Positions 1 to 53,629 of a stretch of 53,629 nt of DNA are shown one piece after another; position 1 is the stretch's first letter, and each line of letters begins with the position of its first letter. A model generated the notes under the pieces. The model saw nothing but the letters and a program-made list of their open reading frames with translations, made no database searches and was not told where the DNA came from. The position numbers and the translations under genes were made by a program. Origin of the DNA: Acidobacteriota bacterium (lineage in GTDB: Bacteria > Acidobacteriota > Terriglobia > Acidiferrales > UBA7541); the NCBI GenBank assembly GCA_003224525.1, contig QHZB01000249.1, forward strand, positions 1-53,629. The letters run 5' to 3'.

Positions 1-84
1 CTTGCGCACCGGGCGGCGGAGGTCGGCGAAGTGCGCATCGACGAGCTCCCGGACGGCGGAAAGAAGGTCCTTTTCTTGATTCAT
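1..84 (-). CDS. 5' end of an unknown gene, cut by the window edge
   Basis: An ATG at 84-82 opens a frame that runs 28 codons off the left edge. The predicted N-terminus is charged and helical (begins MNQEKDLLSAVRELVDAHF). It is too short to identify. It is codirectional with, and 44 bases downstream of, the gene at 128-436, and both start codons are preceded by a related motif (TTGTGTTTCAT), so the two genes may share a regulator or belong to one unit. I associate DUF6788-like neighbours with transposase-type genes, so a transposase is possible, but nothing in these residues proves it. Confidence 0.4.
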   Translation of the reverse strand, partial: MNQEKDLLSAVRELVDAHFADLRRPVRK

Positions 85-97
85 TTATATAAATGAA
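80..97. promoter_or_regulatory. Perfect 18-bp palindrome at the start of the left-edge gene
   Basis: TTCATTTATATAAATGAA reads identically on both strands and covers the start codon of the left-edge gene. Its flank (ATGAAACACAA on the plus strand) is repeated at 445-455, at the start of the next gene upstream. This suggests an operator, but no regulator is visible nearby. Confidence 0.4.
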
Positions 98-127
98 ACA
101 CAAAAGCCTCAAAAAAAAGGCTGCCGG

Positions 128-436
128 CTAAGGCCGCAGCAGCTCGTGATTCAATTCACTGATTGCTTCCAATCCCTCTTTCAGACGCTGATAATTGCGC
201 ACCCACTGCTGGACCTGAGCGCGCTGCTCTCGACGAATGCTGAACTGTCGCGTCCTTCCACCCGGGTAGGTTACCGTGAGCACCCAGACCGCATGTCCTC
301 CTCCGGCCCGGCACTTCGAACAGCCTCGAGCATGGCGAATGGTTCGCCGCAGCAAAGTGCCGCGCGCAATCTGAGTGGGGTCCGGGAGTCGCTGGGCGAG
401 CCGATCGCGGGAATCGAGGATGTTCTTCTGTTTCAT
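128..436 (-). CDS. Small DUF6788-like protein
   Basis: This 102-residue protein has a CxxC motif near residue 39 (CSKC), then a VTYPGG turn and a basic, helical C-terminus (RREQRAQVQQWVRNYQ...). The layout resembles DUF6788-type proteins, which have a short Cys pair, a beta-hairpin carrying a glycine turn and a coiled C-terminal helix. They are of unknown function and in my experience often sit beside transposase-like genes. The family call is from memory of the pattern and was not searched. The start is ATG at 436; the upstream bases contain an inverted repeat that could be its operator. It is followed on the same strand by the partial gene at 1-84. Confidence 0.6.
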   Translation of the reverse strand: MKQKNILDSRDRLAQRLPDPTQIARGTLLRRTIRHARGCSKCRAGGGHAVWVLTVTYPGGRTRQFSIRREQRAQVQQWVRNYQRLKEGLEAISELNHELLRP

Positions 437-458
437 TCTATTGTATGAAACACAATAG
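431..458. promoter_or_regulatory. Inverted repeat over the start of the DUF6788-like gene
   Basis: CTATTGT (438-444) and ACAATAG (452-458) form a 7-bp inverted repeat around a 7-base centre. TTTCAT/ATGAAA (431-436 and 445-450) forms a second, overlapping one. On the minus strand the core TTGTGTTTCAT is shared with the site near base 80-105. Confidence 0.4.
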
Positions 459-973
459 CGAGCTTTGTGTCAACACATTTTTACATTTTTCTCTTTGCGG
501 GTACTCGGAAACTGGGGGAGGGCAAGTAGAGGAGTTGCTTGGCGAGGAGGAGGGCTCCCTTCATCAGGGAGCCCCCTGAAGCGCAATTTGATTATTGGTT
601 CCGTATAACGAGGAAACGGATTGCGCCCCAAACATTCCTGATATATTGGGTTGCATAGGCCGAATGTGCTGAATAAAGAAAGTCTTGGTTGGTTTCCCAA
701 CCAGGCGTTCTCGCAGTGCGTTACAAAAGCGCAACGCTTGTATCTTAGGGCGTATATACACCCAGCACCGCAAAATGTTCTCCTCGCAAGAGTAATCCCC
801 ACGGCCTTGGATTTAGCAGTAGAGAGCATTGATCTTTTCTCCGGCCACCATAATAAAAACGGCAATTTCTGGAGGTAGTAATCATGAATCGTCACAATAT
901 TTTCGCAGGGACCCCTTTTGGTCACGACTTTGTTGCTATCGTTTGTGATCCCGGACACGGCAGCCACCACTGC
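437..973. other. Stretch without a supportable gene
   Basis: Open frames exist on the minus strand (for example 470-970 and 564-773), but their products show no recognisable domain and no good ribosome-binding site. Apart from the inverted repeat at its left end I see nothing definite here. Confidence 0.4.
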
Positions 974-1488
974 CTAACAATCTCGAAATAGCGGATGCGG
1001 AGTGAAAGAGTCAGAAAGCTCCTGCTCGTATTTGAGCACTTCTGAGGGTTTATAGAAATACTCTTTGCGGCAGTCATCGCACTGGACACGGAAGCGGCCT
1101 TCGAGGGAAGGGCGAGGAGAGACGGGGTCGGTCTCGGCAAGCGGGATCCTATGCCTGAAGAAAAGGTTCTGCCGAAGATGAAACCAATGGTTCTTGCAGA
1201 GCACCACCCAACAGTAGTGGCTATCGACCCACATTTCTTTCCTTTCCTTTCCACTTTCTCCCGCTTGGTTCCGGTGGAAACCGCCGGAGGCGCCGCAACC
1301 TCGGTACCTGTGCCGCCGCGAGGATCTGCGCCCGAAAGAGGAACGCCTGTGTTGGCGGGAACCGTCTTCTCTACTCTCGATGTTTTCTGACGCTGAGGGT
1401 CGTCCGCGTGGGCCGTCTTGAGGGCAAAGAAAATGCCCAGAGCCACAATTGCGATGCCCACTGCTGATAATATGAGAACAAGCCGCAT
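922..1488 (-). CDS. Membrane-anchored ORF, possibly frameshifted into the downstream gene
   Basis: The frame starts at ATG 1488, five bases after a clear GGAGG. It encodes a hydrophobic N-terminal segment (MRLVLILSAVGIAIVALG) and then a Pro/Gly/Thr-rich extracytoplasmic stretch up to about residue 85. From about base 1234 onward the frame encodes nothing protein-like, while the overlapping frame at 974-1234 does. The switch falls in a GGAAAGGAAAGGAAAG tract, a natural slippage or sequencing-error site. The N-terminal 85 residues are probably real; the rest of this frame is probably not translated as such. Confidence 0.3.
   Translation of the reverse strand: MRLVLILSAVGIAIVALGIFFALKTAHADDPQRQKTSRVEKTVPANTGVPLSGADPRGGTGTEVAAPPAVSTGTKREKVERKGKKCGSIATTVGWCSARTIGFIFGRTFSSGIGSRLPRPTPSLLALPSKAASVSSAMTAAKSISINPQKCSNTSRSFLTLSLRIRYFEIVRQWWLPCPGSQTIATKS
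974..1234 (-). CDS. Small conserved-looking protein with a CxxC zinc-ribbon half-motif
   Basis: The 86-residue protein contains FRVQCDDCRKEYFYKP, a beta-strand/CxxC/Tyr pattern like one knuckle of a zinc ribbon, followed by an acidic helix and the terminus PHPLFR. An aromatic N-terminal part (WVDSHYCWVVLCKNHWFHLRQ) precedes it. I associate this type of small protein with Acidobacteriota, where its function is unknown. The start is ATG at 1234, with an AGGAAAG-type ribosome-binding site 5-6 bases upstream in a GGAAA-repeat tract. It overlaps the frame of the upstream membrane-anchored ORF, so it may instead be the C-terminal half of one frameshifted gene. Confidence 0.6.
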   Translation of the reverse strand: MWVDSHYCWVVLCKNHWFHLRQNLFFRHRIPLAETDPVSPRPSLEGRFRVQCDDCRKEYFYKPSEVLKYEQELSDSFTPHPLFRDC

Positions 1489-1724
1489 AACATCCTCCAA
1501 GCCATCACGATGATTGGGCGGGATAATCAGTGAAGGTCAATAGTTTCTAGTCAGACCCTACTTCTTTGTCCCACAACTTCCAGAAAAAGTTCTTTCCAGC
1601 AGTGGTCAATCATGAGCGTCTGGTTAAGGTAGAGACACTCACTCCAACAGCCAGGGAATGAGGCGGCCGGGAGCCACATCCGCGCGGGCTGCGCGATGCG
1701 GTGGCATGCGGAAAGAAAGTTGAA

Positions 1725-1767
1725 ATCAGAAACTAGAAATGCGAAACCAGAAACCAGAAACTAGAAA
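1725..1767. repeat. Short degenerate tandem repeat (AGAAACC/AGAAACT)
   Basis: Units such as AGAAACTAGAAA and AGAAACCAGAAACC occur back to back over about 43 bases. Confidence 0.6.
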
Positions 1768-1780
1768 ATGGCAGCGAAGA

Positions 1781-1890
1781 GGGGCACGATGTATCGTGCC
1801 CCCACGTCGGGTAAAGCCGATCCCTCCGCTCCGGTCGGGATGACAATCGGGTGGAGGGAGAAGGGGAAGGGAGTGCGGACTGAAGTCCGC
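1781..1890. repeat. Two REP-like hairpins
   Basis: GGGGCACGAT (1781-1790) and ATCGTGCCCC (1793-1802) form a perfect 10-bp inverted repeat with a 2-base centre. GCGGACT (1875-1881) and AGTCCGC (1884-1890) form a second with a 2-base centre. Both sit in intergenic DNA and look like dispersed extragenic palindromes. Their copy number cannot be judged from one window. Confidence 0.6.
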
Positions 1891-2056
1891 CCCCACGCAT
1901 AACGGGAGGGTGGGGCAGGGAGTGGCAACGCCATAGACCGCCAGGACTATTCGGGTTCCATTTTCTCTTTTCTCGCGCCCTGTTTCGCGGTATGACATTG
2001 CTCACGGCAGTCCCTTTGACTGTGCACGCGCCAATCGAGAGACCGAGGAGCATTTC

Positions 2057-3187
2057 ATGGAGCGAGACGTACGAGATCTGCTCAATTTATACCATCCGAA
2101 TGATCCGCTGGATCACGCCTGGACGATTCCTTCGCCGTGGTATTTCGATCCGGACATCCATGAACTCGAACAACAGGGCGTGTTTGCGAAAAACTGGCAG
2201 GTGGTGGGGCGCACCGATCAGGTGCGGGAAAAAAGGAACTTTTTTACCGCGGACCTCGCGGGCGAGCCCATCGTCGTGGCGCGCGGTGAAGACGGCCAAT
2301 TGCGCGCCTTCTACAACGTTTGCCGGCATCATGCGGCGGCGGTGGTGACCGAGGCGGAAGGTTGCGCGAAGCAGTTTCGCTGCCCGTATCACGGCTGGAC
2401 TTATGGGAACGATGGGGTGCTGAAAGGGATGGTGGAATTCGAGGGCGTGTGTAATTTCGATCGCGCTAAGAACGGCCTCGTGCCGGTGAAGGTCGATACC
2501 TGGGAGAATTTTGTATTTGTGAACCTGGATGGGCGCGCGGCGGCGCTGCGGGATTTTCTCGGGGCGGTTCCGGGATTTGTCGCGCCGCTGCGGCTCGCCA
2601 AGAAATTGAAATATTTTGACCGCCGCGTTTACGCCTTGAATTGCAACTGGAAAGTGTACGTGGATAACTATCTCGACGGCGGCTATCACGTTCCCCACGC
2701 GCACAAAGGGCTGAGCAGCGTGATCGAGTATACGAAGTACACGATCGAGAATTTCGAGCGCGCCTGCCTGCAATCCAGCCCGCTTTCTTCAAACTCCAAG
2801 TCGAAGTCAGGCGTCGCCGCCACCCGCCAGGGCCGCGCGTTTTATCTGTGGATCTATCCGAATTTCATGATCAACGCCTACGAAGGCGTGATGGACACGA
2901 ATCTCGTTCTTCCCATGGGTGCAGACAAATGCGCCGTGGTGTTTGATTACTATTTCGGGGACATCAGCAAGAAAGCCTCGAAGAAGAACAAAGAGAGCAT
3001 CAAAGTAAGCGAAAAAGTGCAGGATGAAGACGAAGCCATCTGCGACGCGGTGCAGCGGGGGCTCGGCTCACGCGCCTACATCGCAGGGCGGCTGTCGGTG
3101 CGGCGCGAAGCCGGCGAACACCTCTTCCACCGTTTGCTGCATGCCGACCTGACCAGCGCGCTGAACCAACCCGCTGCGGCCGATTAG
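2057..3187 (+). CDS. Rieske non-heme iron oxygenase, alpha-subunit-like
   Basis: The 376-residue protein has an N-terminal Rieske [2Fe-2S] domain with the paired motif CRHH (about residue 89) and CPYHGW (about 109). The two Cys and two His that bind the cluster are present. A C-terminal catalytic domain follows, with NWKVYVDNYLDGGYHVPHAH, which supplies the bridging Asp and the two His of the mononuclear iron site. The size and the ending resemble ring-hydroxylating dioxygenase large subunits and choline-monooxygenase-like enzymes. The substrate cannot be told. No ferredoxin, reductase or beta subunit is adjacent, so electrons must come from elsewhere. The start is ATG 2057, with GAGGAG six bases upstream. 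Confidence 0.88.
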   Translation: MERDVRDLLNLYHPNDPLDHAWTIPSPWYFDPDIHELEQQGVFAKNWQVVGRTDQVREKRNFFTADLAGEPIVVARGEDGQLRAFYNVCRHHAAAVVTEAEGCAKQFRCPYHGWTYGNDGVLKGMVEFEGVCNFDRAKNGLVPVKVDTWENFVFVNLDGRAAALRDFLGAVPGFVAPLRLAKKLKYFDRRVYALNCNWKVYVDNYLDGGYHVPHAHKGLSSVIEYTKYTIENFERACLQSSPLSSNSKSKSGVAATRQGRAFYLWIYPNFMINAYEGVMDTNLVLPMGADKCAVVFDYYFGDISKKASKKNKESIKVSEKVQDEDEAICDAVQRGLGSRAYIAGRLSVRREAGEHLFHRLLHADLTSALNQPAAAD

Positions 3188-3192
3188 CCAAC

Positions 3193-3221
3193 GTAAGAGA
3201 TTCTTGGTAAGATTGTCTTAC
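3193..3221. promoter_or_regulatory. Operator-like repeats before the toxin-antitoxin pair
   Basis: GTAAGA occurs at 3193-3198 and 3207-3212, and its complement TCTTAC at 3216-3221. The last two make a 6-bp inverted repeat with a 3-base centre ending two bases before the GTG start of the antitoxin frame. This fits an autoregulatory site for an AbrB-type antitoxin. Confidence 0.45.
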
Positions 3222-3222
3222 G

Positions 3223-3480
3223 GTGACAACCAGAGTCTCGACAAAAGGATAAGTGGTGCTGCCGCAGGCGATTCGGAGAAAGATGAATCTGTGCACCGGA
3301 GACCTCCTGGAGGCGCGAATCGAAGCCGAGCGCATCGTGCTGATTCCGAAAAAGAAAAGGTCTCGTAGGGGTCGGATCATCAAAGATCCTCTTACGGGAC
3401 TTCCTGTTTTGACCGCAGGCCCGGGTGCTCCAAAACTAACGAGCAAACAAGTAGCGGAGATACTTGCCGATTTTCCATGA
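3223..3480 (+). pseudogene. AbrB/MazE-type antitoxin interrupted by a stop codon
   Basis: Reading from GTG 3223 gives VTTRVSTKG, then TAA (3250-3252), then VVLPQAIRRKMNL in the same frame. The family signature is STKGQVVLP, so the conserved Gln codon (CAA) appears as TAA. A GTG directly after the stop (3253) opens a 75-residue frame, so a truncated protein lacking the first beta strand of the DNA-binding swapped hairpin could still be made. The C-terminal half (residues about 35-75 of that frame) is the usual toxin-binding tail. It overlaps the toxin start by four bases (ATGA), as in translationally coupled pairs. The lesion could also be suppressed by readthrough, or be a sequencing error. 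Confidence 0.75.
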
Positions 3481-3887
3481 AATATCTATTAGACGTGGAC
3501 GTTCTGGTCGCTCCATGCGTCAGGGAACATGAGTTTCACGAACGAGTCGCGTCGTGGATGAACGAGTCTGCGCGGGCTGGGCGGTCCGAGCTGATCACGT
3601 GCGCGGTGACGGAACTGGGATTTCTACGAACGCTGGCGCAGGTGGAACCTTACGGTTTTTACGATCGAGCAAGGAAAGGATTTGCTATCGCCGTTGAAGT
3701 CGAGCAAAGAATTCCATTTTGTCTTTCTTTCAGACGGTCTCGGGCTGGCGCAACTGCCGCGCTGGGTCAGAGGCCCAAGCAGATCACGGATGGCCATTTG
3801 CTGGGGCTGGCAAAGGCACAAGGAGCCGAAATGGCAACTTTGGATGAACGCATTCCTGGCGCGCTAGTTATTCCCGGCAAGAATTGA
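3477..3887 (+). CDS. PIN-domain toxin (VapC family)
   Basis: The 136-residue protein is typical VapC length. It begins MKYLLDVDVLVAP, carrying the first metal-binding Asp at residue 6. It then has a conserved Glu in the VTELGFLR segment and the late pair ITDGHLLGLAKAQGAEMATLDERI with two Asp residues. All four acidic positions expected for the PIN nuclease seem present. VapC toxins cleave tRNA or rRNA and are held inactive by their antitoxin. Here the antitoxin frame upstream is broken by a nonsense codon while the toxin looks intact. The gene is followed by a new promoter, so the pair is a separate unit from tig. Confidence 0.82.
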   Translation: MKYLLDVDVLVAPCVREHEFHERVASWMNESARAGRSELITCAVTELGFLRTLAQVEPYGFYDRARKGFAIAVEVEQRIPFCLSFRRSRAGATAALGQRPKQITDGHLLGLAKAQGAEMATLDERIPGALVIPGKN

Positions 3888-3953
3888 CCGTATACGCGAA
3901 ACGAACTCTGGGGAATGAAAGAAGATGAGTTTTGACGTCGCAGATTGTGCTGT

Positions 3954-3982
3954 TTGACGGTGTTGGAAGCGTCGCCTATACT
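3954..3982 (+). promoter_or_regulatory. Sigma-70-type promoter for tig
   Basis: TTGACG (3954-3959), 17 bases, TATACT (3977-3982). Transcription should start near 3989, giving a leader of about 147 bases before tig. Confidence 0.65.
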
Positions 3983-4011
3983 GAGAATTCGAGTTGCAGG
4001 TTGAATTCTCA
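3982..4011. promoter_or_regulatory. Inverted repeat at the tig transcription start
   Basis: TGAGAATTC (3982-3990) and GAATTCTCA (4003-4011) form perfect 9-bp arms around a 12-base centre, overlapping the -10 box by one base. It could be an operator or a 5'-end stem of the tig mRNA. Confidence 0.5.
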
Positions 4012-4135
4012 CCTGTCTGGCCTCTTCTGAAACGAAAGCCTGGCTTGTTCGCCCCCGCAGACCGGGCCGCATGCCGTCGAGACCAGCGAACGATTCATTA
4101 CCAAACCGATTGCCGTCCCAGGAAAGGACTGCTGC

Positions 4136-5428
4136 ATGGCCGAAGCAACCTGCCGCCGCGAACTAGAGTTGGAGATTCCCGCAGAAGAAGTAACGAAGAA
4201 GATCGAGAGTGTCGCGAAGGAGTTCGCGCGCGTCGCAAACGTTCCGGGATTCCGCCGCGGGAAAGCGCCCATCTCACTGATTCGCCGCAAGTTCGCAGAT
4301 GACATCAAGGGAGAAGTGCTGCAATCGCTGGTGCCGGAGCGCGTGGAAAAAGCCGTGGCCGAACAGAAACTCACCCCAGTTTCGCAACCTCAAGTGGATA
4401 AGCTGGATTTCAACGAGGGCCAGCCGCTGAAGTTCCGCGCGGTCTTCGAAGTGCTGCCGGAATTCGAATTGGGTAATTACAAGGGCCTGGAGTTCGACAT
4501 GCCCACGATGGACGTCACGGACGAGGACATGGCGAAAGCGCTCGAAGAGATGCGCGAACGTGCCGCAGCGTTTGCGCCCGTCGAGGGCCGCGCGATTCAG
4601 GATGGCGACTTTGCACAGGTGAAACTCCTCGGCAAGCCGCAAGGCGGAGGCGATCCGTTGCAAGCCGACAGCGTTCTCTGCCATATTGGAGCGGAAGAAA
4701 CCATGGAGCCGTTCAACGCTAATTTGAAAGGCGCCAGCGCCGGCGAGCACAGGAACTTTGACGTCGACTATCCCGCAGACTATCCGGATCCCAAACTGGC
4801 CGGTAAGAAGTATCACTATGCCGTCGAAGTCCTGGGCATCAAAACGAAAAAGCTGCCAGAACTGAACGATGAATTTGCGAAAGACGTCAGCGACGCGGCC
4901 ACGCTGGACGAACTAAAGAAAAAAGTTCGCGAGGGGCTGGGGCAGCAACGCGATCACAAGCACAAGGAGCTGCTGCACGAAAAGGTACTCGCGGAAATCG
5001 TGAAGCGACACGAGTTCCCTGTACCCGAAGCGCTGGTGGAGCATCAAATGGATGTGCGTCTGGAGCGCGTGGTGCGCTCACTGGCCACGCAAGGAGTTGA
5101 TCCGCGCGCCGTGAATGTGGACTGGGTGACGCTGCGGCGGCGCCAGGAAGAGCGCGCCAAGGATGACGTGAAGGCCGAACTGATCATCGATCGCATCGCA
5201 ACGGCGGAAAATATCGACGCAACGGACGAAGAGGTCACGCACGAGCTGGAACACATGGCCAGTCATGCTGGCGAATCGGCGGAAGCGCTTCGCGCGCGTT
5301 TGACAAAGCAGGGGACGCTCGATAGGATGAAGGCTAAGCTGCGCAGCGATAAAACTCTCGACTGGCTTGCGCAGAATGCCAAGATCAAGACCGTTGCAGC
5401 AGCGAACGCGGCGACGGATTCAAAGTGA
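4136..5428 (+). CDS. tig: Trigger factor, ribosome-associated chaperone and prolyl isomerase
   Basis: The 430-residue protein has the full trigger factor layout. The N-terminal ribosome-binding domain carries the signature loop PGFRRGKAP near residue 38, which docks at the exit tunnel. An FKBP-like peptidyl-prolyl isomerase domain spans about 150-245. The C-terminal helical arms form the substrate cradle. Length is normal. The start ATG 4136 follows an AGGAAAGGA-like ribosome-binding site. It heads the cluster tig-clpP-clpX-lon, a common arrangement that groups nascent-chain folding with ATP-dependent proteolysis. The stop at 5428 is 14 bases before clpP. Confidence 0.97.
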   Translation: MAEATCRRELELEIPAEEVTKKIESVAKEFARVANVPGFRRGKAPISLIRRKFADDIKGEVLQSLVPERVEKAVAEQKLTPVSQPQVDKLDFNEGQPLKFRAVFEVLPEFELGNYKGLEFDMPTMDVTDEDMAKALEEMRERAAAFAPVEGRAIQDGDFAQVKLLGKPQGGGDPLQADSVLCHIGAEETMEPFNANLKGASAGEHRNFDVDYPADYPDPKLAGKKYHYAVEVLGIKTKKLPELNDEFAKDVSDAATLDELKKKVREGLGQQRDHKHKELLHEKVLAEIVKRHEFPVPEALVEHQMDVRLERVVRSLATQGVDPRAVNVDWVTLRRRQEERAKDDVKAELIIDRIATAENIDATDEEVTHELEHMASHAGESAEALRARLTKQGTLDRMKAKLRSDKTLDWLAQNAKIKTVAAANAATDSK

Positions 5429-5442
5429 CACACTCCGGCTAA

Positions 5443-6084
5443 GTGCCAGTAACATTTACCCAAATGAAAAATTCCGAAGAACCCGAGTATCACGGAACAA
5501 CGCTCGTACCGATGGTGGTGGAACAGACTAGCCGTGGCGAGCGCGCCTACGACATTTATTCCCGGCTCCTTAAAGAGCACATTATCTTTATTGGCACGCC
5601 GATTGACGACCACGTGGCCAATCTGGCCACGGCGCAGATGCTCTTCCTGCAGGCCGAAGACCCGGAGAGAGACATTCAGCTGTACATCAACTCACCGGGG
5701 GGCTCGATCACCGCGGGATTCGCGATTTACGACACCATGCAGTTCGTGAAGCCGGACGTGGTGACAACCTGCGTCGGCCAAGCCGCTTCCATCGCGGCCG
5801 TGCTGCTGGCCGGCGGCGCGGCCAAGAAGCGATTTGCGCTGCCCAATGCGCGCATCCTGATTCACCAGCCGTGGATGTCCGGGCTAGGGGGACAGGCGAC
5901 GGACATCGACCTGCATGCGAAAGAGATATTACGCATGCGCCTGACCATCAATACGCTGCTGGCAAAGCACAGCGGCCAGCCGGTGGAGCGCATCGAGAAG
6001 GACGTCGAGCGCGACTACATCATGAATCCCGAGCAGGCCAAGGAATACGGAATGATTGACGAGATCATCTATAAGCACCGGTAG
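5443..6084 (+). CDS. clpP: ATP-dependent Clp protease proteolytic subunit
   Basis: The 213-residue serine peptidase of the ClpXP/ClpAP complex. The core begins at [23 protein letters not shown]. The nucleophile Ser lies in [11 protein letters not shown], the catalytic His in ILIHQPW, and the Asp follows in the C-terminal part. GTG 5443 gives a 21-residue leader before the conserved core; an alternative ATG at 5464 shortens it by seven residues. Neither has a strong ribosome-binding site, so translation may be coupled to tig 14 bases upstream. The leader probably corresponds to the self-cleaved propeptide. clpX follows after 163 bases. Confidence 0.96.
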
Positions 6085-6247
6085 TATTTCGCGCCACGGA
6101 GTGCTTTGCGGTTTGAAGCGGGGGTACAGTACGGGTTCCAAAAAGTTAGTAACGTTTCGACTTTCTCTTTCGCTCAGGGGAAAAATCGGCCTAGAATAGT
6201 GGGTAGAGACTCCGTCGAAGCCCAGCGGAGACGAGGCCCTCACACCA

Positions 6248-7498
6248 GTGAAAAAATTCAACCCAGACGAACCGCTGCGCTGCTCCTTCTGCCACAAAAC
6301 TCAGGAGCAGGTCGAAAAGCTGATCAGTTCGCCTTCGGACTATCCACGAGCGTACATCTGCAATGAGTGCGTGGGCGTTTGCCAGACCATACTGGAAGAT
6401 GAGAAGCGAGAACAAACGGCGGCACCGACGAAGAGGCTTCCTCGGCCGCCGGAGATCAAGCAATTCCTGGATGGCTACGTCATCGGACAGGACCGCACGA
6501 AGAAGAAACTTGCGGTGGCGGTGTACAACCATTACAAACGGATATTCCTGAACAAGCAGCCGGGCGAAATCGAACTGAGCAAGTCCAATATCCTGCTGAT
6601 CGGCCCGACCGGCACGGGCAAGACATTGCTGGCGCAAACGCTGTCGCGCATGCTGGATGTGCCGTTCGCGATCGTCGATGCCACGACGCTTACCGAAGCG
6701 GGCTACGTGGGCGAAGACGTCGAAAACATTATTCTGAAATTGCTGCAAGCGGCGGACGGCGACGTCCAGAAGGCGCAGCAAGGCATCATTTATATCGATG
6801 AGATCGACAAGATTGCCAAAAAAGACGAGAACCCTTCGATCACCCGCGACGTTTCCGGCGAAGGCGTGCAGCAGGCGCTGCTGAAGATACTGGAAGGCAC
6901 GGTTGCCAATGTGCCTCCGCAGGGTGGCCGTAAGCATCCCCATCAGGAATTTACTCCGGTGGACACCACGAACATTCTTTTTCTCTGCGGCGGAGCGTTC
7001 GTAGGCTTGGAAAAAATTATCGAGAAGCGCGCCGGGCGGCGCTCGCTGGGCTTCCACACGGATGCTGCGCCGTCGACGCCACAGAAACGCAACACCGAAT
7101 TGCTCGAACAGGTCCAGCCGGGCGATTTGATCCGCTACGGCTTGATCCCGGAATTTGTCGGCCGCCTGCCTGTCGCGGGGGTCATGAACGATCTGGACAA
7201 AGGCGCGCTCGTCAAGATACTGACGGAACCGAAGAACGCGCTGCTGAAACAGTACCAGCGGCTGTTCGAATTCGAAAACGTGCGGCTGCGATTTACGGAC
7301 GACGCGCTGGAGACTGTGGCGGAGTTGGCACTTCAGCGCAAGGTCGGCGCGCGCGGCTTGCGAATGATCCTCGAAGACCTCATGCTGGAACTGATGTACC
7401 ACCTTCCCATGCAGCGGAAGGTGCGCGACTTCGTGGTTACCGCGGACATGGTCCGCACCCGCGAAATCAATTGGAGTTTGCTCGAGAAGGCCGGATAA
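6248..7498 (+). CDS. clpX: Clp protease ATP-binding subunit ClpX
   Basis: The 416-residue AAA+ unfoldase recognises, unfolds and threads substrates into ClpP. An N-terminal zinc-binding domain has the four Cys in CSFC and CNECVGVC. The Walker A motif is GPTGTGKT (about residue 120) and Walker B is IIYIDEID. The sensor-2 Arg region lies near GARGLR in the C-terminal small domain. Length is normal. The start is GTG 6248 with a weak purine-rich site (GAGACGAGG) some distance upstream. It sits between clpP and lon on the same strand. Confidence 0.97.
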
Positions 7499-7565
7499 GC
7501 CGCTCGGGCTTCGATATTAAAGTGCGGCTATTCCAGGGCCACATGAGCAGAATTCAGGGGACGGA

Positions 7566-9974
7566 ATGTTCACTCGCGAAAAACAAGAAATGAAGCGCGT
7601 GCCCATGATGCCGGTGCGCGATATGGTCATCTTTCCGCAACAGATGACTCCATTTATCGTTGGCCGTGAAGCCAGCGTGCGCGCGCTCGAAGAAGCGCTG
7701 GCCGGCGACAAGAAGATCTTTCTTTCCACGCAGCACGACGCGTCGGTGGACGATCCCAAACCGGAAGAAATCTATGCGGTCGGAACGCTTGCCAACATCG
7801 TCCAGAGCGTGAAGCTTCCCGACGGCAACATCAAAGTTCTCGTCGAAGGCGTGGAACGTGCTCGGGCCCTGTCGATCGCCACGGAAGAAGGATTCTTCCG
7901 CGCCACGGTGCGCCTGCTGGGTGCGCGTGTGGAGCCATCGCCGCAAGTCGAGCAGACGGTGCAGAAGATCACTGGGCTGTACGAGCAATTCATCAAGCTT
8001 TCGCAAAGCCTGAATTACGACACCATGATCGCGGCCGCGCGCGTGGATGATCCCGCACGGCTCTCGGATACGATCGCCGCAAACCTGCAATTGCCAGTGG
8101 ATGAAAAGCAGGATTTGCTCGAGACCGTCGATCCCATCGAGCGGCTGAATCGCATCGGCGACATCTTGGAGATCGAGCTCGAAAAACTGAACGTCGACCG
8201 CAACATCAATACGCGTGTGAAGCGCCAGATGGAGCGCGCGCAAAAAGAGTATTACCTCAACGAAAAGCTCAAGGCCATTCAGAAGGAGCTAGGGCGAGGC
8301 GAAAAAAGCGAAATCGACGAGCTGAAAAAGAAGATCGACACCGCCGGGATGTCCAAAGAGGTCCATGAGAAAGCCATCCAGGAGCTGAAGCGCCTTGAGC
8401 TCATGCCGCCGATGTCGGCGGAGTCCACGGTCAGCCGCAATTATCTGGATTGGCTGCTGGCGGTACCGTGGAAAAAGAAATCGAAGGAAATTCGCGACAT
8501 CAAAGCCGCGGAAAAGATACTGAATGAAGAGCACTACGGCCTCGAGAAGGTCAAAGAGCGCATCCTCGAATTTCTTGCCGTGCGCCAACTCGTGAAGAAT
8601 CCGAAAGGCTCTATTCTTTGTTTCGTGGGGCCTCCAGGCGTGGGCAAAACTTCCCTGGCGATGTCCATCGGCCATGCCACCGGACGCAAGTTCGTCCGCG
8701 TTTCGCTCGGCGGAGTGCGTGATGAAGCCGAAATCCGCGGCCATCGCCGCACTTATATCGGGGCCCTGCCCGGCCAAGTGATCCAGATGATGAAAAAAGC
8801 CGGCACGGTGAACCCGATCTTCGTGCTGGACGAAGTCGACAAGATGTCGACCGACTTCCGCGGCGACCCGTCAGCGGCGTTGATGGAAGTGCTCGATCCG
8901 GAACTGAACCACTCGTTTACGGACCATTACCTGGACGTGGAGTACGACCTTTCGAAAGTGATGTTCGTGTGCACGGCCAACGTGCTGCATACGATTCCGC
9001 AGCCGCTGCAGGACCGCATGGAAATTTTGCGCCTGCCCGGCTATACGGAGCAGGAAAAGCTGGAAATCGCCAAGAGGTTCCTAGTGAAGCGCGCGCTGGA
9101 AGCGACCGGCCTTACCGACAAGAACCTCAAGCTGACGGAGGATGGCCTGCTTCACATCATCCGGCACTACACGCACGAAGCGGGAGTTCGCAGCCTGGAG
9201 CGAGAGATTCAGAACATCGCGCGCAAGATGGCGCGCAAAGTCGTCACGGACGGCGCGAGTTCGAACGTGGAAATCACGCCCGCCAACGCCAGCGATTTCC
9301 TGGGTGTGCTGAAGTACCGCGAATTCTGGCTCGAGAAACACAACGAAATCGGCCTGACCACCGGACTGGCGTGGACCGAAGTGGGGGGCTCTGTGCTGTC
9401 CACGGAAGCCACGCTGATGGAAGGCAAAGGCCGCCTCACGCTAACCGGCAAGCTCGGTGACGTGATGCAGGAGTCCGCGCAAGCGGCGATGAGTTACGTC
9501 CGGTCGCGCTCCAATTTGCTCGGCTTGCCCAGGGATTTCTACCGCAACATCGACATTCACGTACATGTACCCGAAGGGGCCATTCCCAAGGACGGTCCAT
9601 CTGCCGGCATCACCATCTGCACGTCCATCGTCAGCGCGCTGACAAAGAATCCCGTGCGCCGCGACGTCACCATGACCGGCGAAATCACGCTGCGCGGCAA
9701 GGTGCTCCCCATCGGTGGGGTCAAGGAGAAACTCCTGGCCGCCCATCGAATGGGCTTGCGTACGGTACTGCTTCCGAAGGACAATGAGAAGGACCTGGCG
9801 GAAATCCCGCCCGAGATCCTCTCCAGTCTTACGATGCATTTTGTCGAGACCATGGATGAAGTGCTGCAGATTGCGCTGGAGCGGCCCACGGTGCCGCTTG
9901 AGCATGCCGCGGTTGCGCCCGTAGCGGAACCTTTCGTAGCCGGCGCCGAGAAAGACAAGAGTTTGACCAACTAA
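7566..9974 (+). CDS. lon: Lon ATP-dependent protease
   Basis: The 802-residue homohexameric protease combines an N-terminal substrate-binding domain (1-200), a coiled helical segment (210-300), an AAA+ module and a C-terminal protease domain. In the AAA+ module Walker A is GPPGVGKTS near residue 358 and Walker B is [10 protein letters not shown]. The catalytic Ser lies in PKDGPSAG and the Lys in [10 protein letters not shown], forming the Ser-Lys dyad. The start ATG 7566 has AGGGGACGGA directly upstream. It degrades misfolded and regulatory proteins in the cytoplasm. It closes the clp cluster; rho follows after 223 bases. Confidence 0.97.
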
Positions 9975-10197
9975 GCAGCGTCGTTTTGGGCCCGTCCCGT
10001 CCCGCGAGTTAACCCAGAGCTGGTCGGAGTTATGCTTGAGGGATTCACAGGTTTGCGCGGCCCGGCGCTGCCGCCGGTTGCACAAAGTCTGGTTTGCCCC
10101 ATCCTGGCAAGTTTTCGCTTATCCGCCAGTGCGGTGCGCCACCTCAAAAACAATCCGGATTCTCAGGGTCAATTTTCACCATCATAGCTAAGGATAT

Positions 10198-11493
10198 ATG
10201 CCAAAAGAAACAAACGTTGAAGGAAACAATCAGATGAGCATCAGCCTGGCCGAGCTGAAGGAAAAGAACATCACCGACCTCGCCAAGATTGCCAAGGAAC
10301 ACAATATTCCCGGCGCAAGCGGCTTGCGCAAGCAGGAGCTGATCTTCCAGATCCTCCGCGCGCAGACCGAAAAGAGCGGTTTGATCTTCTCCGAAGGCGT
10401 CCTCGAGTGCCTCCCCGATGGATTCGGCTTTCTCCGCGCCCCGGAGTACAACTATCTGCCCGGCCCGGACGACATATACGTTTCGCCATCGCAGATCCGC
10501 AAGTTCGACCTGCGCACTGGCGACACGGTTTCCGGCCAGGTGCGCCCACCGAAAGATGGCGAACGGTATTTCGCGCTAATCAAAGTGGAAGCGGTCAATT
10601 TTGAAGACCCGGAAGTCGCGCGCAACAAGATCTTCTTCGATAACCTGACGCCGCTCTATCCCCAGGGCCGCCTCAAAATGGAAACCACGAAGGAAAATTT
10701 GACCGGCCGCGTGCTGGATCTACTTTGTCCGGTCGGCAAGGGCCAGCGTGGCTTGGTCAACGCCCCGCCGCGAACCGGAAAGACCATGATGCTGCAGTCC
10801 ATGGCCAATGCCATCGCCACCAATCATCCGGAGGTCGCACTGATCGTGCTGCTCATCGACGAGCGCCCCGAGGAAGTGACGGACATGCAGCGCACCGTCA
10901 AGGGCGAAGTGATCAGCTCTACGTTTGACGAGCCGCCGCAGCGCCACATCCAGGTCGCCGAAATGGTTTTAGAGAAAGCCAAGCGGCTCGTTGAGCACAA
11001 GCGCGACGTGGTCGTACTGCTTGACTCCATTACGCGTCTCGCTCGCGCGTACAACGCCGTCACTCCACCTTCCGGCAAAGTGCTCTCCGGCGGTATCGAC
11101 GCCAACGCCTTGCAGCGCCCGCGCCGCTTCTTTGCCGCTGCGCGCCACGTGGAAGAGGGCGGTTCGCTCACAATCATCGCCACCGCGCTGATCGATACCG
11201 GCAGCCGCATGGATGACGTGATTTTTGAAGAGTTCAAGGGCACCGGCAACATGGAAATCTACCTCGACCGCCGCCTCGCGGATAAGCGTGTCTTCCCGGC
11301 CATCGACATTCAGCGCTCCGGCACCCGTAAGGACGAGCTGCTCCTGCCGCCGGATGAGTTGAGCCGCGTCTGGGTGCTGCGCAAGGTTCTGAGCCCTCTC
11401 TCGACAGTCGAGGCTATGGAGCTTTTGATCAGCCGCCTGTCGAAGTCGAAGTCCAACATGGAATTTTTGAGCTCGATGTCCGCACCGACCTGA
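10198..11493 (+). CDS. rho: Transcription termination factor Rho
   Basis: The 431-residue hexameric RNA-dependent ATPase ends transcripts at C-rich, unstructured sites. The N-terminal helical domain (about 15-60, [20 protein letters not shown]) is followed by the primary RNA-binding cold-shock-like domain ([15 protein letters not shown]). The ATPase core has Walker A PPRTGKT (one residue short of the commonest GAPPKAGKT form but functional-looking) and Walker [11 protein letters not shown]. The secondary-site Q-loop and R-loop follow. Length is normal. The start ATG 10198 has AAGGAT upstream; a second in-frame ATG at 10234 is possible. Confidence 0.97.
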
Positions 11494-11526
11494 GTCATCA
11501 CCAATCCTTCCGTCTCACTCACCATG

Positions 11527-11557
11527 AAAAAAAGCGCAGTGAGTTTCCCCGCTGCGC
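11527..11557 (-). terminator. Rho-independent terminator of the Ro/Y-RNA operon
   Basis: On the minus strand GCGCAG (11557-11552), a 12-base loop and CTGCGC (11539-11534) are followed by seven T (11533-11527). It lies 32 bases after the rsr stop codon. It also faces the rho stop codon across the convergent gap. Confidence 0.7.
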
Positions 11558-11588
11558 CGGTTGAATTGTTCAGTTCAAAGACGAATCG

Positions 11589-12920
11589 TCAGGCCGCAGC
11601 TTCTGCTTCCACCGCGGCGATGTAGTCGATGATGCGCTCCGACCAGCCGTCGATGTGCGTCCAGCCGTTGCCGTAGCTGATGCCGTGCTTGTACGGGGCC
11701 ACGTTCACCACGTACGCGCGCGGCGTCCAGGCCCGCAGCATGCCGTCGTGCGACTGCTCGTCGGTAATCACGATGAGCCGATGGAGTTCGCGCCACTCCG
11801 CCTTCTCGTGAAGCTGTGTCAGCGCGCGCTTGAGGTATGTCCCCGAGTGCGCCTGCGAGTCGAAGATGGCGTCGCGCAACGCGAAGCAGCGACGGGGCGG
11901 CAGTTCGACGCAAGCGTCGGAGAAGGTCGCTATGGAAAACTCCTCGGCCTTCTCACGAAACAGGATAGCGAGTCCTGCCGCCGCGTCCATGCGCGTGGTT
12001 TCGCCCTTCTTCGAGAGCTTGTAGTTCATCGAGCCGGAGACGTCCACGACGAGTCCGGTCGATCCCGCAAGCCGCTCGAATGCGGCGATGCCCTCGAGCA
12101 TGGCCTTTTCAAGCGCGTCCTCGAGTTTCGGAGCGTGACGCGCCGCCGTCACGAAACGGAACGGCAGCGCGCGAGCGACGCCCTTGTCCAGTCGCTCACG
12201 AATGAGCTTCGGATCGACGCCTGATGCCAGCAGTAGGCGGAGGTTTCGCAGGACGGCCATGCCGCCCAGCTTGCCCTCGCGCAGGAGTCTCTCGAAGTTC
12301 TCGCGCTTGTCCTTCCCTGCGGACAAGGCAACCTCCCAGGTATCGGGAGATTCGAGCGTGTTCTCAACGAGCTTCTTCCAGAGTACAGCCTGCGCTTCGT
12401 CCTTGGGCTTCGCGTGGCAGAGGAACAGCACGTCGCGGAGCTTGACCGCCGACTCGCGGTCGTACTTCGCAAGCTGGTAGGCGTCGAACTTCGTGAACGC
12501 CCGCGCCAGCCCGCGCTTTACGCCCGCAGAAAGCGGCTGCTTCTTTTCCTTCCAGTAGAGCGACACGAACTCGCCGAGTTCGTCGGCGCGCTGGATCACG
12601 TCCTCGAGCGTCTCCGCCACGAGCGGGCCCGCGCCCTTGCGGCGCGCGAGTTCGCGCGTGAGGAAGAGCGGCGCGTGACGAAGCTGCATTTCGCCGCGTG
12701 CTTCCCGCGCGAGTGCCGCCACAACTTCCGGCTTGTTCTCGGCGGCGAGCGCGGCGATGCGCGTCGCGATGTCGTTGCCCTTCTCGTAGAAGGTGTCTTC
12801 CCAGAGCAGGCAGGTGAGCACCGTGCGCCGGAGTGCGCTCTTCGCGTCCACCTTTTGCGCCACTGCGCCCTCGTGCGTCCGCACCGGGAACATCCGCTTC
12901 CATACGTTCATCTTTGCCAT
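11589..12920 (-). CDS. rsr: TROVE-domain Ro60-like RNA-binding protein
   Basis: The 443-residue protein has an N-terminal helical-repeat TROVE module (about 1-280). It contains phrases typical of the family, such as LLWEDTFYEKGNDIATRI, LRHAPLFLTRELAR and RLLREGKLGGMAVLRNLR. A von Willebrand A domain follows with the metal site DVSGS at residue 293 and a late ITDEQ. Ro60 proteins form a ring that binds misfolded RNA ends in its hole and Y RNAs on its outer face; in bacteria they work with exonucleases in RNA quality control and stress recovery. I chose ATG 12920 because AAAGGAGGA lies nine bases upstream; the frame is open to 12944. Directly upstream on the same strand are an AbrB-like gene and four Y-RNA-like elements, which supports a Ro role strongly. 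No rtcB/rtcA is in the window. Confidence 0.93.
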   Translation of the reverse strand: MAKMNVWKRMFPVRTHEGAVAQKVDAKSALRRTVLTCLLWEDTFYEKGNDIATRIAALAAENKPEVVAALAREARGEMQLRHAPLFLTRELARRKGAGPLVAETLEDVIQRADELGEFVSLYWKEKKQPLSAGVKRGLARAFTKFDAYQLAKYDRESAVKLRDVLFLCHAKPKDEAQAVLWKKLVENTLESPDTWEVALSAGKDKRENFERLLREGKLGGMAVLRNLRLLLASGVDPKLIRERLDKGVARALPFRFVTAARHAPKLEDALEKAMLEGIAAFERLAGSTGLVVDVSGSMNYKLSKKGETTRMDAAAGLAILFREKAEEFSIATFSDACVELPPRRCFALRDAIFDSQAHSGTYLKRALTQLHEKAEWRELHRLIVITDEQSHDGMLRAWTPRAYVVNVAPYKHGISYGNGWTHIDGWSERIIDYIAAVEAEAAA

Positions 12921-13026
12921 TGCTGCCACTCCTCCTTTCCGCAAGCCTTTCCTATATTGGTCAGCTCGCCTGGTCGAACAAAATTATTGGACGGTGCAAG
13001 AGCCATTCGCCTTCTGTTGCACCGAA

Positions 13027-13287
13027 TCAATGCACCCGCCGCGGGCTCGACGGACTGATGTGAAACTTGCCGTCGGTATTGTGGACGCAGACCAAATCCC
13101 CTTCTTCGATCCCGAGCATCCCCGCTAGCCACTCTGGAATGACGATCTTGAGAAATTCCCCTTGCACCTCAGAGATGCCGCGTGAACACTTCATCAGCTC
13201 ATCGCCCCCGGCAGAGAGAGGGATTATCAAGACCAACTCCCCGTTGACCTTCAACACCGGCCCTTCCAAAGACATCACGTCTTCCAT
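13027..13287 (-). CDS. Small AbrB/SpoVT-fold-like protein
   Basis: The 86-residue protein ends with a swapped-hairpin-like segment (FLKIVIPEWLAGMLGIEEGDLVCVHNTDGKFHI), the pattern of AbrB-type beta-strand, helix, GD-turn and strand. Before it lies a second, parallel-looking beta segment (GPVLKVNGELVLIIPLSAGGDEL). It could bind DNA and autoregulate the operon, or bind RNA; neither is shown. No PIN or other toxin gene follows, so it is not an obvious antitoxin. The start ATG 13287 has AAGGAG eight bases upstream. It lies between the RNA array and rsr, on the same strand. Confidence 0.7.
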   Translation of the reverse strand: MEDVMSLEGPVLKVNGELVLIIPLSAGGDELMKCSRGISEVQGEFLKIVIPEWLAGMLGIEEGDLVCVHNTDGKFHISPSSPRRVH

Positions 13288-13320
13288 GAGACGCTTCTCC
13301 TTTCTTTCTGCTTCAAACTG

Positions 13321-13454
13321 CTGGACGGGAACATCCGGCCAGGGACATTAGGCGCTCGGACCATTGAGCCACTGGGTCTTTCGATCCAAGTGGGAATCGA
13401 ACCCACACCTCCCGCGTGTCAGGCGAAGTAACCCTGAGCCCTCACCACGTCCAA
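13321..13454 (-). ncRNA. Y-RNA-like element 4, with permuted tRNA module
   Basis: Read on the minus strand. P1: TGGACG (13453-13448) pairs with CGTCCA (13327-13322), with a further U.G pair outside. After GTGGTGAG comes P2: GGC, one bulged U, CAGGG (13440-13432) pairs with CCCTG-GCC (13344-13337). A TAC and a small CGC/GCG hairpin follow. The tRNA-like module spans 13406-13354. Its T-arm is GTGGG, loop TTCGATT, CCCAC. The acceptor-like stem TTGGATC pairs with GACCCAG (one A.C mismatch, one U.G) and is closed by a GAAA tetraloop. Then comes TG and the D-arm GCTC, loop AATGGTCC, GAGC. The order T-arm, capped acceptor, D-arm is a circularly permuted tRNA, as in YrlA-type Y RNAs. There is no anticodon arm and no free CCA end. 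Confidence 0.82.
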
Positions 13455-13532
13455 CTTTTCTTGTCTGCGCGCAAAACATTCGCGCAAGCATTTCTTTGAG
13501 AGCCGCCACCCATGACGACGTCTCCTCTAGCC

Positions 13533-13570
13533 CCGGCGCGAACCGCCGACTGGTCCGCGGTTCGCGCCGG
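13533..13570. repeat. 14-bp perfect hairpin between Y-RNA-like elements 3 and 4
   Basis: CCGGCGCGAACCGC (13533-13546) and GCGGTTCGCGCCGG (13557-13570) pair perfectly around a 10-base loop. No T-run follows on either strand, so it is not a standard terminator. It could protect an RNA end, or guide processing between element 3 and element 4. Confidence 0.75.
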
Positions 13571-13580
13571 CCAACATCAA

Positions 13581-13667
13581 GCCGGGAGGAATAGTCGATC
13601 AGAGTAGCGGGGCCACAGCCCCACGTCGTTTGACAGACGAAGTAACTCTTCTCCGCGCCATCCCGGC
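13581..13667 (-). ncRNA. Y-RNA-like element 3, without tRNA module
   Basis: Read on the minus strand. P1: GCCGGGA (13667-13661) pairs with TCCCGGC (13587-13581). The 5' strand continues TGGCG, and the 3' strand carries the TTCC segment shared with element 1. P2: AGAGT (13649-13645) pairs with ACTCT (13605-13601). TAC is followed by hairpin TCGT, 7-base loop, ACGA (13640-13626), then hairpin GGGGC, 4-base loop, GCCCC (13622-13609). The frame of P1, P2, TAC and hairpin matches elements 2 and 4, but the tRNA module is replaced by one stable hairpin. It begins only four bases after element 2 ends, so the two must be separated by processing if they act singly. Confidence 0.65.
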
Positions 13668-13671
13668 AACT

Positions 13672-13807
13672 TTTGCGGCGGGAATCAGCGGCCCAGGTAT
13701 TTGTCCGCCGCTCTATCCATTGAGCTACGGCAGCTTGCGCCGCCGGCAGGAGTCGAACCTGCAACCGTCGGATCCCGATGTAACCCGTGCCTTCACCACG
13801 CCGCAAA
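13672..13807 (-). ncRNA. Y-RNA-like element 2, with permuted tRNA module
   Basis: Read on the minus strand. P1: TTTGCGGCG (13807-13799) pairs with CGCCGCAAA (13680-13672), 9 bp. P2: GGC-A-CGGGT (13791-13783) pairs with ACCTG-G-GCC (13698-13690) with one A.G mismatch. TAC is followed by hairpin TCGG-GAT-CCGA. The tRNA-like module spans 13762-13710. Its T-arm is GCAGG, loop TTCGACT, CCTGC. The acceptor-like stem CGGCGGC pairs over all 7 bp with GCTGCCG (one G.U) under a GCAA tetraloop. TA and the D-arm GCTC, loop AATGGATA, GAGC complete it. Both loops are canonical for tRNA D-loop/T-loop docking. A tRNA scanner may call halves of this as a tRNA, but the order is permuted and there is no anticodon stem-loop. 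Confidence 0.85.
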
Positions 13808-13886
13808 CTTTTTGATCTCTGCACACACCCCCAGCGTTCATCAACGAAGCTCTAATCATTTCGCCAATGTGCGGTTCGCTTGAAAC

Positions 13887-13981
13887 TTCCGGGAGGAACT
13901 GGCGCTCACGGTGATTCGGGATTCGCACCCGAGCCTTGCGGCTTCACCTGAAGAAGTAGCCGTGAACTTCACCATCCCGGG
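13887..13981 (-). ncRNA. Y-RNA-like element 1, variant with T-arm-like hairpin only
   Basis: Read on the minus strand. P1: CCGGGA (13980-13975) pairs with TCCCGG (13894-13889). TGGTGA follows on the 5' strand and TTCC precedes the 3' strand, as in the other elements. P2: TCACGG (13965-13960) pairs with CCGTGA (13911-13906). TAC is followed by hairpin CTTC, 7-base loop, GAAG. Then comes a T-arm-like hairpin, TCGGG, 7-base loop TGCGAAT, CCCGA (13932-13916). No capped acceptor or D-arm follows inside the closing helix; a weak D-arm-like string lies outside it at 13864-13849. It is the first element after the promoter. Confidence 0.62.
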
Positions 13982-14021
13982 ACACTCATCCCCCAGTGGA
14001 TTTGCTTTGGATCGAAACGAC

Positions 14022-14117
14022 TTAGGCGGTTTGTCTTAGAGACGCGCGAACAAGCAGTCCACGAAACCAAGGTCGCCTTGTAATCATTCCGTCTTGGCTT
14101 TTGTCTTCGTGTCTCAT
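14022..14117 (-). CDS. Possible 31-residue leader ORF
   Basis: ATG 14117 opens a short basic peptide (MRHEDKSQDGMITRRPW...) that ends with TAA at 14022, about 40 bases before Y-RNA-like element 1. It has no convincing ribosome-binding site and no recognised family. It may be chance. Confidence 0.2.
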   Translation of the reverse strand: MRHEDKSQDGMITRRPWFRGLLVRASLRQTA

Positions 14118-14184
14118 AGTCTGCTCTTCACGCTCAGTGAGGACCTGCACCAAAATGCAGCGGGTGTACGACTCAGGTATCCTG

Positions 14185-14213
14185 AAAGTAAACGGAGATT
14201 GAATTTCTGTCAA
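14185..14213 (-). promoter_or_regulatory. Near-consensus sigma-70 promoter of the Ro/Y-RNA operon
   Basis: On the minus strand TTGACA (14213-14208), 17 bases, TACTTT (14190-14185). The expected start is near 14178. The upstream DNA is A/T-rich, like an UP element. It drives a leader of about 200 bases, which includes a small hairpin (CTGCA/TGCAG), before element 1. No other promoter of this quality is visible down to rsr. Confidence 0.75.
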
Positions 14214-14307
14214 GCACTTTTTTTCAAAACATGCATTTTTGGCCGATTTTTAGCATAACTTGTTAATTTTCAAGTATCTAGCATCGACCGTAGGCACTCC
14301 CGGGTCT

Positions 14308-15573
14308 TCATTCGTATCGCAGGCAAACGATGGGATCGAGATTGGCCGCGAGGTTCGCGGGATAGTAGCCGAAGAACAATCCCACGCCGACGGAAATCAC
14401 GAACCCGATCGAAACCCAAAGATAAGACAGCGTAGCGGGAATCGAGGGCACGAGAGTGCGCACCAGTGTGGATACGCCCGCCCCGATCAGAATGCCGATG
14501 GTCCCGCCGACCAGGGTGAGTACCACCGCTTCCAGCAAGAATTGCAGGCGGACATCCGCGCGGCGCGCGCCGATGGCTTTGCGCACGCCAATTTCCTGGG
14601 TGCGCTCGGTCACCGAGATGAGCATGATGTTCATCACGCCGATGCCGCCCACGAGCAGTCCGATCGAACTGATGACCGTGGTGAGAATCACCAGCGCACC
14701 AGTGAGCTGGTTCCACAGATTGCTGAGGAAGTCCGGCGAGCTCAACTCGAAATCGTTTTCCTTCCCAGCGGGGATGCGGCGCAGGCGGCGCAAGGCTTGG
14801 ATAACTTCGCCGTGCGCGGTTTCGACATTGATGTTCTCCGGAACGGTGAATGCCATGAACAGTTCCTTGGCTTCCGGGTACTGCTTCTTGAAGTTGCTGA
14901 GCGGGATGACTACAAAGATGTCCACGCCCGGGCCGAAGAACAATCCCTGGTCGTGCTCAAATACGCCGATAACTTCGTAAACGGCACCATTGATGCGCAC
15001 GGTTTTGCCGAGGGCGTCCGTGTTGGGGAAAAGCGATTCGCTGATGGCCGCGCCCAGCACGACGACCGGCCGCGCATGCTCCTGATCGAACGCGCTGACG
15101 AAGCGGCCGCGCTCGATGTTAAACAACGGAATCGCCTCGGTGTACTCCGGCTCAGCGCCGCGTATGACAACCTTCTCGACACTGCGGTCACCGCTGATGA
15201 TGCGGTTGCTGTCGCCAAAGAAAAAACCTCTGGTGCCAAAGGTCGTGACGATCCGCACGTCGGGTGCGGCCTCCCGCACATACTCGGCGTAGTTGTATTC
15301 AAGATACTTGCGGGTTCGAATGCGTTCCGGCAACCGGGAAGGGTCCGTGCCGAAAGGGAATCGTGAAATGAAATAAGTGCGCGAGCCCAGGCGTTCCACC
15401 CTGTCTTGCACGAACTTGTTCAGGCCTTGAATGATGGCGGCCATGGAAATCACCGAGGACACGCCGATGACGATGCCCAGCACGGTCAAGGCGGAGCGAA
15501 CCTTGGACGAGCGCAGCGTCTCCAGCGCGGCAAGGAAATTTTCCCGCGTTTGCGCCAGCGTCATGATCGCCAT
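14308..15573 (-). CDS. MacB-type ABC transporter permease
   Basis: The 421-residue protein has the MacB/FtsX-like layout: a transmembrane segment at the N-terminus (VRSALTVLGIVIGVSSVISMAAII), a large periplasmic MacB_PCD domain (about 45-280), and three C-terminal membrane segments around LLVGGIGVMNIMLISVTERTQ. The cytoplasmic loop EIGVRKAIGARR contacts the ATPase. The chosen start ATG 15573 overlaps the upstream stop codon (TAATG); the frame is open much farther upstream but that part is a shadow of the neighbouring permease. No ATP-binding subunit or membrane-fusion protein is adjacent, so partners are elsewhere. Confidence 0.88.
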   Translation of the reverse strand: MAIMTLAQTRENFLAALETLRSSKVRSALTVLGIVIGVSSVISMAAIIQGLNKFVQDRVERLGSRTYFISRFPFGTDPSRLPERIRTRKYLEYNYAEYVREAAPDVRIVTTFGTRGFFFGDSNRIISGDRSVEKVVIRGAEPEYTEAIPLFNIERGRFVSAFDQEHARPVVVLGAAISESLFPNTDALGKTVRINGAVYEVIGVFEHDQGLFFGPGVDIFVVIPLSNFKKQYPEAKELFMAFTVPENINVETAHGEVIQALRRLRRIPAGKENDFELSSPDFLSNLWNQLTGALVILTTVISSIGLLVGGIGVMNIMLISVTERTQEIGVRKAIGARRADVRLQFLLEAVVLTLVGGTIGILIGAGVSTLVRTLVPSIPATLSYLWVSIGFVISVGVGLFFGYYPANLAANLDPIVCLRYE

Positions 15574-16814
15574 TAGTCGTACCTCAACGCCACAATCGGG
15601 TCGAGCTGTGAGGCGCGCACTGCCGGATAGATCCCGAAAAACAATCCGACCCCGGAACTCAGAAATACTCCCATCACCGCGACCCACGTTTGCACCGCCG
15701 CTGGGAATGGCGTATACGTCCGAAGCGCCAGCGCCACCAAAAATCCCAGTGAGATGCCCATGGCTCCGCCGGCGATGCATTGCATGACGCTTTCCACCAT
15801 GAACTGCCGCAGGATGTCTCGCTTCGTCGCGCCGACTGCGCGCCGCACGCCAATCTCCCTCCGCCGCAGGTTCACACTTACGAGCATCACGTTCATGATG
15901 ACGATACCGCCGATGACCACCGATATGGAGCTCACCAGAATGAACACGCCGAAAAACGCCGAGCTGATGCTGCGCCACAAGGCCATGTAACTCTCTTTCG
16001 TGCCGATGAAGAAATCGTCCTCCATCTTGCCGCTGAGGTGGCGACGCGCACGCAAGACCAGGTCCGCCTGATCCTGCGCCTTTTCAAAATCTCCGGTGTT
16101 CGTCTTAACGTTGATAGTCAGACTTGTGTGTGCGCCTTGCATGCGCAGGAACACCGGCAAGGGGACCATGATGAAGTTGTCCTGGTCCTGCCCAAGGACG
16201 CTGCCGATTTTCTCTATGACGCCTATCACCAGGAGTTCGTCGTTCCCGACGCGAAAGCTCTTCCCGATGGGATCCATGCCGAGAAACAACTGCTGCACCA
16301 GCGTGTCGCCGATCAAGCAGACGTCAGCCCGGTGCTCAGCTTCCACAGCCGTGAAGTAGCGGCCAAACTCTACGGTGCGCGTGTCAATATCCGCCATGCT
16401 CGGCGTTTGCCCGTAGAAGTTCACGTCGGCCACCTCTTTGTTGCCGTATCTCGCGTGCACGCTGCCGCTGGCGGTGGCGCCGACCTCCTTGCAAGCGGGG
16501 CAGCCTTCGGCAACGGCGCGCATGTCCTCGAGCTCAATCTTCTTGAACTTCAGCGCCTTGATAATGATGTTGAAATCGGTCACCGCGAAGGGAGTGCGCG
16601 CGATCTGAAAGACATTGGTGCCGAGATTGGCGATCTTTTGTTCAACGTAGACGTTTGCCCCCTGCACGATGGTCATGACCGTGATGAGCGTGGCCACGCC
16701 CATCGTCAGCCCCAACATCGTGAGCGAGGCGCGCAGCTTGTGCGCGCGCAAGGCGCTGAAGCACTGTACAAGATTGTCGCCTGCGGCGAGCATAGGTTTG
16801 GAGAAGACTCCCAC
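15573..16814 (-). CDS. MacB-type ABC transporter permease
   Basis: The 413-residue paralogue of the next gene has the same topology: one N-terminal membrane helix (LRASLTMLGLTMGVATLITVMTIVQG), a periplasmic domain, and three C-terminal helices with SSISVVIGGIVIMNVMLVSV and the coupling segment EIGVRRAVGATKRDIL. The two permeases probably form a heterodimer, since their genes overlap by one base. The start is GTG 16814 with AAGGAA about 13 bases upstream; ATG 16793 is an alternative. The substrate is unknown; MacB-like systems move lipoproteins, peptides or antibiotics across the envelope using mechanical force. Confidence 0.88.
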   Translation of the reverse strand: MGVFSKPMLAAGDNLVQCFSALRAHKLRASLTMLGLTMGVATLITVMTIVQGANVYVEQKIANLGTNVFQIARTPFAVTDFNIIIKALKFKKIELEDMRAVAEGCPACKEVGATASGSVHARYGNKEVADVNFYGQTPSMADIDTRTVEFGRYFTAVEAEHRADVCLIGDTLVQQLFLGMDPIGKSFRVGNDELLVIGVIEKIGSVLGQDQDNFIMVPLPVFLRMQGAHTSLTINVKTNTGDFEKAQDQADLVLRARRHLSGKMEDDFFIGTKESYMALWRSISSAFFGVFILVSSISVVIGGIVIMNVMLVSVNLRRREIGVRRAVGATKRDILRQFMVESVMQCIAGGAMGISLGFLVALALRTYTPFPAAVQTWVAVMGVFLSSGVGLFFGIYPAVRASQLDPIVALRYD

Positions 16815-17087
16815 CCACTTTACCGATTCCTTCGCGCGCGCACCACCGGCTCGCGGGCGACACGGGAGTCGTCACTATGTGAATACGAAGGAAGGGGAGC
16901 GGGAGTTACCGAGCCGTGTGCTGGATTCCTTGGGCTCTTCCAAGTTTGAAAGGTCTCTGTTTTCTGTCTGGACCGGCGTTGCCCCTCTCTGGAGCGTAGC
17001 CCGTCCTCTGCACTCCGGAGGGTGCTTCGGGGCCGAAGCGAGTCCCGACAGGCTGCTATTGAGCCGCCTGCTCTGCCATCCGTGGCT
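16815..17087. other. Hairpin-rich untranslated stretch before the permease pair
   Basis: On the minus strand it contains GCTTCG-4 bases-CGAAGC and GCAC-8 bases-GTGC hairpins close together (about 17015-17045). No gene is evident. I could not match it to a known riboswitch. Confidence 0.3.
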
Positions 17088-17219
17088 TCACGTGCGTTTC
17101 CAGTCCTTATCGAGGCACGCCCGGAATTTCCGCATTGCTTCAGTCTGGCCGGAACTGGTCAGTGCGACCGCCAGCAGGGGGATCACAAACGGCGCACTGC
17201 CTGCGGAAAACGCCCGCAT
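17088..17219 (-). CDS. Possible 43-residue ORF coupled to cmk
   Basis: Its ATG shares the last base of the cmk stop (TGATG). The peptide looks like a signal sequence (MRAFSAGSAPFVIPLLAVALTS) followed by a short charged tail and a stop. It may be the remnant of an exported protein whose C-terminus has been lost, or a chance frame. Confidence 0.25.
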   Translation of the reverse strand: MRAFSAGSAPFVIPLLAVALTSSGQTEAMRKFRACLDKDWKRT

Positions 17220-17941
17220 CAGGGTTGCCCTCCCGCCACTTCTGCCAATTTCTTTTCGTGTTCTCGCGCAAGCATCACAATCAGCCGCGCAGTCTCTTCG
17301 ATCGCCATTGCCGTGTTGTCCACCAGCACCGCATCGGTGGCACGCACAAGCGGGGAAACTTTGCGTTCGCGATCGCGTCGGTCGCGCTCGATCACTTCGT
17401 CGAAAACTTCCGCGAGCGTCATTTTTTCGCCCTTTTCCTGGTGCTCTTTCCAGCGCCGTTCCGCGCGCACTTCCGGCGAAGCATCCAGAAAAATCTTCAG
17501 CTCGGCTTTGGGAAGAACGACAGTTCCGATGTCGCGCCCTTCCATCACGACGCCGCCACCGGCGCCGGCGCGCTGCTGCTCGGCAACGAGCACTTCTCGC
17601 ACTTTTGCAATCGTCGCGAGGCGCGACGCGGCCTGTGCAACCTCGGCCGTCCGAATTTCGCTCGTTACGTCCTCTCCATCCAGAAACACACGGTTCTTCG
17701 CGCCAGCGGCCTCTTGCTCGAGCGTCGGCGGCTTCAGCTCGATGTGCGTCTCCTTCGCCAGTGCCACGAGACGGGATTCATCGTCAAGTGGGACGGCCTT
17801 TCTAAGCGCCTTCAGTGCGAGCGCTCGATACATGGCTCCGCTGTCGAGATACAAATACTCGAGCATCGCGGCAATGCGCCGCGCCACGCTGCTCTTCCCC
17901 GAACCCGCCGGGCCGTCAATGGCAATTGTAAGTCTGGGCAT
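17219..17941 (-). CDS. cmk: Cytidylate kinase
   Basis: The 240-residue NMP kinase converts CMP and dCMP to the diphosphates with ATP. The P-loop GPAGSGKSS begins at residue 10. The CMP-binding and insert region contains YLDSGAMYRALAL. The signature VVMEGRDIGTVVLP and the lid with ERRWKEHQ follow. Length matches the family. The start is ATG 17941. It lies 160 bases downstream of fabI on the same strand. Confidence 0.95.
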   Translation of the reverse strand: MPRLTIAIDGPAGSGKSSVARRIAAMLEYLYLDSGAMYRALALKALRKAVPLDDESRLVALAKETHIELKPPTLEQEAAGAKNRVFLDGEDVTSEIRTAEVAQAASRLATIAKVREVLVAEQQRAGAGGGVVMEGRDIGTVVLPKAELKIFLDASPEVRAERRWKEHQEKGEKMTLAEVFDEVIERDRRDRERKVSPLVRATDAVLVDNTAMAIEETARLIVMLAREHEKKLAEVAGGQP

Positions 17942-18101
17942 TTTCCTGGCACAGCCACTCCTGGCGGTAGGCTCTTTCGGAAGACAAGAACGGCACGCAG
18001 AACTTAGGCATGAGTCGCGGGCACAATGGAAATTCGCGGTCCAGTATCATCCGCAATTCTGCTCGGCACTGTTGACTGTGAACTGCTGGCTGTTCACGTC
18101 C

Positions 18102-18866
18102 TCAAAACCCCATGATGTTGTAGCCGCAATCGACAAAGATCGTCTCGCCGGTAATGCCCGAGCCCGCTTCCGAAAGCAGAAATGCAGCGGTCGCGCCGAC
18201 CTCGGCGGCATCGACATTGCGTTTCAGCGGGGCGCGCTCCACTTGGGTTTTGAGCATATCGCCGAAGTTCGCGATTCCTCGCGCCGCCAGCGTCTTGATA
18301 GGCCCGGCGGAAATGGCGTTCACGCGGATAGCCCTCTGCCCAAGGTCGTTCGCCAAATAGCGGACCGTCGCTTCCAGCGCCGCCTTGGCCACGCCCATTA
18401 CGTTGTAGTTCGGAACCACTTTCTCGGAACCGTAGTACGTCAGCGTGACCATCCCGCCGCCAGCGGTCATGAGCGGCGCGGCGCCGCGCGCTACTGCAAT
18501 CAGGGAATAGACGCTGATGTCATGCGCGATGCGAAAACCTTCGCGCGTAGTGTTGAGAAAGGGACTTTTCAGCTCTTCCGGCGGAGCAAACCCCACGCTG
18601 TGAACCAGGCCGTGCAGCACGCCGTAGCGCGACTTCAACTCATCGAACAATCGCGCGATCTCATCGTCTTTCGTGACGTCGCACATGAACCCCGCGGCGC
18701 CCGGCATCTCGGCGATCAGGTCCCTGGCTTCGAGCTCGAGCCGTTCGTTTTGATAGGTAATCGCCAGCCGCCAGCCGGCTTGGTGCAGTTTCTGGGCGAT
18801 GGCCCACGCGATGCTGCGCTTGTTGGCCAGTCCGAAGATGACCGCTGTTTTCTGCGTCTCGCTCAT
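18102..18866 (-). CDS. fabI: Enoyl-[acyl-carrier-protein] reductase (NADH)
   Basis: The 254-residue short-chain dehydrogenase family enzyme carries out the last reduction of type II fatty-acid elongation. The FabI-type nucleotide-binding start is VIFGLANKRSIAWAIA. The active-site pair is Tyr and Lys in YNVMGVAK (Y-x6-K). ISAGPIKTLAARGI is the substrate-binding loop that triclosan-type inhibitors target in this family. Length is normal. The start ATG 18866 is preceded by a terminator belonging to mutL, so fabI probably has its own promoter. Confidence 0.96.
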   Translation of the reverse strand: MSETQKTAVIFGLANKRSIAWAIAQKLHQAGWRLAITYQNERLELEARDLIAEMPGAAGFMCDVTKDDEIARLFDELKSRYGVLHGLVHSVGFAPPEELKSPFLNTTREGFRIAHDISVYSLIAVARGAAPLMTAGGGMVTLTYYGSEKVVPNYNVMGVAKAALEATVRYLANDLGQRAIRVNAISAGPIKTLAARGIANFGDMLKTQVERAPLKRNVDAAEVGATAAFLLSEAGSGITGETIFVDCGYNIMGF

Positions 18867-18903
18867 TCTGGAGTCCTCAGTTGTCAGTCTTCAGTTCGCC
18901 GTC

Positions 18904-18935
18904 AAAAAAACAAAGCAACTCTTATATATTGCTTT
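18904..18935 (-). terminator. Rho-independent terminator after mutL
   Basis: On the minus strand AAAGCAA (18935-18929), a 10-base loop and TTGCTTT (18918-18912) are followed by G and seven T. It lies 48 bases after the mutL stop and ends the hisS-aspS-mutL unit. Confidence 0.6.
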
Positions 18936-18982
18936 CCTTTAATCTCGCCATTTTTCGCGCCGTTTGACGATAGCGGAGCGGT

Positions 18983-20953
18983 TCAAATGCGATGAAAGGC
19001 CTTCTCAATTTCCTTTATGGAATAGCGCAGCACCACTGGGCGCCCGTGCGGACAGCTCATCGGGCAATCGGTTTTCGCCAGCGCGTCCAGCAGCCATTCC
19101 ATTTTCGATTGTTCGAGCGGCATGTTCACCTTGATCGCCGCGTGGCACGCCGTGGACGCCGCGATTTTTGCCTGTAATGTTTCAATTGAAATCGCGGCGT
19201 TTTCTCGCTCGATGCCGTCGAGAATTTCGGTGAGTAGTTTTTCTGCGTCCGGTGCGCCGACTCCCGCGGGCGCAGCCTGGATGGCCACGCTCTTTGGACC
19301 CATGGGCTCGACCTCGAAACCATTCGCGGCTAATTCTTCCGCGATCTTTTCAAACGTGACGATCTGCCGCGGCGACAACTCAATCACCAGCGGCATGAGC
19401 ATGCGCTGCGCTTTCACTTTTCCGGCGCGCCGGGCCTCCAGGTGCTGTTCGAAAAGGACGCGCTCGTGCGCCACGTGCTGGTCTACGATCCACAGTCCTT
19501 CGCCGTTCACCGCGACGATGAAACTCGCGCTGACTTGCCCAAGCGGTTTTAGGTCGGCGATTTGTTCCGGTCGCGGCAGGCTCGCGGGAGCGTCCGCGCT
19601 CGGGGGGGCGAGATTCGCGGCCCAATTTCCGGCGGTGGAAATTCGCACCGGTGCCTCACCGGCGCCAAATGCAGTTCCTGAAGTGAATGGAATCCGCTGC
19701 TCGACCGGCTGCATCGGCGCGACCGTGAGATCGTATCCGCCATCCGAGCCGACGCCGCAGCCCACTCCGATTTCTTCTATCGGCGGAATGATCGCGCGCG
19801 GCACTCCCGATTCCACCGGTGCGGGCGTCATTCCGCCAGAAAACGGACCGTTCCCGAAGCCCGCCGTTTGCGGTCCGGTGGCCGCGGCGGCGGCAAAACT
19901 CGCGATGGGACGCGCGCCCATCAATGCCTGGCGAATCGCATCGCGCGCAAAATCGTGGACAAATTGCGAGCGCCGGAAGCGCACCTCGATTTTCGCAGGA
20001 TGCACGTTGACGTCGACTTCGTCGTAGGGCATCTCCAAAAAAAGCAGCGTCGCGGGAAAAACTGCCGGCGGCAGGATGTTGCGATAGGCCTCGTGAATAG
20101 CGTGGAGAATCAGCCGGTCGCGCACCAGCCGACGGTTCACGAAAATGTAGATTCCATTGCGATTCATCCGCTGTATGTCTGGGCGCGACGTAAATCCACT
20201 TACCGTCAGCGATGCTTTTTCTTCCTCCGGCTCGAGTGCTGGCTCGGTGATGGCCGCGCGGAAGGGAGCAGAAACCGCTGGAATTTCGACCAGCTCTTCC
20301 AGCGCTTGCCGTCCGAAGAGCTGATACACGCGGTCGGCCAGCTTTTCCGCGGGCGGACAGTTAATGATTTCCTGTGTCGGCGTCGTGAGAATAAACTGCT
20401 TCGCTGGATTCGCCAGCGCGTAATGCGTGACCAGCGAAGCGATGTGGCCCAGCTCCGTGGTGTCCGACTTGAGAAATTTCCTGCGCGCGGGAACACAGTA
20501 AAAAATGTCGGCGACGTTGATGGTTGTTCCCGCCGGCAACCCCGCCGGCTTTACGTTAACCAGTTTGCCCCCCGCGAATTCGATGCGCGTGCCTTCAGCT
20601 TCCGCTTCGTCGCGCGTTTCAAGCAGCAGTCGCGATACCGCCGCGATCGTCGGCAACGCTTCCCCGCGAAACCCCAGCGTGGCAATCGAGAGCAGGTCGT
20701 CCGCCGAGCGCAACTTGCTCGTGGCATGGCGTTCGAACGCCAGCAGCGCGTCGTCGTGCGTCATCCCGTGACCGTCGTCGATCACGCGAATCATGCGCTT
20801 GCCGCCGACTTCCACTTCGACGCGAATGGTCTTCGCGCCCGCGTCGATGGCGTTCTCCAGCAGCTCTTTCACCACCGATGCCGGGCGCTCGACAACCTCG
20901 CCCGCGGCGATTTTATTCGCCACTGCTTCCGGCAATATGCGTATTCGGCTCAT
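18983..20953 (-). CDS. mutL: DNA mismatch repair protein MutL
   Basis: The 656-residue protein has an N-terminal GHKL ATPase (EVVERPASVVKELLENAIDAG; GFRGEALPTIAAV), a linker rich in Pro and Gly (about 340-440) and a C-terminal dimerisation/nuclease domain. The nuclease motif appears as DQHVAHERVLFE, which fits DQHA(x2)E(x4)E except for Ala to Val. Partner motifs ACHAAIK and CPHGRP are present. This suggests a MutL with latent nicking activity, as in bacteria without MutH. Its ATG overlaps the aspS stop by four bases (ATGA), so translation is coupled. Confidence 0.96.
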   Translation of the reverse strand: MSRIRILPEAVANKIAAGEVVERPASVVKELLENAIDAGAKTIRVEVEVGGKRMIRVIDDGHGMTHDDALLAFERHATSKLRSADDLLSIATLGFRGEALPTIAAVSRLLLETRDEAEAEGTRIEFAGGKLVNVKPAGLPAGTTINVADIFYCVPARRKFLKSDTTELGHIASLVTHYALANPAKQFILTTPTQEIINCPPAEKLADRVYQLFGRQALEELVEIPAVSAPFRAAITEPALEPEEEKASLTVSGFTSRPDIQRMNRNGIYIFVNRRLVRDRLILHAIHEAYRNILPPAVFPATLLFLEMPYDEVDVNVHPAKIEVRFRRSQFVHDFARDAIRQALMGARPIASFAAAAATGPQTAGFGNGPFSGGMTPAPVESGVPRAIIPPIEEIGVGCGVGSDGGYDLTVAPMQPVEQRIPFTSGTAFGAGEAPVRISTAGNWAANLAPPSADAPASLPRPEQIADLKPLGQVSASFIVAVNGEGLWIVDQHVAHERVLFEQHLEARRAGKVKAQRMLMPLVIELSPRQIVTFEKIAEELAANGFEVEPMGPKSVAIQAAPAGVGAPDAEKLLTEILDGIERENAAISIETLQAKIAASTACHAAIKVNMPLEQSKMEWLLDALAKTDCPMSCPHGRPVVLRYSIKEIEKAFHRI

Positions 20954-22725
20954 TTTTCTTTGATCGCGATCCCGAGTTGGTCGAGTTGTTCTTTGTCGAC
21001 GCTTGACGGCGAATCCGCCATCAAGTCCTGGGCGGCGGTGGTCTTTGCAAAGGCGATCACTTCGCGAATGGACTTTTCGCCGGCGAGGAGCATGACCACG
21101 CGGTCAATGCCGAGGGCGATGCCGCCGTGCGGGGGCGTGCCGTAGGTCAGCCCGTCGAGGAAAAAACCGAAGCGGCGGCGCAATTGTTCTTCGGACAGGC
21201 CTAGCGCTTTGAAAAGACGTTCCTGAATGTCCTGGCGGTGGATTCGAATGCTGCCGGAGCCGAGTTCGTTGCCATTCAGCACGAGGTCGTAGCCCTTGGA
21301 ACGCACTTCCCAGGGCGCGGATTCGAGTTTTTCGAGGTCTTCGTCGACGATTCCGGTGAAGGGGTGCTGCGCGCTCACCCAGGATTTGTCGGACTCGCTC
21401 CATTCGAACAGCGGAAAGCCGGTGAGCCACAGAAATTTCCACTGGGATTTGTCGATTACGCCGAGTGCTTCGCCAAGTTGCAGCCGCAATTGTCCCGCGA
21501 TGAGCGCGGCAGCTTCCGTGCCTTTGATTTGCTCCTTGGCGGAAACAGCAACGACGAGATCGCCCGATTTCGCGCCGCAGGCGTCGGCCAGCTTCTTCAC
21601 ATTCTCGGCGCCGATCAGTTTTTCTACAGTTGACGTTAGTCCCTCAGGAGCGACTTTGACGAAATAGGCACCGCGCGCTTTGAGCGATTTGGCTTTCTCG
21701 GTTAACTCGTCAAGCTGCTTGCGTGAATAAACTGCGGCTCCGGGCGCCGCGAGCGCGAAGACGCTTCCCTCGATTTGCAGCTTCTGTTTTGCTTCTTGCG
21801 GGAAGCAATCGGTGACTTCCTGCAACACCATGCCAAAGCGCAGGTCCGGCTTGTCGCTGCCGTACTTTCGAATGGCATCCTTATAGAGCATGTGCGGAAA
21901 CGGGTCTTCCGCCTTGATCCCCGCTACGGCACAGGCACGCACCATCACTTTTTCGATCACCTGAAAAATGTCTTCCTGCCGCGGAAAAGACATCTCGAGA
22001 TCGAGCTGCGTGAATTCCGGCTGGCGGTCGGCGCGCAAATCTTCGTCGCGGAAGCACTTGACGATCTGGAAGTAGCGGTCGAGGCCACCGATCATCAGAA
22101 TCTGTTTAAAGATTTGCGGGGATTGCGGCAGCGCGTAAAACTGCCCGTGATGCACTCGGCTGGGCACGAGATAATCGCGCGCGCCTTCCGGCGTCGAGCG
22201 CGTGAGCATGGGCGTTTCCACTTCGAGGAAACCCATTTCGTCCATCACCTTGCGAATTTCTAAGATGATCTTGTGGCGCAGCGCGAGATTCTGGTGCGGC
22301 TTCGGCCGGCGCAGGTCGAGATAGCGGAAGCGCAGGCGCGTCTCTTCCGCAACGTTGATTTCGTCTTCGATCGGGAAGGGTGGCGTCTTGGCGTTGTTGA
22401 GAATATGCAGCTTCGCCGCCACAAGCTCGACTTCCCCGGTGGCCAATTCTGGATTGGCTTTCTGGCGCTTGAGGACCTGGCCTTCCACGGCGACGACGAA
22501 TTCGCTGCGCGCCTGCTCGGCTTTGGCATGCGCCGCCGGCTGTGTCTCTTTGTTAAAGACCACCTGCACCATGCCGGTGCGGTCGCGCACATCGAGAAAG
22601 AGCAAATTGCCGAGGTCGCGGCGGCGTGCGACCCAGCCCATTACAATAGCGTCGCGGCCTACGTCCTTGGCGCGCAGTTCGCCGCAGTAATGCGTGCGCT
22701 TCAAGTTGCCGAGAAAATCGAGCAA
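20950..22725 (-). CDS. aspS: Aspartyl-tRNA synthetase
   Basis: The 591-residue class II synthetase of bacterial type has an N-terminal OB anticodon-binding domain (RTHYCGELRAKDVG...VMGWVARRRDLGNLLFLDVRD), catalytic motifs with QSPQIFKQ and FRDEDLRADRQPEFTQLD, a GAD insert domain and a final motif 3 (GLTYGTPPHGGIALGIDRV). Homologues start right before LDFLGNLKRTHY, so I place the start at TTG 22725, preceded by GGAAGGA. The frame is open to 22932, but that extension runs through a structured repeat and into hisS. It may be a non-discriminating enzyme also charging tRNA-Asn; this cannot be told by eye. Confidence 0.95.
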   Translation of the reverse strand: MLDFLGNLKRTHYCGELRAKDVGRDAIVMGWVARRRDLGNLLFLDVRDRTGMVQVVFNKETQPAAHAKAEQARSEFVVAVEGQVLKRQKANPELATGEVELVAAKLHILNNAKTPPFPIEDEINVAEETRLRFRYLDLRRPKPHQNLALRHKIILEIRKVMDEMGFLEVETPMLTRSTPEGARDYLVPSRVHHGQFYALPQSPQIFKQILMIGGLDRYFQIVKCFRDEDLRADRQPEFTQLDLEMSFPRQEDIFQVIEKVMVRACAVAGIKAEDPFPHMLYKDAIRKYGSDKPDLRFGMVLQEVTDCFPQEAKQKLQIEGSVFALAAPGAAVYSRKQLDELTEKAKSLKARGAYFVKVAPEGLTSTVEKLIGAENVKKLADACGAKSGDLVVAVSAKEQIKGTEAAALIAGQLRLQLGEALGVIDKSQWKFLWLTGFPLFEWSESDKSWVSAQHPFTGIVDEDLEKLESAPWEVRSKGYDLVLNGNELGSGSIRIHRQDIQERLFKALGLSEEQLRRRFGFFLDGLTYGTPPHGGIALGIDRVVMLLAGEKSIREVIAFAKTTAAQDLMADSPSSVDKEQLDQLGIAIKEK

Positions 22726-22759
22726 GCTGTCCTTCCTCTCCGAATGCAAAGCTCGTTGC

Positions 22760-22852
22760 TGTAGCTCAGCCTCCGGGCCTGAGGTCTTATCCGCAGCCGA
22801 GCCGCCACGGCGGCGCGTGAGAAAATCCTCACCCCTAAAGGGGTGAGCTACA
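22760..22852. repeat. Structured repeat-like element between hisS and aspS
   Basis: TGTAGCTCA (22760-22768) and TGAGCTACA (22844-22852) are perfect 9-bp terminal inverted repeats of a 93-base element. Inside are CTCACCCC-TAAA-GGGGTGAG (22828-22847), GCCGCC-AC-GGCGGC (22801-22814) and CCTC-7 bases-GAGG hairpins. One end overlaps the hisS stop codon. It looks like a small non-autonomous or REP-type element. Confidence 0.6.
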
Positions 22853-24242
22853 ACTGCTTCTTCAAATGCTCGAGCAAGTCTGGTTCGGTGTACTTCGCCT
22901 GCGAGCCATCCGCCAATGTCTTCAGCGTCCATAAGCCTTCGGATACTTCATTGTCGCCGAGAATCAGCGCGTACTTCGCGCCGAGCTTGTCTGCCTGGCC
23001 GAGCGCCTTGCCGAACTTTTGCTCGACCGGAGGTAGCTCCACACGGAAGCCCGCCTTGCGCAGATCTTTCGCAGCGCGGATGGCGGTCGCGTGAGCTCGT
23101 TCACCCATCCAGGCGATGTACACGTCGCGGCCTTGCAGGGCAGGCGCTTTCCCGCTCTCCTGTAGCGACAAGATCAAACGATCTTCGCCGATGGCAAACC
23201 CGATGCCCTTGGTCGGCGGCCCGCCCAGCAATTCTACCAGTCCGTCGTAACGCCCGCCGCCGCAGACGGCATTTTGCGAACCGAGCCCCTGCGCCGTGAT
23301 TTCAAACGTCGTCCGCATGTAATAGTCCAGCCCGCGCACGAGGCGCCAGTTCTCGCGGAAGAAGATGCCGCGCATTTCGAGCTGGTGTTTTACGGCAGCG
23401 TAGTGCGTCGCGCAGGCTTCGCAGAGGTGATCGGCGATGCGCGGCAGTGTGGCGATGATGCCCTGCTCGCTTTCGAGTTTGGAATCGAGCACGCGCAGCG
23501 GATTCGTTTCGATGCGCCGCTGGCTGTCCGGCCCGAGCCTGTCCTTCACTTTCAGGAGCTCCGCGCGCAGCAGTTCAACGTATTTCGGGCGGCATTCGCG
23601 GCACCCAATGGAATTGATATCAAGCTGCACGCCCTGCAATTCCAGCCGGTCGAAAAACGTCATGACCATTTCAATCGCTTCGGCGTCGATCGCCGGCGCG
23701 TCGCTGCCGCCCAGCACTTCCGCGCCGATCTGATAAAACTGCCGGTAGCGCCCCTTCTGCGGTCGCTCCCGCCGAAACATCGGCCCCATGTAGTACAGCT
23801 TCACCGGCGCGGGCAGCGACTGCATCCCATGCTCGATGTACGCGCGGCAGACACTCGCCGTGGCCTCAGGGCGGAGGCCCATCTCTCCGGCCTTTAGGAT
23901 GTTGTAGGCAATTTCCTCCACCAACCTTATATCCCCCTGAGCTGTCATCCACTTGTCGGGGGGTATAGCCTTAATCGCCAGATCCATCGCGTCGTCGTCA
24001 GTAACCGTGAACATCTCTTTGTTCACTATGTCTGTGTCAAGACCAATGGAGCGCGCGAATAGTTCCAGGTCCTCAAGGATGGGGACGCGAATCTCCCCAA
24101 ATCCAAACGTGCTGAACACGCTTCGGGCAGTGTCCTCAACACGATTCCACAACGCAGTTTCCGGAGGCAGGAGATCACGCGTTCCGCGGATCGCCTGGAA
24201 CTTGCGCGGCTTCTCTTCTTTTTTGGCTGCGCCTTCGCTCAC
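22848..24242 (-). CDS. hisS: Histidyl-tRNA synthetase with an unusual insertion
   Basis: The 464-residue class II synthetase has motif 1 around FSTFGFGEIRVPILEDLELF, motif 2 GPMFRRERPQKGRYRQFYQIGAE, and the histidine-specific RGLDYYMRTTFEI and GGGRYDGLVELLGG segments. A C-terminal anticodon-binding domain (about 370-460) follows. Between MFTVTD and LRPEATAS, where family members usually have some 8-12 residues, there are about 40 (residues 83-122). Those codons are more A/T-rich than the rest. The start is GTG 24242, overlapping the stop of the preceding gene (GTGA). The stop TAG lies inside a structured repeat. Confidence 0.94.
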   Translation of the reverse strand: MSEGAAKKEEKPRKFQAIRGTRDLLPPETALWNRVEDTARSVFSTFGFGEIRVPILEDLELFARSIGLDTDIVNKEMFTVTDDDAMDLAIKAIPPDKWMTAQGDIRLVEEIAYNILKAGEMGLRPEATASVCRAYIEHGMQSLPAPVKLYYMGPMFRRERPQKGRYRQFYQIGAEVLGGSDAPAIDAEAIEMVMTFFDRLELQGVQLDINSIGCRECRPKYVELLRAELLKVKDRLGPDSQRRIETNPLRVLDSKLESEQGIIATLPRIADHLCEACATHYAAVKHQLEMRGIFFRENWRLVRGLDYYMRTTFEITAQGLGSQNAVCGGGRYDGLVELLGGPPTKGIGFAIGEDRLILSLQESGKAPALQGRDVYIAWMGERAHATAIRAAKDLRKAGFRVELPPVEQKFGKALGQADKLGAKYALILGDNEVSEGLWTLKTLADGSQAKYTEPDLLEHLKKQL

Positions 24243-24772
24243 TCGGTGGGTTCCTCGCGATAAATATTCTTATAGCCGACGTAGCGCTGTGCGTAAGCGT
24301 CAATCGATGCCTGATCGATCCCCGTAAGCATGCGCTTCACTTTGCCCGGCGAGCCCATGACCAAGCTGCCCGCAGGAATCGCGGTGCGCTCGGTGAGGAG
24401 CGTGCCCGCAGCGACGATGCTGCCCGCGCCGATCGTTACGCCGTTCAGAATGACCGCGCCCATTCCGACGAGGCAGCGCGACTCGATGGTACAGCCGTGC
24501 AGCGTCACCGAATGGCCAATGGTGACGTCATCGCCGAGGATGAGCGGATACTCGTCGCGCATGACGTGCAGCACCGAGCCGTCCTGAATGTTGGTGCGCG
24601 CGCCGATGCGAATGTAATGCACGTCGCCGCGAACCACCGAGCACGGCCAGACGCTCGAGTCCTCCCCAATCACCACGTCGCCGATGATGACGGCCGAGGC
24701 GTCGATATAGGCCGATTCCGCGATTTGCGGCTGCTTGCCGCGATAGGGCCGGATGTCGGGTTCGCGGGTCAT
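24239..24772 (-). CDS. Gamma-carbonic-anhydrase-like left-handed beta-helix protein
   Basis: The 177-residue protein consists of hexapeptide repeats (such as VIIGDVVIGEDSSVW, VTIGAGSIVAAG) that build a trimeric left-handed beta-helix. It has the three metal-site His in VLHV and GHSVTLHGC, as in YrdA/CaiE/PaaY-type gamma-carbonic anhydrases. Some members are active anhydrases and others have lost activity, so the reaction is uncertain. It is first in the unit with hisS, aspS and mutL. Upstream lie three 16-bp repeats that may control the whole unit. Confidence 0.85.
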   Translation of the reverse strand: MTREPDIRPYRGKQPQIAESAYIDASAVIIGDVVIGEDSSVWPCSVVRGDVHYIRIGARTNIQDGSVLHVMRDEYPLILGDDVTIGHSVTLHGCTIESRCLVGMGAVILNGVTIGAGSIVAAGTLLTERTAIPAGSLVMGSPGKVKRMLTGIDQASIDAYAQRYVGYKNIYREEPTE

Positions 24773-24850
24773 CGTTGCCGGCTCGAGGGTGAGTCGGAAC
24801 AGGCTGAAATGTAGCTAACCATAACCACCACCTCCCCCCGGCTTTTTTGT

Positions 24851-24935
24851 AAGTGTTGCATCTAAAGGATTTAGCTTTTCTATACGTTATTTAAAATCAA
24901 CACTTAGGTGGCCTCCTGCAAGTGTTGATTCTAAA
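24851..24935. promoter_or_regulatory. Three 16-bp operator-like repeats upstream of the hisS unit
   Basis: Consensus AAGTGTTGATTCTAAA. Copy 1 is 24851-24866 (14 of 16 match), copy 2 is inverted at 24890-24905 (15 of 16), and copy 3 is 24920-24935. Copies 2 and 3 face each other across 14 bases. The region is A/T-rich and lies 79-163 bases before the first gene of the unit. Confidence 0.65.
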
Positions 24936-24996
24936 TGATCTACATGGGGGCAATTTTTCGAGAGATTTTGCCATGAATCCGCCCTGGCAAGACCGC

Positions 24997-25027
24997 AAAA
25001 AGAAAATGCGGCAACACGGTTGCCGCA
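24997..25027 (-). terminator. Rho-independent terminator (minus strand)
   Basis: GTTGCCGCA... on plus: TGCGGCAAC (25007-25015), ACG, GTTGCCGCA (25019-25027). On the minus strand the stem is followed by a TTTTCTTTTT run. It can end the secA-mrp transcript, though only about 335 bases after the mrp stop codon, beyond the oppositely oriented CWC gene. Confidence 0.65.
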
Positions 25028-25132
25028 CTCCAAAAACAGTCGTTTCCAAAACGCATGATAGTTGAAAAGGCTGAGGCGGTCAAGAAAAAGTTAACGAGAA
25101 AAAGTTAACGGGAAAAGATAGAAGGAGTCGGC

Positions 25133-25357
25133 TTGTCGATCTGGACGGCGCGGCGCAACTGGGTCATCATCCGCTTTATGGAAACCCGCTGCGCACAGTG
25201 CGGAGCCGCGATGACTTGCAAGCCGGAAGGCGGCTGCTGGTGCGCGGAATTGCCGCACGTCCCGATGCCCATTGGTGCGGAAGGATGCCTGTGCCAGAAC
25301 TGTTTGCGCGCCAAGATCGAAGCGCTGCAGAATCCCGGCAAAAGAAAAGAAGCGTGA
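25133..25357 (+). CDS. Cysteine-rich CWC-type protein
   Basis: The 74-residue protein carries CAQCGAAMTC...CWCAELP...CLCQNCL, the arrangement of the cysteine-rich CWC family. About eight Cys could bind one or two metal ions. Function is unknown. TTG 25133 has AAGGAG five bases upstream. ATG 25178, just before the Cys-rich core, is the alternative and would give 59 residues. It is convergent with mrp (four bases apart) and lies inside the region that mrp transcripts cross before their terminator. Confidence 0.7.
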   Translation: MSIWTARRNWVIIRFMETRCAQCGAAMTCKPEGGCWCAELPHVPMPIGAEGCLCQNCLRAKIEALQNPGKRKEA

Positions 25358-25361
25358 AGCT

Positions 25362-26198
25362 TCAGTCGATCTGAACCGCGGGGCCGCCCATGGTGCCCGC
25401 CACTTGCGCCAGACGCGCGACGACGGCGCGGGCGACGGTGTAGAGACTCTTCGCACCTGCGCCATCTTCGCCGAGCGCCGCCACCGGCTTGCCAGTGTCC
25501 CCACCGATGCGAATGCGCGGATCGATTTCAATTTCGCCAAGTACCGGCACGCCGTAAGCCAGCGCGGTTTTCGCTCCTTCACCGTGGCCAAAGATGTCCA
25601 ACGACTTGCCGCAGTGCGGGCAAGCGAACGTGCTCATATTCTCGACCACGCCGAGCACCTCCACGTTCACTTGCCGGAACATTTCGATGGCCTTGCGAAC
25701 ATCAGCAAGCGCCACGGTCGATGGCGTGGTCACCAGCACAGCGCCGGTCACGGCCACCGTTTGGATCAGCGTCAACTGCACATCGCCCGTCCCCGGCGGA
25801 AGATCGATGATTAAGTAATCCAGCTCGCCCCATTCCACGCTGCGCAGGAATTGAGTAATCACGCTGTGCAGCATCGGCCCGCGCCAGATCATGGGCTTGT
25901 CGCCGGGGTTCAGCAGGCCCATGGAAATCATCTTCAGCCCTTGCGATTGCACGGGAATGATGTGCTTATCGCTCGTGGCCTCCGGCTGCTGCGTCGCGCC
26001 CAGCATGATCGGCACGTTCGGCCCGTAAACGTCGGCGTCGAGCAAACCAACTTTGTGACCGAGCTTCGCCAAAGCCAGCGCGAGATTCACCGCGACGGTG
26101 GTCTTGCCGACGCCGCCTTTGCCGCTGGCAACGGCGACGAGGTTCTTTACGCCGGGGATCGGCTGGCGTTCGGGCATTTGCTGTGGTGCTGGAGGCAT
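25362..26198 (-). CDS. mrp: Mrp/ApbC-type iron-sulfur carrier ATPase
   Basis: The 278-residue P-loop protein of the Mrp/NBP35 family has the deviant Walker A GKGGVGKTT at residue 26, the Mrp signature GLLDADVYGPNVP, and DLPPGTGDVQLT. The CxxC CPHCG near residue 196 binds the bridging [4Fe-4S] cluster at the dimer interface. It delivers clusters to apo-proteins. The usual N-terminal DUF59 domain is absent, so this is the short form. It follows secA by 23 bases with AAAGGA before its ATG, hence probably cotranscribed. Confidence 0.93.
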   Translation of the reverse strand: MPPAPQQMPERQPIPGVKNLVAVASGKGGVGKTTVAVNLALALAKLGHKVGLLDADVYGPNVPIMLGATQQPEATSDKHIIPVQSQGLKMISMGLLNPGDKPMIWRGPMLHSVITQFLRSVEWGELDYLIIDLPPGTGDVQLTLIQTVAVTGAVLVTTPSTVALADVRKAIEMFRQVNVEVLGVVENMSTFACPHCGKSLDIFGHGEGAKTALAYGVPVLGEIEIDPRIRIGGDTGKPVAALGEDGAGAKSLYTVARAVVARLAQVAGTMGGPAVQID

Positions 26199-26221
26199 TT
26201 AGTTTCCTTTTCTCGGTTGCA

Positions 26222-29197
26222 TCATGCGTTGGCGCCGTGGCATTTCTTGTATTTTTTTCCCGACCCGCAGGGGCAAGGATCGTTGCGGCCTACTTTCGCG
26301 CCAACCTTCACGGGCTTGGGTGCTTCAGCCTGCGCGGGGCCCGTCTGATACTGCAAATCTTTTTGCTGGCGCTGCTGGCGGCGCTCGATTTCACGCGCCA
26401 CGGCGGGCAAATGCTGTGGCTCGCCGGCCCGCGCTGCGGCGCTTGCGGCAACGGCATCAGCGCGCGGGCGCGTTGGCTGCGGCGGAGACGAAGGTTGCGG
26501 CGCACCCGGAGGCGGTTGCTCGCCCTGCTGCATCTGAATGTGAAAGAGATAGCGGATCGTTTCATTATCGATGCGCGCCATCATGTCTTCGAAAAGCGTG
26601 AAGGCCTCTTTCTTGAACTCGACGATGGGGTCTTTTTGCGCGTAGCCGCGCAGCCCGATGCCTTCTTTCAAATGGTCCAGCGAGAGCAGGTGGTCTTTCC
26701 ACTGCGAATCGACCACGTCGAGGATAATGCGGCGCTCGAGCCAGCGCATCAGGTCCGCGCCGAACTGCTTTTCTTTTTCCTCGTAGCGCTTGGTGACGGC
26801 TTCGGCCGCGGCGTCGGCAAGCTGGTCGTGGCTCAGGGCGCCGGGATCGGCCCCTGCAGCTTTCATGTCAATACCGAACTGCGCGTTGCTCTCCGCGAGG
26901 AACTGCGTGGTGTTCCATTGATCGGGATGCTGCTCGCGCGGACAGAACGTCTCGGCGAGTTCGCGCACGACGTCTTCGGCGATGCCGAGCACGTAATCAC
27001 GCTGGTCCTTGCCTTCCAGCGCGGAGCGGCGAATCGCGTAAATTGTTTCGCGCTGCTTGTTCATCACGTCGTCGTATTCGAGCAAGTGTTTGCGCGCGTC
27101 GAAGTTCTGCGCTTCGACGGTTTTTTGCGCGTTCTCGATGCGCCGCGAAATCAATCCGGACTCGATGGGCACGCCCTCGGTCATGCCCAGGCGGAACATC
27201 AGCGCCTTCACGCGTTCGCCGCCGAAGATGCGCATCAGGTCGTCCTCGAGTGAAAGGAAAAAACGCGAGGAGCCGGGGTCACCTTGGCGTCCCGCGCGGC
27301 CACGCAACTGGTTATCGATGCGCCGCGCCTCATGGCGTTCCGTGCCCAGGATGTGCAGTCCGCCCAGCGCGACGACTTCGTCGTGTTCGGCTTTGCACTG
27401 CCCGGCGAACTGCTCGTACACCGGCTTCCACTGGTCGGCCGGCACTTGAAAAATCTTGCCTTCGTGCTGGAAGAGCACCATCGTGACCGCGGGCTGAGCG
27501 CCGTTGCCGCCCGCGGGATCTGCGCCGATGACCGCTGGAGCCGCCGCATAGGGCATGGCCAGCTTATTTTTCAGAAAATGGTCGCGTGTCATTTGCTCGG
27601 GGTTGCCGCCGAGAAGAATGTCCGTGCCGCGGCCGGCCATGTTGGTCGCGACGGTGACCGCGCCTTTGCGCCCGGCCTGCGCCACAACGCGGGACTCGCG
27701 CTCGTGTTGCTTGGCGTTCAGCACCTGATGCGGGACGCCGCCTTTTTTCAGCAATTCCGCGATGGCCTCGGACTTTTCAATGGAGATCGTGCCCACCAGC
27801 ACGGGCTGGCCGCGTTGGTGATATTGGCGGATGCCGTTGGCGAGCGAGTTGTCTTCCTGCATGATGCCGTTCACCACGGCTTCAAACTTTTCTTTTTCCG
27901 TGCGGTAAACAACGTCCGGAGATTCAATGCGGATCAAATGGCGGTTCGTCGGAATGACCGTGACGTCCAAATTGTAAATCTTGCCGAACTCCGCCGCTTC
28001 CGTTTCCGCCGTACCGGTCATGCCCGAGAGTTTCTTGTACATGCGGAAATAATTCTGAAAGGTAATCGTCGCGAGCGTCTGGTTTTCGCGCTCGATCTTC
28101 ACGCCTTCCTTAGCCTCCACGGCCTGGTGCAAACCGTCGGACCAGCGGCGGCCGGGCATCTGGCGGCCGGTGAATTCATCGACGATGATGACTTCACCGT
28201 CTTTTACGACGTAATCCACGTCGTTCTTGTAAAGCGTGTGAGCCCGCAGCGCCTGGTAGACGTGGTGCATGATATCGATGTTCGCCGGATCGGACATGTT
28301 GGTAAGGGATAGAAGGCGTTCGCACTTGGCAAACCCTTCTTCGGTGAGCGTCGCGGTGCGGTGCTTTTCGTCGAGCGTGTAGTCGATGTCCTGAATCAAC
28401 TTGGGGATGATTTTGTCGATCTTGGCGTATTTGTCGGTGGACTCTTCCGACGGCCCGGAAATGATCAGCGGGGTGCGCGCCTCATCGATTAGGATGGAGT
28501 CGACTTCGTCGACGATGGCGAACTGGTGTCCGCGCTGCACGCATTGCGCGAGGTCGTACTTCATATTGTCGCGCAGGTAATCGAAGCCGAATTCGTTGTT
28601 GGTGCCGTAAGTGATGTCCGCGCCATACGCCGCGCGGCGCTGGTCGTCATCGAGGTCGTGCACGATCACGCCAACGCTCAATCCCAGCGCGCGGTAGAGT
28701 GGACTCATCCATTCCGCGTCGCGGCGCGCTAGGTAATCGTTCACGGTAACGATGTGAACGCCGCGCCCGGCCAGCGCATTCAAAACCGCAGGCAGCGTCG
28801 CGACGAGCGTCTTGCCTTCGCCCGTCTTCATTTCCGAGATCTTGCCTTCGTGCAGGACGATGCCGCCGATGAGCTGCACGTCGAAATGCCGCATGTTCAG
28901 GAAGCGGCGGCCGGCTTCGCGGACCAAGGCGAATGCCGGCACGATCGCCTGCTCCAGCGCCTTCTGCAACTGCTCTTTGTAGGCAGGCTCTGCGGGATCG
29001 GCATCCTTCAACTGCTCCTGCACCTGGGCGCGGAGCTCCGCAAAACGCGTTTTGAGGCCTTCATCGTTGAGCGACTGCACCTCGGGTTCTAGCCCGTTGA
29101 TGGCCGCGATGATGGGCCGCAATTTCTTGATGTCGCGCTCGTGTTTGGTGCCGATAAACCGAGCGACAAGCTTGTCGATGAACTTGGCTAGATCCAT
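26222..29197 (-). CDS. secA: Protein translocase ATPase SecA
   Basis: The 991-residue motor drives proteins through SecYEG. NBD1 has Walker A MKTGEGKT and a Walker B segment, the preprotein cross-linking domain spans about 230-370, and NBD2 contains [12 protein letters not shown]. The helical scaffold and wing follow. The C-terminus ends with the zinc-binding SecB/lipid tail [19 protein letters not shown]. An insertion of about 60 residues in NBD2 after GGNPEQM ([15 protein letters not shown]...) is longer than in E. coli, but similar inserts occur in other phyla. The start is ATG 29197. Confidence 0.97.
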
Positions 29198-29368
29198 GAG
29201 GGGTGTAGCCGTCTCCTGACGGTTCTCTGCGTGCTCGCTTGCACGGGGCAGTACAATGCCGCGAGTGCAAACATCTCATTCTAACTGGTTGGGTGCGCCA
29301 GCGCCAAGAAACACGACGTGGGCTCTCGCCGAACAGGGACATCGCGAACTGTGCGGCGGAATGGGGCT

Positions 29369-32281
29369 TTACTTGGAACCAGCGACGCCAGCGGGCACCG
29401 GAACGCCGTCGCTTTCGGCGGCGCTGTGATTGCTAGAATTGTTGGAGAGGTTTCCGGCCAGCATGCGCCGGTACTTGCTGCGCTCGTCGAGGTTCATGTC
29501 TACGATCTCGAAGGCCATGTCTTGAGCGCGGGAGTCGCGCATGAGGGCCGTAGCCTGTAAGTTCCTCATGCCAATTTGCAATCTCAATTGTACCTGCGTC
29601 CCGGGCGTCAGGTGCCGGCTGAGGGTCGCAACGCCTCCGGTCAGGCTGGCGGTTTTGATCTCCATGGAACAACTTTCTTTGAGGTTCGTGCACACCGCCC
29701 TGACCGACTTCCGCAGCCGGACGCGCGCGTGCCGGCGCTGCCGCACAAATTTCGACGTGACTGGAATCTCCAGCGGTGCGAGCGTGAGGTCTTCCTTGTC
29801 AATTCCGCTCTTGGGCAGATAATCGCGAACCCAGTCCGGATCGAGTTTCTCGAGCGCCTGCAGCGCAGCGATGCGCAGTTCCTGCGGCTGGACCCAGCCA
29901 AACACTTTCTTGGCCTCGAGGAGGCGCTTTAAGGTGCTGCCCGATTCTGGCGCCTGAATTCTCCCCAGTGCTTCGATGGCCTTGACACGCAGATACGGTC
30001 CGCCACCGGGGGGCAAGTCGCCGTCGGCGAGGGTCAGCAGTTTGCCGAGCGCCTCGCGATCCGAGGTGACGCCGATCTCGTCGATCACCAGCGGCGTCAC
30101 CAGCGGATCCACGTGATCGATCAGCTCGAGCAGGATGTGGCACCTTCTGGCCGCTCCACTGGCGGAAATCTGCCGCACGATACGGTCTTGCGATGTCCGT
30201 GGAAATTCTTTCATTCGGCCCGGCAGATATACCATGACCGATTCCGGATCGAGCCTGCTCAGCAGCCCGGCCATCTCCACGGCCTCGGCCACCGGCCCGC
30301 CGCGCACCGTGCTGCGGAGATACTGAACGGCCTCTTCGCCCAGATCGCCCGCCAAATTCGCCACATGTTCGGAATCCTCACGCAGACTGCAACGATTGAA
30401 ACGCGCCGAGAGCTGCTCCATGGTCGTTTGCGGCATTAGTTTGAGAACATTGGTCAGCCCCGCAGCCACCTGGCGCGCCTTCAGCGCCTCCTCGACAAAC
30501 TCCGGCACGCGCTCCTCGATTCCCATTTTTGATCGCAGGCTGCGCGCGATTCCCGGCCGCTGCGACTCGACGCAGGCGACGAGATCGAGTGCCTGCTCCA
30601 TCGCCGGAAAATAGCGGCTGGTGGCCGCTTCCTGGCTCAGCCGTACGAAGGCCGCGCTCACCAACCCTTGGAGTTCCGAGTCCTGCTCCACGCTGAGCTG
30701 CAAACCAAGGTGCCGCAGGGCTTCGCTGAGCAACCTCGGATCGGCCTTGGCATACAGTTCGGCCATCTCGGAGAGTCCCACCGCGGTTTTCTTCCGCGCC
30801 TCGGCCTCTTCGCTGTCCGCGCAAGCTGCATAATTCTGAAGAATGCTGATGGCCTCGGCGATGTTGCCTTGCTCGATCAGTCCGCCCACATAGGAGTGCA
30901 CGTTGCGCGGCGGAATACACCACGCCTCTCCTGATAGGAGGACGGCGCGTTTGCCGCTTTCCGGCACCGCCGCCCAGAACTGCCGGTCGAGAATCTCGCG
31001 GTGCGATTGCACGAGCATCCCGGCTTCGCTCATCTTGTCTTCATGAGCGCCGAGAATCTTTCGCAGGTTCTCGATTTCTTGGTTCATGCGGTCGAGCATC
31101 TGGCGAACGGCGTTGACTTTGACTTCGCCGCGTTCAAACCGCTCCAGCGCGAAACGGATCGCCAGGTGTTCGGCGAGCTGCACGATCACCGACTCGTCCG
31201 GCTTGGCGTTGGGCGCTTGCGCCGCCAGGCTTGCGAGTGCTTGCTTCAACATGTCTTGCGCGCGGCCCGGCAATTGCGACACCTGCTCCTGGAACACACC
31301 CGCCGCAGCCACTCCACCTTGCCCCGTGCCGACGTGCCCAAAACTAGTCAGGGCGCTGAGAATTCCGAAGATCTCATCTTCGCTCGGCTCACCGTGCCCG
31401 CCGGTTCCGCTACCTCTTCCCGCACCAAGCCCAGCACCAAGCCCGGCACCGAGCCCAGCACCGATCGCCCCAAGAGAGCCAACTCCGGCACTGGACGCTG
31501 GCCCAGAAACGGGACCCACACCGCTACCGCCTGCAGTCCAAAAACCTGTACCCGGCCCAGTCCCAGTGCTTGTCCCACCGTCGGCCGCTCCTCCTCCATA
31601 ACCTGAGCCGCCTCCCGCGAGTCCGGCCGCACCAGAATCTCCCGCCCCCGCAGCTCCTCCGGCGGGCATTGGTCCCCCCGGGCCCGGTCCAGAAACTCCA
31701 CCGCTTTTCGAACCCTGCGCCGCGGCAATCAATTCGAGCAGCTTCTGGGGATCGTTCAACCACTGTCTGAATTCTTCTTGGTCGCCGCCAAGCGATGCGG
31801 CGGCAATCTGCGCGGCCATGCTCGCGTCTTTCAGCCGCGCATCGGTGGCCACGAAGTAAATCTCATTGATGTGGATTCCCTGCGCGCCCGCGAGAGCGGC
31901 TTTCAATTGCAGGGCAAGCTCGGCGGGTTTGGCTCTGCCGGTGGGAAAAGCGCGCACGAATCGGCCAATCTCTTCTTCCGTGACTGAAGGGAAAAACTGG
32001 ACGCTGGCCAGACCCGCCGCCGAAAGCAACTGCGCAAATTGCTTTTCAGCGGGTGAGCCTTCCAGGGGCACACCATCGAGCAGGAGCTGGGAATTTGTCG
32101 CTCCGAGCAATAGCCCCGAGTCCGTTCCCATAGGAATGGCGGTGCGCAGCTCCTGCCAGGCGGTCTGGAGCTGTTCGATGGTCCGGACATGCTCGTACCC
32201 GTACAGTCGGGCAAACTTCAAGAGTATGTTGAGACTTCTTACGAAGGCGCGTCCGGCCGCTTTTTTGGGGTCTGCTTTCAT
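29369..32281 (-). CDS. Large helical-repeat protein with degenerate PilZ-like C-terminus (copy 1)
   Basis: The 970-residue protein is not in a named family that I recognise. A conserved-looking N-terminal domain (1-185: AFVRSLNILLKFARLYGYEH...LLLDGVPL...RFVRAFP) is followed by a Gly/Ala-rich, very flexible linker (about 195-300). Then comes a long helical region with HEAT-like repeats (about 320-840) and a C-terminal beta domain. That domain has RRHAR, the RxxxR part of the PilZ c-di-GMP site. The second motif reads TASLTGG where D/NxSxxG is expected, so binding may be lost. No signal peptide. The next gene upstream on the same strand is a full-length paralogue. Confidence 0.8.
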   Translation of the reverse strand: MKADPKKAAGRAFVRSLNILLKFARLYGYEHVRTIEQLQTAWQELRTAIPMGTDSGLLLGATNSQLLLDGVPLEGSPAEKQFAQLLSAAGLASVQFFPSVTEEEIGRFVRAFPTGRAKPAELALQLKAALAGAQGIHINEIYFVATDARLKDASMAAQIAAASLGGDQEEFRQWLNDPQKLLELIAAAQGSKSGGVSGPGPGGPMPAGGAAGAGDSGAAGLAGGGSGYGGGAADGGTSTGTGPGTGFWTAGGSGVGPVSGPASSAGVGSLGAIGAGLGAGLGAGLGAGRGSGTGGHGEPSEDEIFGILSALTSFGHVGTGQGGVAAAGVFQEQVSQLPGRAQDMLKQALASLAAQAPNAKPDESVIVQLAEHLAIRFALERFERGEVKVNAVRQMLDRMNQEIENLRKILGAHEDKMSEAGMLVQSHREILDRQFWAAVPESGKRAVLLSGEAWCIPPRNVHSYVGGLIEQGNIAEAISILQNYAACADSEEAEARKKTAVGLSEMAELYAKADPRLLSEALRHLGLQLSVEQDSELQGLVSAAFVRLSQEAATSRYFPAMEQALDLVACVESQRPGIARSLRSKMGIEERVPEFVEEALKARQVAAGLTNVLKLMPQTTMEQLSARFNRCSLREDSEHVANLAGDLGEEAVQYLRSTVRGGPVAEAVEMAGLLSRLDPESVMVYLPGRMKEFPRTSQDRIVRQISASGAARRCHILLELIDHVDPLVTPLVIDEIGVTSDREALGKLLTLADGDLPPGGGPYLRVKAIEALGRIQAPESGSTLKRLLEAKKVFGWVQPQELRIAALQALEKLDPDWVRDYLPKSGIDKEDLTLAPLEIPVTSKFVRQRRHARVRLRKSVRAVCTNLKESCSMEIKTASLTGGVATLSRHLTPGTQVQLRLQIGMRNLQATALMRDSRAQDMAFEIVDMNLDERSKYRRMLAGNLSNNSSNHSAAESDGVPVPAGVAGSK

Positions 32282-32495
32282 CCTGAGCCGCGTGGGACCT
32301 CAATAGAACGTCCTCTCTAGTACCGTAGGGTCAGGCGCTGTCCGCCGCAATGGTACAGCAGTCCCATGTGTCCGGGAGGTCAAGCCACCATGAGGGCGGC
32401 CAGGCCCTGACCAAACGGACGGGTGACCGGAGGGAGAGGACAGGTAGGAAGGGGATGTTCCCGTCGTGAAAAAATCGAATCGCGCCGGATCTAGG

Positions 32496-35400
32496 CTAGC
32501 TCTTCGAGATGGCCACGCGCCCGCGGCGCCGCGTGCGATTGGTGACTTGCGCAACCATCGGCAGCCCACCCAGCTCCAGCAATAATTTCCGCAAGCGGTA
32601 ACGTTCATCCAGATCCATGTCCACGAATTCGAAAGCCATCGCCTGAGGCCGCGCTCCGCGGACAATGGCCTGCGCCTTGATGTTGCGCACGCCCAGCGAG
32701 AATTTCAGCGACAACAACGAGCCCGGAGCCAGATGGCGTTCCCCGGAACCAATTCCGCCCCCCAGGTTTAGCTCCGGAATGGACAGTTTGAAGTTTTCCC
32801 GCAAATTCGTTGTCGCCGCAATGAGGTTGCGCGAAAGCTTCAAGCGTGCGTAGCGCCGCTGTCGGATCACGGAAGCATTGGGATCGGGATCCGTGGGTTC
32901 GAGCGTCAATTCCTTGCGGTCAATTCCGCTGGCGGCAACCTTTTCCATACCCACTGCCTGATCGACGCGCAGTAACGCCTGCGCTGCAGCGATTCTCAAT
33001 TCGTTTGGGTACACCCAGCGCCAAACTTGCCGGGTTTCCAAAATATGCTGTAACAGCGCGCCGGACGCAGAAGCGCGCAATCGGCCGAGCGCCTCAACCG
33101 CTTTCACCCTCGTAAAGGGAGGCGTCTCGTCGTTCTGCATCAGTTCGATCAGTCGCGGAATGCAGATGGCTTGCCCGCTCATCCCCATTTCGTCGATGGC
33201 CAGCGGGCGAATCAGCACATCGAGCGAATCGTAGAGGGCCGTGAGCAACCGCGCCCGCTCCTCAGGTGGCGCTGCGGAAAGCTGCCGGACGGCCCGGTCA
33301 TGCGAAGAACGCGGCCACTGCGAAAGCCGCGCCGGCAGAATCTTCTCCACGTTCTCCGGGGATAGCTGACTCACCAAGCCGATGGTTTCGGCGGATTCGT
33401 TAGCGGGAGCGGTCTGCAGCGTTTCGAGGAGTCGTTGCGTGGCATCTTCTCCCAGGTTGCGGACAATCATGGTTAGCAGATCGCAATCCTCTCGGAATCC
33501 GCAGTGTCCGAATCGATTCGTTATATAGTGGATCGTGGCCTTGGGCATCAGGCTGAGGATATCCATCATTCCGTCCGCGATCTGGCCGCTGCGCATCGCT
33601 TCTTCGATGAATTCCGGCAGTCGTTCTTCCGCTCCGATCCGTGGCCGCAGGCTCTGCGTCGATCCCGGCCTCTGCGCCTCCACGTTATCGAGCGACGAGA
33701 GTGCTTGCTGCATCGCCGGGTAGCAGCGCTTGGAGGCCGCTTCCTGGCTCAATCTCACAAATGCGGCGCTCACTAGCGTTTGCAATTCCGGCTCACGTTC
33801 GATGGCCAACTGATTACCCAGGCGGCGAATCGCCTCCATCAAAGCGCTTCCGTCTCCGCTGCCGTACAGTTCCCCCAAATCCGAGAGTCCGATCGCCGTG
33901 GTTCGCCGTGCTTCCGGCGCTTCCAGCCCGACGCAGGAAGCGTATTTCATCAGGATCTCGTTGACAGTCTTGAGTTCCCCACGCCGCAGCATGTCTTCCA
34001 GGAAGGCGCGCACGTTGCGCGGCGGCACGCACCACGCTTCGTCCGACGTCAGCACCTCTTTCTTGTTCTCCTCCGGTACCTGCTCCCAGAATTCCTGGTC
34101 CAGTAACTCCGTATACGACTGCACGGAGAGCCCCGCCTGCGCCATCATGTCTTCCTGGGTGGAAAGGATCTTGCGCAGCGCTTCAATTTCCGTATTCATG
34201 CGGTCGAGCAGTTGTTTTACAGCGTTGACGCGCAGTTCGCCTTTTTCGTAACTGTCCAGCGCGAAGCGGATCGCCACGTGTTCCGCCAGTTTGAGCAGCA
34301 TTGGCTTGTCTGGCTTGGCATCGGGGGCCTGCGCCGCGAGTCCTGCCAAGGCCTGCTGCAGCGTGTACTGCGCACGCACCGGCATGGCGCTCAGGCGCGA
34401 TTGGAACGTTGGCACGTCCATGCGGTGTTCAGAATCTTTCCGCGATTTGCCCAGTTGCGCGAACAATCCCAGCATCGAACGAACGTCTTCTTCCTCGACA
34501 CTGAATCCGCCGCCTGTTCCCGCGCCCGTACCAGCTCCCGGTAGACTGGCAACTCCCGCAGTCGAGCCACCTCGCAACAGGGCCGAGGCGGTCAGCCATT
34601 TTCCGGGCCCGGCACTTTCAGTTCCCCCGGCCGTTCCGCCGCCGGTTCCGGTCCCTCCGCCGCCACCGCCGACCCCACCACCCCCGCCGCCACCGACTCC
34701 ACTGCCATCACCAACTCCACCACCACCGCCGCCACCTGCACCCGTTCCCCCACCAACTCCACGGCCCCCCGTGCCACCGGATTCCCACAAACCGGAACCG
34801 CCACCCGCCCCACTTCCAGGCGCGCCACGGCCTCCGCTCCCGGTCCCGCCGCCTGATCCTCCACCACCGCCCAGGCCGAATCCCGGGCCTGGGGTGCCGG
34901 AGCCGTGCCCCGGCCCGCCCATCCCGCCGCCGCCACCGCCGGTGGCGCGCATACTCTCCGCAGCCAGTATCATCTGCAGCATCTTGTTCGGGTCTTCGAA
35001 AAAGTCTTTGAACTTGTCGCCCGCCGCTCCGAGTACCTTCTGCGTAAGTTGTGCTGCAACCTTGATGCCCGCCACTGAAGCGTCTTCCGCAACGTAGCGG
35101 ATTTCATTCACCTTGATGCTGGTATCTCCCGCCAGCGCGGTTTTCAATTGTTCGGCGAGGGAAGAGGGTTTGGCGTTTCCGCTGGGGAAGGCGCGCACAA
35201 ATCGCGCGAATTGCGGCTGCGTGAGAGTCGGGGAAAAATGAATGCTCGCGATTCCCGAGGATATCAATAGCTGCGCGAAGCTTCGTTCGCCGGCGGCCGA
35301 ACCGAGTGGCACGCCGTCCAGCAGAATCTGGGTTCCCGACGCTCCTAGGAGCACTCCGCCGCCGCTGCTGTCATCCAGCGCACCGCGCAGTTCTTGCCAC

Positions 35401-35519
35401 GCTGTTTCGAACTGGGCCGCCGTCCGCGCGTGCCCGAATTCGTATAGACGTGCAAATTTCAGCAGAATGTTCAGGCTGCGGACAAACGCCCGCGCCCCGC
35501 CTCGTTGTTCCTGAATCAT
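32496..35519 (-). CDS. Large helical-repeat protein with degenerate PilZ-like C-terminus (copy 2)
   Basis: The 1007-residue paralogue of the next gene has the same order: N-terminal domain (AFVRSLNILLKFARLYEFGH), Gly-rich linker (about 195-310, runs of five or six Gly), helical repeats, and a PilZ-like end with RRYAR and ELNLGGG in place of D/NxSxxG. The C-terminus has an extra basic tail (NRTRRRGRVAISKS). Phrases such as WCVPPRNVRAFLEDML match WCIPPRNVHSYVGGLI of copy 1, so the pair arose by tandem duplication and has since diverged. It could be a c-di-GMP-linked scaffold, but that is inference. Confidence 0.8.
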   Translation of the reverse strand: MIQEQRGGARAFVRSLNILLKFARLYEFGHARTAAQFETAWQELRGALDDSSGGGVLLGASGTQILLDGVPLGSAAGERSFAQLLISSGIASIHFSPTLTQPQFARFVRAFPSGNAKPSSLAEQLKTALAGDTSIKVNEIRYVAEDASVAGIKVAAQLTQKVLGAAGDKFKDFFEDPNKMLQMILAAESMRATGGGGGGMGGPGHGSGTPGPGFGLGGGGGSGGGTGSGGRGAPGSGAGGGSGLWESGGTGGRGVGGGTGAGGGGGGGVGDGSGVGGGGGGGVGGGGGGTGTGGGTAGGTESAGPGKWLTASALLRGGSTAGVASLPGAGTGAGTGGGFSVEEEDVRSMLGLFAQLGKSRKDSEHRMDVPTFQSRLSAMPVRAQYTLQQALAGLAAQAPDAKPDKPMLLKLAEHVAIRFALDSYEKGELRVNAVKQLLDRMNTEIEALRKILSTQEDMMAQAGLSVQSYTELLDQEFWEQVPEENKKEVLTSDEAWCVPPRNVRAFLEDMLRRGELKTVNEILMKYASCVGLEAPEARRTTAIGLSDLGELYGSGDGSALMEAIRRLGNQLAIEREPELQTLVSAAFVRLSQEAASKRCYPAMQQALSSLDNVEAQRPGSTQSLRPRIGAEERLPEFIEEAMRSGQIADGMMDILSLMPKATIHYITNRFGHCGFREDCDLLTMIVRNLGEDATQRLLETLQTAPANESAETIGLVSQLSPENVEKILPARLSQWPRSSHDRAVRQLSAAPPEERARLLTALYDSLDVLIRPLAIDEMGMSGQAICIPRLIELMQNDETPPFTRVKAVEALGRLRASASGALLQHILETRQVWRWVYPNELRIAAAQALLRVDQAVGMEKVAASGIDRKELTLEPTDPDPNASVIRQRRYARLKLSRNLIAATTNLRENFKLSIPELNLGGGIGSGERHLAPGSLLSLKFSLGVRNIKAQAIVRGARPQAMAFEFVDMDLDERYRLRKLLLELGGLPMVAQVTNRTRRRGRVAISKS

Positions 35520-36105
35520 AGCTGTCGGCGCTGGACTCTGCCCCTCCTCACGCTTCTCTATACAGTAGAGTTACCCTCGCCCCGAGACAAGCCTCCCGGC
35601 GCTTCCTGTAGCTATCTCAATAACAGATTTCCTTGACCATTTGGAACATTATTCCCCGCCGGACACATCCGCCAGCCCTTGGCCGGTCCTTGCTGTGCGA
35701 GTGCACCCCTCGATAAGACCGAACCCGAGCCTCGTGGTGGCGGGACTTTAGACTCGTGCCTTCGGTCGTGCCGTAAGCTCCGAAAAACCTCTGGGCTCAA
35801 GTTTACGCTGAGGTAGGAAGGGTCCACCCTAAACCCAGAAGGGCTACTGAGGATTTGGCTTTGCCACTGCCACACCGGCCACATAGCCTAAGAGCCGGAT
35901 CCATGCGCAAGAGATTCAACGCGCACGAACACGCACCCTCGCTATGCCATGCGGCGCCTGCCCGCACGAGTACCGTAACCAAAAACAAGAAATCCGGCCA
36001 AGACAAGCGCACCCTCCCGGATTCTTAGTGACAATTTCCTCAGTCCGCCGAAGCCGCAGCTTTGTCACTGCGCCAGATCGCTCTCACCCTCGAAACTCGC
36101 CGAAC
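35520..36105. other. Long non-coding stretch
   Basis: No supportable gene on either strand. It must hold the promoter of the tandem paralogues and the end of the 36106-37149 gene. On the minus strand GCAAAGCC and nearby stems recall c-di-GMP riboswitch fragments, but the full consensus is missing. Confidence 0.4.
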
Positions 36106-37149
36106 TCAATGGCGCGCTGATAATGGCTGTGGATCTCCCGTAATGGCAGCGCGAGTTGCAACCGATGAAGCGATTGGCTCGGCGTTCAGGTGAGATGTTT
36201 TGCGCCAATCGACTTCGGTGATGTCCACCGACCCTCTGGCGCCGCTCGAGAGAACATAGGTCACGCTGCCTTCATGGATGCGGTAATTCGTGACCGTGTA
36301 CACATGGCCCGGTTTGAGAGCGATCCACTTAGTCCGCTGCGGTTGGTGCGCACTCGTGGAGTTCGGAGCCGATGGTTCTGTCTGTGCTGACGCAGGTTCT
36401 GAAACTTCTGGCTGCTTCTCCTGGGCCGTGGCGCCCTGAGCGGCGTTGGTGACCTCGGGGATACTGTTCTCCGGTGGGCTGACCGCCTGAGCCGGTTCGG
36501 AGGATCGCTGTCCGCCGGAGCTCGGGGGCCGGTCAAACGATTGCGGCCTATAGGACGGGCGCGGACGGTCGTAAGAGGTCGGCCTTACATAAGACTGAGC
36601 CACCTGCCGGGGGATTTGGATATCGTCCATCAAGCGGACAGTGATCTGCTCTTCGTTCTTCAGCGTGGGACGTGGGCCGCGAGCGGGCAGGGTGATGATC
36701 TTCCAGGGCCACAGCGGGGGAATGAGCCATTCCACGACGTCGCGGTTCGGGTGGCCGCGGCCCACGATGTCCCCGTGGCGATCCACTTTGTATCCTTTTG
36801 CAGCGATGACTTTACTCGGAACCGGGACATCCGTAGTGGAGAAACCGATGCGGTCGAATTCCAGCTTGAGGTAGCCCTTACCAACGAAACGGCCGGGCTC
36901 GTTGTCCGCCTCCAGGTGTCCTCCCAGATAGCTCCCCCGGGGAAAAACACTCTGCCCAAATTCCCGGAGGCTGCTCAAGTGGCAGATTACGGGGTCGCCA
37001 ATATCGGCGGTGGCTGAGGAAAAATTTGGCTCGTCGAGCGTGCAGCGAATCAGGGTGCCGGCGGGCACCAGGATGTCCTGTGCCTTCGCGCTCGCTTGGA
37101 GCCCCAGAATCACCGATGCGAAAATCAAATACGTGGAGATGCGTCGCAT
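36106..37149 (-). CDS. Exported protein, possibly TrbI/VirB10-like beta fold
   Basis: The 347-residue protein has a signal peptide (MRRISTYLIFASVILGLQASAKAQ). A beta-rich domain follows (about 25-175: ILVPAGTLIRCTLDEP, DPVICHLSSLREFGQSVFPRGSYLGGHL), which resembles the VirB10/TrbI C-terminal domain pattern of a start-strand, an exposed loop and a 'PRGS' turn. A disordered Pro/Ser/Gln-rich stretch (about 185-275) leads to a small C-terminal beta segment. No conjugation genes are nearby, so a type IV secretion role is unlikely. The start ATG 37149 has GGGAGG six bases upstream. Confidence 0.75.
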   Translation of the reverse strand: MRRISTYLIFASVILGLQASAKAQDILVPAGTLIRCTLDEPNFSSATADIGDPVICHLSSLREFGQSVFPRGSYLGGHLEADNEPGRFVGKGYLKLEFDRIGFSTTDVPVPSKVIAAKGYKVDRHGDIVGRGHPNRDVVEWLIPPLWPWKIITLPARGPRPTLKNEEQITVRLMDDIQIPRQVAQSYVRPTSYDRPRPSYRPQSFDRPPSSGGQRSSEPAQAVSPPENSIPEVTNAAQGATAQEKQPEVSEPASAQTEPSAPNSTSAHQPQRTKWIALKPGHVYTVTNYRIHEGSVTYVLSSGARGSVDITEVDWRKTSHLNAEPIASSVATRAAITGDPQPLSARH

Positions 37150-37495
37150 GTGCTACCTCCCGGTTTGCGGGCCGGCATGCAAAACCTGAAGCTGCGGGAC
37201 GCCAGTAGACTTTGCGTTGCCAGGACTCGCCAATGTTCCGATGCGCGAAAGCTACACTTTCTCCGGCAGATTGGCAATACGGATAATTTACATTACTTTA
37301 ACAAAACAAAGGACTTACATGAGCACACTCAGTCTTAAACCCAATAAACCCGTCTGCCCGAGAAAAGTTGCCGGGCCCCAATTACAAGGGCAGAAACAAA
37401 AGAAAAAATCAGGCACACAGATGTGAAGTGAAATAGCGTGGAGTGAAATAATTTAAGTGGAATAGGTTTTACACGGGGTTCTCTCGCCGAGCCGC
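37150..37495. other. Non-coding stretch between two minus-strand genes
   Basis: A/T-rich around 37270-37480. I see no gene with support. It contains the promoter area of the exported-protein gene. Confidence 0.35.
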
Positions 37496-37887
37496 TTAGC
37501 TGTCTTGGTCAATTTTCGCGGTCCACCTCTTTCGTTCGGCTGTGACGGTAACCTCGATCTGAGCGCCCCTTTTGAGCTTCACATCATTGCCATGCTCGTC
37601 GATTAGGATATTTACAACACGGAGATCCCGATGCCGGGGGTCGGCCGGTCGACGGCAATTTACGCCTTTTGCCGCTGGCGTGGACCTGGAGACGGAATGA
37701 TTTTGCCGACGGTTTCGCGCATAGTGGTACTTGGCTGTCCCGGAATTCGCGTTGTATCCAGAAGAATCAGTTTCATTATTCTTGCGGACCCGGCCATGCG
37801 CGGCATCGCCATTTCCTTCTCGACGCTGGCACGTGTCGTGTCGGCGCGTTCTTTCTTACGCATTCTTATGCCGCATGCACCCATCAT
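37496..37887 (-). pseudogene. Frameshifted small gene of an Acidobacteriota-type family
   Basis: The N-terminal frame (37887 to 37660) gives MRKKERADTTRASVEKEMA...GKIIPSPGPRQ and ends at a TAA. The next frame continues directly with ADPRHRDLRVVNILIDEHGNDVKLKRGAQIEVTVTAERKR and ends at TAA 37498-37496. The second part reads like a compact beta domain and has no start codon of its own. I remember small acidobacterial proteins in which such halves are joined, so I read this as one gene with a one-base shift near 37660. The family has no known function. Confidence 0.5.
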
Positions 37888-38158
37888 GATATCGAGACGT
37901 AATCCATGCAGTCCCGTTTCGCACAGTTGCTAAATTTGCGGCTGATCCTGCCAGTGGTCCTCGTGAAGATACAAATGCACGCTCGCGGAATCAAGAACCG
38001 TGTTTCAACCAACTGCACCAAATGAAACGCCCGGTGGCGCACTTTCAACCTCGCTCTCCTTCCACCCTTGAATTCCCCGGGAAAGTGTAATCTAGTGATG
38101 GCTGTTCCCGAGGCTGTAATACATCCTCGGGCGGTTCAGGGGTCTCCCCAGAGCACTC

Positions 38159-39859
38159 ATGGCCACAAACGACAGCTGCACAAGTCACCCCGACACGCCG
38201 CAGCCCGGCTTCCTCTCCCGCTACGTGTTCAGCACCAACCACAAGACCATCGGCCTCAACTATCTTTGGCTCGCGCTGTTCAGCGTTTTCCTTGGCTTGG
38301 CTATGTCGCTGCTCATGCGCATCCATCTCGTCTGGCCGGGAGCGCATCTCCCGTTCCTCCCGAGCCTCGGCAACTCGCCGGATCGTTTTGCCGCTCTCAC
38401 CACGCTCCATGGTTCGCTCATGGTTTTTCTGGTACTCACCGCCGCACCCCAGGCCGGATTCGGAAACTACTTCCTGCCGCTCCAGATTGGCGCACGCGAA
38501 GTGGCCTTCCCCACGCTGAACCTCCTCGCGTTCTGGGCCACCGTGGCCTCGTTCGTAGGCCTGACCGGCGCGTTCTTAATCTCCCCCCAATCGGGAATCA
38601 CGCTCTGGATCGTCAGCGTCGCCATCTTCTGCGCTGCATCTCTTTTCAACGCGCTCAATTTCAGCGTCACCACCATCGATCTCCGCGCCAAAGGAATGTC
38701 ACTCCCGCGCATGCCCATCACGGTGTGGGCGTGGTTCCTCAACGCCATCCTGGGCATGTTGATTTTCAGCATTCTCCTGGCGGCCTGCGCCTACCTGCTC
38801 TCGGATCGCCTCTTGAGCGCGCATTTTTTCCCCTCGCTGAATTTCATTGCCAATCAGCCGGCCAGTGTCGTCGCGAAGGCTGTTCCCGTTCTTTGGCAGC
38901 GCCTCTTCTGGTTTTTCGCGCAAGCCGAGGTCTACGTCGCCGTGCTTCCGTGTTTCGGCCTCACCACGCATTTGGTTTCCACGTTTTCCCGCAAGCCGGT
39001 TTGGAAGGAACGCCTCGTTGTTCTGGCGCTGTGCGGGGTGGGCCTCTTTGGCTTTTGCGTCTGGGGCCAGCACATGTTCTCCAGCGGCATGAACCCGTTT
39101 TCGCCCCTGGTCTTTTCGCTCTTGGCATCCTCCCTGGGATTGCCCGCCGCCATCCTTCTGCTCAGTTGGCTCGGTACACTCTGGAACGCGCGCATCCAGC
39201 TGAACACCGCAATGCTTTTTGCGCTCGGTTTCATTTCACTTTTTCTCTCCGGCGGACTCTCCGGGATTTTCCTCGCGCGCCACGATCTCGCCGCTGCTTC
39301 CGTCAGCGACGATTTCGTCACCGGCCATTTCCATCTCGTCATGGGCGTCGCGGCCACGTTCGCCATTCTTGGCGCACTGTTTTTCTGGTTCCCCAAACTT
39401 TTTGGCCGCCGCCTGAACGAACCGCTTGGCAAACTGCACTTCTGGATTACCTTCGCCGGCGTCTACTGCGTCTTCATGCCCATGCACTGGCTCGGCCTGA
39501 TTGCGCACTCACGCGTTTCACCGGACAGTCCGCTGCCCTCCGTCGCCGCCGCTGGCTCTTCGATGCGCACCTTCATCACCGTCGCCATTCTTCTCACGGT
39601 TTTTGCGCAGGGGCTCTTCCTCATCAATTTTCTTTGGAGCCTCATCCGCGGCGAAAAGGCCGAAGAATCGAACCCGTGGCGCGCTACCACTCTCGAATGG
39701 AGCGTACCCTCACCACCACCCCTCGATGATTTTGGCCTCAGCGACCCGGTCGTGTATCGTGGAGCTTACGAATTCAGCGTGCTGGATGTGGCCGAAGATT
39801 TCCTGCCCCAGCACCTTGCGCCGGAGCAAAGTGCCAAGGCCCGCGAGTCTGGAGAATAG
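38159..39859 (+). CDS. Cytochrome c oxidase subunit I homologue lacking CuB ligands
   Basis: The 566-residue integral membrane protein has about twelve helices. The heme a ligands are kept: His84 in TTLHGSLM (helix II) and His392, with the proximal heme a3 ligand His390, in GHFHLVMG (helix X). The CuB site is not. The usual GHPEVY is AQAEVY (Gln255 for the first His), and the usual HH pair is GQH (Gln304, His305). The cross-linking Tyr259 remains. So the heme frame persists without a normal copper centre, and ordinary oxygen reduction is doubtful. A subunit III homologue follows 11 bases later; no subunit II is seen. It could be a regulatory, NO-handling or structural relative. The start is ATG 38159. 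Confidence 0.88.
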   Translation: MATNDSCTSHPDTPQPGFLSRYVFSTNHKTIGLNYLWLALFSVFLGLAMSLLMRIHLVWPGAHLPFLPSLGNSPDRFAALTTLHGSLMVFLVLTAAPQAGFGNYFLPLQIGAREVAFPTLNLLAFWATVASFVGLTGAFLISPQSGITLWIVSVAIFCAASLFNALNFSVTTIDLRAKGMSLPRMPITVWAWFLNAILGMLIFSILLAACAYLLSDRLLSAHFFPSLNFIANQPASVVAKAVPVLWQRLFWFFAQAEVYVAVLPCFGLTTHLVSTFSRKPVWKERLVVLALCGVGLFGFCVWGQHMFSSGMNPFSPLVFSLLASSLGLPAAILLLSWLGTLWNARIQLNTAMLFALGFISLFLSGGLSGIFLARHDLAAASVSDDFVTGHFHLVMGVAATFAILGALFFWFPKLFGRRLNEPLGKLHFWITFAGVYCVFMPMHWLGLIAHSRVSPDSPLPSVAAAGSSMRTFITVAILLTVFAQGLFLINFLWSLIRGEKAEESNPWRATTLEWSVPSPPPLDDFGLSDPVVYRGAYEFSVLDVAEDFLPQHLAPEQSAKARESGE

Positions 39860-39870
39860 AGAAGATCACC

Positions 39871-40548
39871 ATGCCGGGCACAACCGCAGTTCCGGACATC
39901 GAACTCGTCGTTGAAGATATCGGCGGCGGAGGAGGCGGCCCAACCGCGCCCTCAGGCGGAAGCGGTGATGGCGACGACGGAAACAAGCGTCGCCGTCCAG
40001 GTGGGCCCCCCTCACCAAATCGCTATTACACCGGCATCGCTCTCGGTATTGTTTCCATTCTGATGTTCTTCATGGCGCTCGCCAGCGCCTTCCTGGTGCG
40101 TAGAGGCACGAGCGGCGACTGGATCCCCGTGCATCTCCCAGCTGTGCTCTGGCTCAACACCCTCGCGCTCATCGCCAGCAGCTTTACACTGGAGCGAGCA
40201 CGCCGCTCGCTCTCACGGCTTAATCTCTCCGGCTTCCGCAAACTTTGGACGATAACGACAGCCCTCGGCGCACTTTTTTTGATCGGCCAGCTCGTCGCCT
40301 GGCGGCAACTCGTTGCTCAGGGCGTCTTCATGGCCAGCAATCCTGCCAGCAGTTTCTTTTACATTTTCACTGCTGCCCACGGCTTGCATCTCCTCGGTGG
40401 AGTCGGCGCGCTGCTCTACGTTTTGGTTCGCAAGTTCGATAAGGCGAGCATTGCGCTGCCCACGGCCGCGGAGATTGCTTCCTACTACTGGCATTTCATG
40501 GATGGACTTTGGATTTTCCTGCTGGCTCTGCTTTACTTAGGGAAATGA
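39871..40548 (+). CDS. Cytochrome c oxidase subunit III-like protein
   Basis: The 225-residue protein has a soluble Gly-rich N-terminus (about 1-50) and then five membrane helices of the CoxIII type. It ends with ASYYWHFMDGLWIFLLALLYLGK, the family's typical last helix. The helix with AAHGLHLLGGVGALLYVL corresponds to the conserved His region. It lacks the two extra N-terminal helices of seven-helix forms, as in many bacterial oxidases. It lies 11 bases after the CoxI-like gene and is surely cotranscribed. The start is ATG 39871. Confidence 0.88.
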   Translation: MPGTTAVPDIELVVEDIGGGGGGPTAPSGGSGDGDDGNKRRRPGGPPSPNRYYTGIALGIVSILMFFMALASAFLVRRGTSGDWIPVHLPAVLWLNTLALIASSFTLERARRSLSRLNLSGFRKLWTITTALGALFLIGQLVAWRQLVAQGVFMASNPASSFFYIFTAAHGLHLLGGVGALLYVLVRKFDKASIALPTAAEIASYYWHFMDGLWIFLLALLYLGK

Positions 40549-40620
40549 AAAGGATGTAGTTTTACTTGGTTTGCGGCGCAATCTAGTTTGCGGGTTGTGT
40601 TGCGCTCAACTAGTATAAGT

Positions 40621-41763
40621 CTAATTACCTTTAATAAAATCGCCAATATTCTCGACAACGCGGGCGATCTGCTCGTTTCGCAATTCGGGATACATCGGCA
40701 GCGAAAGAACTTCGTGCGCGGCGCGCTCCGCGTGTGGGAAATCGCCGGCCTTGTGACCCAACGCGGAGTATAGCGGCTGCAGATGCAGTGGGTAAGGATA
40801 ATAAACCGCGCTTGCGATTTTCCTTTCGCTCAGAAATTTCTGGAGGGCATCGCGCTGCTCGATTCGAACGGTGTACTGGTGGTAGACGTGTTCGAATCCT
40901 TCCGGCGCGAGCGGCGGCATGACGCCGGGGATCTGAGAGATCAATCGGTTGTATTCCGCGGCGTGCGATTGGCGGGCGCGCTGCCAATTCGAAAGATGGC
41001 GCAACTTTACGCGCAGAATCGCTGCCTGGATTTCGTCGAGGCGGCTGTTCCAGCCGGGCTCGCTGCTCAGATATTTTGCAGACTGGCCGTGGTTCCGCAG
41101 CGTTCGAATGCGCGCCGCGAGTTCAACTGAATTGGTCACCACCATACCCGCGTCACCGTACGCGCCCAGATTTTTGGTGGGATAAAAACTGAGGCATGCG
41201 AGGTCGCCGAGCGAACCGGTCCGCCGGCCTTTGTAGGACGCGCCGATGGCCTGAGCGTTGTCTTCGATGACCGGCAACTTGCGCGACTTCGCAAACGCCA
41301 GGATAGGATCCATGTCCGCAGCAAGGCCGTACAGATGGACGACCACAATGGCGCGGGTCCGCGGCGTCACGCGGCGTTCGAATTCGGATGGATTGATATT
41401 GTAAGTGTCCGGCCGAATGTCCACGAAAACCGGCTTGGCGCCAAGAGCGCTGACGGCGCTTCCCGTGGCCACAAATGTAAACGGCGGCAGGAGCACTTCG
41501 TCCCCAGCCTGAACTCCGCACACGCGCAAAGCCAAAATCAGCGCGTCCGTTCCGGAAGCAAGGCCGATGCCGTGAGCGACGCCGCAAAGCCCGGCGATTT
41601 CTTCTTCCAGCGCAGCCCCTTCGCGCCCCAGCACAAATTGCTGTGATGCCATCACGCGCTCGACGGCCGTTCGAATCTCGTCGCCCATCGCGGCGTATTG
41701 CGCGGACAGATCAAGCTGCGGAACGGGGTCGGGAAGGGGATTGGGCTGTGGAGGTGCGCTCAT
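40621..41763 (-). CDS. DegT/DnrJ/EryC1/StrS-family sugar aminotransferase
   Basis: The 380-residue PLP enzyme transfers an amino group to a keto-sugar nucleotide in most family members. Segments seen: [12 protein letters not shown] (phosphate binding), [37 protein letters not shown], and the Schiff-base Lys in [15 protein letters not shown]. The C-terminal half holds VYHQYTVR and [10 protein letters not shown]. Several members make surface or antibiotic sugars; here no sugar-nucleotide genes are adjacent, so the substrate is open. The frame runs to TTG 41772; ATG 41763 is my preferred start. It is transcribed divergently from the next aminotransferase. Confidence 0.9.
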
Positions 41764-41785
41764 AATCTTCAAGTACGCCGGATAG

Positions 41786-41836
41786 AGTATACGCGAGCAC
41801 CCGGTGATGCAGGTTTTCTGAAGTGCCGGATATAAT
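41786..41836. promoter_or_regulatory. Divergent promoter region between two aminotransferase genes
   Basis: TATAAT at 41831-41836 (plus) serves the 41857 gene; TATACT at 41791-41786 (minus) serves the 40621-41763 gene. The -35 boxes are weak, which suggests help from an activator. Confidence 0.4.
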
Positions 41837-41856
41837 GCTTCAGCAGGATTTCATCC

Positions 41857-43032
41857 ATGGTGTCTGCACAATTCATGTTTGCAAAACGCACAAATTGGAA
41901 TTTGGCGCCGAACCGGCTGAGCGAAGCGCTGGCAGTGCATCGCTCGGCGGGGAAGCCAATGTTAGATCTGACCGTTTCGAATCCCACCGAATGCGGATTT
42001 GAATACGATAGCTCCGCCGTCCTGAGCGCGCTGAGCAACCCAGCAGTGCTCTCGTATGAACCCAATCCGAGAGGGCTGGAATCCGCGCGCCGCGCGGTAG
42101 CTGGGTATTATGCCGAACGCAAGGAAGAAGTCTCGATCGAAGATATTTTCCTCACCACGAGCACGAGCGAAGCGTATTCCTACGTCTTTCGAACGCTGTG
42201 CGACCCTGGCGATGAACTTCTGATACCTTCACCAAGTTATCCGCTGTTCGATTTTCTGGCGGACACACAGGACGTCAACTTGGTGCGCTATCCACTGCTT
42301 TACGACCACGGATGGCAGATCGATTTCCACGCATTGGAGCAGGCCATTACACCGCGCACACGCGGAGTGATCGTCGTCCACCCCAACAATCCGACGGGGC
42401 ACTTCGCAAAACGCGCGGAAATCGCGAAGGTGAATTCCTTTTGTGCCGCGAGAGAAATGGCCATTATCGCGGATGAAGTGTTCCTCGACTTTGCGCTCGA
42501 GGAAAATCGGCCAGCGAGCTTCGCGGCGAATCGCGGCGCGCTGACGTTTACGCTGAGCGGGCTCTCGAAGATTTCCGGGCTGCCGCAAATGAAGGCCGGC
42601 TGGTTGATCGTCGGCGGGCTGCAGGAATGGAAGAGGGAAGCACTCGCGCGGCTCGAGGTGATCGCCGATACCTACCTCTCCGTGAATGCGCCTGTGCAAC
42701 TGGCGATTCCCAAATTTCTCGAACAGCGTCACGCTTTCCAGGAACAGGTTATCTCGCGCGTCCGGCGCAACCTGGCGGAACTCGACCGTCAGTTGGCGGA
42801 GCAGAAGACTTGTGCTCGGCTGACCGTGGAAGGCGGCTGGTGCGTTGTGCTGCGAGTCCCCGCGACGCGTTCCGACGAGGACCGGGCGATCGAGCTCCTC
42901 ACGGCACAGGGAGTCTCTGTCCATCCAGGTCATTTCTACGAATTCGCCTCGGACGGGTATCTCGTCGTGAGCCTCATCACTCCTGAGCGAATATTCGCTG
43001 AAGGAACCAGCCGCTTGCTCTCATCGATGTAG
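41857..43032 (+). CDS. Fold-type I PLP aminotransferase (class I/II)
   Basis: The 391-residue enzyme is of the aspartate-aminotransferase fold. It has SNPTECGFEYD (substrate loop), TTSTSEAYSYVFRTL, the Asn/Asp pair in HPNNPTG and ADEVFLDF, and the Schiff-base Lys in LSGLSKISGLPQMKAGW. The C-terminal VHPGHFYEF and LVVSLITPE close the active site. The specificity is unclear; alanine-, tyrosine- or methionine-type members share these motifs. A broken copy of its C-terminal part lies at 47963-48066. The start is ATG 41857. Confidence 0.9.
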   Translation: MVSAQFMFAKRTNWNLAPNRLSEALAVHRSAGKPMLDLTVSNPTECGFEYDSSAVLSALSNPAVLSYEPNPRGLESARRAVAGYYAERKEEVSIEDIFLTTSTSEAYSYVFRTLCDPGDELLIPSPSYPLFDFLADTQDVNLVRYPLLYDHGWQIDFHALEQAITPRTRGVIVVHPNNPTGHFAKRAEIAKVNSFCAAREMAIIADEVFLDFALEENRPASFAANRGALTFTLSGLSKISGLPQMKAGWLIVGGLQEWKREALARLEVIADTYLSVNAPVQLAIPKFLEQRHAFQEQVISRVRRNLAELDRQLAEQKTCARLTVEGGWCVVLRVPATRSDEDRAIELLTAQGVSVHPGHFYEFASDGYLVVSLITPERIFAEGTSRLLSSM

Positions 43033-43399
43033 CTCCCGCCGTAGAACCTCGCGTCTTTGCGGGCTGCAAATTCAAAAATTCAGGAAACAGCAAAAGCCAA
43101 GGACCGGGGCCAGGTGGCAGTTCTGGTTTGCTCCATGTTCGCAAGAACTGAGGCGCATTCCGTTTCTCCTGATTTCCATAGGCCATACGGCCCATGGTAT
43201 TGAAGGATATAAAGTTCATCTAAATTGAGAATCTTGCCTTACATAAGTTATAGACAAATAAGCAATTAGTTCTTGGAAACTTCATATTTAGTATGGCTAT
43301 CTTTGGAATTTAGATTGCACCCAGATAGCCACAACGAGTTTCTTATTTCTGTGTTACGGCGGGGGTTAGTCGAATTTTCAAGAATTATAGGAGGCTTCA
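43033..43399. other. A/T-rich stretch before the first TonB-dependent receptor
   Basis: No gene. It contains the receptor's ribosome-binding site (AGGAGG, ending about eight bases before GTG 43400) and presumably its promoter. The long leader resembles that of the second receptor in base composition only. Confidence 0.4.
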
Positions 43400-46300
43400 G
43401 TGAAACTGAGGTATCTACGAATTCTAGCATTAGTGATTTTGGCGTTGGGTTTGAGCTCCGCATTGGTTCAGCCAGCCAGCGCCGACGAACTCTACGGTCG
43501 CATTCGTGGCATAGCTTTAGACCCCACTGGCGCCGCTCTGCCCGGCGTGCAGTTGAAACTGACTAACGTTGGCACAGGGACAACGGAGGAGTCGGTCTCG
43601 GGTTCTGACGGTAGCTTTGCGTTCTCTAATCTCAAGCCCGGGGAGTACAAACTCGCCGCGACAAAAGCCAGTTTCAAGACCTTCCAGGTTAGTTCCATTC
43701 GCGTGGCGCCGAATGAAATCTACGTGCAGAACGTCAGCATGGAGTTGGGTACGATTAACGAAACGATTGAAGTGGCGGCCAACCAAGCCCAGGTTGAACA
43801 GACCAGCATTCAGCTGACGGCCTCGGTCACTTCCAAGACCATCACAGACCTTCCGCTAAATGGCCGGAACTGGATCGCCCTGCAGCAGACGCTGCCCGGA
43901 GTGGTTATTCCAGATACACGATTTAACAGCAACTACTCCACCAACGGCAGCCAAGGGCAGCAGAACAGTTATCTGATTAATGGCAACGACTACAACGATC
44001 TGCCACTGAACTCGCCATTAGCCCCGCCGAATCCTGATACGATTGAGGAAGTAAAGATGGTGACCAACACCATCAACCCGGAATTCGGTCGCAACTCGGG
44101 CGCCATCATGAATGCCGTCACCAGGTCGGGAACCAACAGCTTCCACGGTACGGCCTTCGACTTCTATCGCGACACGTTCCTGAACGTACATGATTTCTTC
44201 CACGCGAAGCCCCAGCCGTTTCACCAGAACCAGTACGGCGGCACGATCGGCGGACCGGTCTGGAAAAACAAGACTTTCTTCTTCTTTGGGCTGCAGAATA
44301 CTCGCGCTCGGCAGCCCGGGACGAACAGCAACGGCACGACCAACGTATTTACGCAGGACATGTTGAACGGCACATGGAATCCCGCGAAGATGAGCACTAC
44401 TAAGCAAAACCCGTTTCCGATCGTGGGCTCAAGCGGCGCGACCTACCCTGCCGGGACACCGTGGGCCACAATCTTTCCAACTGGGATTGTTCCGACAACG
44501 GATTACAATTCACTCGCGGCTTCGCTGGTGAAAAAGTTTGTGCCGCTGCCCAACTGCGGCACCGCCACATGCACGCTGTATTCGTTCCAGCCACTTACTC
44601 AACGTAAAGCCAACCAGTTTATCGGTCGCATGGATCAAAACTTCGGCTCGAAAGATTCGCTGTGGTTCTACGCTTACGCAAATGACGAACACACGCTTAA
44701 CGATATAGCGTTCAGCGCGGCCAGTCTGCCCGGGTTTGGTGACAAGAGCGCTCCTTATACCAAACAATTCACAGCGTCATGGCAACACACGATCAGTACC
44801 AACGTTGTGAACGAATTGCGCGCAGGCTACACGCGCTTCAATTTCGACACTGGCACACCACAGATGGCCGTGACGCCGGCCAGCGTCGGATTCACTAATA
44901 TCTTCCCGCAGATTCCGCAGGGCGCCGGCTATCCCAGGATGACACTGACGGGATACTTTAACCTGGGTTTTACTAGCAACGGTCCCCAGCCTCGCAAGGA
45001 CCAGACCTACCAGCTCAATGACAATTACAGCTGGGTCAAGGGTCGGCACAGCTTGAAGTTCGGGTACGACGGCCGCAAATTTCAGGTATGGAATCCTTTC
45101 GGCGCCCGCAACAACGGCGCCTTCTCCTTCAGTAATAGCGCCAAGTATTCGACCGGAGATCCGGGCCTGAACTTCCTTCTGGGCATTCCGACCAGCTACA
45201 ACCAAGGTTCCGGTCAGATAATCCTTGCCCAGGCTTACGAACACTACTTTTTCGCACAGGACCAATGGCGTGTGAAGAACAATCTAACTCTCACATTCGG
45301 CGCGGGATACCAGATCGATACTCCAATCGCGGAATATCAGAGCGCAGGGCTATCTCGCGCGTGCTTTATCCCCGATCTACAATCGAAGGTTTTCCCCTTG
45401 GGCGTCGCTCCCAATGGCAACCCCGCCGGATCTCCCGTCGGGTATGCTTTCCCCGGCGATCCGGGCTGCGACACAAAGGGAGGCGTGAGCACCAAGTTCA
45501 ACCACATCGGTCCGCGCGTGGGTTTTGCATACACCCCGAATTGGGGACGCCTTACTGGAGGCGCCGGCAAGACGTCCGTCCGCGCGGGCTTCGGTTTGTA
45601 CTTCAACCGCGGCGAAGAGGAGTTGAATCTGCAGGATTTGGGCTCACCACCGATCGGTCAAACCAGCAATGGCGTCGGTGACCTCGGGCTGGTTCCCTCG
45701 TTCCCCGATCCCTGGGCAGACGTTGCCGGAGGCGGAACGCTTAAAAACAAATTCCCTTATGTGGCGCCAACACCCGGAAGCCTCATCGATTTTGGCCAGT
45801 ACTTTCCGATGGGCATCAACACCGTAGATCATAATCTAACAACTCCTTATGCTATGAACTACAACCTAACCATCGAGCGCGAGATTCCGAGTAAAACGAT
45901 CTTGCGGATCAGTTATGTGGGTGCCAAGGGTCGCAATCTTATCACCTCGTATAGTTTCAATCCGATGACCCCGGCGGGCTTACAGACATGCTTGGTCACT
46001 CCGGCCTGCGCCAGCAACGGAGATGGCGCGCCGGTGAATTTCCCGAATCTGTTTTTGTACCCTGGCGACATCTGGGGCAACAGCGGCCAGCAGCACAGTA
46101 ATGGCTGGTCAAACTACAACGCCCTGCAGATCACCGCGGACAAGCGGATGAGCCACGGGCTGCAATTTCTCACCACCTATACGTGGTCGCACTCTCTTGA
46201 TACCGGCTCCAGCTTCGAGGACACCGCGTTCCTGACTGGCGGCGGATTCGATCCATTCGGTCGGCTCAGGCGTGACTACGGAAACTCGGCATTTGACGCT

Positions 46301-46861
46301 CGTCATCGCTTCACGCTTAGCTTGAGCTACGAATTTCCCAAGCCGTCGCTGGTGCCCAGACTTTTGGGTGGCTGGCGCGTGACCGGCCAAACCATCCTTC
46401 AGACGGGCTTGCCGATCAACTTCCAGGACAGCAATGAACTATCCCTGGTGTGCTCGACATCCTTCTCCTTCTATTCTTGTCCGGATCGTCCAGACCTGGT
46501 GAAGGCGCCTGTGGCGCTCAATCCGCGGAGTTCTACCACCCATCTCTGGTTTGACCCAGCCTCGTTCACGGATAATGCACTCGGCACCCTCGGCAATGTC
46601 ACCCGCGGCTTCTTCCACGGCCCGGGCTACTGGGGCACAAACTTCTCAATCCAAAAGGATACGAAGATCACCGAGGGCAAGACCTTCCAGGTGCGTTTGG
46701 AAGCGTTCAACGTGTTCAACCATGCAAACTTTGCCAATCCAGACGCCGACGTGGCCTCCCCAACCTTTGGCCAAATACGCAGCCTGCGAGCGTTTGCGGC
46801 TAGCGGACCCAGCCCCGAAGGTTCGCGACTGATCCAGTTGGCCGCGAAGTTTATTTTCTAA
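43400..46861 (+). CDS. Oar-type TonB-dependent outer-membrane receptor
   Basis: The 1153-residue protein has a signal peptide (MKLRYLRILALVILALGLSSALVQPASA) and a carboxypeptidase-regulatory-like Ig domain (about 30-120: GRIRGIALDPTGAALPGVQLKLTN). The plug domain carries DLPLNGRNWIALQQTLPGV and the plug-barrel Asn-rich loops, followed by a 22-strand-type barrel. It ends in Phe (LIQLAAKFIF), as outer-membrane barrels do. Such receptors are abundant in Acidobacteriota and are thought to import large organic molecules with TonB energy. The start is GTG 43400 with AGGAGG just upstream. A strong terminator follows. Truncated relatives lie downstream. Confidence 0.93.
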   Translation: MKLRYLRILALVILALGLSSALVQPASADELYGRIRGIALDPTGAALPGVQLKLTNVGTGTTEESVSGSDGSFAFSNLKPGEYKLAATKASFKTFQVSSIRVAPNEIYVQNVSMELGTINETIEVAANQAQVEQTSIQLTASVTSKTITDLPLNGRNWIALQQTLPGVVIPDTRFNSNYSTNGSQGQQNSYLINGNDYNDLPLNSPLAPPNPDTIEEVKMVTNTINPEFGRNSGAIMNAVTRSGTNSFHGTAFDFYRDTFLNVHDFFHAKPQPFHQNQYGGTIGGPVWKNKTFFFFGLQNTRARQPGTNSNGTTNVFTQDMLNGTWNPAKMSTTKQNPFPIVGSSGATYPAGTPWATIFPTGIVPTTDYNSLAASLVKKFVPLPNCGTATCTLYSFQPLTQRKANQFIGRMDQNFGSKDSLWFYAYANDEHTLNDIAFSAASLPGFGDKSAPYTKQFTASWQHTISTNVVNELRAGYTRFNFDTGTPQMAVTPASVGFTNIFPQIPQGAGYPRMTLTGYFNLGFTSNGPQPRKDQTYQLNDNYSWVKGRHSLKFGYDGRKFQVWNPFGARNNGAFSFSNSAKYSTGDPGLNFLLGIPTSYNQGSGQIILAQAYEHYFFAQDQWRVKNNLTLTFGAGYQIDTPIAEYQSAGLSRACFIPDLQSKVFPLGVAPNGNPAGSPVGYAFPGDPGCDTKGGVSTKFNHIGPRVGFAYTPNWGRLTGGAGKTSVRAGFGLYFNRGEEELNLQDLGSPPIGQTSNGVGDLGLVPSFPDPWADVAGGGTLKNKFPYVAPTPGSLIDFGQYFPMGINTVDHNLTTPYAMNYNLTIEREIPSKTILRISYVGAKGRNLITSYSFNPMTPAGLQTCLVTPACASNGDGAPVNFPNLFLYPGDIWGNSGQQHSNGWSNYNALQITADKRMSHGLQFLTTYTWSHSLDTGSSFEDTAFLTGGGFDPFGRLRRDYGNSAFDARHRFTLSLSYEFPKPSLVPRLLGGWRVTGQTILQTGLPINFQDSNELSLVCSTSFSFYSCPDRPDLVKAPVALNPRSSTTHLWFDPASFTDNALGTLGNVTRGFFHGPGYWGTNFSIQKDTKITEGKTFQVRLEAFNVFNHANFANPDADVASPTFGQIRSLRAFAASGPSPEGSRLIQLAAKFIF

Positions 46862-46881
46862 CTTCTAACCAAGGTATTTTA

Positions 46882-46917
46882 GAAACGGGCGTCCTGGTTT
46901 GCCGGGACGCCCGTTTC
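46882..46917 (+). terminator. Terminator of the first TonB-dependent receptor
   Basis: GAAACGGGCGTCC (46882-46894), a 10-base loop and GGACGCCCGTTTC (46905-46917) form a 13-bp perfect stem, followed by a CGTTTCC pyrimidine stretch. Confidence 0.75.
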
Positions 46918-47040
46918 CGTTTCCTAGGCCTTATCGTGGCGGTTGCCTTGGGGATATTTTCCAACGCAGGCGGCCGGGGGGATCGGCGGGGGAAGGCATG
47001 GCGGCGGATTTCCCATTGCTCGGGGAATTGGCGGCCGTTT

Positions 47041-47404
47041 ATGGTCGCGTACCTCGCCAGCAACCCCAACGCCCAGTACATCACGGCTGGTCAGGGCACG
47101 CTGACTAACGCTGGCCGGAATACGCTACAGACGCGGCCGATCAGCAACCTCGATGTGACCGCCGCAAAGCGGTTCTCTTTGACCGAACGCATGCACCTCG
47201 AATTCCAGGCGCAGTTCCTCAACGTGTTGAATCACCCGCAGTTCACACCCGGTTTCGCGAACCGAGTGGATTCGATCGGATTCACCGGCTCAGCCCCGAC
47301 GAATTACCTGACGCCGTCCGTCCAATGCCGTCTTCAACCAGCCAGAGCGAGCGTTCCCGAGCAACTCACGGACACTGCAGCTGGCGCTGAAGTTTATCTT
47401 CTAA
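47041..47404 (+). pseudogene. C-terminal remnant of a TonB-dependent receptor
   Basis: The frame from 47041 reads YLASNPNAQYITAGQGTL...GRNTLQTRPISNLDVTAAKRF..MHLEFQAQFLNVLNHPQF, the last strands of an Oar-type barrel. Near 47325 the frame shifts, after which NAVFNQPERAFPSNSRTLQLALKFIF completes the normal C-terminus at TAA 47404. Nothing of the N-terminal 900 or so residues precedes it. It keeps its own terminator. Confidence 0.75.
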
Positions 47405-47432
47405 CCGTCACACCGGGGCCCTACTAAGATCA

Positions 47433-47471
47433 GACCGGGACGGCTGCGGCCGTCCCGGTCTTTCACTTTTT
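47433..47471 (+). terminator. Terminator after the receptor remnant
   Basis: GACCGGGACGGC (47433-47444), TGCG, GCCGTCCCGGTC (47449-47460), then TTTCACTTTTT. A 12-bp perfect stem. Confidence 0.75.
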
Positions 47472-48610
47472 CCATTGCAATTGGCAGCACCATCCAGACT
47501 GATCGAAGACGTTGCGCTGCATGAGAGTCCGTGCTTAGCGCAGACGGCCGGGAGGATCAGCAGGGGACGGCATTTCCGCGGCTTTCCAGGTGCTCACGGC
47601 GTTTGGCTACTCGTTTACCGGCGCCGGTTGTGGGATTCCCGCGATCCGTTCCGACGAAGAACTAACGAGGCTTCGCCTCAGACCGACGAGGCATGTTAAG
47701 ATCATTTTTCGATATTCGGCCTGAGCGAACCAGCGCGCACCTATTTGCGGTACAAGCAGTCGAAGCAATTTAATTGCGCTCACACTCTGGCTCCCGACCT
47801 CGGGACCAGGCGCTACAAGGCAAACGCCGCCCTCGCGCCACCAGTTCAACTTTCGCCGAATCCGAGTTTACTCGCGGCACAGCTCGCACGTGATGCCGAG
47901 GGGTATTTCTATCTCAAAAACCAAACTTGACTCATTTACACTACATTCCGAAATGCAAGTACCTAGCCATCGAGCTTCTCACCGCCAAGAGTGTCTACCT
48001 TCATCCCGGCAACTTCTATGACTTCCCGTCCGACGGATTTCTGGCTGTCAGCCTCATCACCCCAGAGGTACGGACTTTGCGCAGGGGACGGCTAATGCGC
48101 TCACTCTTCTACGTAAGAATGCCTCATTCCTCAAGCGCAGTCGCCATGCCACCTACCATAAGGATTTCTTTTTGGCTTCATAATCTGGTAGATGATGGGC
48201 AATTAACTTACAGTTTATGGAATATGCCGATGAGAGGTCTTCTCCATTTAGTTCTAGTACCAGCACACTAAACAAAGAAGTTAGCTGAACTTAATCTAAA
48301 AACAGTATAAACCTATAGATTGGAAAGCACCTTGCGATGCTTCCGATAGGGGCGTGGTGGTTCGTTCCAATGTTCCATTCCAAGTCATTCGGTGTTGCTC
48401 GGGGCATTGTAGACCCAGAACCACGCACTCAATCCCGAGCTTGAAGTGTGGTCGGTTGTGGTTGCCTGCAGTACAACGGGTTGAAAGACCACGCTTGGAA
48501 AGCAGTACGTGTTTTTTCGGGCCGGTGTTCGGTTGTTTACTCCAGCAGAGTGGGAGCACGTCTTCCCGAGGCAGTCAATGCGAAGTGTTGGCGAACCATG
48601 GAGGATAATA
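47472..48610. other. Degenerate stretch between receptor copies
   Basis: It contains the aminotransferase remnant (47963-48066). It also holds, on the minus strand near 47607-47640, the octapeptide GIPQPAPV, which recurs in the Cys-rich protein at 52109-52390. The last 330 bases are A/T-rich and form the leader of the second receptor. No intact gene. Confidence 0.45.
47963..48066 (+). pseudogene. Fragment of the PLP aminotransferase
   Basis: LAIELLTAKSVYLHPGNFYDFPSDGFLAVSLITPE matches, at most positions, the C-terminal AIELLTAQGVSVHPGHFYEFASDGYLVVSLITPE of the gene at 41857-43032. Only about 35 codons remain. Confidence 0.8.
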
Positions 48611-51600
48611 ATGCAGAAAAAGATTTTGGGGGTGTTGGTATTGTTGTTAGTTAGCTCCGGGTTCTCGTTTGGACAGAGACTGACAGGCGGGATCTCCTTG
48701 CGGGTGACGGATCCGCAAGGTAATGCCGTGCCCAACGTCAAGGCCAGCGTGCTCAGCAAAGAGCACGGGACAAAGGTGGAAGTAGCAGGCACGAACGAAG
48801 GGGAAGTGACGGTGGCGGATCTTGCGCCTGGCGAATACGAAGTTGTTATTCAACATGAGGGATTCCGGAAGACGACGGTGACCTTGACCGTGCGCATTGG
48901 GGTGAACACGTCCCTGGACATTCATTTGGAAGTTGGCGCCGTGAGCGAATCGATTATCGTGGAGGCCAACACAGTTACGGTGGATACATCGAAGTCCACC
49001 GTGCAGGGAGTCATTGAAGCAGCGCAAATCGATCAACTGCCGCTGAATGGCCGGAATTTCCTGGATCTGGCACAGATGGCGCCGGGCGTGCAAGTGGTGG
49101 ACGGTGGTTCGTTTGACCCGACCAAGAACCAGTTTGCGGGCGTATCTGTGGGCGGGCGTTCTGGCCGCAGCACGCGCATCCAGGTGGACGGCGTGGACAT
49201 CACGGACGAGACCGTGGGCACGACGGTGATGAATCTGACGAACGAGTCTATTGAGGAATTTGGAATCGCCCAGTCGTCGCTGGATGTCAGCACGGACCTG
49301 ACGTCCACGGGAGCGATTAACATCATTTCGCGCAGCGGAAGCAACGACATACACGGGTCGGGCTTTGGGTTCTGGCGGCGTTCGGACTTTGCGGCCAACA
49401 ATGGACCACTGGATGTGCTGAATCCTGTGAAGCCGGTGTTCAGCCGCGACAATTATGGCGGCCGGCTGGGCGGGCCGTTCCTCAAGAGCAAACTGTTCTG
49501 GTTTTTGTCATACGAGAGGCAGAAGCAGGCGGGAGCAATTACTGCCAAGGCTGGACTTCAACCTGACAAACAGCCAGCACCTGTTCTACAAGTACACTCA
49601 CGACGACAATTTTGGTGTCACCGGTTTTGGCGGTCTTGGTTTCTCGGCGTTCGCGAACAAGAACGGCACAAATGCACACGCGGTGGGTTGGGACTATACC
49701 AAAGGAGATTGGACGAACGCGATTCGCTTCAGCTTCCTAAAGTTCGTGAACGGAATCGTGGATGGGAACGCAGCGGCTGGGACGCCACAGTCGCCCCTTC
49801 CGGATGTGGCGGTGAACATTACCGGGCTGGGTGGATTCTTATACGGTCCAAGCGACCTTGCACCGCAGGCGACCTATCAGCAAAACAAGCAGATCAAGTA
49901 TGACGCGAGCTGGACGCACGGCAGACATACGATCCAGTTTGGTGTGGCCTACAACCGGATTGACGAAGCGGGGTTTGCGTCGTTCTTCGGACTGGGCGCC
50001 CGGGCCCGCGCGTCTTACAGCAAGGGAGTTGCGGCTATTCCATTTAACGCGAATGGAGCGGCCGACCCGTTAAACTACAAGTTCAACAGCGCTTACGTCG
50101 GGAATGGTCTCGGGTATGGCAGCGAAACGCCGGTATTGGGATTGCCGGCCGGAGGATTTATCAACAACCGACTCGGTATCTACGCGCATGACGCCTGGCG
50201 CGTTAGCCATACACTGACCTTGAATGGTGGTTTGCGGTATAGCCTCGACACTGGGTTGACCAACCACGACCTAGCCCGCGCTCCGCTGATCAATTTGTTC
50301 GATCCGGAGCTTGGTGGGTATCCTCGAAACGACAACTTGCGTCTGGGCCCGCAAGCGGGATTCGCCTGGAACGTGCGGGGCGACGGCAAGACGGTCATCC
50401 GCGGCGGGGGCGGTATCTACTACGAGACGAACATTTTCAATAACATCCTCTTCGATCGGACGGTGAATCTGGCGCCGGGATTGGGCAACACCTATATCCT
50501 GTTTGGAGCTGCGGGAAATACTTTTCTCCCGAACCCGGCAGATGGGTCCGTGCTGTTTGACTTTAATACCATGTGCACGGGGGCTCAGCCGGGCGCTGCG
50601 AATGCGAACAGCTGCATCGGAGCATCCGTGGGAGCTGCGCTGCCCTTTGTGAGCCAGGCGGAAAAACTATTTATCGCCGCCAGTAAGATGCTTTCGCAGG
50701 GCTATCCTCAGCCGGGTGTACCTCCACAGTTCAATATCGACCACGGCGTGATTGGTGGGGCGATTCTTGACCCGCACTACAAATCGCCCTACGGAGCGCA
50801 AATCAACCTCGGCGTGCAGCGACAGATCAGATCGGGGTTAGTACTTTCCTTGGACTACGTTTTGAACCGCGGCGTGCACTTCAACATGCAAGTGGACCGC
50901 AACCGAATCGGCGCCGCCGACACACTTAACGTTGGCCTGGCCAATGCCGCCATTTCGAGTACTCTGAGCACATTTAATTGCGCCACGATTGACTGCGTCA
51001 TCCAGGCCGGCGGAACGATTGACGATTTCGCCGGCAACGGTCTCGGTGGAGGGCCAGGGTTCGACGGTTTTGCGTTTGGCGGAAAGAACATCAATTTCCG
51101 CCAGATGACGGTGCTGGAACCCGTGGGGGTTTCGCGGTACCAGGCGTTGCAGGCGCAGTTGACTGGAAAGCTGGGCACGTGGGGCACGTTCAAGAATGTC
51201 ACGACAAACGTCAGCTATGCGTTGTCGCGATTCAATTCCTCCGCAGTTGACCAGGACTTTCTGTCGGGTGCGGTGAACAATGACAGTCCAACGCAATACT
51301 ATGGTCCGGCAGGGGAAGACCACCTGCACCAGCTCGGGGTGGGGCTCATCATGCAGTTGCCATTCCATTTCCAATTGGCAACTTCCAGCTATTTTCGGAG
51401 CAACGGTCCTTCCAACCCGGCTCTTAATCCGAATGGGAGCAGGTCCGATATTTTCACATCCGACCTGAACGGCGATGGGACCGTGGGTGATCCTCTGCCC
51501 GGAGCGAACCGCGGGTCATTTGACCGCAGCTTCGGGGTTGCAGGACTCACTAAATTGATCAACAACTTCAATGCAAATGTTGCCGGAACGTTGAGCCCCG

Positions 51601-51965
51601 CGGGGCAAGCACTGGTGAACGCAGGACTCATGACAGCGGCCCAACTAACCGCGCTGGGTGGGGTGATCGAGACAGTACCTCTGCCAGTCGCGGGGCAAAA
51701 GGAAAACCCGCTCTTCTATACGACAGACGTGCGACTCTCCTGGAACTGGAAGTTCAAAGAGCGGCTATCGATTCAGCCGAGCGTTGATTGCTTCAATCTC
51801 TTCAACAAGAACAATACGGAGGGTCCGCTGACTGGCACGCTCTCTGGCGGGCCGGGGACCATCACCAACACGCCGGCGTACTTCACGCGCGTGGGCGCCG
51901 GTTCGGGGTCGTTCTCGAGCGGTCAGCCGCGGGCATTCCAGTTTGGAATCCGCGTGACGTTCTAA
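48611..51965 (+). pseudogene. Second Oar-type TonB-dependent receptor, with internal deletion and frameshift
   Basis: The first frame (48611 to about 49545) gives a signal peptide, the regulatory-like Ig domain (GGISLRVTDPQGNAVPNVKASV) and a plug (DQLPLNGRNFLDLAQMAPGVQ, RDNYGGRLGGPFLKSKLFWFLSYERQKQAG). The barrel (LPRLDFNLTNSQHLFYKYTHDDNFG... to the end) continues in another frame from about 49548 to 51965 and ends FGIRVTF. Intact relatives have roughly 100 more residues between these parts, so a block was lost with a shift of frame. It is either a pseudogene or an assembly error. The start ATG 48611 is preceded by GGAGG. A good terminator follows. Confidence 0.85.
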
Positions 51966-51989
51966 GTTTGTTCTAACGCAAATCCCAAC

Positions 51990-52022
51990 GAGGCGGGGCT
52001 TCTGGCCCCGTCTCATTTTTTC
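51990..52022 (+). terminator. Terminator of the second receptor
   Basis: GAGGCGGGGC (51990-51999), TTCTG, GCCCCGTCTC (52005-52014) with one G.U pair, then ATTTTTTC. Confidence 0.75.
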
Positions 52023-52071
52023 GCCTTTGAGTCTCCCGCAATCCGCCGGAGGCCATGCCGCCCCTTCCCTG

Positions 52072-52161
52072 TCCAACCATCTCAACTTTGCCAACACTGT
52101 TGGCGACGTTACCAGCGGGAATTTCGGCCGCGTGACTGCCATTCGCGACAATTCGTTGGGA
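52072..52161 (+). pseudogene. Tiny C-terminal remnant of a third TonB-dependent receptor
   Basis: The reading LSNHLNFANTVGDVTSGNFGRVTAIRD is the penultimate barrel segment typical of Oar-type receptors (compare NHANFANP and NHPQFTPG in the other copies). The frame then degenerates. Nothing upstream belongs to it. Confidence 0.6.
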
Positions 52162-52390
52162 GTGCGGTCTTCAGCGGAGGCGCCCGGGAGGGTCGGGAAT
52201 TGGCGGCGACGTGTACAGGTGCGGGCTGGGGGATGCCCGCGCCGGTATTTAGCTCAAGATGGTCCTTGGCACAGGCAGGGCAGTAGCTTTTGCCGGTGTC
52301 TTCATCGCGGAGGCTGGCCAGCTCGTAGCATCCGCAGATGCAATCGCAGTAGCCGGTTTCGGAGGCTGTCTTGATGGGGATGAGCGCCAT
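52109..52390 (-). CDS. Small Cys-rich protein
   Basis: The 93-residue protein begins MALIPIKTASETGYCDCICGCYELASL and continues DTGKSYCPACAKDH. Six Cys (CxCxCGC... CxxC) form a likely zinc or iron site of unknown role. The C-terminal 45 residues are Pro/Arg/Ser-rich and overlap the receptor remnant on the other strand, so the true protein may end earlier or have been extended by a lost stop. There is no clear ribosome-binding site. Its GIPQPAPV octapeptide recurs near 47.6 kb, next to another receptor remnant. Confidence 0.5.
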   Translation of the reverse strand: MALIPIKTASETGYCDCICGCYELASLRDEDTGKSYCPACAKDHLELNTGAGIPQPAPVHVAANSRPSRAPPLKTALPTNCREWQSRGRNSRW

Positions 52391-52468
52391 TGCAGCGAGA
52401 GTTTACGTTTTCACGCTGCGGGATGCAAGAGGAGCCCGGACCTTGAGCCCATGCTCCCGCCGTGCGTT

Positions 52469-53542
52469 CTATAAGTTCTTCAGTTGCGCCAGGCGAAACG
52501 GGGAACCGAGGTGCTCCCGCAGTTCCACCCAATGCTGTTCCGGAATGGTCATGAACACGTCGACGACCGCGGGGTCAAACTGGCTCCCGGAGCAGCGCTT
52601 AATCTCTTCTCGGGCATGGGACATCGGCAAGGCTCTACGGTAGGGACGGTCGCTGATCATGGCATCAAGAGAATCCGCGATGGTAAAGATGCGCGCACCG
52701 AGAGGAATCTGTTCGCCCTTCAGTCCGCGGGGGTAACCCGAGCCGTCAAAAAACTCCTGGTGCGCGAGCACGATCTCCGCGGCACCGCGCAAAAACGGAA
52801 TGCGAATCAGCATGTTGTAACCGATCTCGCAGTGTTTGCGCATGATCTGTTTTTCGTCGTCGTTCAAGGGACCGGGTTTGCGCAGAATGCCATCGGGAAT
52901 GGCCATCTTCCCGATATCGTGGAGAAAAGCGGCGCGCGCCAGGATGGCCAAATACGGATCCGGCACGGGCATGGCTCTGGCGATGGATATGCAAAACGCG
53001 GTGACCCGCTGGCAATGTCCTTCCGTTTCGGCATCCTTCAAGTCCAGTGCGCTTCCGAGAGCCTCGAGCGTGTCGTCGTAAGACTGTTCGAGTTCCACAT
53101 GCTTTGCGGTGAGCTGGGCGGTGCGTTCCTCGACGAGTTGCTCCAGGTTGCGCTGATAGTTGCGGTTTTCGATGATCAGACGGCGGTGCTGCAGCGCGCG
53201 TCCAACGCCCAAAAAGAGCTGGTCCTTTTCGAAGGGCTTGAGGATGTAGTCATAGGCGCCGCGGCGAATGGCTTCCAGAGCGGTGGAAATGTCGTGGATG
53301 GCGGTGACCATGATCACCGGCACTTCGGGATCGTATTGCCGCATCCACTCGAGGAGACGGATCCCGTCCATCTCCGGCATGATCATGTCGCTCAAAACAA
53401 GGTCGGGCGTTGTCTTCTTGACCTGGTCTTGGGCGACGCGGCCATTCTGCACGGCCGTGCAATGATAGCCCTTTGATTCGAGCATAGTCGAAACGACCTC
53501 GCGAATCGCTTCCTCATCGTCCACGACCAGAATGTTTTCCAT
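52469..53542 (-). CDS. Response regulator with HD-GYP-type output domain
   Basis: The 357-residue protein has an N-terminal receiver domain (ENILVVDDEEAI; phosphoacceptor Asp in VLSDMIMPEMDG; Thr and Lys in VTAIHD and LKPFEKDQ), a coiled linker (about 130-160) and an HD-GYP domain. That domain contains HDIGKMAIPD and HQEFFDGSGYPRGLKG, where the more usual form is HHExxDGSGYP. HD-GYP enzymes hydrolyse c-di-GMP; the His to Gln change may affect the metal site. I start at ATG 53542, where the receiver begins; the frame is open to 53593. TATAAT lies just upstream of it (about 53577-53572). It could link to the PilZ-like proteins, but that is speculative. Confidence 0.9.
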   Translation of the reverse strand: MENILVVDDEEAIREVVSTMLESKGYHCTAVQNGRVAQDQVKKTTPDLVLSDMIMPEMDGIRLLEWMRQYDPEVPVIMVTAIHDISTALEAIRRGAYDYILKPFEKDQLFLGVGRALQHRRLIIENRNYQRNLEQLVEERTAQLTAKHVELEQSYDDTLEALGSALDLKDAETEGHCQRVTAFCISIARAMPVPDPYLAILARAAFLHDIGKMAIPDGILRKPGPLNDDEKQIMRKHCEIGYNMLIRIPFLRGAAEIVLAHQEFFDGSGYPRGLKGEQIPLGARIFTIADSLDAMISDRPYRRALPMSHAREEIKRCSGSQFDPAVVDVFMTIPEQHWVELREHLGSPFRLAQLKNL

Positions 53543-53629
53543 CTCCACGGTTGGTTGGCCCCCACTAGGCATTATATGTGACAGCACACACAATTAGTGG
53601 TGGCCTTGCCTAGTCAGAAAATAGCGTGT

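Follow-up and report, generated by a model that had tools for sequence, protein, structure and literature searches.

A chromosomal short-Ro60 operon in an Acidobacteriota genome with four Y RNA-like elements and putative anticodon-arm mimicry

Ro60 is known from lupus autoimmunity. Among bacterial systems, the Rsr/DrY/PNPase assembly (RYPER) of Deinococcus radiodurans, the rsr-yrlBA-rtcBA locus of Salmonella and the YrlA RNAs (RF02553; Salmonella YrlA, PDB 6CU1) offer points of comparison for the operon described here, which was found in a window of 53,629 nucleotides from the genome of a soil acidobacterium (Acidobacteriota). With RYPER it shares a ring fold built from TROVE and vWA domains and the design of Y RNA binding, but the window protein has about 440 residues and 18% identity to D. 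radiodurans Rsr over the Foldseek alignment, and a partnership with PNPase would be hypothetical here. The Salmonella locus likewise carries at least two Y RNAs together with its Ro60 gene, whereas the window operon lacks adjacent rtcB, rtcA and rtcR. The likeness to YrlA lies in a Ro-binding stem joined to a permuted T arm, an acceptor-like hairpin and a D arm, an arrangement that one of our elements, E2, fits; the Rfam consensus, however, has no anticodon arm, while the arrays considered below include anticodon-arm mimics as well as short and hairpin forms. The same protein subfamily, Y RNA core and array habit are found in phage CcrPW, Brevundimonas phages and Xanthomonas 10KY502B, and the Ro60 protein of Thermus phage phiLo belongs to this subfamily as well, a likeness drawn for the protein alone. 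Unlike the phage loci, the window copy is chromosomal, occupies a MacB-like/rho site and is accompanied by an AbrB-like open reading frame.

All parts of the operon run in one direction on the minus strand, from 14213 to 11527. They begin with a promoter, TTGACA-17-TACTTT (14185-14213), which was absent from the output of a generic promoter scan and whose -35 and -10 elements are kept in the relatives L029, L030 and L032. It is followed by a leader predicted to be transcribed and conserved in a six-genome alignment (13985-14184), by four Y RNA-like elements (E1 to E4) with a 14-bp G+C-rich palindrome (13533-13570) in the gap between E3 and E4, by an AbrB-like open reading frame of 86 residues (13027-13287; TIGR01439, 17.3 bits, below the cut-off), by the TROVE (Ro60) gene and by an intrinsic terminator consisting of a hairpin and T7 (11527-11557). 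One orthologue of the AbrB-like frame, 79% identical, resides in the same operon in genome G031. The first-pass annotation had proposed just this one-directional set with no RNA ligase nearby, and both statements held: every part was found, and RtcB, though encoded in the same genome, lies on another contig. The adjoining genes are rho, AbrB-like and MacB-like, and the TROVE operon occupies a conserved chromosomal site between the MacB-like gene and rho; the adjacent rtcB/rtcA and RtcR that would mark an rtcBA RNA repair operon are missing. Genes for nucleases, toxins or effectors do not occur beside the operon, PADLOC returned no match for its proteins, and among these proteins PHROGs matched TROVE alone (phrog_850, an RNA-binding family). 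Alignment of the whole upstream region across relatives gave nothing useful because the intervening genes differ. Relatives also contain an orphan open reading frame of 277 residues with neither a family match nor a confident fold (pLDDT 44).

The TROVE gene (11589-12920, minus strand) encodes a short Ro60 protein of about 443 residues when read from the ATG at 12920. It passes the cut-off of Pfam PF05731 (58.3 bits, cut-off 23) and has, by alignment, an intact vWA MIDAS motif, DxSxS. The AF2 model (pLDDT 86) adopts the Ro60 fold, a helical-repeat ring closed by the vWA domain, and Foldseek retrieved the phiLo Ro60 (TM 0.75), D. radiodurans Rsr (2nvo) and Ro60-RNA complexes within a TM range of 0.62-0.77. 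Identity to the closest solved relative is 27%. With 23.1 bits against a cut-off of 900, the protein is not a member of the NCBIfam Rsr equivalog NF041674. It branches inside phage sequences, and the operon is probably phage-derived and now chromosomal.

A search rule of the form P1(>=6 bp)-TGG[TC]G...TTCC-P1' returned exactly E1 to E4 on the minus strand of the window and one chance match on the plus strand, compared with 0 or 1 match in each of 20 mononucleotide shuffles; a stricter score adding P2 and the TACTTC box gave the four elements plus one weak plus-strand match. Read from its sequence, each element carries the same core, made up of a P1 helix in which a T is bulged, the motif TGG(T/C)G, the P2 helix, a TACTTC box and a TTCC. 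By homology, this common core would bind Ro, and each core would bear an interchangeable module. E1 (13889-13980, 92 nt) combines P1, the bulged T and P2 with anticodon-like (CTTC-TTCAGGT-GAAG, 13942-13956), variable-arm-like and T-arm-like hairpins. E2 (13672-13807, 136 nt) is of the classical YrlA type: a T arm, an acceptor-like hairpin and a D arm are present, and an anticodon arm is absent. E3 (13581-13667, 87 nt) adds to the core a G+C hairpin and a hairpin of anticodon type (TCGT-CTGTCAA-ACGA, 13626-13640) whose anticodon, GTC, is Asp-like. E4 (13320-13455, 136 nt) resembles a permuted tRNA-Val(GAC): besides an anticodon arm at 13411-13427 it has a T arm, a D arm and an acceptor-like hairpin. 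In place of the two structural classes proposed earlier we distinguish three: the long tRNA-like E2 and E4, E1 with its variable-arm-like hairpin and T arm, and E3 with its anticodon-like and G+C hairpins. The gathering score of Rfam YrlA (RF02553) is 69; E2 fell short of it with 42.6 bits (E 4e-7), as did E4 with 24.7 bits (E 0.06), and E1 and E3 gave no match. Even under a broad definition, requiring a basal Ro helix together with a T arm, acceptor hairpin and D arm in permuted order, only E2 and E4 are YrlA-like, the full module being absent from E1 and E3.

In their sequence, the modules of E2 and E4 are circularly permuted tRNAs, opened between the D and anticodon arms and with the acceptor strands bridged by a short loop, GCAA in the former and GAAA in the latter. 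An open acceptor stem, as expected of a functional or permuted tRNA gene, does not occur, and neither element should be chargeable because the loop closes the acceptor stem. ARAGORN detected no tRNA in the unrotated window and one among 102 unrotated Y RNAs. After rotation of long Y RNAs with an anticodon arm, it reported a tRNA with the predicted anticodon in 31 of 36 (28 of 33 with the loop register as indexed, plus three indexed one base off) and in 0 of 36 shuffled sequences; rotated E4 was called Val(GAC). Note that simple rotations yielded tRNA shapes with incorrect anticodons, owing to the bases of P2 retained in them, and that cutting exactly at the anticodon stem yielded the predicted ones.

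The four-membered Ro60 operon had been regarded as a possibly undescribed architecture. The operon itself stands, but it is not an isolated case. We surveyed 105 loci, all of the short (about 440 residues) TROVE subfamily and mostly from phages. The core search found 249 Y RNAs, compared with 5 for the opposite strand and 1 for shuffled sequence; at least two were present in 73 of the 105 loci and at least four in 22, and Caulobacter phage CcrPW has eight. Arrays of several Y RNAs are therefore the rule in this subfamily (Acidobacteriota, Terricaulis, many phages), which rules out an expansion unique to the window's genome. Within arrays, tRNA mimics that have anticodon arms occur alongside hairpin forms and short forms lacking a tRNA module, and in none of 16 TROVE loci tested was the RF02553 gathering score reached. 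One might take such elements for decayed or mobile fragments of tRNA unrelated to the TROVE protein, given that Rfam and depositors label parts of them as tRNA. We consider this very improbable, since the elements share a core that lies outside the tRNA portion, Y RNAs adjoin TROVE in 90 of the 105 loci and the order E1 to E4 is conserved. The survey shows that some of the phage 'tRNA' annotations adjoining TROVE genes cover parts of Y RNAs.

Besides the permuted modules, an anticodon-like stem-loop is displayed in E4 and probably in E1 and E3. Across the survey, the hairpin 3' of the Ro-binding core qualifies as an anticodon-arm mimic (7-nt loop, U33, purine 37) in 81 of 225 Y RNAs, compared with a null mean of 4.5 and a maximum of 12, whereas versions with 6- or 8-nt loops stay near the null; under this rule about 64% of Y RNAs have no anticodon-type hairpin. 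The IMG/VR subset, looked at only once the idea existed, gave 53 of 141 against 2.9. G36 is coupled to G37 as in the tRNA rule (P 4e-9), with matches to own-genome tRNAs in 10 of 12 versus 0 of 31 cases, and 23 loops are identical to anticodon loops of their own genomes (column-shuffle mean 10.6, maximum 21). Both U36-A37 and G36-G37, general tRNA determinants of t6A37 and m1G37 modification, are frequent among anticodon-type loops. Identification of the hairpin as a T-loop was rejected, as T arms give a signal of their own 20-25 nt beyond it and have other letters in the loop. The anticodon hairpin is part of the minimum-energy fold in 41 of the 81 cases; single-sequence folds of E1, E3 and E4 disfavour it (mean pair probability 0.05-0.13), and the consensus fold of E3 does contain the 7-nt hairpin.

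Five relatives keep the array wholly or mostly. A lack of compensatory changes had been named as grounds for discarding the elements. When orthologues from five or six genomes are compared, both partners have changed in three base pairs of E4, three of E3 and eight of E2 (the latter by RNAalifold), so that E2, E3 and E4 withstand this objection, while E1 has no such pair. RNAalifold favours a shifted register for E4, and the 7-nt loop is disrupted in some orthologues, namely E3 of L029 and L032 and E1 of L030. The predicted anticodon varies among array members and switches between orthologues, those of E4 reading Val, Gln, Val, Val, Leu and Leu. Column identity in E4 is 0.27-0.67 at positions 34-38 and 1.0 at 32-33 and most of the stem; the orthologues differ by whole 34-38 blocks between fixed flanks, and three of these blocks (GACAC, Val; CTGGA, Gln; CAGGA, Leu) equal positions 34-38 of real tRNAs in the window's genome. 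We consider new both the predicted anticodon-arm mimic after the Ro-binding core and the apparent switching of anticodons in a constant E4 body. If Y RNAs simply descended from tRNA genes, with the anticodon arm an inert remnant and the array serving to raise the dose of an ordinary particle for RNA quality control, drift should erode U33, the purine at 37 and the coupling of 36 with 37; instead, E4 exchanges whole blocks that match real tRNAs while its flanks stay constant. In keeping with such a descent, YrlA has been recognised before as mimicking a permuted tRNA (PMC11472068) and many Y RNAs have no anticodon arm, and yet we regard an inert remnant as unlikely.

While the anatomy of the operon and its Y RNAs is well supported, function has to be approached through a model. 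One transcript, suggested because there is one promoter and one terminator in the same direction, would give rise to four Y RNAs, the AbrB-like protein and the short Ro60 ring protein. The ring would then present the Y RNAs as tRNA baits, which may soak up or detect anticodon nucleases and other enzymes that attack tRNA, or bring tRNA-handling enzymes to Ro60. That the Y RNAs are tRNA baits or decoys presented on the Ro60 ring is our main reading, to which we assign a probability of about 0.5. In principle, the Y RNAs could also act as tethers in a RYPER-like manner, each linking the same Ro60 ring with its own tRNA-binding partner, be it PNPase, a modification enzyme or another nuclease, and the anticodon loops aiding the choice. 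For DrY and YrlA it is known that Rsr is bound by the basal stem and PNPase by the effector module, which DusA and TruB modify (PMC8394870); modules vary inside single arrays, and the frequent U36-A37 and G36-G37 combinations point the same way. Tethering to a conserved partner, however, does not predict rapid anticodon switching in a constant body, and we hold it to be a serious contender that falls short of even odds. The proposal of the first-pass annotation that several Y RNAs give one Ro protein different effector partners is plausible in this general form, and the evidence is more specific, consisting of differing tRNA-like modules and, in about one third of Y RNAs, differing anticodon loops. 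A decoy or sensor role is favoured because the anticodon evolves fastest and the largest arrays are those of phages. Salmonella YrlA is not cut by a RecA-dependent anticodon nuclease (PMC7790460), and a decoy must therefore bind without cleavage or differ from YrlA. In its most specific and rather tentative version, the bait reading would make Ro60-bound arrays libraries of exchangeable anticodon decoys, used by phages and adopted by some Acidobacteria to weaken the action of anticodon nucleases or to detect them, the anticodon cassette of each Y RNA being re-specified as the nucleases change.

If many Y RNAs do show real anticodon loops, and arrays several of them, the target that the effector module of bacterial Y RNAs recognises would become directly testable by a three-base swap. 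Ro60 would then be tied to the contest between phages and defences that cleave tRNA, which would account for phages keeping Ro60 and as many as eight Y RNAs.

The Ro60 operon of the window runs consecutively along the minus strand. A promoter-like sequence (TTGACA-17-TACTTT, 14213-14185) is followed by the four structured Y-RNA-like elements E1 (13980-13889), E2 (13807-13672), E3 (13667-13581) and E4 (13455-13320), an open reading frame for 86 amino acids (13287-13027), the gene for a protein with TROVE and von Willebrand domains (Pfam), which ends at 11589, and a terminator recognized from sequence (11557-11527). The first-pass annotation had placed promoter, four elements, TROVE gene and terminator in one direction, and all of them are present; its AbrB-like gene exists as the 86-residue frame, but the resemblance to AbrB is weak. 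When the window was scanned for a P1 helix around TGG(T/C)G and TTCC, E1-E4 were matched along with one chance match on the plus strand, and the same rule yielded 0 or 1 matches in shuffled sequence. The Rfam family YrlA gave a good match to E2 and a weak one to E4, neither of which reached its cut-off. The leader between promoter and E1 (13985-14184) is conserved across six genomes, with the boxes GAGACACGAAGACAAAAGCC and GGTCTCGTGGACTGCTTGTTCGCGCG; a 32-aa reading frame inside it does not stay in frame among genomes. A G+C-rich 14-bp palindrome without a T tail lies in the gap between E3 and E4 (13533-13570) and could be a repeat or a processing signal.

This TROVE type is rare in the genus, with six intact or nearly intact copies beyond the window and a decayed one in the genome G032. 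Orthologues that carry names stem from Acidobacteria metagenome genomes, part of them labelled group 2. Among the relatives the order E1-E4 is conserved, with E1 decayed in locus L032, and several genomes share the site of the array, which adjoins a MacB-like permease gene and the rho-lon genes. In one relative (L030), an insertion of two EAL-HDOD signalling genes (7585-10032) separates TROVE from rho. Consensus folding of the orthologue alignments returned P1, an unpaired T followed by two G-C pairs, P2, a T arm, an acceptor-like hairpin and a D arm. The compensatory changes in homologous loci to which the first-pass annotation had looked for a check are indeed seen, as compensatory pairs in E2, E3 and E4. 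Between Y RNAs and TROVE, relatives encode a 277-aa orphan (L029 5088-5921, L032 5098-5928, L028 5085-5915), which was detected solely in genomes having this TROVE (6/6 found) and has no match in Pfam, NCBIfam, PHROGs or PADLOC. The AbrB-like frame occurs among relatives in genome G031 alone, alongside this orphan, and the window has therefore probably lost the latter. In another acidobacterial family the Y RNAs have a different orphan as neighbour, one of 105-155 aa that contains CxxC motifs (L035 5794-6129, L038, L040 5617-6084).

Arrays are general in the short TROVE subfamily to which the window protein belongs and are not confined to the window. Scoring P1, TGG(T/C)G, P2, the TACTTC box and TTCC, we found 249 elements across 105 TROVE loci, compared with 5 on the other strand and 1 after shuffling. 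At least two elements occur in 73 of these loci and at least four in 22; more than half of adjacent elements are spaced by 20 nt or less, and TROVE mostly lies downstream. Caulobacter phage CcrPW has eight Y RNAs, Brevundimonas phages have five or six, and Rhizobium phage Y65 (L053 1730-2856) has seven with a variant core, TTGCGA for TGGTGA and TATCTC for TTCC. Downstream of TROVE in Bacteroides phage crAss001 (L054 4400-5100), a stretch of about 0.9 kb that lacks annotated genes apparently contains several Y-RNA-like units, one of which is flanked by a D-arm piece (GGAGGGATAGCTCAGTTGGTAGAGC) and a T-arm piece with matching acceptor strand. Genes deposited as tRNA-Ser and tRNA-Thr in phages Kikimora (L048 2796-2870) and 10KY502B (L050 2792-2859) lie inside array Y RNAs and are probably not true tRNA genes. 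Matches to permuted tmRNA (RF04321) were also noted near the arrays of Brevundimonas phages (L048 6371-6716, L049 6789-7046).

Many elements carry a hairpin of anticodon type after the TACTTC box, a pattern first spotted by eye and then defined by a 7-base loop with T at position 2 and a purine at position 6. It is present in 81 of 225 elements versus 4.5 expected (maximum 12) from local shuffles, which preserve only the base composition of the local segment, related loci not being fully independent. Loops of 6 and 8 bases were near null in the same test. The excess recurs in the IMG/VR subset, unread when the idea arose (53/141 vs 2.9), and in a non-redundant set (70/207 vs 4.2), where A34 is rare (6/70). 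Loops of 5 bases are raised as well (15 vs 2.9). In tRNA numbering, G37 accompanies G36 in 20/28 elements versus 4/53 with another base 36 (P 4e-9), which is the rule of the genome's own tRNAs, and 23 loops are identical to anticodon loops of the window's genome versus 10.6 after column shuffling. In the window's own elements the hairpin is not favoured by folding energy. The consensus fold supports it in E3, shifts its register in E4 and is silent on E1, which makes an anticodon-type hairpin in E1 no more than suggestive. An anticodon arm is absent from E2. Anticodons of E3 orthologues read GTC, GTC, GTA and GTG, with two loops broken.

For 36 long elements with an anticodon hairpin, the segment after the acceptor-like loop was placed ahead of the segment before it. 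After this rearrangement, 28 of the 33 elements with a correct loop index were recognized by ARAGORN as tRNAs bearing the anticodon predicted for them. For the three whose predicted loop was one base off, it returned Val(GAC), Val(GAC) and Leu(CAA), correct by eye. Shuffled sequences produced no such calls, and unrotated long elements one in 102. This rotation identifies E4 in the window as a permuted mimic of tRNA-Val(GAC). Its orthologues carry Val GAC, Gln CTG, Val GAC, Val GAC, Leu CAG and Leu CAA; within the arm, variation is highest at positions 34-38, with 32-33 and most of the stem unchanged.

The AlphaFold2 model of the window protein (pLDDT 86) best matches a TROVE-domain crystal structure, Ro60 of Thermus phage phiLo, D. 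radiodurans Rsr and Ro60-RNA complexes, and the MIDAS motif DxSxS is conserved in the short subfamily, which is common among phages. In a midpoint-rooted tree of 63 sequences, the window's clade is nested inside phage sequences (branch supports 97/96 and 95/85) and the remaining acidobacterial sequences form a separate clade. Sequence relationships thus suggest at least two exchanges between phages and bacteria, the direction of which is not proven. A 54-kb viral contig from IMG/VR (L108) combines about 14 tRNA genes with a Y RNA array and a TROVE 67% identical to that of the window, most bacterial ones being more distant.

Ro60 operons and Y RNAs are already known, and so is permuted tRNA mimicry, in the case of YrlA (PMC11472068). 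Rsr binds the basal stem of the Y RNA, whose tRNA-like part is bound by PNPase and serves as a substrate for modification by DusA and TruB (PMC8394870). Abundant RNAs near an Rsr-like gene of a Listeria phage may be Y RNAs, as their authors suggest (PMC12282133). YrlA has been proposed as a possible inhibitor of an anticodon nuclease, yet the one tested did not cut it (PMC7790460). The literature searched, with the main papers outside its scope, contained no description of anticodon arms in Y RNAs or of arrays with different anticodons, and we provisionally regard both as new. Ro60 may present several tRNA baits, and a decoy or sensor role would be favoured over that of a pure tether, because the anticodon changes fastest and the largest arrays among the loci examined belong to phages.

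Follow-up and report, generated by a model that had tools for sequence, protein, structure and literature searches.

Can a subunit I homologue of cytochrome c oxidase that lacks most of its CuB site still be an oxidase, and, if not, what has it become? This question is raised by coxI*, a gene of an Acidobacteriota bacterium (assembly GCA_003224525.1, contig QHZB01000249.1) located in a stretch of 53,629 nucleotides that was analysed as a whole and is hereafter termed the window. The preliminary description had recognised a CoxI homologue, and our comparisons bear this out, since the product matches Pfam COX1 at 8.9e-99 and subunit I of the Paracoccus denitrificans cytochrome c oxidase (CcO; 1ar1_A) at 4.5e-84. 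Among PDB chains, the E-values range from 1.5e-87 for plant COX1 to 1.4e-60 for bo3, the nearest solved structures being the plant mitochondrial and Paracoccus CcO. The NCBIfam model CtaD likewise matches at 1.1e-126, yet the score of 423.5 bits lies far under the cut-off of 670.75 bits. An AlphaFold model with 12 long membrane helices was obtained from a 47-sequence alignment (pLDDT 80.1, pTM 0.85), which raised the pLDDT from 63.9, the value reached with 20 close orthologues only. In a Foldseek search with this model, all 50 matches listed are oxidase subunit I chains of CcO or quinol oxidases, with query-normalised TM scores of 0.75-0.80 among them. The predicted fold is thus an intact subunit I fold of the A-type heme-copper oxygen reductases, and tree and profiles likewise place CoxI* within the A-type oxidases.

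Residue numbering follows an alignment of CoxI* to P. denitrificans subunit I (Pd), the sequence of which was taken from the 1ar1_A alignment (Table 1). The reported changes of HPEVY to QAEVY and of the HH pair to QH, by which two of the three CuB histidines are lost, are confirmed by this alignment, in which H276 corresponds to Q255 and H325 to Q304. The window protein carries the motifs AQAEVY and GQHMFSSG, and P277 is replaced by A256. As the cross-link partner H276 is a glutamine, the His-Tyr cross-link cannot form at Y259. The three heme histidines and the tyrosine, described earlier as conserved, indeed align (H84, H390, H392 and Y259) and are invariant in the coxI* clade, as are H305, E257, W251 and R54. 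Heme binding is expected from these conserved ligands, the AlphaFold model being one of the protein only. In addition, the D-channel set comprising N103, E114, N121, N167 and E257 is retained in nearly all orthologues.

The loss of the copper site had been regarded as selective, in an otherwise well-kept protein. The loss of CuB stands, but neither qualification does: K354, H403/D404, R474 and the loop containing W164 are gone throughout the clade, so that the K-channel and the Mg site have disappeared along with the CuA subunit and the surface on which it docks. In the window protein T351 is replaced by A330, with alanine or serine across the clade, and R474, a heme-propionate arginine, by V453. 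The deleted loop comprises approximately 20 residues, carries W164 and faces subunit II. The K-channel, Mg junction, heme propionate and CuA-subunit-face roles of these residues are established for the P. denitrificans and bovine enzymes.

Table 1. Positions in the window of coxI*, its diagnostic residues and the adjoining coxIII gene.
Feature	Position	Strand	Basis or remark
coxI*, subunit I homologue of cytochrome c oxidase without CuB site	38159..39859	+	ATG start, 566 aa
H84, low-spin heme ligand (Pd H94), kept	38408..38410	+	Alignment; invariant in orthologue clade
E114 at the D-channel entrance, conservative replacement of Pd D124	38498..38500	+	Alignment
Deletion point, residues 143/144	38585..38590	+	Loop GW-[TV]-Y-P-[PL], Pd 154-172 including W164, gone in 26/26
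Q255, replaces CuB ligand H276	38921..38923	+	Alignment; Q 25/26, L 1/26
E257-V-Y259, with the retained D-channel Glu (Pd E278) and active-site Tyr (Pd Y280)	38927..38935	+	
Q304-H305, replaces CuB pair H325-H326	39068..39073	+	First His lost, second invariant
L333, replaces K-channel K354	39155..39157	+	L in 26/26
V382-S383-D384-D385, replaces H403-D404-T405-Y406	39302..39313	+	H403-D404 is the Mg/subunit-II junction
H390-F-H392, retained ligands of the high-spin heme (Pd H411) and the low-spin heme (Pd H413)	39326..39334	+	Alignment
coxIII, subunit III, 225 aa	39871..40548	+	Pfam COX3 1.1e-11; alignment; conserved beside coxI*

When 60 related genomes were searched, coxI* orthologues with 59-87% identity were found throughout a single genus of soil bacteria, Candidatus Acidiferrum of Acidobacteria subdivision 2. 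The loss of CuB is common to all 26 readable sequences, including that of the window, and a normal site occurs in none. At position 276, the 25 non-window orthologues contain glutamine (24) or leucine (one), and at position 325 the 26 sequences contain glutamine (17), glutamate (four), tyrosine (four) or leucine (one), and in no case histidine. Orthologues with normal HPEVY and HH, in which the preliminary description would have seen the sign of a local mutation, were sought and none was found; a normal site is present only in paralogues and in syntenic genes of other genera. Correspondingly, the readable coxI paralogues of the window genome (C57, C80 and C259) and the coxI relatives in other genera retain the CuB histidines. 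A local mutation or an assembly error is ruled out, the loss being common to 26 genomes. The open reading frame is intact in 25 of 27 genomes; one copy is cut by a contig end and another (G029) is in two pieces, and locus L106, split in the same way, probably represents the G029 copy. Spread of this one motif beyond the genus was tested with the degenerate pattern FAQ[A/S]EVY. In a class sample of 399 genomes the pattern was found in 25 genomes of the genus and in one other, there not in a cox gene, and in the phylum sample it was found in three genomes outside the genus, in none of them within a cox gene.

The strongest evidence on the origin of coxI* is provided by the gene order. In four genomes of other genera of the same family (G225, G162, G070 and G036), read upstream only as far as the fetched stretch, the genes run gap-pgk-tpiA-secG-coxII-coxI-coxIII-coxIII'-coxIV and the CuB site of coxI is normal (HPEVY/HH). 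In the Acidiferrum genomes G001 and G003 the order is gap-pgk-tpiA-secG-coxI*-coxIII, and G004 agrees as far as its contig extends. Given the shared place after secG, coxI* therefore stands where a complete oxidase operon stood, and its locus is without the CuA subunit, the second coxIII and the coxIV of the operon that it replaced. In the window genome, coxI*-coxIII is located elsewhere, and gap-pgk-tpiA-secG lies on contig C394 without adjoining cox genes. In the window, coxIII is the sole cox gene adjoining coxI*, and no coxII is present within a kilobase upstream or downstream. Aminotransferase genes come next downstream, and the upstream neighbour encodes a hypothetical protein for which no family match was obtained; neither a sensor domain nor a signalling gene was found beside coxI*.

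Two further features of this stretch were recorded. A gene at 43400-46861 (+) encodes a protein resembling TonB-dependent receptors, in which a carboxypeptidase-regulatory domain is combined with an outer-membrane barrel; a homologue is encoded downstream of coxI* in 13 of the compared loci. Moreover, two adjacent genes at 29369-32281 (-) and 32496-35519 (-) encode similar large proteins (970 and 1007 aa) that are rich in Gly in their central parts and for which HEAT-repeat matches are only weak.

A CuA subunit hidden elsewhere in the genome was considered and rejected for the genomes checked. Other canonical cox genes are present in the window genome, and the coxII genes found in the checked genomes can be assigned to other cox operons; in none of the seven genomes checked was there a spare coxII, the number of coxII genes being no higher than that of the other cox operons. 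In G035, which harbours coxI* and a single coxII, the latter lies on the contig of the other coxI of this genome. The lack of a spare coxII together with the missing docking loop therefore renders normal electron entry via cytochrome c and CuA unlikely. Judged by the normal operon at the corresponding spot in other genera of the family, coxI* is a canonical oxidase gene stripped of both copper sites and of electron entry.

What remains is best seen against the acidobacterial A-type subunit I of caa3/aa3-like operons, with which CoxI* shares the fold, the 12 helices, the heme ligands, the D-channel, the active-site tyrosine and glutamate, the CoxIII partner and the syntenic position. Unlike these oxidases, it is without two CuB histidines, the K-channel lysine, the Mg site, the subunit-II loop and a CuA subunit. 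Six conserved histidines are required of heme-copper oxygen reductases, and sequences without them have been discarded (PMC3084760). Four of the six are present in CoxI*, as in all 26 orthologues, and CoxI* should therefore not be called an oxidase. Moreover, without CuA subunit, docking loop, Mg junction and K-channel, CoxI* would not receive electrons from cytochrome c by the usual route, and for the same reason would not carry out four-electron, proton-pumping O2 reduction. It is thus very probably copper-free and not an oxidase, and has probably exchanged respiratory O2 reduction for another role.

The best overall explanation, which we favour with modest confidence, is that a former A-type subunit I now serves as a copper-free, di-heme, ligand-handling membrane protein together with CoxIII. 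The ancestor would have been an aa3/caa3-like subunit I, and the present product would be paired with CoxIII. A bis-His low-spin heme would be bound by H84 and H392 and a high-spin heme by the proximal H390. The former place of CuB would then be lined by one distal histidine (H305), Q255, the variable residue 304, Tyr259 and Glu257, a pocket which may resemble the distal side of globins or peroxidases more than a binuclear centre. The drift of position 304 (Pd 325) between Q, E, Y and L argues against a new metal ligand there, and we infer that the B site holds no metal. O2, NO or peroxide might be bound at the high-spin heme, either for signalling or for a slow reaction without outside electrons; candidate reactions are dismutation and the handling of peroxide or NO, with protons possibly supplied through the retained D-channel. 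From these residues, the function may be ligand sensing or electron-independent catalysis. The handling of small ligands as such is the more tentative part of this proposal, with chances slightly below even. More specifically, an electron-independent reaction of gas or peroxide by the heme pair and the D-channel, in a membrane dismutase or heme sensor that would be the first to derive from an A-type oxidase, is unlikely but worth stating.

The main rival to ligand handling is that CoxI* supports CoxIII structurally or in regulation. It would then be a redox-silent pseudo-enzyme, with or without hemes, and a structural, assembly or regulatory partner of CoxIII or of the canonical oxidases, possibly with the D-channel as a proton conduit. 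This agrees with the loss of electron entry and the retained D-channel residues, and with CoxIII being the constant partner, which even outlives coxI* in three genomes (G007, G010 and G033). However, the heme ligands, the tyrosine and the last CuB histidine are invariant, and a purely structural role would not need them. We regard this explanation as rather unlikely.

Ligand handling by a copper-free protein also has to be weighed against a function in NO chemistry. The putative NO dismutases of Methylomirabilis oxyfera lost one metal-site histidine, replaced by asparagine, together with the electron-entry site (PMC3413370), and are the nearest published parallel to the losses in CoxI*: both are heme-copper relatives in which metal-site histidine was lost along with the electron-entry site and the hemes were kept. 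On this model, CoxI* would be similar to a NO reductase or NO dismutase and contain another metal, for example Fe, in the B site, held by H305, E257/Q255 or Y259. In contrast to CoxI*, with its A-type ancestry, two lost histidines and an entirely missing CuA subunit, NO dismutases descend from qNOR and lost one histidine; their combination of qNOR ancestry, His to Asn and Glu to Gln replacements and a missing quinol site is not found in CoxI*. The NO reductases eNOR, sNOR, gNOR and CuANOR (PMC8756737, Table A4) are likewise derived from oxidases and changed in active-site residues. However, they contain Q, N or D at the position of the active-site tyrosine, and E, N, Q or D is found there in NORs in general (PMC8756737), whereas Y259 of CoxI* is invariant. 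A cupredoxin second subunit is predicted for sNOR, gNOR and eNOR (PMC8756737), and none accompanies CoxI*. The NOR motifs H-X-(Arom)-X-E and HHX(Arom)(Arom)X17E (PMC3084760) are missing from CoxI*, two of the three B-site histidines are gone, position 304 is variable, and no NirK above the cut-off was found in the genome. A NO reductase identity was rejected on motifs, tyrosine position and the lack of such a NirK, and the broader NO-type explanation is very unlikely.

A comparably low probability is assigned to CoxI* still being an oxygen reductase, perhaps a slow or incomplete one that produces superoxide or peroxide and is reduced by some other donor. The high-spin heme ligand, the tyrosine, the glutamate and the D-channel would suit such an activity, but both copper sites, the K-channel and the electron-entry residues are gone. 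The quinol site of the bo3 oxidase is formed by R71, D75, H98 and Q101, and these residues are missing from the corresponding positions of CoxI*. Cytochrome bd, mentioned here as the known alternative without copper, is a copper-free respiratory heme protein (PMC8951039), but its fold and ligands are unrelated to those of CoxI*.

The preliminary description had suggested a new function rather than decay. In a tree of 61 sequences, all coxI* genes group as a single clade inside the canonical coxI of Acidobacteriota; its stem measures 0.80 substitutions per site, and its deepest node, at which L031 branches in, has a support of only 68. The clade is under purifying selection: for 14 pairs of orthologues, Nei-Gojobori dN/dS values of 0.09-0.17 were obtained at dS of 0.25-1.3. 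The gene diverges faster than canonical coxI of the same genomes, with 74% versus 85% identity between G000 and G032. It is constrained and not decaying, but less tightly constrained than a working oxidase. At least three species of the genus lost coxI* and retained coxIII, which remains after secG in G007, G010 and G033. In a pgk-tpiA-secG tree, several deep nodes of which are weak, G007, G009 and G010 nest beside a coxI*-bearing species with support of 100, so the absence is a secondary loss; since some Acidiferrum species lost the gene, it is dispensable and not essential. A decaying relic, in which the copper losses would be the first stages of pseudogene formation once other oxidases had been acquired by the genus, is the least probable explanation, as the faster divergence, the long stem, the lost or split copies and the remaining oxidases that would suit it are opposed by dN/dS near 0.1, mostly intact reading frames and heme and pocket residues invariant across the whole identity range. 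The rejection of decay thus holds, with intact reading frames, 26 genomes and low dN/dS in its favour, and a new function of CoxI* is likely.

At the loci where coxI* was lost, solo coxIII genes remain in the secG region (L150, 6092-6769; L152, 7070-7861; L153, 6291-6971). In L150 and L153, a lipoprotein-like open reading frame of approximately 296 aa lies in between, the L153 copy of which has no Pfam match.

In the literature covered on CuB-less, acidobacterial and Ca. Acidiferrum oxidases, from which most subscription papers were absent, no description of such a protein was found. Filtering by six histidines in surveys of the superfamily (as in PMC3084760) would discard a lineage that sheds CuB unseen. 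As the canonical operon is still found at the same place in other genera of the family, the states before and after the loss of copper from an oxidase can be compared, and CoxI* would reveal the capabilities of the heme pair and the D-channel in the absence of CuB. Furthermore, the case cautions against annotating genes of this type as terminal oxidases in soil Acidobacteriota.

Two other groups of acidobacterial coxI genes deviate from the canonical sequence at other positions. A second group (L003/L059 of the window genome on C259, L098-L103 and L164-L166) kept HPEVY/HH, and a CuA subunit is present where the upstream gene is readable. In these sequences the K-channel lysine is replaced by V, I, M or L, Thr351 by alanine and the Mg ligand D404 by G or A, and they are predicted to be K-channel-less oxidases. 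In an Edaphobacter/Granulicella group (L107, L109-L115, L132 and L134), the CuB site of coxI is intact and the D-channel residue D124 is replaced by R, S, T, G or H, accompanied by D404N, mostly Y406F, and R474H.
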